A stretch of DNA of 32,998 nt from Oscillospiraceae bacterium (GTDB lineage Bacteria > Bacillota > Clostridia > Oscillospirales > Oscillospiraceae). A program made the translations under genes and the position numbers. Every line of letters starts with the position of its first letter. Positions within the stretch are counted from its first letter, which is position 1. Positions 1-32,998 of the stretch are shown here, piece by piece. The DNA lies in assembly GCA_017465745.1 (NCBI GenBank), contig JAFTVM010000018.1:1-32998 (forward strand). The letters are read 5' to 3'. Under the pieces are notes generated by a model. The model was given only the letters and a program-made list of their open reading frames with translations. It made no database searches and had not been told where the DNA came from.

Positions 1-139
1 AGGGGACGGGTTCCCCGTCCCGTGAACCTTCCGATTACGAATTCGCCGATACAAATGTCAATTCGCCAGGTTTTACCGCCGGGACGGGCGACCCGTCCCC
101 TACAATTGAAAACGTTAAGTGTACGACAAACTACAATTT
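1..139 (-). repeat. 177-bp palindromic element, copy 1 (cut by window start)
   Basis: This is the reverse orientation of the element found complete at 24685 and 30215. The last 139 bases are present, ending in the terminal repeat AAACTACAATTT; about 38 bases lie outside the window. It contains the two GC-rich hairpins built on GGGACGGG/CCCGTCCC. One clear difference from the other copies is in a hairpin loop (TCG instead of TCA). It lies 17 bp before the likely TTG start of the YihY-type gene, and its open frame runs without a stop into that gene. Confidence 0.9.
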
Positions 140-156
140 ACCTTCGGGGTGGTAAT

Positions 157-921
157 TTGCGCGGAAATCTGCGGGTTTTATTTGAGAAGATAAATGCCAT
201 GGAGATCCCCCTCCATGGGGCGAATACTTCCTATTTTATGGTGCTGTCGGCGTTTCCGGCGCTGGTTCTGGTGCTGGGGCTGCTGCGGTACACGGCGCTG
301 GAGCCGGGGGATCTGATGGAGCTGTGCCGGGCTTTTCTGCCGGAGGCGCTTCATGAGTTTGCCTGGGAGATGATCGCCCGGACCGATGCCGGGGCGTCCC
401 GGTCTGCCCTGTCTGTTTCAGCCCTGACGGCCCTGTGGTCCGCGGGGCGGGGGATGTACGGAATCCTGCGGGGGCTTAACGCCGTGGCGGGATTTCCGGA
501 GGACCGGAGCTGGCTGCGGGTACGCATCGTCAGCGCGGGGTATACGCTGCTGTTCATCCTGGTGCTGCTGATGACCCTGACCTTCCATGTATTTGGCGGA
601 AGAGCGCTGAAGCTGCTGGAGGACTTCGGCATCACAGGGCTGGGCGGGCTGCGCTTTGTGGTGCTGCTGCTGGCTCAGACGTTCGTGTTCTGTGCCATGT
701 ACCGGTTTCTACCCAGCAGGCCCGTCCGGGTGGGGGCGTGCTTCCCCGGGGCGGTGCTGGCGAGTTTGGGCTGGACGGCGGTGTCCGCCGGGTTTTCCTG
801 GTACGCAGGCCGCTTCCCCGGCGGCATGTACCTGGCGGTGATGGCGATGGTGTGGCTGTATGTGTGCGTGTGCATCATCTTCGCCGGAGCGGCGCTGAAC
901 CGTTTTTTGATGGAAAGATAG
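157..921 (+). CDS. YihY/virulence factor BrkB family membrane protein
   Basis: This 254-residue polytopic membrane protein is of the YihY/BrkB type, once mis-called ribonuclease BN; its biochemical role is unsettled. The N-terminal signature SYFMVLSAFPALVLVLG matches the family's conserved first membrane segment. It is followed by hydrophobic stretches including LLFILVLLMTLTF, VVLLLAQTFVFC and a C-terminal MAMVWLYVCVCIIFAGAALN. The frame is open back to an ATG at 22, but residues before about 157 would be encoded by the repeat. I therefore prefer TTG at 157, with GGGGTGG a few bases upstream. That gives a normal but slightly short N-terminus. An ATG at 199 would cut into the usual start. If native coding sequence exists left of the window, the element could instead be inserted inside the gene. 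Confidence 0.7.
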   Translation: MRGNLRVLFEKINAMEIPLHGANTSYFMVLSAFPALVLVLGLLRYTALEPGDLMELCRAFLPEALHEFAWEMIARTDAGASRSALSVSALTALWSAGRGMYGILRGLNAVAGFPEDRSWLRVRIVSAGYTLLFILVLLMTLTFHVFGGRALKLLEDFGITGLGGLRFVVLLLAQTFVFCAMYRFLPSRPVRVGACFPGAVLASLGWTAVSAGFSWYAGRFPGGMYLAVMAMVWLYVCVCIIFAGAALNRFLMER

Positions 922-961
922 GGCAGCACCGGCCCGGGAGCCTTTGGAGCTGCGCCATCAG

Positions 962-990
962 TTGCCATTTTTATGACTTTTTCGTAAATT
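962..990 (+). promoter_or_regulatory. Possible sigma-A promoter for the DUF5685/J-domain pair
   Basis: TTGCCA at 962-967 is separated by 17 bases from TAAATT at 985-990. Matches to consensus are moderate. The site lies about 65 bases before the start at 1056, in the only gap upstream of the pair. Confidence 0.35.
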
Positions 991-1055
991 TTTCCCCTGT
1001 TTACGCTCTGTTCACAGATAGGAAATAAGATGGATGCAAAAGGAGCGTGAACGTG

Positions 1056-1880
1056 ATGTTTGGATATGTAACGGCCAGTCTCAGCGAGATGACAAAGGAG
1101 CGGCAGGCGCGCTACGGCGGTGTGTACTGCGGCATCTGCCATGCCATCCGGGAGCAGGCCTCCCAGACCGCCCGACTGGGACTCAGCTATGACATGGCCT
1201 TCCTGGCGATCCTGCTGATGAGCCTGTATGAGCCGGAAGAAGAAAGCGGTGTCAACCGCTGCCTGGTGCATCCGAAGCGCCGGGTCAAGATCGACTGTGA
1301 ATACGTCCGCTATGCCGCGGACATGAATGTGGCCCTGGCCTACTACAACTGCCTGGATGACTGGCAGGACGACGGGAAGAAGCACGCGAAGCTCCTGGCT
1401 GGGGTCTTTGGAAAGACCTGCCCGGAGATCGAAAAGAAGTATCCCCGCCAGTGCGCCGCCATCCGGGACTGTATCGCAGCCCTGAGTGAGCTGGAAAAGG
1501 CAAACTGCCCCAATCCCGACGAGCCGGCAAACTGCTTCGGCAGGCTTATGGCCGAGATCCTGGTATACCGGGAGGATCTGTGGGCGCAGACCCTGCGGCA
1601 GATGGGCTTCCATCTGGGCCGGTTCATCTACCTGGCCGACGCTGCGGTGGACTACCGGAGGGATAAGAGAAAAGGAAAGTACAATCCCTACATTGCCATG
1701 GGTTCCGACGAGGACTGGAAGCGGTGGGAGGAATACCTGGTGCTGGCCCTGGGCCGGTGCACCCGGGAATATGAAAAGCTGCCCCTGGTTCAGGATAAGG
1801 ACATCCTGGACAATATCCTGTACTCCGGCGTGTGGAGCAGCCTGAATGGAATGCGGAAAAAAGCGGAGGACGAAGCATGA
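1056..1880 (+). CDS. DUF5685-like protein of unknown function
   Basis: This 274-residue, probably cytoplasmic protein resembles the DUF5685 family of Firmicutes by its opening MFGYVTASL and the nearby YCGIC motif (Cys25, Cys28), followed by a conserved-looking VHPKRR segment. There is no signal peptide or membrane segment. Many acidic and helical stretches and a [11 protein letters not shown] segment suggest an all-alpha fold, possibly metal-binding. The ATG at 1056 is preferred because AAAGGAG ends 10 bases upstream; GTG codons at 1047 and 1053 are in frame but less like the family start. The last bases overlap the next gene in an ATGA, so it is probably translationally coupled to the J-domain protein. 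The function is unknown, and a chaperone-linked role is only inferred from coupling. Confidence 0.75.
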
Positions 1881-2542
1881 TCGAAGATCCTTATAAAGTG
1901 TTGGGGGTCGGCCCCGACGCCTCCGATGAGGAGATAAAAAAGGCGTACCGTCGCCTTGCAAAGAAATACCACCCCGATCTGAATCCCGGTGACGAGGAAG
2001 CCGCCCGGAAGATGAAGGAGGTCAATGCCGCCTACGAGCAGATCAAGAATCCGCAGCCCCAGGGCTATGGCGGCGGCTACAGCGGCCAGAGCAGCCAGGG
2101 CGGCTACGGCTACAATCCCTTTGGCGGTTATGGCTGGAGCGGCTACGGCGGCTACCAGCAGCAGACCCAGTACGCCGACCAGTACCAGCAGGCGGCGGCC
2201 CAGTACATCCGTTTCGGCCAGTATCAGCAGGCGCTGAACGCCCTGGAGAATTCTTCCCAGCGGGGTGCCCACTGGTACTACCTCAGCGCCCGTGCCCATG
2301 ACGGCCTGGGCAATCAGGTGACGGCTCTGGAGCACATCCGCCGGGCGGTGAGCATGGACCCGGACAACCAGCAGTACCTGAACCTGCTGAACCAGATCGA
2401 GTACGGCGGCAGCGACTACCGCCAGACGGCCGGCAATTTCGGCGGCTTCAATATGCGGCTGGATCCCTGCTCCGGCATGTGTCTGTGCTATCTGGCGAAT
2501 ATCTTCTGCTGCGGCGGAAGAATGCCGATCATTTGCTGCTGA
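1877..2542 (+). CDS. J-domain (DnaJ-like) protein with TPR-like C-terminus and Cys-rich tail
   Basis: This 221-residue co-chaperone-like protein has a J-domain at residues 3-63 with the HPD motif at 32-34, which is expected to stimulate a DnaK ATPase. A Gly/Tyr/Gln-rich low-complexity linker follows (about 70-115), then a TPR-like helical repeat (about 116-190) containing YQQAL and the [15 protein letters not shown] pattern. The last 25 residues are Cys-rich (MCLCY, FCCGG, ICC). It lacks the DnaJ zinc finger and substrate-binding domains, so it is not the housekeeping DnaJ. ATG at 1877 overlaps the preceding TGA, and the upstream gene's 3' end contains AGGACGAAG as a weak ribosome site. The J-domain identification is secure, but the client is unknown. 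Confidence 0.85.
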
Positions 2543-2588
2543 CAAGTCAGTGTCATTGTACACCGGCTCGACGCGTTTTGAGACAGAA

Positions 2589-2632
2589 AAACCGCCTGAG
2601 AGGCTTTGATGCTTCTCAGGCGGTTTCTTTTT
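2589..2632. terminator. Bidirectional rho-independent terminator
   Basis: A 16-bp stem (AAACCGCCTGAGAGGC at 2589-2604 paired with GCTTCTCAGGCGGTTT at 2611-2626) is followed by CTTTTT. It ends the J-domain operon on the plus strand. It also lies immediately after the stop of rqcP on the minus strand, where A-rich bases before the stem become U-rich in the transcript. Confidence 0.85.
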
Positions 2633-2870
2633 ATACTTCCTTGTACATAGCGGCGGCGTCGTCCTTGCGGACGGTCTCAGCCACCACCAGGACCTCCACG
2701 GCCAGGGTTCGATTACCCAGGGCGATCTCGATCTTATCACCGACTTTCACGTCGTAGCTGGCTTTCACCACGCGGCCGTTGACGCTGATGCGGCCGTTGT
2801 CGCAGGCTTCGTTGGCCACGGTGCGGCGTTTGATGAGACGGGAGACTTTCAGATATTTGTCAAGACGCAT
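2631..2870 (-). CDS. rqcP: S4-domain RNA-binding protein RqcP (YabO)
   Basis: This 79-residue protein consists almost wholly of an S4 RNA-binding domain: MRLDKYLKVSRLIKRRT, then ISVNGRVVK and VGDKIEI. In Bacillus the orthologue (YabO/RqcP) binds the obstructed 50S subunit with RqcH and supports alanine tailing of stalled nascent chains. The position directly downstream of hup, 11 bases away, is the usual Firmicutes order and supports RqcP rather than an Hsp15 paralogue. The ATG at 2870 is preceded by GGAGAAC-type sequence. The stop lies inside the shared terminator. Confidence 0.85.
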   Translation of the reverse strand: MRLDKYLKVSRLIKRRTVANEACDNGRISVNGRVVKASYDVKVGDKIEIALGNRTLAVEVLVVAETVRKDDAAAMYKEV

Positions 2871-2881
2871 GGATGTTCTCC

Positions 2882-3160
2882 TTACTGCTTTGCCACGGTG
2901 TCGCGCAGGGCGGTGCTGGCCTTGAACACGGGGACACAGGTGGCGGGGATCTCCACAGGTTCCTTGGTGCGGGGGTTGCGGCCCACCCGGGCTTCCCGGT
3001 CCTTCACCTCGAAGGTGCCGAAGCCGGACAGCTGGACCTTCTCGCCCCGGACGAGGGAGGCTGTGATGGTGTCCAGAGCGGCATTGAGGACCCGCTCGGT
3101 GTCCTTCTTGGTCATGCCGGTGGCCTGGGCGGCGGCGGCAATGAGTTCGGTCTTGTTCAT
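2882..3160 (-). CDS. hup: HU family DNA-binding protein
   Basis: This 92-residue histone-like protein dimerises and bends DNA non-specifically. The sequence starts MNKTELIAAAAQATGMTKKD, and the HU signature GFGTFEVKDREAR with RNPRTKEP and a hydrophobic FKAS near the C-terminus are all present. The start at 3160 is chosen over an upstream in-frame ATG because the family begins MNK, and AGAGGAAG lies about 8 bases upstream. The gene sits between spoVB and rqcP, in the conserved Firmicutes neighbourhood that usually also carries mazG. A separate promoter probably gives high expression. Confidence 0.93.
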   Translation of the reverse strand: MNKTELIAAAAQATGMTKKDTERVLNAALDTITASLVRGEKVQLSGFGTFEVKDREARVGRNPRTKEPVEIPATCVPVFKASTALRDTVAKQ

Positions 3161-3199
3161 TTGCTGGCTTCCTCTTTCCAATTCAAAAATCGCTGTACC

Positions 3200-3228
3200 A
3201 AAGTAACATATTTTGACCGGAAATGCAA
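3200..3228 (-). promoter_or_regulatory. Possible promoter for hup-rqcP
   Basis: On the minus strand TTGCAT (3228-3223) is followed after 17 bases by TACTTT (3205-3200), preceded by an extended TGT. It lies in the 75-base gap between spoVB and hup, where a strong promoter for HU is expected. The -10 match is weak. Confidence 0.4.
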
Positions 3229-3235
3229 CAACTTT

Positions 3236-4834
3236 TTATCGCAGATGGAGGATTTTTGCGATTTTTTCACCCTTGGGCAGCAGCAGACAGTCTTCCCGGG
3301 TGATGGCCCGCAGAGAAACGGCGGCGATGACATAAACCACCACGCCCACCATGACGGGCAGGGCGCACAGGATCAGGCTGGAGCTGATGCCGGCGATGGT
3401 CTTCAGCACCCACCAGGCGCTCCAGGCGCACACGCCCATGATGCAGGCGGCGACGAAGGGACGGATCAGATTGCGGATGACGGCGGGGGGATGGGAAATC
3501 ACCCGGCGCATGGAGATCAGGTTCAGGATGGAGATGATCAGGTAGCAGCACACAGTGCCCACAGGCGCGCCGAGAATATTGATGGCGGGATTGCCGGTGA
3601 GCAGGAAGATGATGGCCAGCTTCGCCAGACCGCCTACAAATACGTTGATGACGGGGATGGTGGGATGGCCGTGGGCCTGCATCATGGCGTTGGTCAGCAG
3701 CACAATGGCATTGAAGATAATGCTGATGCCCAGGAAGGTCATCAACTGGGTAGCCAGAGCCAGCTTCTCGCCCTCGTAGCCGCCCAGCAATGCGGTGACG
3801 GGCTCGGCCAGGACGGCCAGACCCAGGGCGCAGGGCATACAGATCAGGCCGGTGACACGGGCGGCGGATTCGCCGGTAGCCTGGGCGTTTCTGTGCTCAC
3901 CCAGGGTCAGCTGCGCCGTGATGGCGGGGATGATGGGGATGGTGATGGGATAGATGAAGGAGCAGGGCATGTTGAAGATGGTCTGCGTCATGGAGTAGAT
4001 GCCGCGCATGGTGTCGGCTTCCTCCTGGGCGTAGCCCAGACCCAGCAGCTGACCCATATAGACCTTGGTCTCCAGCATGGTCAGCAGCTGCAGGCCGGCG
4101 GAGCCGATGGTGATGGGCACGGCGATGGCCAGCAGCAGCCTGGCCGTGGCGCCGAAGGAGGTAACGTTCTCGTCGGTGACGGGCAGGATCTTATAGGCTT
4201 TGCGGAAGCAGTTGTACAGATAGATGACGCTCACCAGGCAGCTGACGGTGACGCCCAGGATGGCGCCGCCGGCGGCCAGGGGGACGGAGGCGGTCAGCTT
4301 CAGCAGAGCGATGGCAGCCACCATGCCCACGATGAGCTTGACGGAGGCTTCAATGACCTGGGAGACGGAGGTGGGGAGCATGTCGCTCTGACCCTGGAAG
4401 AAGCCCCGGAAGGAACTCATGACGCAGATGAGCAGCATACTGGGGCCAAGGCAGCCGATGGCGGCCCAGGCGTCGGGCTGGTTCTGGAAGGCGGCCAGCT
4501 GGCGGCAGAACACCGTCATCAGCAAACTGCCGGCGATGCCCAGTCCCAGGAAGATGGTGTGGGCGGTATGGTAGATCCGGCGCACCTGGGCGTAGCGGCC
4601 CTGGGCGCTGGCTTCGGAGATCATGCGGCTCATGGCCACGGGCAGGCCGGCCGTGGAGATCATCAACAGTACGGAGTAGATCTCATAGGCGGTGTTGAAA
4701 TAGCCGAAGCCCTGCTCACCGATGATGGCATTGAGGGGGATCTTGTACACGGCACCGATGACCTTGACGATGGCGTTGGCCATGGCAAGCAGGGCGGTGC
4801 CTTGCAGGAAATTTTGCGCTTTTTTGTCGGACAT
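3236..4834 (-). CDS. spoVB: SpoVB-like polysaccharide/lipid flippase (MOP superfamily)
   Basis: This 532-residue integral membrane protein has about 14 predicted membrane segments and belongs to the polysaccharide-transporter branch related to MurJ and SpoVB. The N-terminus ALLAMANAIVKVIGAVYKIPLNAIIGEQGFGYFNTAYEIY is typical of SpoVB, which is needed for spore cortex formation and is thought to flip lipid-linked precursors. FFQGQSDMLPTSVSQVIE is a second conserved segment. Being upstream of hup and rqcP matches the Bacillus spoVB region, although mazG is absent. The ATG follows AAAGGAGCAAGCT, and the gene starts 11 bases after the amidohydrolase-like gene, so the two are probably co-transcribed. 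Another MurJ-like role in vegetative cells cannot be excluded. Confidence 0.85.
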   Translation of the reverse strand: MSDKKAQNFLQGTALLAMANAIVKVIGAVYKIPLNAIIGEQGFGYFNTAYEIYSVLLMISTAGLPVAMSRMISEASAQGRYAQVRRIYHTAHTIFLGLGIAGSLLMTVFCRQLAAFQNQPDAWAAIGCLGPSMLLICVMSSFRGFFQGQSDMLPTSVSQVIEASVKLIVGMVAAIALLKLTASVPLAAGGAILGVTVSCLVSVIYLYNCFRKAYKILPVTDENVTSFGATARLLLAIAVPITIGSAGLQLLTMLETKVYMGQLLGLGYAQEEADTMRGIYSMTQTIFNMPCSFIYPITIPIIPAITAQLTLGEHRNAQATGESAARVTGLICMPCALGLAVLAEPVTALLGGYEGEKLALATQLMTFLGISIIFNAIVLLTNAMMQAHGHPTIPVINVFVGGLAKLAIIFLLTGNPAINILGAPVGTVCCYLIISILNLISMRRVISHPPAVIRNLIRPFVAACIMGVCAWSAWWVLKTIAGISSSLILCALPVMVGVVVYVIAAVSLRAITREDCLLLPKGEKIAKILHLR

Positions 4835-4845
4835 AGCTTGCTCCT

Positions 4846-6162
4846 TTACTTATCCTCGCTAAACAGCTTGGGCAGGGCGTAGGTGGTCAGCTCTTCCACG
4901 ACGGACTTCAGGTCGATGGTGGGGAACTTGCCATTCTGATACAGGATCCTGCCGCGGACCATGGTCATGGCTACGTCGCCGCCCTTGGCGGAGAAGACCA
5001 GACCGTTATGGACGTTGTGGCAGGGGATCAGGTGGGGGGCGGAGAAGTCGATGAGGCACAGGTCGGCGTCCATACCCTCCTTGATCATACCGCACTCGGT
5101 GGCGCGGCCCTGGGCGCGGGCGCCGCAGACGGTGGCCATCATCAGGGCGGCGGGGCTGGGCAGGGCGGCAGCGTCGCCGGAAGTACTGCGCACAGCCATG
5201 GATGCACCCCGGATCACCTCGAACATATCCAGATTGCCGCACTCGATGGCGCCGCCGGTGCCCAGGGCTACGTTCATACCGGCCTTGACGCAGTCGAGAA
5301 TGGGCGTGGTGGGGCGGCCGGCCTTGGCATCCCGCAGGGGGGTGGCAACGGCGGAGACGCCCTTCTTGCCCAGCAGCCTGCGCTCGTGCTCTTCCAGGCA
5401 GTTGCAGCCGGCGGCGGTGGCGGGGACGGCGAAGAGCCGGTGACAGGCCAGCAGCTCGCCGGGACCCATACCGGTGCGGTCCAGGCAGGACTCCACCTCG
5501 CCCTGGGTCTGGGCCAGATTCAGCTGCATGCCGAGGCCCTGCTCGTGGGCAAAGCCCGCCAGGGCTTCCCAGAGCCTGTAGTTGCTGGTGTACTCGGCGT
5601 GGATACCGGCGTCGATCTTGATGCGGCCGTCTTCGTGATTGTGCCACTTTTCGGTGACCTTCACCAGCTCCCGGCACTGTTCATCGGTGTCAAAGTCGAA
5701 ATCCTCGTTCTGGTCGATGAAGCGGTAGGCGGACAGGGAGAGGTTGCCCTTGATGCCGGATTCTGCCACGGCTTCAGCGGTGGCGGCGGGGTAGTAATAA
5801 TTGTCGGAGACGGAGGTGATTCCGAAGCGAAGGCACTCGGCGATGCCCAGCAGGGCAGAGGCCCTGGCGGCACGGGAGTCCATCTTGGCCTCCTTGCGCA
5901 GCTGGGCGTCCAGGGCTTCCGCGCCGGTCAGGTCATCGCAGAAGCTGCGAAGCGCTGTGGTGGCCAGGGCGGTGTGGCAGTTGATGAGGCCGGGCATGAC
6001 CACCATGCCGGTACCGTCGATGATGGTCTTGGGCGGCTCCTTGGGAGCGACCTTGGAGATGGAGACGATCTTGCCGCCGTCAATGCCCAGGTTCGCGCCG
6101 AAGAGCACGTCCATTTTTTCATTCATGGTCACGATGGTGACGTTGGAAATAAGAGTGTCCAA
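4846..6162 (-). CDS. Amidohydrolase-fold protein (MTA/SAH deaminase-like) lacking metal ligands
   Basis: This 438-residue protein aligns along its length with the TRZ/ATZ-MtaD amidohydrolases: N-terminal beta domain, MPGLINCHT at 56-64, HAEYTSN at 188, a GVSAVATP stretch, LGTGGA at 300-305 and a C-terminal beta return with GMDADLCLID. The residues that bind zinc in active members are changed. The HTH motif reads HTA (Ala65), the later HIH-type motif reads QLN (213-215), the catalytic Glu reads Gln218, and the GTD aspartate is Gly303. His63 and His188 remain. It is probably not a metal-dependent deaminase and may bind a ligand or serve a scaffold or regulatory role. The start is TTG at 6162, with GGAAAGGAAG seven bases upstream. 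It is followed closely by spoVB. Confidence 0.8.
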   Translation of the reverse strand: MDTLISNVTIVTMNEKMDVLFGANLGIDGGKIVSISKVAPKEPPKTIIDGTGMVVMPGLINCHTALATTALRSFCDDLTGAEALDAQLRKEAKMDSRAARASALLGIAECLRFGITSVSDNYYYPAATAEAVAESGIKGNLSLSAYRFIDQNEDFDFDTDEQCRELVKVTEKWHNHEDGRIKIDAGIHAEYTSNYRLWEALAGFAHEQGLGMQLNLAQTQGEVESCLDRTGMGPGELLACHRLFAVPATAAGCNCLEEHERRLLGKKGVSAVATPLRDAKAGRPTTPILDCVKAGMNVALGTGGAIECGNLDMFEVIRGASMAVRSTSGDAAALPSPAALMMATVCGARAQGRATECGMIKEGMDADLCLIDFSAPHLIPCHNVHNGLVFSAKGGDVAMTMVRGRILYQNGKFPTIDLKSVVEELTTYALPKLFSEDK

Positions 6163-6229
6163 AATTAAACTTCCTTTCCTGAAAGTGAAAACTTCAAAAT
6201 TGTGGGGCCGGCAATGCCGGCAAACTAAA

Positions 6230-6257
6230 ATAATACCACAAAAAATTTAATTTTCAA
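6230..6257 (-). promoter_or_regulatory. Promoter upstream of the amidohydrolase-like gene
   Basis: On the minus strand TTGAAA (6257-6252) and TATTAT (6235-6230) are separated by 16 bases. The site lies between hemZ and the amidohydrolase-like gene and would make that gene, and probably spoVB, independent of the recJ-hemZ run. Confidence 0.55.
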
Positions 6258-6267
6258 CTCTCAATTG

Positions 6268-7695
6268 TCAATTTGAAGACATCAGCTCGAACATTTCTTC
6301 TTTCTGCTTCAGGACGTCGTCCAGCATTTCGATGTACTGTTCGGGGAATTTGGGGTTATGGAAGCGCTTGAGGCTGCCGTCGGGGAAATTGACCTTGTTC
6401 ATGCCGCCGCCGCCCAGGGACAGGATGGTGTGGACCTCCTCCATCATGTAGATGTTGTACAGGCAGTCCAGATTGTCCCGGCTCCAGCCCACATTCTCGA
6501 AGGAGCCGGACATGTACTTCTGGCGGTAGAGGTAGTAGGGCTTGTAGCCCAGGGCGGAGAGGGTCTTGTTGGCATAGGCCACCATTTCCGTAACTTCCCC
6601 GGCGGAGGGGAGCTGCACCCGGCGCTCGAAGAGGTCGGCGCCCTTTTTCAGCGCCAGGGTGTGGACGGTGATATTGGCAGGATTCAGGGCGGCCACGGCG
6701 TCGAGAGAACGCTTGAAGCCGTCCAGATCATCGGCGGGAAGCCCGGCGATGAGATCCATGTTGATGGCTTTGAAGCCTGCGTCCACGGCTTCCCGGTATG
6801 CCCGGATCACATCCGCGCCCTTGTGGGGGCGTCCGCAGGCCCGGAGGACATGATCCTCCATGGTCTGGGGGTTGATGGACATCCGGTCGGCGCCGTGCTC
6901 GAAGATGGTGCGCAGCTTCTGCTCGTCCAGGGTGTCGGGGCGTCCGCCCTCCACGGTGAACTCGATGCAGCGGCTCAGGTCGAAGCTGTCGCGAATGGCA
7001 TCCAGAAGAATGGCCATCTGCTCTGCCGACAGGGTGGTGGGGGTGCCGCCGCCAATATAGATTGTACGCACATGGCGGCCGGAATTTGCCAGAAGCCTGC
7101 CGGTGACTTCAATCTCTTTCAGCAGGGACTGGAGATAGGGGTCCAGAAGCTCCGTCCGCTTGCCGATGGAGCGGGAGACAAAGCTGCAATAGGTACAGCG
7201 GGTGGGGCAGAAGGGAATGCCCACGTAGAGGGAAACGTCGGTGGGCTCCAGCAGCTTCGCCGCCGCCACGGTGGATTCAGAGCAGTCGAGAGCCAGCTTG
7301 CGGCGGTCTTCCGTAACGTAGTAAACATCCCGGAGGAGCTTATCGGCAGATTTGGGGGTGCCGCCTTCCAGGATGTGTTTGGTGGTGATCTTTGTGGGAC
7401 GGACGCCGGCCAGGGCACCCCAGGCGGGGGCGTGGTCGAGAAGCTGCACCGCAGCCAGGTAGTAGCTCTGCTGCAGAGCGCGGCGGCGCAGGCGCACGGT
7501 TTCCTCAGCTGCTTTCAGGCGGCGGGAGGCGGTGACGGTGCGGTCGTCCACCATAATTTTGGTGGTGGCGGTGAGCCAGGTGGCACCCCGGTGGAGGGTG
7601 GACACAGCTTCGCCGCCCTGATTGTCCGGAAACAGTGCCATCTGCAGCTGCTCCACGGCATAACGGTCGTCATGACCGATGAGTGTCAGTTTCAT
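6268..7695 (-). CDS. hemZ: Radical SAM coproporphyrinogen III dehydrogenase HemZ
   Basis: This 475-residue radical SAM enzyme is of the HemN/HemZ group, which converts coproporphyrinogen III to protoporphyrinogen IX without oxygen. The [4Fe-4S] motif CPTRCTYC gives Cys163, Cys167 and Cys170. It is followed by IYIGGGTPTTLS and TVEGGRPDTLD, typical of the family, and the C-terminal MSGSFENVGWS segment is HemZ-like. The roughly 150-residue N-terminal extension before the cluster motif is the HemZ hallmark and separates it from HemW. The position after rel, dtd and an MBL hydrolase is the standard Firmicutes neighbourhood. AGGTAA precedes the ATG. Other heme genes are not in the window, so the in vivo substrate is inferred from family. 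Confidence 0.87.
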   Translation of the reverse strand: MKLTLIGHDDRYAVEQLQMALFPDNQGGEAVSTLHRGATWLTATTKIMVDDRTVTASRRLKAAEETVRLRRRALQQSYYLAAVQLLDHAPAWGALAGVRPTKITTKHILEGGTPKSADKLLRDVYYVTEDRRKLALDCSESTVAAAKLLEPTDVSLYVGIPFCPTRCTYCSFVSRSIGKRTELLDPYLQSLLKEIEVTGRLLANSGRHVRTIYIGGGTPTTLSAEQMAILLDAIRDSFDLSRCIEFTVEGGRPDTLDEQKLRTIFEHGADRMSINPQTMEDHVLRACGRPHKGADVIRAYREAVDAGFKAINMDLIAGLPADDLDGFKRSLDAVAALNPANITVHTLALKKGADLFERRVQLPSAGEVTEMVAYANKTLSALGYKPYYLYRQKYMSGSFENVGWSRDNLDCLYNIYMMEEVHTILSLGGGGMNKVNFPDGSLKRFHNPKFPEQYIEMLDDVLKQKEEMFELMSSN

Positions 7696-7733
7696 AAGAT
7701 TACCTCATTATGAATGCGTAATGTAAAATGTTG

Positions 7734-7767
7734 AATGCTGAATCAGGGGATACCACAATTCAGCATT
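7734..7767. repeat. Short AT-rich palindromic repeat (family B, copy 1)
   Basis: Arms AATGCTGAAT (7734-7743) and ATTCAGCATT (7758-7767) can form a 10-bp hairpin in the gap between the MBL hydrolase and hemZ. The same arms and flanking CCACAATTCAGCATT with ATTCTGCATT-like sequence recur inverted at 23289-23346. There is no U-tract directly after the stem, so I do not call it a terminator. Confidence 0.75.
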
Positions 7768-7793
7768 CATAATTCATCATTCTGCATTGCGCA

Positions 7794-8408
7794 TCAGCGC
7801 ATATAGGGATTCAGGCGGCGTTCCCGCTCCAGGGTGGTGGCTTCGCCGTGACCGGGGAGGACGGTGTAGTCGCCTTCCAGCTCGGCAAGACGCTCCAGGG
7901 AGCACTGAATGGTGTCCCAGTCGCCGCCGGGCAGGTCGGTGCGGCCGCAGGAGCGGGCAAAGAGGGTATCGCCGGAGAACAGGGCGTTCTCACAGATAAA
8001 GCACATGGAGCCGGTGGTGTGGCCGGGGGTGGCCAGGGCGTGGAAGGTCAGACCGCCGGCATGGATGATCTCATCGTCCTCGCAGAACTGGACTTCGCAG
8101 AAATCGCAGTTTGCCAGGGGAAAGTAGTGTTCGATGACGGGGCTGGGGAACTGGGACCAGTCGCTTTCGCTCATCCACAGCTTGCAGCCGGTGGCTTCCA
8201 CCAGTGCCTGAACCGCGCCCACGTGGTCAAAGTGGCCGTGGGTCAGCAGGATGGCGTCCAGGGTCAGTCCCAGTTTGTCCAGGGCCTTCAGGATGGTTCC
8301 GGCCTGATAGCCGGGATCGATGACGGCGCAGGTTTTGGAAGACTCTTCGTGGACGATGTAGCAGTTGGTCTGGTAATCGCCCAGGGGGAGGGTATAGATT
8401 TTCAGCAT
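7794..8408 (-). CDS. MBL-fold metallohydrolase (glyoxalase II-like)
   Basis: This 204-residue metallo-beta-lactamase fold hydrolase is of the compact GloB/YqgX-like group. The zinc ligands are visible: THGHFDH (His57, His59, Asp61, His62), TPGHT (His130), SGDTLF (Asp147) and LPGHGEAT (His187). It lacks the C-terminal substrate domain of classical glyoxalase II, as do most Firmicutes homologues in this neighbourhood. A thioester or related substrate is therefore likely but not assigned. It starts two bases after dtd ends, with GGAGGTAACT just before the ATG, and is followed by hemZ. The rel-dtd-MBL-hemZ order is conserved in many Firmicutes. Confidence 0.85.
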   Translation of the reverse strand: MLKIYTLPLGDYQTNCYIVHEESSKTCAVIDPGYQAGTILKALDKLGLTLDAILLTHGHFDHVGAVQALVEATGCKLWMSESDWSQFPSPVIEHYFPLANCDFCEVQFCEDDEIIHAGGLTFHALATPGHTTGSMCFICENALFSGDTLFARSCGRTDLPGGDWDTIQCSLERLAELEGDYTVLPGHGEATTLERERRLNPYMR

Positions 8409-8410
8409 AG

Positions 8411-8875
8411 TTACCTCCGGGGCTCGTTCATGAGCTGGTCGGTGTCCAGGATCAGGGTGACGGGGCCGTCGTTGACGGATTCCACCTCCATATGGGCGCC
8501 AAATTCGCCGTGCTGGGGGGGATAGCCCAGTTCAGCGCAGATTTCCAGGAACTTCTCGTAGAGGGCATTGCCCAGCTCCGGACCGGCGGCGCCGGCGAAG
8601 CTGGGGCGGCGGCCCTTGCGGCAGTTGCCGTAGAGGGTGAACTGGCTGACCACCAGGACTTCGCCGCCGATGGCGTCCAGCCCCAGGTTCATTTTATCGT
8701 TTTCGTCTTCAAAGATCCGCAGACCCAGGGCCTTTTCGGCCAGGTAACGGCATTCCTTCTCGGTGTCGTTGGGGCCGACACCCAGCAGGATCAGAAAACC
8801 GGGACCGATTTTGCCGTTTACCTTGCCGTCAATGGTGACGGAGGCGGATTTGACGCGGGTTAGTACAGCGCGCAT
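8411..8875 (-). CDS. dtd: D-aminoacyl-tRNA deacylase
   Basis: This 154-residue DTD proofreading enzyme hydrolyses D-amino acids and glycine mischarged on tRNA. It shows the family start MRAVLTRVKSASVTIDG, the SQFTLYG motif at 77-83 and the NDGPVT motif at 135-140, whose Gly-cisPro pair forms the chiral-selection site. Length is typical. AAAGGAG lies about 9 bases before the ATG. It is directly downstream of rel and two bases upstream of the MBL gene, the usual Firmicutes arrangement, and was probably transcribed from the recJ promoter. Confidence 0.95.
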   Translation of the reverse strand: MRAVLTRVKSASVTIDGKVNGKIGPGFLILLGVGPNDTEKECRYLAEKALGLRIFEDENDKMNLGLDAIGGEVLVVSQFTLYGNCRKGRRPSFAGAAGPELGNALYEKFLEICAELGYPPQHGEFGAHMEVESVNDGPVTLILDTDQLMNEPRR

Positions 8876-8893
8876 TGCGGTTGATCTCCTTTC

Positions 8894-8917
8894 AAGGCTC
8901 CCATTGAGGGGAGCCTT
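8894..8917. other. Intergenic hairpin between rel and dtd
   Basis: Arms AAGGCTCCC (8894-8902) and GGGAGCCTT (8909-8917) form a 9-bp stem immediately after the rel stop codon. In the direction of transcription it is followed by GAAAGGAG, the dtd ribosome site, rather than a U-tract. It may be a processing or stability element rather than a terminator. Confidence 0.45.
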
Positions 8918-11110
8918 TTAGTTCTGTCCCCGGCGGATACTGACGATGTCGGGGATGGACATGAGCTTGTTACGGATGGCTTCCAGCTCGGCCACGTTCC
9001 TGACCTCAAAGCGGGCGGTGAAGAGGCTGCGGCCGCCGGGGATATCCTTGCCGCTCAGCTCCTTGACCCGGATCCGGCTGGAGGCGAAGACCGTGCCCAC
9101 GTCCATATACAGGCAGTCCCGGGTGGTGAATTCCAGCTCCAGAATGGTGTCGAAGGGCTGATCCTCCTGCTGCGCCCAGTGGCAGCGCACCCAGCGGGCG
9201 GCATGGACGGGATGATCCCGGTTGGCGGCGTTGGGGCAGTCGCAGCGGTGGACGCTGACGCCGAAGCCCTTGGTGATGAAGCCCACCACGCTGTCTCCGG
9301 GGACGGGGGTACAGCACTTGGCGAACTTGACCATGCAGGAGTCGATATCCTCCACCACGATGCCGTTGACGGCGTGGCGGTTGTTCTTGAGATTGGGATT
9401 GTCGGGGCTGATCCGCAGGGGGCTCTGCTGGCCCTGCTCCAGGGACTGGCCCTTCATGATCTTGTTCAGATCGTCCCGGATGCGGCCCACAGCCTTGACC
9501 GCGGTGAGGCCGCCGTAGCCGATGGCGGCGTACATATCCTCCCAGTCGCCGAAGGACAGCTTCCGGAGGAGAATGGGGGAGACCTCGGGGTCGATGGTCA
9601 GCGCCAGGGGCAGACCGGCCCGGCGCATTTCGGCTTCGAAGGAGGCGCGGCCGTGGGTGACATTTTCCTCCCGGCGTTCCTTCTTGAACCACTGCTTGAT
9701 CTTGGTGCGGGCCTGGTTGGACTTGCAGATATTCAGCCAGTCACGGCTGGGGCCCTTGGCGGACTTGGAGGTCAGCACCTCTACAATGTCGCCGTTTTTC
9801 AGGGTCATGTCGATGTTGGCGATGCGGTTGTTGACCTTGGCGCCCACCATGGCGTTGCCCACGCCGGAATGGATGGCGTAAGCAAAGTCGATGGGGGTGG
9901 AGCCGGCGGGGAGGCTGACGATGCGGCCCTTGGGAGTGAAGACGAAGACCTCGTCGTCGAACATGTCGATCTTCAGGGAGCGGACATAGTCCTCGGCATC
10001 GGTGTCCTGCTGGCTCTCCAGCAGACGGCGCACCCATTCGAAGTCCTTCTCCTGGCCGTCGCCGGTGCCCTGCTTATACTTCCAGTGGGCGGCGATGCCG
10101 TATTCGGCAGTCTCGTGCATATCCCAGGTGCGGATCTGCACCTCGAAGGGAATGCCCTGGGAGCCGATGACGGTGGTGTGCAGGGACTGGTACATGTTGG
10201 GCTTGGGGGTGGAGATATAGTCCTTGAAGCGGCCGGGCACCAGATTGAACAGGTCATGCATGTGGCCCAGGACGTTATAGCAGTCGGGGATGGTGTCGAC
10301 CACCACCCGGAAGGCGTAGATATCGTAGAGCTCGTCGATGGACTTGCTCTGGGCCTGCATCTTGCGGTAGATGGAGTAGACGTGCTTGATGCGGCCGTAG
10401 GTCTTGTTTTCGATGCCCACGGCGGACAGGCGCTGGTCGATCTTATCCTGGATGGCCAGCATGAAGGCCTCGTCCTCGGCCCGGTGGCTGCGCAGATGCT
10501 CGGTGATCTGCTGGTATTCCGTGGGGTAGAGGTAACGCAGGGAGGTATCCTCCAGCTCCCACTTGATGCGCTGCATACCCAGGCGGTGGGCCAGGGGGGC
10601 GTAGATGTCCATAGTCTCCCGGCACTTGATGACCTGCTTGGCGGGGGACTGGTACTGCATGGTGCGCATATTGTGGAGCCGGTCGGCGATCTTGATGAGC
10701 ACCACCCGGATGTCCTTGGACATGGCCATGAACATCTTGCGCAGGTTCTCCATCTGGGCCTGCTCGGTGGTGGAGAAATTGGCCTTGGTCAGTTTGGTGA
10801 CGCCTTCGACAAGCTCGGCAACGGTCTGGCCGAAGATCTTCTCGATGTCGTCATGGGAAGCGTCGGTGTCTTCGATGCAGTCGTGGAGCAGGGCGCCCAG
10901 GACACTGTCCTGGTCCAGGCCCATTTCCGTGACGATCTCCGCCACCGCCAGGGGATGGATGATATAGGGGGAACCGTCCTTGCGCTTCTGGTGCTGGTGC
11001 TTGGCGTCGGCGTATTCGACGGCCTTCTGGATCAGCGCCATGTCCGCACCGGGCATTTGTTCCCGGATGGTAGCCATCATGGACGAATAATGATCAGCAA
11101 AAGTTTCCAT
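8918..11110 (-). CDS. rel: Bifunctional (p)ppGpp synthetase/hydrolase Rel
   Basis: This 730-residue long RelA/SpoT homologue is the stringent-response enzyme. The hydrolase HD domain holds LLHDCIEDT (His76-Asp77, Glu80-Asp81). The synthetase domain holds RFKD at 294-297, the basic-type motif of bifunctional Gram-positive enzymes, and YQSLHTTV near 307. A TGS domain follows (about 386-447). Then comes a conserved Cys region (KCCTPVPGDSV and HRCDCPN) and a C-terminal ACT domain ending in SIPDIVSIRRGQN. Both catalytic sites look intact. It begins four bases after recJ ends. In Bacillus an apt gene separates recJ and rel; here it is absent. Confidence 0.95.
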   Translation of the reverse strand: METFADHYSSMMATIREQMPGADMALIQKAVEYADAKHQHQKRKDGSPYIIHPLAVAEIVTEMGLDQDSVLGALLHDCIEDTDASHDDIEKIFGQTVAELVEGVTKLTKANFSTTEQAQMENLRKMFMAMSKDIRVVLIKIADRLHNMRTMQYQSPAKQVIKCRETMDIYAPLAHRLGMQRIKWELEDTSLRYLYPTEYQQITEHLRSHRAEDEAFMLAIQDKIDQRLSAVGIENKTYGRIKHVYSIYRKMQAQSKSIDELYDIYAFRVVVDTIPDCYNVLGHMHDLFNLVPGRFKDYISTPKPNMYQSLHTTVIGSQGIPFEVQIRTWDMHETAEYGIAAHWKYKQGTGDGQEKDFEWVRRLLESQQDTDAEDYVRSLKIDMFDDEVFVFTPKGRIVSLPAGSTPIDFAYAIHSGVGNAMVGAKVNNRIANIDMTLKNGDIVEVLTSKSAKGPSRDWLNICKSNQARTKIKQWFKKERREENVTHGRASFEAEMRRAGLPLALTIDPEVSPILLRKLSFGDWEDMYAAIGYGGLTAVKAVGRIRDDLNKIMKGQSLEQGQQSPLRISPDNPNLKNNRHAVNGIVVEDIDSCMVKFAKCCTPVPGDSVVGFITKGFGVSVHRCDCPNAANRDHPVHAARWVRCHWAQQEDQPFDTILELEFTTRDCLYMDVGTVFASSRIRVKELSGKDIPGGRSLFTARFEVRNVAELEAIRNKLMSIPDIVSIRRGQN

Positions 11111-11114
11111 AAAT

Positions 11115-13172
11115 TCAGCCTTCTTTCATCTGCAGGAGCTTCTGCATGGTCTGGCTCCGGTTCAGGTCCGCTTTCCGGGAGCCGGGGGTCAGGTGAATGG
11201 TCAGATCCTTGTGCAGCCGCCGGACCTGCAGCAGCTGCACATCGCGGAAGATATCCAGGCAGATCAGCAGCTGTCCCAGGCGCATGGGGGCGCCGGACCA
11301 GCGGACGATCTTCCGGCAAAGGCACATGGGGGTCTCCCGGATGGGACCGGGGACGGCGGCCAGATACCGCCAGACCATGGCAAGCATTTTCCGGTCGGGC
11401 AGCAGGGCGGCGGCCATGGCGGGGGTCAGGCTGCCTGCTGTCATGGCGTGGTAATCGGCCATTTCCGGAGAACAGGGTGCGGCGCAGCTGGGACGGATGT
11501 CCAGCACGTTCATCTGAACGGTGCGCTCGCCCCGGAATTCATTGATCTGGGGGTTGAATGCCACATCCACCAGGTCGCCGGGCTGGATGGAGGCGGACTC
11601 GGGGGTGGCGGAAAAATAGATGGCGTTGAGTCCCGTCCGGCCGGCACGCAGCCGCAGGCGGGTATGCCGTCCGCCGCCGACAAGACTGACGCGCTCGATG
11701 GTGAGGTTTTTCATCATCAGCACCGGCTTGGGGCAGCCGCTGCCGCAGGGCTCCAGGGCATTCAGGGATTCGATGCCCTTCAGCGTCAGCAGCTCCGGCT
11801 GGATGGCGCAGTCGATGTCCAGGCTGGTGCGGGGGACGCTGCCGGCGTAGAAATCTGCGGCCAGGCGGCAGATCTCCCGGCGGAAGTCGGGGATGCGGCT
11901 GCGGGAAATGGTGAAGCCCGCCGCCAGCTCATGACCGCCGTAGCTTTCCAGCAGGGGGGCCAGGGTATTCAGGGATGTAAACAGATTGAAGCCGCCGAAG
12001 GACCGGGAGCTGGCCTTGCCGTGCTCGCCGTCCAGGCAGATCAGAAAGGTGGGGCAGCAGAATTCCTCTGCGATGCGGCTGGCCACGATGCCGACCACGC
12101 CCTGGTGCCAGGTCTCGTCGGCCAGGACGATGGCCTCCGGGGGCTGGCCTGCGGGGAGCATGGCGACAGCCTGGCTGTAGATCTCGGATTCCACGCTCTG
12201 GCGCTGGCGGTTCAGATCACACAGGGAGCGGGCAAGCAGGGCGGCCCGGTCGGGATCATCGGTGAGGAACAGCTCCACCGCCAGATCGATCTGGCCCATG
12301 CGGCCGGCGGCGTTGATCCGGGGCGCCAGCATGAAGCCGATGGAGGAGGCGCTGACATTGTCAGGGGAGCAGCCGGCCTCGCGCATCAGGGCGGTGATGC
12401 CGGGCCGGTGGGTATGGCGCAGGGACTGCAGGCCCCGGTCCACGAAGACCCGGTTCTCGCCCTGCAGCAGCATCACGTCCGCCACGGTGCCCAGGCAGAC
12501 CATATCGGCGTAGTCTGCCAGGACTTCCTCCTGGGAGCCGCAGAGGGCGGCAGCCAGCTTGAATGCCACGCCCACGCCGGAAAGGTTCATATGGGGATAG
12601 CCGCCGTCGGGCCGGTGGGGATCCACCACAGCCACGGCACGGGGCAGGGTTTCTTTACATTCATGGTGGTCGGTGATGACCAGTTCCATGCCCAGATTCC
12701 GGCACAGCTCCGCTTCCTCCACGGCGGTGATGCCGCAGTCGACGGTGATGATCAGTTTGACGCCCTCGCCCGCCAGCTGGCGGATGGCGATGGGGTTCAG
12801 GCCGTAGCCCTCCTCCAGGCGGCCGGGGATATAGCTGACCACGTCGGCGCCCCGGCGGCGCAGAAAATCAGTCAATAAACACGTGGCGGTGATGCCGTCC
12901 ACATCGTAGTCACCGAAGACGGCGATCTTCTCACCGCGGCTTATGGCAAGGCCCACCCGTCCGGCGGCTTTGTCCATGTCCGTCATCAGGAAGGGATCCA
13001 GCAGGGGAGCGTTGCAGTCCAGATATGCAGCCGCCTCCCGGGGGCCCGCAATGCCGCGGGCGGACAAAATCATGGCGGTCAGGGGGGAGTATCCGCTGCC
13101 CACCAGGGCGTTCACAGCGCTCATCTCAGGCTGTGCCACATTCCAAATTCCGTATTTCACATCCACACACAT
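11115..13172 (-). CDS. recJ: Single-stranded-DNA-specific exonuclease RecJ
   Basis: This 685-residue DHH-family 5'-3' exonuclease acts in recombination and mismatch repair. The phosphoesterase motifs are intact: FGDYDVDGITAT (DYDVDG 88-93), TVDCG (145-147) and ITDHHE (DHH 168-170). A DHHA1 region holds SYGGHELAAGF, and an OB-like segment follows. It is longer than the E. coli enzyme and shorter than the Bacillus one. The start at 13172 is used here, though GTG at 13160 also fits. It is the first gene of the minus-strand run with rel, dtd, MBL and hemZ, and is served by a good promoter 22 bases upstream. Confidence 0.94.
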   Translation of the reverse strand: MCVDVKYGIWNVAQPEMSAVNALVGSGYSPLTAMILSARGIAGPREAAAYLDCNAPLLDPFLMTDMDKAAGRVGLAISRGEKIAVFGDYDVDGITATCLLTDFLRRRGADVVSYIPGRLEEGYGLNPIAIRQLAGEGVKLIITVDCGITAVEEAELCRNLGMELVITDHHECKETLPRAVAVVDPHRPDGGYPHMNLSGVGVAFKLAAALCGSQEEVLADYADMVCLGTVADVMLLQGENRVFVDRGLQSLRHTHRPGITALMREAGCSPDNVSASSIGFMLAPRINAAGRMGQIDLAVELFLTDDPDRAALLARSLCDLNRQRQSVESEIYSQAVAMLPAGQPPEAIVLADETWHQGVVGIVASRIAEEFCCPTFLICLDGEHGKASSRSFGGFNLFTSLNTLAPLLESYGGHELAAGFTISRSRIPDFRREICRLAADFYAGSVPRTSLDIDCAIQPELLTLKGIESLNALEPCGSGCPKPVLMMKNLTIERVSLVGGGRHTRLRLRAGRTGLNAIYFSATPESASIQPGDLVDVAFNPQINEFRGERTVQMNVLDIRPSCAAPCSPEMADYHAMTAGSLTPAMAAALLPDRKMLAMVWRYLAAVPGPIRETPMCLCRKIVRWSGAPMRLGQLLICLDIFRDVQLLQVRRLHKDLTIHLTPGSRKADLNRSQTMQKLLQMKEG

Positions 13173-13193
13173 CCAATATATCTTTTTCTCTAT

Positions 13194-13222
13194 ATTATAG
13201 CAAAAAGATGGGGGATGTACAA
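13194..13222 (-). promoter_or_regulatory. Extended -10 promoter for recJ-rel run
   Basis: On the minus strand TTGTAC (13222-13217) is followed after 17 bases by TATAAT (13199-13194), with an extended TGC before it. It lies back to back with the plus-strand promoter at 13230, forming a compact divergent promoter region. Confidence 0.7.
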
Positions 13223-13229
13223 TAGGAAG

Positions 13230-13257
13230 TTGAAAATTAACATATCTGTGCTATAAT
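13230..13257 (+). promoter_or_regulatory. Extended -10 promoter for the Nudix/C39 pair
   Basis: TTGAAA (13230-13235) is followed after 16 bases by a perfect TATAAT (13252-13257), preceded by an extended TGC. The start codon at 13288 lies about 30 bases downstream. Confidence 0.75.
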
Positions 13258-13287
13258 AATACGCACATAAGATGGGAGTGACTGTGT

Positions 13288-13758
13288 ATGATGCAGAATA
13301 CCAGCCTTTGCTATATTACCCGGGGGGACGAGGTTTTGATGCTGCACCGGGTGAAGAAGAAAAATGATATCAACCGTGACAAGTGGATCGGCATCGGCGG
13401 CAAATTCGAAGAGGGGGAGAGTCCTGACGAATGCCTCCTGCGGGAAGCGAAGGAGGAAACAGGGCTGACCCTGACCGCCTGGCGGTGCCGGGGCGTGGTG
13501 ACCTACCTGAGCGAGGGGGAGGACGGGGAATATATGTACCTGTTCACCGCCGACGGCTTCGAAGGACAGATGAAGGAATGCGACGAGGGCGACCTGCAGT
13601 GGGTCAGCCGGGATTTTCTGGATGAGCTTCCCAAATGGGAGGGCGACCAGATCTTTCTGGACCTGCTGTGGCAGGAGGCGCCGTTCTTCCTGCTGACCCT
13701 GCGCTATGACCACGGGAAGCTGACGGAGGCTGTGCTGGACGGGAAGAAGATCCGGTGA
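13288..13758 (+). CDS. Nudix hydrolase (MutT/8-oxo-dGTPase-like)
   Basis: This 156-residue Nudix pyrophosphohydrolase has a perfect Nudix box from Gly38 to Leu60: GGKFEEGES, then REAKEETGL, with Glu44, Arg52-Glu53 and Glu56-Glu57 in the canonical spacing. Opening SLCYITRGDEVLMLHRV and the WIGIGGKFEEGE context resemble the 8-oxo-dGTP diphosphatases of Firmicutes, so nucleotide-pool sanitation is the likely role. The substrate is not fixed by sequence. ATG at 13288 or the adjacent ATG at 13291 could be used; GGGAG lies about 9 bases upstream. It has its own promoter and is followed after 30 bases by the C39-like gene. Confidence 0.88.
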   Translation: MMQNTSLCYITRGDEVLMLHRVKKKNDINRDKWIGIGGKFEEGESPDECLLREAKEETGLTLTAWRCRGVVTYLSEGEDGEYMYLFTADGFEGQMKECDEGDLQWVSRDFLDELPKWEGDQIFLDLLWQEAPFFLLTLRYDHGKLTEAVLDGKKIR

Positions 13759-13788
13759 CCGGGACGCACGCAGACAGGAGTAACAGTT

Positions 13789-14634
13789 ATGGAAGAAAAA
13801 GAAAAGAAAGACGACACCCCGGAAAAAAAGAAGGAACCGCAGGAATCCCTGCACGATAAGCTGGAGCGGAAGCGGCAGGCCAGATGGAGACTGTCGGCGC
13901 TGCTGGCCACGCTGCTGATGTGCAGCGTCCTGATGCTCCATCTGGTGGTGGATAAACCCAGCCAGGCGGAGCTGGACATCTATGCTTACGCCCGGGAGAA
14001 CGGAATCTCCGCTCTGCAGTACCCCGAGAACCTGGTGGCGCTGCTGGAACGCAATCCGGAGACGGAGGAATTCGTGCTGAACTATCCCTTCCGGGAGGAA
14101 GAGCCGGAGATCGATCTGAGTACATATGATCTGAAGGCCGGTGTTCCGCTGTTCATGCAGTGGGACAAGCGGTGGGGCTATCTGACCTGCGGCGATGATA
14201 TGGCGGCCATCAACGGCAGCGGCCCCATGTGTCTGGCCATGGCGGGCTACTATGTGACGGGAGACGCCACCTTTTATCCCGACCGGATTGTGAAGTTCGC
14301 GGAGCGCAGCGGATTCTGTGTGGAGGCCAGCGGCTCCAAGTGGACCCTCATCAGCGTGGGCGGCCCGGCGCTGGGGCTGCAGGTCAAGACGCTGGCCCGG
14401 GAGAGGGATAAGGTCACTGCCTATCTCCAGGGCGGCAATCCCATCATCGCGGTGGTGGGTCCCGGCGATTTTACGGATTCCGAGCACTTTATCGTGCTGA
14501 CTGGCTATCAGAACGGCATGCTGACGCTCAATGATCCGAATAGTTATGTAAACTCCGGAAAGCTGTGGGACTTCAACGACATCAAAGGACAGATCAGGGC
14601 CCTTTGGGTCATCCAGGCCGCTGCGGGGGAGTAA
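13789..14634 (+). CDS. Membrane-anchored C39-like peptidase-fold protein with Ser at the Cys site
   Basis: This 281-residue protein has a charged cytoplasmic N-terminus (1-32, Lys/Glu-rich), one membrane segment (about 33-54) and an extracellular C39-like domain. VPLFMQWDKRWGYLTCGDD (119-137), then SGPMCLAMAGYYVTGD (144-159), HFIVLTGY with His233, and LNDPNS with Asp249 match the C39_2 pattern. In active members the residue before GP is the catalytic Cys; here it is Ser144. Cys148, four residues later, sits where the family often has Ser or a second Cys. The His and Asp are kept. It may be a non-peptidase binder or use another nucleophile. CAGGAG precedes the ATG. It is co-transcribed with the Nudix gene and ends at a strong terminator. 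Confidence 0.75.
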   Translation: MEEKEKKDDTPEKKKEPQESLHDKLERKRQARWRLSALLATLLMCSVLMLHLVVDKPSQAELDIYAYARENGISALQYPENLVALLERNPETEEFVLNYPFREEEPEIDLSTYDLKAGVPLFMQWDKRWGYLTCGDDMAAINGSGPMCLAMAGYYVTGDATFYPDRIVKFAERSGFCVEASGSKWTLISVGGPALGLQVKTLARERDKVTAYLQGGNPIIAVVGPGDFTDSEHFIVLTGYQNGMLTLNDPNSYVNSGKLWDFNDIKGQIRALWVIQAAAGE

Positions 14635-14652
14635 AGCTTTAATCTGAAAACA

Positions 14653-14686
14653 AAAACACAGCGGACAATTGTCCGCTGTGTTTTTT
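14653..14686. terminator. Bidirectional rho-independent terminator
   Basis: The stem AAACACAGCGGACAATTGTC-type palindrome (arms ACACAGCGGACAA and TTGTCCGCTGTGT) is flanked by A-rich bases on the left and TTTTTTC on the right. It serves the C39-like gene on the plus strand and glcK on the minus strand. Confidence 0.9.
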
Positions 14687-14696
14687 CTGCATCCTA

Positions 14697-15641
14697 TCAG
14701 CCGAAGGCATCCAGAACCAGCTTGAAGGCGCCGTAGACGCCGGCGTCGTTGCCCAGGGAGGCCAGGGCAAACCGGGCGCCGCTGGCGGCGTGGAAAACAT
14801 GCCGGTCGAAATGGGGACGCACGCCGTCCAGGAGCATCTGCCCCGCCTTGCTGATGCCGCCGCCCAGAACCACAGCCTCGGGATCCACCATGTCGCACAG
14901 ATTGGCCAGGGCTTCGCCCAGGTAGGCATAGTACTGGTTGAGTACCCGCTCGGCCAGTTCGTCGCCGGACCGGCCGCAGGCGAAGATGTCCCGGCAGGTC
15001 AGGGGGTTATGCTGGCGCAGCTTGGAATAGGCGTTGGACTGGTTCAGAATCCTCTGCGCCATGCGCACAATGCCGGTGGAGGAGCAGTACTGCTCCATGC
15101 AGCCGTGCTTGCCGCAGTTGCATGGCTCCGGCTCGTCACGGTTGATGACCAGGTGGCCGATCTCGGCGGCGGAGCCATGCGCACCGTAGAGCAGACGGCC
15201 GCCGATGACGATGCCGCCGCCGACGCCGGTTCCCAGCGCGGCGAAGATCATGTTCTCGGAGCCACGGCCGCCGCCTTTCCAGCATTCGCCCAGGGCGGCC
15301 ACATTGGCGTCATTGCCGGCCTTGACGGGGAAGCCCAGCAGCTTGGACAGTTCCTCGGCGATGTTGAACCGGCCCCAGCCCAGATTGACGCACTTGTTGA
15401 CCACGCCCGCGGCATTGACGGGACCGGGGACGCCCACGCCCACGCCCACGATGGAATCGGGGGCGATGGATTTCTGGGCGAGAAACTGGCGGATGGAGGC
15501 TGCGATATTGGACAGGAGCTTCCTGCCTTCGTCATCGACGATGATGGGGATCTCCCATTTGCCCAGCATGGTGCCGTTTTCGTCGAAATAGGCGATTTTG
15601 ACCATGGTGCCGCCCAGATCCACACCGAAGCCGTATCTCAT
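14697..15641 (-). CDS. glcK: ROK-family glucokinase
   Basis: This 314-residue ROK kinase most likely phosphorylates glucose with ATP to feed glycolysis. It has the phosphate-binding GVDLGGTMVK near the N-terminus, NDANVAALGE (sugar and catalytic Asp region), AALGTGVGGGIV, EIGHLVIN and the ROK zinc motif CNCGKHGCMEQYCS. The absence of an N-terminal helix-turn-helix separates it from ROK repressors. The start at 15641 is preferred to an ATG three codons upstream because AGGAGG abuts the upstream ATG but is nine bases from this one. It is divergent from pgi, the next enzyme for its product, which supports glucose as substrate. Confidence 0.9.
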   Translation of the reverse strand: MRYGFGVDLGGTMVKIAYFDENGTMLGKWEIPIIVDDEGRKLLSNIAASIRQFLAQKSIAPDSIVGVGVGVPGPVNAAGVVNKCVNLGWGRFNIAEELSKLLGFPVKAGNDANVAALGECWKGGGRGSENMIFAALGTGVGGGIVIGGRLLYGAHGSAAEIGHLVINRDEPEPCNCGKHGCMEQYCSSTGIVRMAQRILNQSNAYSKLRQHNPLTCRDIFACGRSGDELAERVLNQYYAYLGEALANLCDMVDPEAVVLGGGISKAGQMLLDGVRPHFDRHVFHAASGARFALASLGNDAGVYGAFKLVLDAFG

Positions 15642-15676
15642 ATCCCACATCCTCCTGCATCTTTTTCTTACAGAAC

Positions 15677-15706
15677 ATTATACAGCATCAGGAAATGAAT
15701 TGCCAG
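15677..15706 (-). promoter_or_regulatory. Promoter for glcK
   Basis: A perfect TATAAT lies on the minus strand (15682-15677), with CTGGCA 18 bases upstream (15706-15701) as the -35. About 35 bases separate the -10 from the glcK start. Confidence 0.55.
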
Positions 15707-15800
15707 AGGGAATTGTAAAAATTACGAAACCTGCGGAAACTTCTGCGCCCCGCAGCCATATACAATTCGGGACGAAATGGCGGAAAGTTCTTCCCGGGAC

Positions 15801-15829
15801 TTGCGTTTGGATGGCAGATACGGTAAAAT
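15801..15829 (+). promoter_or_regulatory. Possible promoter for pgi
   Basis: TTGCGT (15801-15806) and TAAAAT (15824-15829) are separated by 17 bases, about 45 bases before the pgi start. The -35 match is weak. Confidence 0.4.
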
Positions 15830-15874
15830 TAAGGCAGAGAATAAAGTCCGTTTGTGAAAGGACGTGTCTGGATT

Positions 15875-17182
15875 ATGATCAATGTTGATATTTCCAATGT
15901 CTGGGGCCAGATCTCCCTGCCGGGCCTGCTGGCGCTGGAGCATGAGATCTTCGATGCCCATATGGCCCTGACCGAAGGCAGCGGCGCGGGCAGCGATTAT
16001 CTGGGCTGGCTGGATCTGCCCGCCCGGGAGCCGACCCCGGAGATCTGGCGCATCAAGGAGGCTGCCGGCCGGATTCGTGCCGACAGCGATGTATGCGTGG
16101 TCGTCGGCATCGGCGGCAGCTATCTGGGTCCCCGGGCCGCCATCGAGCTGCTACAGGGCCCGGGCCGCAATATCGGCCGGGGCAAGGGCAATCCCCAGAT
16201 CTGGTTTGCAGGCAATTCCCTGTCCACCCGCCAGTGGAATGAGCTGTGCAGGCTTTTGGAGGGAAAGGATTTTTCTGTCATCGTCATCTCCAAATCCGGC
16301 ACCACCACGGAGCCTGCCATCGCGTTCCGGAGCTTGCGGTGGATGCTGGAGCGGCGCTACGGCACCGACGGCGCCAACAGCCGCATCTACGCCATCACTG
16401 ATCCCATCCGGGGCGCCCTGCGGCAGATGGCTGATGAGCATGGCTGGGCCAGTTTTTCAATTCCACCGGCCGTGGGCGGACGGTTTTCCGTGCTGACGGC
16501 GGTGGGCCTGCTGCCCATGGCTGTGGCAGGGATCGATATCATCGCCATGCTGGCCGGCGCCATGGAAGGCAAGGAGGCCTACGACCTGCGCTCCTTCGAG
16601 AATCCCGTATGGCTGTACGCGGCGCTGCGGAATCTGATGCTGCGAAACGGCAAGTCCATTGAAGTGCTCTGCGGCTGGGAGCCGGGTTTCCGGATGTTCG
16701 GCCTGTGGTGGCAGCAGCTCTTCGGCGAGTCCGAGGGCAAGGACGGCAGGGGCCTGTTCCCCGCCACCGCTGAATTCACCGCTGATCTGCACTCCCTGGG
16801 CCAGATGATCCAGCAGGGCCAGCGCAATCTCTTCGAGACCATGATCCGCTTCGATCCGCCTGAGCTGAAGCAGACCATCATGAGCGATATCCAGAATCTG
16901 GACGGGCTCAACTATCTGGCGGGGCAGACCCTGGATTTCGTGGATGAGCAGGCATTTCAGGGCACTGTGGCCGCCCATGTGGACGGCGGCGTGCCGGTGA
17001 TCACCATGGACTGCGGAGAGCTGACCGACCGGAAGGTGGGCGAGCTGTTCTACTTCATGGAGCTGGCCTGCGGCATCTCCGCCTACACCCTGGGGGTCAA
17101 TCCCTTCAACCAGCCCGGTGTTGAGATGTACAAGCGCAATATGTTCGCCCTGCTGGGCAAGCCCGGATACGAGCAGCAGTAA
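15875..17182 (+). CDS. pgi: Glucose-6-phosphate isomerase
   Basis: This 435-residue phosphoglucose isomerase interconverts glucose-6-P and fructose-6-P. It shows the SIS-fold motifs VVVGIGGSYLGPRAA, VISKSGTTTEPA and GRFSVLTAVGLLP, and the C-terminal signature NPFNQPGVEMYK with the active-site Lys. Length fits the short bacterial/Firmicutes form. The ATG at 15875 is chosen because the family begins about here. AAAGGA lies 12 bases upstream, a little far, and an in-frame GTG at 15854 is an alternative. It pairs head to head with glcK and has no close downstream partner. Confidence 0.94.
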   Translation: MINVDISNVWGQISLPGLLALEHEIFDAHMALTEGSGAGSDYLGWLDLPAREPTPEIWRIKEAAGRIRADSDVCVVVGIGGSYLGPRAAIELLQGPGRNIGRGKGNPQIWFAGNSLSTRQWNELCRLLEGKDFSVIVISKSGTTTEPAIAFRSLRWMLERRYGTDGANSRIYAITDPIRGALRQMADEHGWASFSIPPAVGGRFSVLTAVGLLPMAVAGIDIIAMLAGAMEGKEAYDLRSFENPVWLYAALRNLMLRNGKSIEVLCGWEPGFRMFGLWWQQLFGESEGKDGRGLFPATAEFTADLHSLGQMIQQGQRNLFETMIRFDPPELKQTIMSDIQNLDGLNYLAGQTLDFVDEQAFQGTVAAHVDGGVPVITMDCGELTDRKVGELFYFMELACGISAYTLGVNPFNQPGVEMYKRNMFALLGKPGYEQQ

Positions 17183-17202
17183 AATTTTTCACAAAATAGT
17201 AG

Positions 17203-17231
17203 TTGCAAAATCCAGCTTAAACTGATAGAAT
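17203..17231 (+). promoter_or_regulatory. Extended -10 promoter for the P-loop protein
   Basis: TTGCAA (17203-17208) is followed after 17 bases by TAGAAT (17226-17231), preceded by an extended TGA. It is 41 bases from the start codon. It lies in the short gap after pgi, making the next gene its own transcript. Confidence 0.65.
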
Positions 17232-17272
17232 GTCCATAAGCCAAATCTGGCATAGCAAAGGAGGAAATTCCG

Positions 17273-17692
17273 ATGATTCATATCATTATGGGCCTGAAGG
17301 GCTCCGGTAAGACTAAGAAGATGATCGAAGAGATGCACGAGGTCATGAAGACCGCCGCCGGTGACGTGGTTTGCATCGAGTTCGGCAAGACCCTGACCTA
17401 CGACGTCAACTATCGTGTCCGTCTGGTGGACGCGAAGGAATACGGTATCACCAACGTTGAGATGCTCAAGGGTTTCCTGAGCGGCCTGCATGCCGGCAAC
17501 TTCGACATCACCAATGTCTATGTTGACAATCTGTACAAGTCCATCGGCAAGCCCATCGGTGAGAACGTTGCCATGGTCGAGGAGTTCATCGCCTGGGCAG
17601 AGAACTTTGCCGAGGTCAACAACATGAACCTGACCTTCACCGTCTCCGACGATCCCGCCACCGCATCCCCTGTCCTGACCAAGTACCTGTAA
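17273..17692 (+). CDS. Small P-loop nucleotide-binding protein of unknown function
   Basis: This 139-residue soluble protein opens with a Walker A motif, MGLKGSGKTKK (GLKGSGKT at 7-14). A plausible Walker B-like NVYVDNLYK lies near residue 83-91. The short domain is alpha/beta, like a minimal P-loop NTPase, and lacks recognisable partner domains. I do not recognise a specific family function. It has a near-ideal AAAGGAGG site, a good extended -10 promoter, a strong terminator and a strongly biased, C-ending codon choice, all of which suggest a single-gene, highly expressed transcript. Adenylate-kinase-like activity is possible but the lid and NMP-binding signatures are not seen. Confidence 0.7.
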   Translation: MIHIIMGLKGSGKTKKMIEEMHEVMKTAAGDVVCIEFGKTLTYDVNYRVRLVDAKEYGITNVEMLKGFLSGLHAGNFDITNVYVDNLYKSIGKPIGENVAMVEEFIAWAENFAEVNNMNLTFTVSDDPATASPVLTKYL

Positions 17693-17707
17693 TTTGGCTG
17701 CCCCTAC

Positions 17708-17745
17708 ATAACGCCGCTGCGTATAGCAGCGGCGTTATTTTTTTG
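17708..17745 (+). terminator. Rho-independent terminator after the P-loop gene
   Basis: The arms ATAACGCCGCTGC and GCAGCGGCGTTAT (17708-17737) form a 13-bp stem followed by seven T residues. Confidence 0.9.
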
Positions 17746-17773
17746 TTGCATCCTGGCGGATTGGGTGTATAAT
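17746..17773 (+). promoter_or_regulatory. Promoter upstream of the MATE gene
   Basis: TTGCAT (17746-17751) is followed after 16 bases by a perfect TATAAT (17768-17773). The predicted transcript would begin near 17780 and carry the whole 107-bp repeat in its leader before the MATE start at 17927. Confidence 0.6.
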
Positions 17774-17795
17774 GAGATGATGAAGAATATGTGGA

Positions 17796-17902
17796 AAATT
17801 GTAGTTTATCCTTTCGATGAGAGATGTGTTGCGAACCAAGCATGTCATTGCCACGTCGGTACGTGACTGCGATGTTTGAAATACAACGATAAACTGCAAT
17901 TT
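17796..17902 (+). repeat. 107-bp palindromic element sharing ends with the 177-bp family
   Basis: The ends AAATTGTAGTTTATC and GATAAACTGCAATTT form a 15-bp terminal inverted repeat with one mismatch, the same termini as the 177-bp elements. The interior differs completely: it lacks the GGGACGGG hairpins and instead has an imperfect stem centred on CACGT-CGGT-ACGTG. It lies in the leader of the MATE gene. It carries no reading frame of note. Confidence 0.8.
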
Positions 17903-17926
17903 GCTGCCCCGATAAAGGAGAAAAAC

Positions 17927-19309
17927 ATGAGCGAAAGAATCCCTGAAAACAAAATGGGCGTCATGCCCGTTGGAAAGCTGCTGCTGAACATGGCGCTGCC
18001 CATGGTCATTTCCATGCTGGTGCAGGCGCTTTATAATGTGGTTGACAGCATTTACGTATCCCAGGTGTCGGAAAACGCCGTCACCGCCCTGAGCTTGGCC
18101 TTCCCCATCCAGAACATTCAGATCGGCGCCGCCGTGGGTATCGGCGTGGGCGTCAACGCCCTGCTGAGCAAGAGTCTGGGTGAAAAGAATCACGCCATGG
18201 CCAATTTCGCCGCCGGCAACGGTCTGCTGCTGGCGTGTGTTTGCACCGCGGCGATCATGATCTTCGGTATCTTCGGCGTCAGGCCCTACTATCTGATGCA
18301 GAATACCTCTGCCGCCACGGCTGAGGCGGGCATGGCCTATTCCGGCATCTGCTGCATCTTCACTCTGGGCGTGTTCCTGGAGATCCTCTTCGAGCGGCTC
18401 CTGCAGGCCACCGGCCGTACCTTCCACACTATGATCACCCAGGGCGTGGGCGCTGTGGCCAACATCGTGCTGGATCCTGTGTTCATCTTCGGCGTGGACA
18501 TGCTGGGCATCCCTGCCATGGGCGCCGCCGGCGCTGCCATCGCCACCGTCATCGGTCAGTGGATGGCCGCTGCCCTGGCGCTGATCTTCAACATCAAGTG
18601 TAATCCCGATGTGAAGCTGGGTCTGGAGTTTCTCCGCCCCCGGGCTGACGCCATCCGTCCCATCCTTACCGTTGGCGTGCCCTCCGCCATCATGAACGGC
18701 ATCGGCTCCATCACCAATTTCACCATGAATCAGATCCTGCTGGGCTTCCAGGCCGTGGGTGAGACTGCTTCCGGCGTCTTCGGCATCTATTTCAAGCTCC
18801 AGAGCTTCTTCTTCATGCCTCTGTTCGGCATGAACAACGCTGCCATCTCCATCGTGGCCTACAATTATGGCGCACGGAAGCCGGAGCGCATCATCCGCAC
18901 CCTGAAGATCGCCTACGGCGCCGCCCTGACGCTGATGATCTGCGGCACCCTGGCGTTCCAGCTGATCCCCGAGGTGCTGCTGGGTCTCTTTAATCCCAGC
19001 GACGCCTTCCTGGAGATCGGCTGCGCTGCCCTGCGGAACATCAGCTGGCATTTCCCGGTGGCGGCTTTCTCCATCATCATGATCTCCAGCTTCCAGGCGC
19101 TGGGCAACGGTATCTACTCCACCGTGGTGAGCCTGTGCCGCCAGCTCATCGCCCTGCTGCCTGCTGCCTACCTGCTGAGTCTCAGCGGTGTCGTGAACCG
19201 GGTGTGGTGGGCCTTCTGCGTCGCTGAAGCCGTCAGTGCTCTGGTGTGCGCCCTGTTCTTCCTGCGGATCTATAGGCGGAAGATCAAGCCCCTGTTTGCG
19301 GAAAAATAA
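17927..19309 (+). CDS. MATE family efflux transporter
   Basis: This 460-residue polytopic transporter has about 12 membrane segments in two related halves, typical of cation-coupled MATE multidrug exporters. The family opening is MALPMVISMLVQALYNVVDSIYV, followed by the AVTALSLAFPIQ segment and GIGVGVNALLSKSLGEKN; the second half includes GVPSAIMNGIGSITNF and FFFMPLFGMNNAAISIVAYNYGA. The start at 17927 is preferred to an ATG inside the repeat because AAAGGAG is seven bases upstream. The substrate cannot be read from sequence. A convergent MarR gene next door is a candidate regulator, although no copy of its likely operator is seen here. Confidence 0.9.
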   Translation: MSERIPENKMGVMPVGKLLLNMALPMVISMLVQALYNVVDSIYVSQVSENAVTALSLAFPIQNIQIGAAVGIGVGVNALLSKSLGEKNHAMANFAAGNGLLLACVCTAAIMIFGIFGVRPYYLMQNTSAATAEAGMAYSGICCIFTLGVFLEILFERLLQATGRTFHTMITQGVGAVANIVLDPVFIFGVDMLGIPAMGAAGAAIATVIGQWMAAALALIFNIKCNPDVKLGLEFLRPRADAIRPILTVGVPSAIMNGIGSITNFTMNQILLGFQAVGETASGVFGIYFKLQSFFFMPLFGMNNAAISIVAYNYGARKPERIIRTLKIAYGAALTLMICGTLAFQLIPEVLLGLFNPSDAFLEIGCAALRNISWHFPVAAFSIIMISSFQALGNGIYSTVVSLCRQLIALLPAAYLLSLSGVVNRVWWAFCVAEAVSALVCALFFLRIYRRKIKPLFAEK

Positions 19310-19314
19310 CGCAG

Positions 19315-19350
19315 AAGCGCCCGAACCGTGAAGGTTCGGGCGCTGTTTTT
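19315..19350. terminator. Bidirectional terminator between MATE and MarR genes
   Basis: The arms AGCGCCCGAACC and GGTTCGGGCGCT surround a short GTGAA loop and are followed by GTTTTT. The MarR stop codon at 19349 touches the right side, so the structure serves both convergent genes. Confidence 0.9.
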
Positions 19351-19777
19351 ATCTTCCGTCCATGTATTCACTGGCGCGGGCTTTCATTTTAGCCAGCAAT
19401 CCTGCCAGCTGCTCCAGCTCCGCTTCCGTCAGGTCGCCGGTGATGCAGTTCTCCCAGCGCTTCAGGAGGCCGGAGATCTGCGGCAGCAGATCCAGGGTCT
19501 TCTGGGTGGGGTGCAGCTCCATGATGCGCTTGTCGGTGGCGGAGGGAATGCGGGTGACGAAGCCCTTTTCCTCCAGAATGGCAGCCTGGCGGGCCACATT
19601 GCTCTTGTTGATGCAGATGCGCTTGGCCAGCTTGTCCTGGGAGATGCCCGGGTGGGCACAGATCTCCGTCAGATAACTGGCGTGGCAGCCCTTCAGCTCC
19701 ACAGGCTCCAGCTCGTCGGTACGGTACTGGGCCCCGCAGCGGGCGATCTCGGTGATATCTCGGATGATCTGGGACAT
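19349..19777 (-). CDS. MarR family transcriptional regulator
   Basis: This 142-residue winged helix-turn-helix regulator has the recognition-helix region ISQDKLAKRICINKSNVARQ (about 45-64), the wing GFVTRIPSATDKRIMELHPT with the family Asp-Lys-Arg, and C-terminal helices for dimerisation. MarR proteins usually bind short palindromes as dimers and release on ligand binding. The start at 19777 is preceded by AAAGGAGG and matches family length; the longer upstream frame has no family similarity. A palindrome overlapping its own -10 suggests autoregulation. The convergent MATE pump is a plausible target. Confidence 0.9.
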   Translation of the reverse strand: MSQIIRDITEIARCGAQYRTDELEPVELKGCHASYLTEICAHPGISQDKLAKRICINKSNVARQAAILEEKGFVTRIPSATDKRIMELHPTQKTLDLLPQISGLLKRWENCITGDLTEAELEQLAGLLAKMKARASEYMDGR

Positions 19778-19800
19778 GGGGGGCCTCCTTTGAAAAATAT

Positions 19801-19835
19801 ACAAGTATTTTAGCATAAAATATTCGTCTTGTAAA
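19801..19835 (-). promoter_or_regulatory. MarR-gene promoter with overlapping palindromic operator
   Basis: On the minus strand TTTACA (19835-19830) is followed after 17 bases by TAAAAT (19812-19807), with an extended TGC. The palindrome TATTTTA-GCA-TAAAATA (19806-19822) covers the -10, and the outer arms ACAAG (19801-19805) and CTTGT (19828-19832) extend the symmetry. This is the expected geometry for a self-repressing MarR operator. Confidence 0.65.
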
Positions 19836-19859
19836 GTGTTTTCCCATTTGCAGGTGGGG

Positions 19860-19888
19860 TTGCGGAATATGGAGAAATATGGTAAAAT
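19860..19888 (+). promoter_or_regulatory. Extended -10 promoter for the lipoprotein peptidase
   Basis: TTGCGG (19860-19865) is followed after 17 bases by TAAAAT (19883-19888), preceded by an extended TGG. The GTG start is 24 bases downstream. Confidence 0.6.
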
Positions 19889-19911
19889 TACGGAAAAGGA
19901 GGGGATTGGCC

Positions 19912-21531
19912 GTGAAAAATCTTCGGATTCGCCTGATTGCCCTGGTCGTGGCCCTGGCGGTGCTGCTGACGGGCTGTTATGATATGGGCGATTACATGCG
20001 GCTGCTGCGCACCTACCTGACGGGAACGGTACCAGTGGTGGCATTTGACGACATGGAATACCACCGTCCGGATGTGGACGCTTTCCTGGAATATCAGACC
20101 GCCTGTGCGGAGCTGGCGCAGGACGGGGAGGATTTTGAGGCACTGGAGGAGAATGTCTGGCTGCTCTATGAAAGCTACTATGATTTCTACACCATGCACG
20201 CCCTGGCGGATATCCACTACTGTCAGGATATGGCGGATCTCTACTGGGAGGAAGAATACGCCTGGTGCATGGAGGCCGCCGCCGATGTGGACGCGGGTAT
20301 GGATCAGCTGTTCTATGTGCTGGCGGAATCGGAATTCCGGGAGGCTCTGGAGCGGGAGGACCTCTTCGGCGAAGGCTTTTTCGACGCCTACATGGGCGAG
20401 AGCGTCTGGGATGAGACCTTCACCCAGCTGATGGAAGAGGAAGCCGTTCTGGTGGGCGCCTACTATGACCTGACGGAAAATCTCATGGAGACGGAATACG
20501 GCTCCATGGAATATGCCGCCGCCGCCATGGAGCTGGCCAACCTCTATGCCCGGCTCATCGCCCTGCGGCAGGAGCAGGCGCTCCACTCCGGCTATGCCAA
20601 TTTCCACAACTTCGCCTATGAATTCTACTACGGCCGGGACTATACCCCGGAGCAGGAGGCCGTTTATCTGGCGGCGATCCGGGACGAGCTGGTGCCCCTG
20701 TACCGGAGGGTCTGCACCAACGGCGTCGTCGGCATCGACTACGGCGAGGTGACGGAGGAAGATACCTTTGCCTATGTCCAGGAGGCTGCCCGGAACATGG
20801 GCGGCAGGGTGGAGGAAGCCTTCAACGTGATGAAGCGGGGAAAGCTTTACGACATCAGTTACAGCCAGAACAAGTATCCGTCCTCCTTCGAGGTGTTCCT
20901 GCTGAATTATTACGAGCCTTTCATCTTTATGTGCCCCACCATGACCAGCTACGACAAGCTGGCCTTCGCCCACGAATTCGGCCATTTCTGCAACGATCAC
21001 GCCTCCTGGGGCAGCATGCTCAGCACCGACGGCGCGGAGGTCTACAGCCAGGGCATGGAATACCTGAGTTTGCAGTATGTGGAGGACACCGGGGGCCTGG
21101 CCCGGCTGAAGATGATGGACAGCCTGTGTACCTACGTGGAACAGGCGGCCTACGCGGCCTTTGAGCATGAGGCCTACAATCTCTACGGTGATGAGCTGAC
21201 GGGGGCCAATCTGATCACCCTCTTTGAAGAAGTGACCAGCGAGTATGGTTTCGATCTGTGGGAAAGCGACGGCACGGATTTTGTGACGGTGCCCCATTTC
21301 TTCACCAATCCCATGTATGTGTTCAGCTACGTGGTCAGCAATGACGCCGCCATGCAGCTGTACCAGATGGAGCTGGCGGAGTCCGGCGCGGGTCTGGCGG
21401 TCTACGAGGGAAATATGGATTCGGCGGAATACGGCTTCCTGGCGTTCCTGGCTTCGGCGGGGCTGGAAAGTCCCTTCGACGAGGGCCGTCTGGAAATGGT
21501 GCGGGAGACCTTTGAAGGGATATTGGAATAA
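19912..21531 (+). CDS. Lipoprotein M3-like zinc oligopeptidase
   Basis: This 539-residue predicted lipoprotein has a signal peptide, KNLRIRLIALVVALAV, then lipobox LTGC with Cys22. It therefore acts outside the membrane. The peptidase signature AHEFGHF (HEFGH 354-358) is present, with a candidate third zinc ligand Glu383 about 25 residues further, as in M3 oligoendopeptidases. The acidic, helix-rich body and the region around YPSSFEVFLLNYYEP also fit an M3-like fold. GTG at 19912 is chosen because AAAGGAGGGG is correctly spaced and the signal peptide starts there; an ATG at 19879 lies inside the promoter. It is a single gene between its promoter and a terminator. The role is probably peptide turnover at the cell surface. 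Confidence 0.82.
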   Translation: MKNLRIRLIALVVALAVLLTGCYDMGDYMRLLRTYLTGTVPVVAFDDMEYHRPDVDAFLEYQTACAELAQDGEDFEALEENVWLLYESYYDFYTMHALADIHYCQDMADLYWEEEYAWCMEAAADVDAGMDQLFYVLAESEFREALEREDLFGEGFFDAYMGESVWDETFTQLMEEEAVLVGAYYDLTENLMETEYGSMEYAAAAMELANLYARLIALRQEQALHSGYANFHNFAYEFYYGRDYTPEQEAVYLAAIRDELVPLYRRVCTNGVVGIDYGEVTEEDTFAYVQEAARNMGGRVEEAFNVMKRGKLYDISYSQNKYPSSFEVFLLNYYEPFIFMCPTMTSYDKLAFAHEFGHFCNDHASWGSMLSTDGAEVYSQGMEYLSLQYVEDTGGLARLKMMDSLCTYVEQAAYAAFEHEAYNLYGDELTGANLITLFEEVTSEYGFDLWESDGTDFVTVPHFFTNPMYVFSYVVSNDAAMQLYQMELAESGAGLAVYEGNMDSAEYGFLAFLASAGLESPFDEGRLEMVRETFEGILE

Positions 21532-21533
21532 TG

Positions 21534-21568
21534 AAATGAGCGTTTCCGGATGGAAACGCTCATTTTTT
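21534..21568 (+). terminator. Rho-independent terminator after the lipoprotein gene
   Basis: The arms AATGAGCGTTTCC and GGAAACGCTCATT form a 13-bp stem with a four-base loop followed by a run of T residues. It starts just after the stop codon. Confidence 0.92.
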
Positions 21569-21616
21569 GTATATTCTCCGCTGCCCGGGGCATGATAAGT
21601 GCCGGAGGGATGAAAA

Positions 21617-21715
21617 ATGCGGGAAGAAGAAAAGAAGCCCAGCCCCTGGGAGGCGGGGGATCCCAAACTGCCGGTGGTAAAATCCGGGCATTTTGAGAAT
21701 AAAAGGGCATATTGA
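21617..21715 (+). CDS. Possible 32-residue charged protein
   Basis: A short frame starts MREEEKKPSPWEAGDPKL and ends with ENKRAY, giving 32 charged, proline-containing residues with no membrane segment. GGAGGG lies about seven bases before the ATG, which is the main support. An overlapping frame from the ATG at 21611 reads a Gly-rich sequence and is less plausible. No promoter is clear after the preceding terminator. I do not recognise it; it could be chance. Confidence 0.35.
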   Translation: MREEEKKPSPWEAGDPKLPVVKSGHFENKRAY

Positions 21716-21749
21716 AAACAAACAGCGCTGACGGAACCGTCAGCGCTGT
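21714..21749 (-). terminator. Terminator of the zinc-ribbon gene
   Basis: The arms ACAGCGCTGACGG and CCGTCAGCGCTGT (21722-21749) form a 13-bp stem around AA. On the minus strand the stem is followed by TTGTTTTC, giving a U-rich tail after the zinc-ribbon gene. Confidence 0.85.
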
Positions 21750-21767
21750 ATTGCTTGTAAAGACAAA

Positions 21768-22046
21768 TTAGCCGTTGGCCTTCATCTGAGCGAAGCACTC
21801 GCTGCAGAAGACGGGACGGTCGGACTTGGGCTGGAAGGGAACCTTAGCCTCGCCGCCGCAGCGTGCGCAGGTAGCGGTGAAGAACTCACGGGGGCCGCGG
21901 GTAGCGTTCTTGCGGGCGTCACGGCAGGTCTTGCAGCGCTGGGGCTCGTTCTGGAAGCCGCGCTCTGCGTAGAAAGCCTGCTCACCGGCGGTGAACACGA
22001 ACTCATTGCCGCACTCTTTGCAAGTCAAAGTCTTATCTTCGTACAT
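21768..22046 (-). CDS. Small zinc-ribbon protein with four CxxC pairs
   Basis: This 92-residue protein has Cys pairs at 9/12 (CKEC), 38/41 (CKTC), 60/63 (CARC) and 81/84 (CSEC), predicting two zinc ribbons, one of the zf-trcl/CxxC-x17-CxxC type widespread in Clostridia. Between them lie FYAERGFQNEPQRCKTCRDARK and a basic stretch, suggesting nucleic-acid or ribosome contact. No enzymatic motif is seen. ATG at 22046 is preferred to one 14 codons earlier because the Cys pattern begins at residue 9 and AGAGGT precedes it. It has a perfect-consensus promoter, a leader of about 95 bases and strongly biased codons, so high expression is likely. The function is unknown. Confidence 0.85.
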   Translation of the reverse strand: MYEDKTLTCKECGNEFVFTAGEQAFYAERGFQNEPQRCKTCRDARKNATRGPREFFTATCARCGGEAKVPFQPKSDRPVFCSECFAQMKANG

Positions 22047-22147
22047 GGAAATTACCTCTCTTCGGTGTTTTTGCCCCGTGAAAACCAATCAAATGCTGGA
22101 AATAACGCGGAGTCGGAATTATTTAGCGGAACTCCGCCATACAACGG

Positions 22148-22176
22148 ATTATACACAAATGGGCGGGAATTGTCAA
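22148..22176 (-). promoter_or_regulatory. Perfect-consensus sigma-A promoter
   Basis: On the minus strand TTGACA (22176-22171) and TATAAT (22153-22148) are exactly 17 bases apart, a 12/12 match. It drives the zinc-ribbon gene and predicts a 5' leader of roughly 95 bases (about 22141 to 22047). Confidence 0.85.
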
Positions 22177-22232
22177 TCCTGAATCGTTCATTTTGCTGAT
22201 AAAATTTACGAAATTGTGAACAAAATGTGCCA

Positions 22233-23270
22233 TCAAATGGAAAAACTGGTCTGTCCCTCCATGGGGATATGCAGGTGCTCATAGGCCAGGGGCGTGACGC
22301 AGCGGCCCCGTGGGGTGCGGGTCAGGAAGCCCAGCTGCATGAGATAAGGCTCGTATACGTCCTCCAATGTGACGGCTTCCTCGCCGATGGTGGCGGCGAG
22401 AGTTTCCAGGCCGACTGGGCCGCCGCCGTAGTTGCGGATGATGGCGGTGAGCATCCGGCGGTCGATGACATCCAGACCCAGGTGGTCCACCTCCAGGCGG
22501 CTCAGGGCCAGATCGGCGGCCTCCTTGGTGATGGTGCCGTCGGCCAGGACCATGGCGAAGTCCCGGACCCGGCGCAGGAACCGGTTGGCGATACGGGGGG
22601 TGCCCCGGCTGCGGGAGGCGATCTCCATGGCACCCTGGGGGTCGATGTCCATGCCCAGAATGGTTGCCGAGCGGGTGACGATCTTCGCCAGCTCCTCGGG
22701 GGTGTACAGCTCCAGCCGCAGGGAAACGCCGAAGCGGTCACGCAGAGGGGCGGAGAGCTGGCCGGCCCGGGTGGTGGCGCCCACCAGGGTGAACTTGGGC
22801 AGATCCAGGCGGATGGAATTGGCGCTGGGGCCCTTGCCCACGATGATATCGATGGCGAAGTCCTCCATGGCCGGGTAGAGAATTTCTTCCACCACCCGGT
22901 TCAGGCGGTGGATCTCGTCGATGAACAGGATGTCGCCGGGGTTCAGATTGGTCAGCAATGCCGCCAGGTCGCCGGGCTTTTCGATGGCAGGGCCGGAGGT
23001 GATCCGGATGCCTGCCCCCATCTCATTGGCGATGACGCCCGCCAGGGTGGTCTTGCCGAGACCCGGAGGGCCGTAGAGCAGGGTGTGGTCCAGGGGCTCA
23101 TTGCGCCGCCGGGCAGCTTCGATGTAAACGGACAGATTTCCCTTGGCCTTCTCCTGGCCGGTGTAGTCAGAGAGCAGCTTGGGACGCAGGCCGATCTCAC
23201 CGGCGTCCTGAGGGGCAAAGGTGGGGGAAATAATGGGGGTATCTAAATCTTGAGAGAATTCCAAACTCAT
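22233..23270 (-). CDS. ruvB: Holliday junction branch migration helicase RuvB
   Basis: This 345-residue AAA+ motor of the RuvAB complex drives Holliday junction branch migration. Walker [10 protein letters not shown] is at 67-75, Walker B LFIDEIH at 115-121, with sensor-type [18 protein letters not shown] and the C-terminal winged helix ([23 protein letters not shown]). The opening [20 protein letters not shown] is characteristic. GGAGTC precedes the ATG. It follows ruvA after an 85-base gap holding a short palindromic repeat, in the usual ruvC-ruvA-ruvB order. Confidence 0.97.
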
Positions 23271-23288
23271 AAACAGACTCCTAAATGT

Positions 23289-23346
23289 GAAATGCAGAAT
23301 TCATAATGCAGAATGCTGAATTGTGGGATGGTTATCATTCAGCATT
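23289..23346. repeat. Short AT-rich palindromic repeat (family B, copy 2)
   Basis: The arms AATGCTGAAT (23312-23321) and ATTCAGCATT (23337-23346) are the same as at 7734-7767 but inverted, with flanking AATGCAGAATTCATAATGC sequence also related. It occupies the gap between ruvA and ruvB. Confidence 0.75.
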
Positions 23347-23355
23347 CAGCATGAT

Positions 23356-23955
23356 TTAGCCCTTCATAACCATAGCCCGCAGGGCGTAGCGGACCATTTC
23401 TTCTGTGGTAGCCTTGGGATCCACGCCCTTCAGAGCGTTGGCGATCTCGGCGGGGGTGTAGCCCAGCTCCTGCAATGCTGCATGGGCCAGGGCTGCCGCG
23501 CCCTGCTGGGCGGGGGCGGCCACAGCGGGGCCGGCGGTGAAGTCCAGCTCCATGCTGCTGCCGCCGATCTTGTCCTTCAGCTCCAGGATAATGCGCTGGG
23601 CGATCTTTTTGCCCACGCCCTGGGCGGCGGTGAGGAGCTTCTCGTCCCCGGTCATGACGGCCAGGGTGAAATTCTGGGGGCCGGCGGCCAGGATGGACAT
23701 GGCGGCCTTGGGGCCGACGCCATTGACAGAGGTGAGCAGCTGGTAGCAGCGCTGCTCTTCCCGGCTGATGAAGCCGTAGAGGTCGTGGGCGTCCTCCCGG
23801 ATGGATTCGGTGATGTAGAGCCGGGCGGGCTGGTTCAGCTTCAGCTGGCCGGCGGTATAGGATGTGACCCGGCATCCGTAGCCCACGCCCTGGCAGTCGA
23901 TGACGGCCAGGCCGGGCTCCAGAATGGTAACGGGGCCGGAAACGTAATAGATCAT
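23356..23955 (-). CDS. ruvA: Holliday junction DNA-binding protein RuvA
   Basis: This 199-residue RuvA tetramer subunit binds the four-way junction and loads RuvB. Domain I starts MIYYVSGPVTILEPGLAVIDCQGVGYGC. The helix-hairpin-helix motifs are at LTSVNGVGPKAAMSIL and LTAAQGVGKKIAQRIILELKDKI. A flexible Ala/Gly linker precedes domain III, ALQELGYTPAEIANALKGV, which contacts RuvB. The ATG at 23955 overlaps the ruvC stop, and GGGAGG is placed before it; the longer upstream frame lies inside ruvC. Confidence 0.96.
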   Translation of the reverse strand: MIYYVSGPVTILEPGLAVIDCQGVGYGCRVTSYTAGQLKLNQPARLYITESIREDAHDLYGFISREEQRCYQLLTSVNGVGPKAAMSILAAGPQNFTLAVMTGDEKLLTAAQGVGKKIAQRIILELKDKIGGSSMELDFTAGPAVAAPAQQGAAALAHAALQELGYTPAEIANALKGVDPKATTEEMVRYALRAMVMKG

Positions 23956-24464
23956 ACAAAGCCTCCCTGATGTTTCTGGGCCTGGGCCAAAAGGGACGTG
24001 GATGAGCGTCCGTGGCACAGGGCGATGGCGATGGCGTCGGCGGCGTCATCAGGCTTGGGCATGGCGGAAAGGTGCAAAAGCCTTTTGGTCATGTCCTGCA
24101 TCTGGTGCTTGGTGGCGTTGCCGTAGCCCACCAATGACTGCTTGACCTGCATGGGCTTGTAGGAATAGACCTCCAGCCCCGCCTGCCGGATGGCAAGCAA
24201 AATCACGCCCCGGCTCTGGGCCACGCCGATGCCGGTGGTGACATTGTGGCCGAAAAACAGCTCCTCGATGGCCACCACGTCGGGCTTGGTGACCCGCAGC
24301 AGTTCCACCATATCGTTATAGATCACTTCCAGCCGCCAGGAGAAATCGGTGCCCGGGGGTGTGGTGATGGCGCCGCAGCGCAGGAGCTGGAACTGCCCCC
24401 GGTTTGCTTCGATGAGGCCGAAGCCCGTGATGCCGTAGCCGGGGTCGATGCCGAGGATCCGCAT
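23952..24464 (-). CDS. ruvC: Crossover junction endodeoxyribonuclease RuvC
   Basis: This 170-residue RNase H-fold resolvase cuts Holliday junctions. The acidic catalytic residues are all present: Asp7 in MRILGIDPGYGITG, Glu67 in VAIEELFFG, and Asp140/Asp143 in KPDDAADAIAIALCH. Its start overlaps the stop of the small membrane-protein gene, and its stop overlaps the ruvA start, so all three are probably translationally coupled. Confidence 0.96.
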   Translation of the reverse strand: MRILGIDPGYGITGFGLIEANRGQFQLLRCGAITTPPGTDFSWRLEVIYNDMVELLRVTKPDVVAIEELFFGHNVTTGIGVAQSRGVILLAIRQAGLEVYSYKPMQVKQSLVGYGNATKHQMQDMTKRLLHLSAMPKPDDAADAIAIALCHGRSSTSLLAQAQKHQGGFV

Positions 24465-24616
24465 CAGAAGCCACCTCCGGCAATGTTTGCATAATACACA
24501 ATCAAAATCAGGACAAAGACCACCAGGGCGATCCGGGCGCCCCAGACCTGCCAGGCCGGGCGGGGGGTGTAGCCGATTTCTTCTTCCGGAGTGGTTTCGA
24601 ACAGTTCTTCTTCCAT
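24464..24616 (-). CDS. Small single-pass membrane protein coupled to ruvC
   Basis: This 50-residue protein has an acidic N-terminus (MEEELFETTPEEEIGY), a short PRPAWQVWG linker and one hydrophobic helix, ARIALVVFVLILIVYYANIA, then GGGF. GAGGTGA lies before the ATG at 24616. The last codon overlaps the ruvC start in an ATGA, which argues for a real, coupled gene. I know no assigned function. An in-frame ATG further upstream at 24649 is less likely because it overlaps the promoter. Confidence 0.7.
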   Translation of the reverse strand: MEEELFETTPEEEIGYTPRPAWQVWGARIALVVFVLILIVYYANIAGGGF

Positions 24617-24637
24617 AAAATTCACCTCGTAATCTCT

Positions 24638-24646
24638 ATCATAACA
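24638..24646 (-). promoter_or_regulatory. Extended -10 promoter for the ruvCAB operon
   Basis: On the minus strand TATGAT (24643-24638) is preceded by TGT (24646-24644). No good -35 is seen at 16-18 bases, as is common with extended -10 promoters. Confidence 0.4.
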
Positions 24647-24684
24647 CATTTGTTCTGATTTGTGTAGGGTGTTTTTTGATTTTC

Positions 24685-24861
24685 AAATTGTAGTTTGTCG
24701 TACACTTAACGTTTTCAATTGTAGGGGACGGGTCACCCGTCCCGGCGTTAAAACCTGGCGAATTGACATTTGTATCGGCGAATTCGTAATCGGAAGGTTC
24801 ACGGGACGGGGAACCCGTCCCCTACATTGGTGTACCATATCGGAACGATAAACTACAATTT
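24685..24861 (+). repeat. 177-bp palindromic element, copy 2 (complete)
   Basis: The complete element runs from AAATTGTAGTTTGTCG to CGATAAACTACAATTT. Inside are two GC-rich hairpins (GGGACGGG-TCA-CCCGTCCC and GGGACGGG-GAA-CCCGTCCC) whose outer arms GTAGGGGACGGG and CCCGTCCCCTAC can also pair with each other across the element. The 310-base gap from 24617 to 24926 holds this repeat, the ruvCAB promoter on one side and about 65 bases of eut leader on the other. A unique difference from other copies is GCGTTAAAA in place of GCGGTAAAA. Confidence 0.92.
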
Positions 24862-24926
24862 ACAGATGACCATGCATGAATTTCCATCCGGTGGGAAATA
24901 CTAGGCACTGAAAAGGCGGTGTTAGT

Positions 24927-26009
24927 ATGGAGCGATTTGGGATGGATACGAAGATCCTCGCCGGGGCGGGGGCTGTTGCAGCGCTGAGCGGCTTCGGGGC
25001 GAAGCGGGTCTTCGTGGTGACGGATCCTTATTTTATGAAAAACGGCGTGGCGGCCCGGGTAGGAGCGGCCTGCCGGGCGGAGGCGGTGGAATATTTTGCG
25101 GATGTGAAGCCGGACCCCACCGTGGAGCTGGCGGCGGCGGGGACGGCGAAGCTGAAGGCCTTCGGGGCGGACCTGGTGGTGGCCCTGGGCGGCGGCAGCG
25201 CCATGGACTGCGCCAAGGCCATGGTGTATTTCGAGGGGACGGGCCTGCGTCTGGTGGCCATCCCCACCACCTCCGGCTCCGGCTCCGAGGTGACGGATTT
25301 CGCCATCCTGACCCACGGGGAGGTGAAGCATCCCCTGGTGGACGAGAAGCTGCGGCCCTGGGCTGCCATCCTGGACAGCGACCTGCTGATGGAACTGCCG
25401 AAGGGGCTGATCGCGGACACGGGCTTCGATGTGCTGGCCCACGCACTGGAAGCGTTTGTGGCAAGAGATACCGGGTATTTCTCCGGCGCCATGGCGAAGG
25501 AAGCGTTCTGCGCCGCCTGGGAGACGCTGCCCCGGTCCTACCGGGGCGATTCAGGCGCGCGGCTGCCCATGCATCAGGCAGCCACCATGGCGGGGCTGGC
25601 CTTTACCCATGCGGGACTGGGGCTGTGCCATGCCCTGGCCCATGCTCTGGGCGGGCAGTTCCATGTGCCCCATGGGCGGCTGAATGCGATCCTGCTGCCC
25701 AGCGTCATCAGCTTTAACGCGCCTGCCGCCGGAGCGAAATACGCGGCACTGGCCCGGGCGGCAGGAATCGGGGGCAGCGTGGATACCATCGCTGTCCGGA
25801 ATCTGAGGGGAAGCCTGTGCCGCCTGCGGCGGGAGCTGGGGCTTCCCGAAACGCTGGCCCAGGCGGGAGTCGCCCCTGCTGATGTGAAAATGGCGGCGGG
25901 GGACATTGCCAGGGCCGCCCTGGGGGATCCCTGCTGTGCGTCCAATCCCCGGACCGCGGATGAGGGGGCGGTGCGGGCAATCCTGACGGAGGTGTCAGGC
26001 AATGGCTGA
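24927..26009 (+). CDS. eutG: Iron-containing alcohol dehydrogenase (EutG/PduQ-like)
   Basis: This 360-residue group III alcohol dehydrogenase reduces acetaldehyde to ethanol and recycles NADH inside the microcompartment. The NAD site GGGSAMD is at 88-94, TTSGSGSEVT is at 114-123, and the metal ligands are Asp168 and His172 (FDVLAHALEA), His235 and His249 (LCHALAHALGGQFHVPHG). It resembles the shorter PduQ/EutG type of clostridial operons. It is the first gene of the cluster, with AAAGGCGG before the ATG. It overlaps eutA by eight bases, tying it to the operon. The precise aldehyde is inferred from context. Confidence 0.85.
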   Translation: MERFGMDTKILAGAGAVAALSGFGAKRVFVVTDPYFMKNGVAARVGAACRAEAVEYFADVKPDPTVELAAAGTAKLKAFGADLVVALGGGSAMDCAKAMVYFEGTGLRLVAIPTTSGSGSEVTDFAILTHGEVKHPLVDEKLRPWAAILDSDLLMELPKGLIADTGFDVLAHALEAFVARDTGYFSGAMAKEAFCAAWETLPRSYRGDSGARLPMHQAATMAGLAFTHAGLGLCHALAHALGGQFHVPHGRLNAILLPSVISFNAPAAGAKYAALARAAGIGGSVDTIAVRNLRGSLCRLRRELGLPETLAQAGVAPADVKMAAGDIARAALGDPCCASNPRTADEGAVRAILTEVSGNG

Positions 26010-27333
26010 GCTTTTGAGCGTGGGACTGGACGTGGGCACCACTTCGACGCAAATGGTCGTGTCGAAGCTGGCGGTGGAAAATAAGGCCGGGGCCTTTTCT
26101 GTGCCGGAGATGGAGATCGCGGCCCGGGAGATCCTTTACAAAAGCCCCGTGTATTTTACACCCCTGATGGGGCAGGATCTGGTGAACGGTGCTGCGCTGC
26201 GGGATATCGTGGAGCAGGAATATGAGAAAGCGGGGATCCGCCGCACCGACGTGGACACCGGCGCCATCATCATCACCGGAGAGACCAGCCGCCGGGAGAA
26301 CGCCCGGGCGGTGCTGGAAGCGCTGGCGGATCTTGCCGGGGATTTCGTGGTGGCCACGGCGGGACCGGATCTGGAAAGCGTCCTGGCGGCCAAGGGCGCC
26401 GGGGCAGTGGAGTATTCTGCCCGAACGGGAAAAAACGTGCTCCATTTTGATATCGGCGGCGGAACTTCCAACATCGCCCTCATCGAGGACGGGAAGATCA
26501 CTGCCACCACCTGCCTGAATGTGGGCGGGCGGCTGGTGAAGATCGACCGGGACCGGCGGATGTGCTATATTTCCCCGGTGCTGGAGGGGCTGTTCCATGG
26601 AAAAAACGGAGCCTTTGCGGACCGGGCGGAACTGGAGGCCCTGGCGGAAAAGCTGGCGGCCGTGCTGGAAATGGCGGCGGGGCTGCGGGAGCCGGATGCG
26701 TGGCTGGACAGGCTGGAAACGAAGGAGACTGCCACGCCGGTGTGGGCACTGGCTCGCAATGACACTGCGAAGGTGATTTCCTTCTCCGGGGGCGTGGCGG
26801 ACTGCATTGAGTCAGAGCGGAACTGGCTGGAATTTGGAGACATCGGGCCGCTGCTGGGGCAGGCCATCCGGAAAAGCAGGCTCTGTCAGGGAGATTATAT
26901 GCTGGGGGCGGAGACCATCCGGGCCACCGTCATCGGGGCCGGGGCACACAGCGCCCAGCTTTCCGGCAGCACCGTGTTCCATCAGAAGATCGATTTTCCG
27001 CTGAAGAATCTGCCGGTGGTGGAGAAAACCCAAGATTTGGCCCGGCTGGATGGGCCGGGGGTACTGGCAGTGCGGGAACGGGCGGCGGATTACAGCGCGG
27101 TGCAGGCCATGGCGGCGAAGATCGCCGGGGCGGTGCGGCAGCCGGTGTACGTGGCGGCGCAGCAGGACATGGCCAAGGCTCTGGGGGTGCAGCTGGCGCT
27201 GCGGCTGGGGACGGATGCGAAGATCCTCTGCATCGACCGGGTGCGGCTGGGGGAGGGTGACTACCTGGACGTGGGCGCCCCCGTGGGCCCGGCGATCCCG
27301 GTGGTGGTGAAGACCCTCGTCATGGGCAAGTAA
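26002..27333 (+). CDS. eutA: Ethanolamine ammonia-lyase reactivase EutA
   Basis: This 443-residue actin/Hsp70-fold ATPase exchanges damaged cobalamin out of EutBC. The phosphate-1 motif GLDVGTTSTQMVVSKL is at the N-terminus, the phosphate-2-like DIGGGTSNIALIEDGKI is near 150, and FSGGVADCIE is in the adenosine region. Family-specific AREILYKSPVYFTPL is also seen. It is slightly shorter than Salmonella EutA. Translation is coupled to the upstream dehydrogenase by overlap, and it is followed after 11 bases by eutB with a strong AAAAGGAGG site. Confidence 0.93.
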   Translation: MAELLSVGLDVGTTSTQMVVSKLAVENKAGAFSVPEMEIAAREILYKSPVYFTPLMGQDLVNGAALRDIVEQEYEKAGIRRTDVDTGAIIITGETSRRENARAVLEALADLAGDFVVATAGPDLESVLAAKGAGAVEYSARTGKNVLHFDIGGGTSNIALIEDGKITATTCLNVGGRLVKIDRDRRMCYISPVLEGLFHGKNGAFADRAELEALAEKLAAVLEMAAGLREPDAWLDRLETKETATPVWALARNDTAKVISFSGGVADCIESERNWLEFGDIGPLLGQAIRKSRLCQGDYMLGAETIRATVIGAGAHSAQLSGSTVFHQKIDFPLKNLPVVEKTQDLARLDGPGVLAVRERAADYSAVQAMAAKIAGAVRQPVYVAAQQDMAKALGVQLALRLGTDAKILCIDRVRLGEGDYLDVGAPVGPAIPVVVKTLVMGK

Positions 27334-27344
27334 AAGGAGGAAAT

Positions 27345-28709
27345 ATGAAACTCAAAACAACACTGTTGGGAAAAACATATGAATTCCGGGACATCAAGCA
27401 GGTTCTGGCCAAGGCCAATGAGGAGAAATCCGGGGATAAGCTGGCGGGCCTGGCGGCGGAAAATGCCCAGGAGCGGGTGGCGGCGAAAGTCGTACTGGCG
27501 GACCTGACAATGGGAGACCTGCGGGAGAATCCGGCGGTGCCCTACGAGACCGATGAGGTCACCCGGATCATCCAGGATGACGTGAACGAGAAGATCTACG
27601 CCGAGATCCGGGGCTGGAGCGTGGCCCGGTTCCGGGAGTGGCTGCTGGACGAAAATACCACCGGCGCTGACATCCGCCGCATCAGCCGGGGTCTGACGGC
27701 GGAGATGGTGGCGGGGGTCTGCAAGCTCATGGGCAATCTGGACCTGATCTACGCGGCAAATAAGATCCACATCACCGCCCACTGCAACACCACCATCGGC
27801 CTGCCGGGGACCCTGAGCTGCCGATTGCAGCCCAACCACACCACCGACGACCCCGAGGGCATCACGGCGTCCACGTTGGAGGGCCTCAGCTTCGGTGCGG
27901 GGGACGCGGTGATCGGCCTGAATCCCGTGACGGATTCTCCGGAGCAGGTGGGTAAAGTACTGCGGCGGTTCCAGGAGATCAGGGAGCACTGGGAGATCCC
28001 CACCCAGATCTGTGTCCTGGCCCATGTCACCGCCCAGATGAAGGCGGTGCGCCAGGGGGCGCCCTGCGACCTGATCTTCCAGTCCATTGCAGGCAGTGAA
28101 AAGGGCAACGCGGCCTTCGGCTTCAATGCCGCAACGATCGAAGAAGCAAGGCAGCTTCTGCTGCGGGACGGTACCGCAGAGGGGCCAAACGTGATGTATT
28201 TCGAGACGGGCCAGGGCTCGGAGCTTTCTTCCAATGCCCACCACGACACCGACCAGGTGACCATGGAGGCCCGGTGCTACGGCTTCGCTAAGCGGTTCCA
28301 GCCGTTCCTGGTGAATACCGTTGTGGGCTTCATCGGGCCGGAGTATCTCTACGACGCCCGGCAGGTGACCCGGGCGGGGCTGGAGGATCACTTCATGGGC
28401 AAACTGACGGGCATCTCCATGGGCTGCGACTGCTGCTACACCAACCACATGAAGGCGGATCAAAATGATATTGAGAACCTGGCGAGCCTGCTGACTCTGG
28501 CGGGGTGCAACTATTTCATGGGTATCCCCCATGGCGATGACATCATGCTGAATTACCAGACCACCGGCTTCCGTGAAACGGCGGCCCTGCGGGAACTGAC
28601 AGGAAAGACGGCCATCCCTGAATTCCAGCGGTGGCTGGAGAAGATGGGCTTCGTGGAGAACGGGCGTCTGACGAAAAAGGCCGGCGACGGTTCGCGTTTG
28701 CTGTTCTGA
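27345..28709 (+). CDS. eutB: Ethanolamine ammonia-lyase large subunit EutB
   Basis: This 454-residue TIM-barrel catalytic subunit uses adenosylcobalamin to convert ethanolamine to acetaldehyde and ammonia. Length and sequence match EutB: MKLKTTLLGKTYEFRDIKQVLAKANEEKSGD at the start, the NKIHITAHCNTTIGLPGTLS stretch, GLNPVTDSPEQV, YFETGQGSELSSNAHHD and GCDCCYTNHMKADQND. No interruptions are seen. It forms the (EutB-EutC)2 trimer with the product of the following gene, 14 bases downstream. Confidence 0.97.
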   Translation: MKLKTTLLGKTYEFRDIKQVLAKANEEKSGDKLAGLAAENAQERVAAKVVLADLTMGDLRENPAVPYETDEVTRIIQDDVNEKIYAEIRGWSVARFREWLLDENTTGADIRRISRGLTAEMVAGVCKLMGNLDLIYAANKIHITAHCNTTIGLPGTLSCRLQPNHTTDDPEGITASTLEGLSFGAGDAVIGLNPVTDSPEQVGKVLRRFQEIREHWEIPTQICVLAHVTAQMKAVRQGAPCDLIFQSIAGSEKGNAAFGFNAATIEEARQLLLRDGTAEGPNVMYFETGQGSELSSNAHHDTDQVTMEARCYGFAKRFQPFLVNTVVGFIGPEYLYDARQVTRAGLEDHFMGKLTGISMGCDCCYTNHMKADQNDIENLASLLTLAGCNYFMGIPHGDDIMLNYQTTGFRETAALRELTGKTAIPEFQRWLEKMGFVENGRLTKKAGDGSRLLF

Positions 28710-28723
28710 TTGGGGGTAATGAT

Positions 28724-29596
28724 TTGAATAAGGAAGAATTGTCGGCGCTGGTGGCGGACATCCTGCGGGGGATGGAGGCGCCTGTGAACTGCGAAAAACC
28801 ACCCGAGAAGATGGAAATGGAGCGGGTGGCGGCGGATGTGTCCAATATGGATCTTCGAAAGCTCTATCTGGTGGAGGATGCGGCTGATGGAGAGCGGTTC
28901 CGGAAGATGAAGCTGCGCACCCCCGCCCGGCTGGGCAGCGGCAAGGCGGGGCCAAGGTATAAGACCCTGACCATGCTGCGGTTCCGGGCGGATCACGCAG
29001 CGGCTCAGGATGCGGTGTTTTCCCAGGTGGCGGAGGACTTCGCGGAAAAGAACGGCCTGGTGCCGGTGCAGACCAGATGCAAGGATAAGGACGAATACCT
29101 GACCCGCCCGGATCTGGGGCGGTGCTTCGATCAGGAGAATTCCCAGAAGATCCGTTCCGCCGTGGCGGGTACACCACGGGTGCAGATCGTGGTGGGAGAC
29201 GGGCTTTCCTCCGCGGCCATCACCGCCAACGCCATGGACTGCCTGGGGGCCATCCGGGACGGCCTGAAGCTCAAGGGCATCGAATCGGGAAAGCCCCTCT
29301 TCGTCCGGTACTGCCGGGTGGGCGCGGGAGACGCCGTGGGGGATATCACGGGCTGTGAGCTGGTGTGCGTACTGGTTGGGGAGCGGCCCGGGCTGGTGAC
29401 GGACAAGAGCATGTCGGCCTATATCACCTACAAGCCCCATACCGGGGTGTCGGAATCCGCCCGGACCGTCATTTCCAACATCCATGCCCAGGGGACTCCC
29501 GCCGTGGAGGCAGGGGCGGCGGTGGCGGAGCTGATCGATACCATTTTGAAGCGGAAGGTTTCCGGCGTGGGGCTGCTGACGGAGGCGGGGGCATGA
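28724..29596 (+). CDS. eutC: Ethanolamine ammonia-lyase small subunit EutC
   Basis: This 290-residue small subunit completes the cobalamin site of the lyase. Family features are TPARLGSGKAGPRYKT, the VVGDGLSSAAITANA motif near the cobalamin site, RYCRVGAGDAVGD and GERPGLVTDKSMSAY. TTG at 28724 is chosen as the start: GGGGGT is seven bases upstream and the family N-terminus (NKEELSALVADILRGM) begins here, whereas the open frame from 28631 overlaps eutB. The N-terminal amphipathic helix may direct the enzyme into the shell, as proposed for EutC. Its stop overlaps the eutL ATG. Confidence 0.95.
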   Translation: MNKEELSALVADILRGMEAPVNCEKPPEKMEMERVAADVSNMDLRKLYLVEDAADGERFRKMKLRTPARLGSGKAGPRYKTLTMLRFRADHAAAQDAVFSQVAEDFAEKNGLVPVQTRCKDKDEYLTRPDLGRCFDQENSQKIRSAVAGTPRVQIVVGDGLSSAAITANAMDCLGAIRDGLKLKGIESGKPLFVRYCRVGAGDAVGDITGCELVCVLVGERPGLVTDKSMSAYITYKPHTGVSESARTVISNIHAQGTPAVEAGAAVAELIDTILKRKVSGVGLLTEAGA

Positions 29597-30216
29597 TCCC
29601 GGTGAAGATCCTGGCGGTGCGGCAGATCGCCAACGCCGCGCCGTCGCTGCGGCAGGGGCTGGGGGCCCCGGTGGGGTATCCTGCCCTGGGATTGATTACG
29701 ACGGACTGCGATGACGCCACCTACATTGCCCTGGACGCGGCTACCAAGGCGGCGGATGTGCGGGTGTGCTATGCCCGGAGTCTTTACGCCGGGGCTGCCA
29801 ACGCTTCCACTCCCAACGCCGGGGAGGTCATTGGCGTTCTGGCGGGACGGAATCCGGAGGATCTGGCCAGCGGCATGGAGGCGGCGGTGGCAAGCTTGCA
29901 GCGGGTGGGCTTCGAGGAAGCAAACGGCGTGCCGTACCTTGCCTACACCGTCAGCTCCGTGGGATCCTTCCTGGCGGCAGAGGCAGGGGTAAGACAGGGA
30001 ACGGCGCTGGCGTACCTGATCGCCCCGCCGCTGGAGGCCATGTACGGTCTGGACGGTGCGCTGAAAGCGGCGGATGTTGAGTTATGTAAACTTTACGCGC
30101 CGCCCAGTGAAACGAATTTCGGCGGGGGATTGCTCAAGGGTACCCAGTCCGCCTGTGACGCGGCCTGCAAAGCCTTCGCAGAACGGGTGGCGGAAGTAGC
30201 AGGAAGACCACGGTAA
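29593..30216 (+). CDS. eutL: Microcompartment shell protein EutL
   Basis: This 207-residue tandem-BMC (trimer-forming) shell protein has two circularly permuted BMC domains. Conserved EutL segments include GLITTDCDDATYIALDAATKAADV, SLYAGAANASTPNAGEVIGVLAGRNPEDL and the C-terminal YAPPSETNFGGGLLKGTQSAC. EutL forms gated central pores in the shell. The ATG overlaps the eutC TGA. The last bases meet the next repeat exactly: the final TAA is one T from the gene and two A residues from the element. Confidence 0.95.
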   Translation: MIPVKILAVRQIANAAPSLRQGLGAPVGYPALGLITTDCDDATYIALDAATKAADVRVCYARSLYAGAANASTPNAGEVIGVLAGRNPEDLASGMEAAVASLQRVGFEEANGVPYLAYTVSSVGSFLAAEAGVRQGTALAYLIAPPLEAMYGLDGALKAADVELCKLYAPPSETNFGGGLLKGTQSACDAACKAFAERVAEVAGRPR

Positions 30217-30391
30217 ATTGTAGTTTGTCGTACACTTAACGTTTTCAATTGTAGGGGACGGGTCACCCGTCCCGGCGGTAAAACCTGGCAAATTGACATT
30301 TGTATCGGCGAATTCGTAATCGGAAGGTTCACGGGACGGGGAACCCGTCCCCTACATTGGTGTACCATATCGGAACGATAAACTACAATTT
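30215..30391 (+). repeat. 177-bp palindromic element, copy 3 (complete)
   Basis: This has the same ends and length as copy 2, with only small changes such as GGCAAATTGACA in place of GGCGAATTGACA. It is inserted between eutL and eutE within the operon and supplies two bases of the eutL stop codon. It places two strong hairpins in the eut transcript and a TTGACA sequence pointing toward eutE. Confidence 0.92.
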
Positions 30392-30418
30392 GAAGATTAT
30401 ATTCAGAATGGAGCATTT

Positions 30419-31846
30419 ATGGAATTTGACAAGGACTTAGCGGCGCGGCAGGAGGCCCGCTGTCTGTGCCGCAGGGCGGAGGAAGCCCAGAAGATCCTGG
30501 CGGGCTTCCCGCAGGAGAAGCTGGACGCCATTGTGGAGGCGGCAGCGTCAGCTTTCGCAAGCCGTGCCGGGGAGCTGGCGAAGATGGCGGCGGAGGAGAC
30601 CGGCTTCGGCAATGCCGCCGACAAAACGGTAAAGAACCGCTTCGCCTCGGAAACTGTAGCCGGGGCTATCCGGGGCATGAAGACCGTGGGGCTGCTGGGG
30701 GAGGACCGGGCGCGGAAGCTCTGGGAAATCGGCGTGCCGGTGGGGGTCATTGCCGCCATCGTGCCCAGCACCAACCCCACGTCCACCATCTGCTACAAGG
30801 CGCTGATCGCCCTGAAATCCGGCAACGCCATCGTTTTTTCACCCCATCCCAAGGCGATCCGCTGCTCCCTGGCGGCGGCAAAGATCGTGGCGGAGGCAGC
30901 AGAGCGTGCCGGGGCGCCCGCGGGGAGCGTCAGCTGCCTGACGCTGGCGTCCATGGCCGGGTGCCAGGAGCTGATGGGGGCGGCCGAGGTGCGGCTGATC
31001 CTGGCCACAGGCGGGCCGGCTATGGTGAAGGCGGCTTATTCCTCCGGCAAGCCCGCCATCGGTGTGGGTGCCGGCAACGGCCCGGCCTATATCCACCGCA
31101 GCGCCCACGTGAAACAGGCGCTCTCGTGTATCCTGCGGTCAAAGTCCTTTGACTATGGCACGGTCTGCGCTTCCGAGCAGAGCATCATCGTGGAAAGCTC
31201 CATGGAAGAAGACGTGAAGCGGACGGCCGCGGGAATGGGATTCTATTTTATGGATGCGGCCCAGGCGGGGCTTCTGGCGAAGCTGCTGTTCAAGCCCAAC
31301 GGGGCATTGAACCCTGAAATTGTGGGCAAACCCGCAGTGAAGCTGGCGGAAATGGCAGGCTTCCCAGTGCCGGATGGGACGAAGATCCTGGTGGCCCGGG
31401 AGCAGGAGGCGGGGCCGACCCGGCCCTACTCCATGGAAAAGCTATGCCCGGTGCTGGCATTTTTCGTCATGGACAGCGAGGATGCCATCCTTGCCAAGGC
31501 CATTGAGGTGCTGACCCACGAAGGCGCGGGGCACACCTTTGCCATCCACGCACAGGACAGAAAGGTGATCGAGAAATTTGCCCTGCAGGTGCCGGTGAGC
31601 CGGTTCCTGGTGAATACCCCGGCAGCTTTGGGCGGCATCGGGGCCACCACAGGGCTGTTTCCTGCCCTGACCCTGGGCTGCGGCGCAGTGGGGGGCAGTT
31701 CGTCCTCCAATAACATCGGCCCCATGGATCTGATCAATATCCGCCGGGTGGCCTGGGGGACGGAAGAACAGGCGGCAACGGAAACAAGGGTGGACGAGGA
31801 TCTGGTGGAGCTGGTGACCAGGAAGATTCTGGAACGACTGAAGTGA
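30419..31846 (+). CDS. eutE: CoA-acylating acetaldehyde dehydrogenase EutE
   Basis: This 475-residue ALDH-fold enzyme converts acetaldehyde to acetyl-CoA with NAD and CoA. The catalytic Cys250 lies in DYGTVCASEQS. The nucleotide region shows PSTNPTSTICYKALIALKSGNAIVF, and the C-terminal GGIGATTGLFPALTLGCG is typical. The first 20 residues (DKDLAARQEARCLCRRAEEA) form an amphipathic helix like the encapsulation peptides of microcompartment cargo. GGAG is about seven bases before the ATG. The gene is the first after the inserted repeat, so its transcription relative to eutL may be altered. Confidence 0.95.
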   Translation: MEFDKDLAARQEARCLCRRAEEAQKILAGFPQEKLDAIVEAAASAFASRAGELAKMAAEETGFGNAADKTVKNRFASETVAGAIRGMKTVGLLGEDRARKLWEIGVPVGVIAAIVPSTNPTSTICYKALIALKSGNAIVFSPHPKAIRCSLAAAKIVAEAAERAGAPAGSVSCLTLASMAGCQELMGAAEVRLILATGGPAMVKAAYSSGKPAIGVGAGNGPAYIHRSAHVKQALSCILRSKSFDYGTVCASEQSIIVESSMEEDVKRTAAGMGFYFMDAAQAGLLAKLLFKPNGALNPEIVGKPAVKLAEMAGFPVPDGTKILVAREQEAGPTRPYSMEKLCPVLAFFVMDSEDAILAKAIEVLTHEGAGHTFAIHAQDRKVIEKFALQVPVSRFLVNTPAALGGIGATTGLFPALTLGCGAVGGSSSSNNIGPMDLINIRRVAWGTEEQAATETRVDEDLVELVTRKILERLK

Positions 31847-31864
31847 TTCTGAAAGGAGCGTATT

Positions 31865-32170
31865 ATGGACACGAATTCTCTGGGCATGATCGAAACGAAG
31901 GGGCTCATCGGGGCCATTGAGGCGGCGGACGCCATGGTGAAGTCTGCCAATGTAACATTGGTTGGCAAGGAGCAGGTGGGCGGCGGTCTGGTGACCGTCA
32001 TGGTGCGCGGCGATGTGGGCGCGGTGAAGGCGGCCACTGACGCCGGTGCTGCCGCGGCGGAAAAGGTGGGGGAGCTGATCTCCGTCCACGTCATCGCCCG
32101 GCCCCACACAGAGGTGGACGCCATCCTGCCCAAGGAGCGGCGAAATCCCCCCGTCCCCGGTAAGGGCTGA
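31865..32170 (+). CDS. eutM: BMC hexameric shell protein (EutM/PduA type)
   Basis: This 101-residue protein has a single BMC domain: [25 protein letters not shown], the [24 protein letters not shown] stretch and [15 protein letters not shown]-like end. It forms the flat hexamers that tile the microcompartment facets. The C-terminal tail ([14 protein letters not shown]) is longer and more basic than in minimal EutM. AAAGGAG precedes the ATG. Its TGA shares one base with the next start codon. The eut context supports EutM, but the sequence alone does not separate it from PduA. Confidence 0.93.
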
Positions 32171-32856
32171 TGCTCTACACGGAGCAGCATGTCCGGGAGA
32201 ATATCCGCACCCGGGAGGGGGAGCGGGTGTTCTACCTGGGCAAAGGGGACCGGCTGACCCCGGGGGCAAGGGACTGGCTGACCCGGGAGCGGGTGGCGAT
32301 CCTGCCCGGGGAGGCGGCAAAGCCCCAGGAATACCGCCTCCCCAACGGAGCGGTGCTCCGGGAGAAGCCTGAGGAGCTGACCCATCTGCAGGGCAATGTG
32401 CTGGTGCCCAAGACCCACCCCCGGATCGCATTCCGGGGGGCCATGGATAGTCTGGAAGCGGAGCTGCTGTTATGTCAACTTAATTGTCCCAATCTGGCAA
32501 ATCAGCTGGGGGAGATCCTGGATCTGGCCCGGCGGCTGATCCGGTGCGAGGTGCTGGATGAGGCTGTCCCTGTGCAGAAGCTGTGCGGCCTGACGGAGGA
32601 GGAGCAGCGCTCCCGCAGCCACAGACCGCAGGACTATTTCGGGATCCCTCATTTTATGCCGTCCGCTGCCGATGGGGCGGTGGTGCTGGCGCTGAACAAA
32701 TGCCGGTGCGCCGCCCGGCAGGCGGAGCTGGCGGCGGTCCGGGCGTTTACCGACGCCGACGGCAGGATCGCCCGGGGAGACATTCTGAAAGCCCTGAACC
32801 GGATGAGCAGTATGATCTATATTCTGATGTGTATGGTCAAGAGCGGGAAATTGTAG
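32170..32856 (+). CDS. eutT: EutT-like cob(I)alamin adenosyltransferase
   Basis: This 228-residue protein resembles the EutT type of corrinoid adenosyltransferase, which makes adenosylcobalamin for EutBC. LVPKTHPRIAFRGAMDSLEAELLL (about 78-101) is the family's recognisable core. PHFMPSAADGAVVLALNKCRC (160-180) supplies a His and paired Cys residues that could hold the metal, although I could not match the exact metal motif described for Salmonella. The gene is translationally coupled to eutM. Its last two codons and TAG stop (AAA TTG TAG) are the first bases of the following repeat, so the native C-terminus may have been replaced. Confidence 0.82.
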   Translation: MLYTEQHVRENIRTREGERVFYLGKGDRLTPGARDWLTRERVAILPGEAAKPQEYRLPNGAVLREKPEELTHLQGNVLVPKTHPRIAFRGAMDSLEAELLLCQLNCPNLANQLGEILDLARRLIRCEVLDEAVPVQKLCGLTEEEQRSRSHRPQDYFGIPHFMPSAADGAVVLALNKCRCAARQAELAAVRAFTDADGRIARGDILKALNRMSSMIYILMCMVKSGKL

Positions 32857-32998
32857 TTTGTCGTACACTTAACGTTTTCAATTGTAGGGGACGGGTCACC
32901 CGTCCCGGCGGTAAAACCTGGCGAATTGACATTTGTATCGGCGAATTCGTAATCGGAAGGTTCACGGGACGGGGAATCCGTCCCCTACATTGGTGTAC
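32848..32998 (+). repeat. 177-bp palindromic element, copy 4 (cut by window end)
   Basis: The first 151 bases of the element are present, beginning AAATTGTAGTTTGTCG within the eutT 3' end and running to GGTGTAC at the window edge. A unique change, GGGGAATCC in place of GGGGAACCC, breaks one pair of the second hairpin. Orientation is the same as copies 2 and 3. Confidence 0.92.

Follow-up and report, generated by a model that had tools for sequence, protein, structure and literature searches.

An outer palindrome around a GTAG-tagged REP pair in recently spread 177-bp repeats of an Oscillospiraceae bacterium

The window, a 32,998-nucleotide stretch of DNA from a gut Oscillospiraceae bacterium, is the complete contig C14 of a draft genome (2,731,955 bases, 122 contigs) that contains dozens of nearly identical 177-bp repeats. 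The four copies listed in the original prediction were all confirmed at their positions (Table 1). Two of them are complete, and the other two are incomplete because the contig starts or stops there. A fifth element with terminal inverted repeats (TIRs), diverged from the others, was absent from that list. Two of the copies meet genes directly: the stop codon of an upstream eutL-like ORF (29365-30216) coincides with the first bases of the second complete element, and the copy at the contig end provides the stop codon of the ORF at 32170-32856. By our reading of the ORFs, the region 24927-32856 resembles a cluster of ethanolamine-utilisation/microcompartment genes, with element copies at its edges and between genes. 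The window also contains a pair of 45-bp inverted repeats of the AATTCATAATGCAGAATG type (7750-7794 and 23285-23329; 78% complementary), which is unrelated to the TIR family.

Table 1. Elements of the TIR family in the window, with the parts of the copy under study.
Feature	Position	Strand
Complete 177-bp composite element (copy under study)	24685..24861	+
Left 19-bp TIR, AAATTGTAGTTTGTCGTAC	24685..24703	+
Right 19-bp TIR, AAATTGTAGTTTATCGTTC	24843..24861	-
Core (REPIN): two inverted GTAG REP hairpins and spacer, 105 bp	24721..24825	.
Left REP: GTAG and GGGACGGG hairpin	24721..24743	+
Right REP, inverted	24803..24825	-
Second complete 177-bp element	30215..30391	+
Copy ending at the contig end (element positions 1-151)	32848..32998	+
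Copy ending at the contig start (element positions 1-139)	1..139	-
Older, diverged 107-bp TIR element without GTAG REP; interior with a GTCATTGCCA stretch	17796..17902	.

Copy number and spread of the 177-bp repeat

The 177-bp element is predicted to fold strongly (z = -8.3 as DNA and -8.5 as RNA), and none of 200 shuffled sequences was equally stable. Its terminal inverted repeats are 19 bp long, somewhat longer than the roughly 15 bp first proposed. Each window copy differs from the consensus of nine complete copies at one position, either in a REP loop (positions 51 and 130) or in the central spacer (64 and 76). The proposal that differences lie mostly in or near hairpin loops therefore describes the four window copies, but it does not extend to the genome, where 11 of the 20 differences among the nine complete copies are located in the two 19-bp TIRs. 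At the gathering score, Rfam gave no match for the window or for five further loci.

A search of the whole genome with the TIR AAATTGTAGTTTRTCGTWC, allowing up to two mismatches, yielded 63 forward and 63 reverse matches (126 ends), compared with 0 for the reversed pattern. With up to three mismatches within the fetched stretches of this genome, the count was likewise 126, but the set of ends was different. When the 177-bp sequence itself was used as the query, 106 candidates were returned, 40 of which were scored. Ends of the 177/99-bp subfamily with at least 30 bases outside numbered 39 of the 'left' type and 38 of the 'right' type, and therefore correspond to about 38 insertions. The nine complete copies, a set that omits one 169-bp copy carrying a deletion, show 1-5 differences each from their consensus. 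Their mean pairwise identity is 0.976 (0.955-0.989), while the 40-bp flanks are only about 0.27 identical on both sides. The combination of near identity inside and unrelated flanks outside indicates that the unit bounded by AAATTGTAGTTTRTCGTWC is mobile, and supports the earlier idea of a recently spread palindromic element that encodes no transposase.

The full-length element was found in none of 39 relatives. Seven of them matched the 177-bp query in short pieces, the longest being 106 bp at 72% identity (G018); the remaining listed matches are short and correspond to REP hairpins. Plasmid and phage collections gave no match to the element. Two viral-contig records contained an identical stretch in opposite orientation with no TIR partner seen, which we took as chance.

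The assembly has 122 contigs and hence 244 ends; among the fetched contigs, at least 52 ends lie inside TIR elements, and 48 of these 52 leave 135-167 bases between the TIR and the edge. This spacing suggests that a short-read assembler broke in the repeat. The TIR elements thus account for many contig breaks of the draft genome.

The REP core and the outer TIR family

The core of the element (positions 37-141) consists of a pair of inverted GTAG-tagged REP hairpins and is thus a REPIN. Each half has GTAG ahead of a hairpin in the range of about 20-40 nt, with GTAGGGGACGGGTCACCCGTCCC on one side and its inverted counterpart on the other. In the 177-bp copies the REP pair spans 105 bp, and the 99-bp copies have a single hairpin. 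REPs of this kind adjoin RAYT (REP transposase) genes in the same genome, which has three Y1_Tnp/RAYT genes, on contigs C64, C65, and C66. All three proteins contain the HxH motif. Against the 80-bit cut-off of NCBIfam NF047646, the C64 protein scored over (89.5) and is named as a REP-associated tyrosine transposase, and the C65 and C66 proteins fall under the cut-off of that family (70.8 and 68.4). A homologue of element positions 28-151, and hence excluding the outer TIRs, lies next to the C65 gene, with 100 of 125 aligned columns identical. The C64 gene is flanked on both sides by inverted TCCTGTAGGGCGGGGTCATGACCCCGCCGACC, the REP of other TIR elements in this genome. Nineteen RAYT loci were tried and 14 gave a frame; exact inverted GTAGGG-type flanks were present at six of the 14, and outer-family TIRs flanked none. 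Relatives of the C65 protein in named genomes come from a 'Bacillota bacterium' and an 'Oscillospiraceae bacterium' metagenome assembly (60-61% identity), followed by Oscillospiraceae at 45% and Patescibacteria at 36%. The RAYT genes of C65 (L074:1459-1947) and of G017:C48 (L040:1320-1780) contain REP-like palindromes in their own reading frames, at two similar places in the two species, with further copies adjoining.

We then related the REPs to the outer ends. Only exact GTAGGGGACGGG half-sites were counted, because the one-mismatch background was high (117 versus 49 in the control). For 83 of the 87 exact half-sites in this genome, a TIR start (12 bases, up to two mismatches) follows no more than 200 bp further outward; the other four lie on C65, beside the RAYT gene, and on C67, C89, and C122. 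REPs of the type adjoining a RAYT gene also occur inside TIR elements of other species. They are present in five of eight TIR elements in G005, where all 10 matches in 200 kb fall inside such elements, and in four of 11 in G047 (up to five substitutions), where 30 matches in 190 kb fall both inside and outside elements. In G053, one was recognised by eye in the single element seen (L153). The REP of the 177-bp element is abundant in G017, a genome without TIRs, and is located there by and inside a RAYT gene.

The whole 177-bp unit, in contrast to a REPIN, is not bounded by REPs, as the outer TIRs lie 36 bp beyond GTAG at both ends. The outer ends are, moreover, common to elements with other interiors. 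TIR-bounded elements range from 35 to 367 bp, have interchangeable interiors, and in many cases contain no GTAG REP (for example, seven of 11 in G047 and three of eight in G005 lack a RAYT-type REP). Pairing of TIRs in the home genome gave lengths of 35 to 337 bp, with 35 bp representing an empty palindrome. In the 177-bp elements the interior holds two inverted GTAGGGGACGGG REPs, and in the 99-bp elements a single hairpin; further interiors consist of GTAGGGCGGGGTCATGACC REPs, different GTAG palindromes, stretches of the GTCATTGC type, or nothing but short spacers. We obtained 32 TIR pairs from G106 (388,587 bp), eight from G005 (200,000 bp), 11 from G047 (189,782 bp), and 17 from G105 (264,715 bp). 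Apart from one 5,125-bp pair in G106, these elements measure 72-367 bp and again vary in their interiors, and their outer arms include AAATTGTTGTTT, AAATTGGTGTTT, and AAATTGTAGTTT. Palindromes of the form GTCATTGCGAGG...CCTCGCAATGACAG are nested in TIR elements at L135:2879-3170, L217:2740-2980, and C42:10659-10995 of the home genome, and some of them contain yet another palindrome (GTCATCCCGAGCG). The comparison with REP-like repeats made at the outset accordingly holds for the core, but not for the outer TIR palindrome, which bounds elements with and without REPs. Likewise, the impression of an unrecognised family applies to the outer part, whereas the core belongs with the GTAG-tagged REP pairs associated with RAYTs.

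With a looser TIR pattern (controls 0-3), the family was detected in 51 of 101 sampled genomes of the genus, the home genome included; 15 had at least 20 ends and seven more than 100 (G005, 592; G106, 447; G047, 420; G105, 269; G072, 191; G055, 131; the home genome, 130). In a sample of 197 genomes from the order, the 195 outside the genus had no more than six ends each, compared with up to seven in the control. Since these counts are at background, the TIR family looks genus-restricted at the present sampling.

Target sites, movement and alternative readings

Target duplications of 2-12 bp were sought at offsets of 0-5 on both sides of 33 complete elements. None was found in the 396 tests (best z 2.2), extending to these 33 elements the earlier observation on two complete copies. 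The complete unit, with the outer ends as its limits, has thus recently spread to many unrelated places without duplicating target bases. Nucleotides immediately beyond the ends are biased: TTC occurs at 59 of 126 ends and NGT at 28, and position -7 is G (65) or A (34). The bias in G105 is similar (TTC 12, TTT 9, and AGT 7 of 53; G at -7 in 30). The flanks were then scored in 33 elements, which remained from 38 tabulated elements after removal of five pairs in which one 'end' was an internal ATATTGTGG site. Exactly one TTC end was present in 22 of these, compared with 16.1 expected (p 0.03), which is a slight hint of oriented insertion. The two flanks of an element match each other better than flanks of different elements over 20-30 bases in G106 and G047 (z 2.1-3.1); G005 shows no such matching (z -0.8 to 1.6), and the home genome deviates in the opposite direction (z -1.3 to -2.0). 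Outside the TIRs of G106 (L197-L216) and G047 (L227-L236), conserved arms of the form CGG..TT....CAGCA....GR extend to about -22, a hint of one more enclosing palindrome layer.

The autonomous element with the same ends to which the original prediction pointed did not appear: no copy with a transposase was found in about 240 kb of TIR surroundings in the home genome and about 1.04 Mb of the four TIR-rich relatives G106, G005, G047, and G105. Three longer TIR pairs were considered and set aside as candidates. Inside the 1,395-bp pair on C58 lies what we read as an alanine-racemase ORF, and a separate 99-bp element forms one end of this pair; one end of the 1,986-bp pair on C64 is a separate 169-bp element; and the 5,125-bp pair in G106, with unlike cores at its ends, was read as two elements.

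On balance, we favour, with moderate confidence, the reading that the 177-bp repeats are non-autonomous mobile elements built of nested palindromes, which are moved in trans through their outer ends and contain a RAYT-cognate REPIN. That the outer palindrome with its 19-bp TIRs encloses a REPIN of the kind adjoining RAYT genes in the same genome was directly observed.

A less likely possibility is that a RAYT (HUH, Y1) moves the whole unit as one long REPIN, binding the GTAG hairpins of the core and cutting at the outer ends. The three RAYT genes of the genome, one of them beside a homologous core, would fit this scenario, and so would the missing duplication, as in single-strand transposition. 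The distance of 36 bp from GTAG to the outer end, found at both ends in most REP1 elements listed, also agrees with it, but the distance differs between species (about 20-45 bp), and identical outer ends occur on elements without a GTAG REP. RAYT profile matches are present in six of the seven genomes with more than 100 TIR ends; the exception, G106 (92% complete, 447 ends), has no match, although the gene could lie in missing DNA, and the match in G105 is in two pieces only. RAYT-like Y1 genes detected by Pfam occur in 56 of the 101 genus genomes, many of them TIR-poor, so that RAYT presence is a weak predictor of TIR number. Additionally, the homology beside the RAYT gene ends before the outer TIRs. 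Nineteen RAYT loci were tried and 14 gave a frame; exact inverted GTAGGG-type flanks were present at six of the 14, and outer-family TIRs flanked none.

Next in rank, and also improbable, is a classical MITE of a DDE insertion sequence, the autonomous copy being absent or unassembled and the duplication missing or too short. Clear TIRs, no coding capacity, high copy number, and near identity are what such an element would display. The uniform lack of duplications described above argues against it, as does the finding that, in the parts of genomes covered, no transposase gene lay between paired TIRs.

The eutL junction bears on a further alternative, in which only REPINs move and land in pre-existing, fixed outer palindromes. 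The search for empty sites covered this junction, for which 24 loci of relatives were fetched and 22 aligned at the 3' end of the gene. TIR elements with other arms and cores are situated at the corresponding place after eutL in G072 and within a few bases of it in G105. Related palindromes lie near it in G106 and G047, and the remaining 18 aligned loci have none or other repeats. The alignment yielded no clean empty site, and no base-level junction could be drawn because sequence past the gene has diverged too far. In L117 and L134 (from G104 and G008), other repeat families hold this gene-end position after eutL, namely a CATTGCGAGG palindrome and a TIR-less REP dimer. Fixation of copies at identical sites in relatives, which would speak against recent spread, was thus touched at this one site, in G072 and G105, with cores other than ours. 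Some sites or outer palindromes may therefore predate their present cores: either the place was reused, or an old outer palindrome changed its core. The latter, core exchange in fixed palindromes, could count against the reading we favour, and landing of this kind has been described for Anabaena GTAG-15 dimers (PMC3733652). The 177-bp copies are, however, as similar in their outer arms as in their cores, which is unlike independent landings in old palindromes, and we regard movement of REPINs alone as quite improbable. An assembly or binning artefact or contamination, at which the contamination estimate of 7.08% and the many copies at contig ends might hint, is scarcely credible given complete copies within contigs with unrelated flanks and the recurrence of this outer family across independent genomes in the genus.

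Returning to nested palindromes moved in trans, we judge that the outer ends, rather than the REPs, define the mobile unit, because REP-less elements share these ends and G106 lacks a RAYT match. The fold and the absent duplication suggest a single-strand, hairpin-based mechanism. An enzyme acting in trans would recognise the outer palindrome, probably when single-stranded DNA has folded into a hairpin. The RAYT-cognate REPIN would be another mobile element, which at some time inserted into the centre of an existing outer palindrome and may now be copied along with it. The anatomy of the elements points to this entry; no before/after pair was seen.

More tentatively, the elements could belong to a genus-restricted 'matryoshka' superfamily, in which the outer TIR palindrome has its own duplication-free mobility, its centre receives RAYT REPINs as well as GTCATTGCGAG-type and CTCCCC-type palindromes, and REP/RAYT sequences spread as cargo. 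REP/RAYT systems are usually described as mobilising their own hairpins only. In at least four species, REP pairs are here enclosed by an unrelated palindrome that appears to be mobile in its own right. The nesting provides a natural setting in which to ask whether landing favours the centres of palindromes, and which enzyme moves TIR palindromes without duplication.

Comparison with known systems

Bacterial MITEs such as Correia/NEMIS and ERIC are short, TIR-bounded, non-coding, and present in high copy number, and the 177-bp element resembles them in all four respects. By description, it is set apart from them by the lack of target duplication and of a parent insertion sequence in the DNA covered.

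Searches of open-licence literature returned no report of such elements in Oscillospiraceae, and the strings AAATTGTAGTTT, GTAGGGGACGGG, and TGTCATTGCGAG led to unrelated titles only. The core resembles the GTAG REPs and REPINs associated with RAYTs (PMC3733652, PMC3116915, PMC8266576) in the GTAG before a GC-rich hairpin, the inverted pairs, the RAYT-adjacent homologue, and REP types that vary between species together with the RAYT neighbourhood. The present unit is, in contrast, larger, and its boundaries are unrelated TIRs, which also delimit REP-less elements.

PMC3733652 describes GTAG REP dimers within long palindromes and TIR-flanked tyrosine transposases ('TIRtrons', RAYT genes), and the words Firmicutes and Clostridi- are absent from its text. 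The GTAG-15 dimers of Anabaena variabilis described there are, like ours, REP dimers nested in a larger palindrome, and empty target palindromes were, according to that text, not found in A. variabilis; the outer palindrome here, in contrast, is found around many different interiors and also in a nearly empty form of 35 bp. The RAYT loci of this genus also differ from the TIRtrons of that account (PMC3733652) in that none of the 14 with a frame is TIR-flanked.

Set side by side from descriptions, SMR-A of the archaeon Haloquadratum (PMC3119063) is likewise a small element of about 100 bp with TIRs, no target duplication, and no known parent, found within other palindromic elements. The elements of this genus share the TIRs and the absent duplication, had no parent in the part of the genomes covered, and are 35-367 bp long compared with about 110 bp. 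SMR-A inserts into palindromes close to the termini of other elements, whereas the TIR element here is the container. REP dimers in palindromes and similar small mobile repeats are therefore already known, but the outer part appears undescribed, and what is new is the genus-wide outer TIR family together with the repeated nesting of RAYT-cognate REPINs within it.
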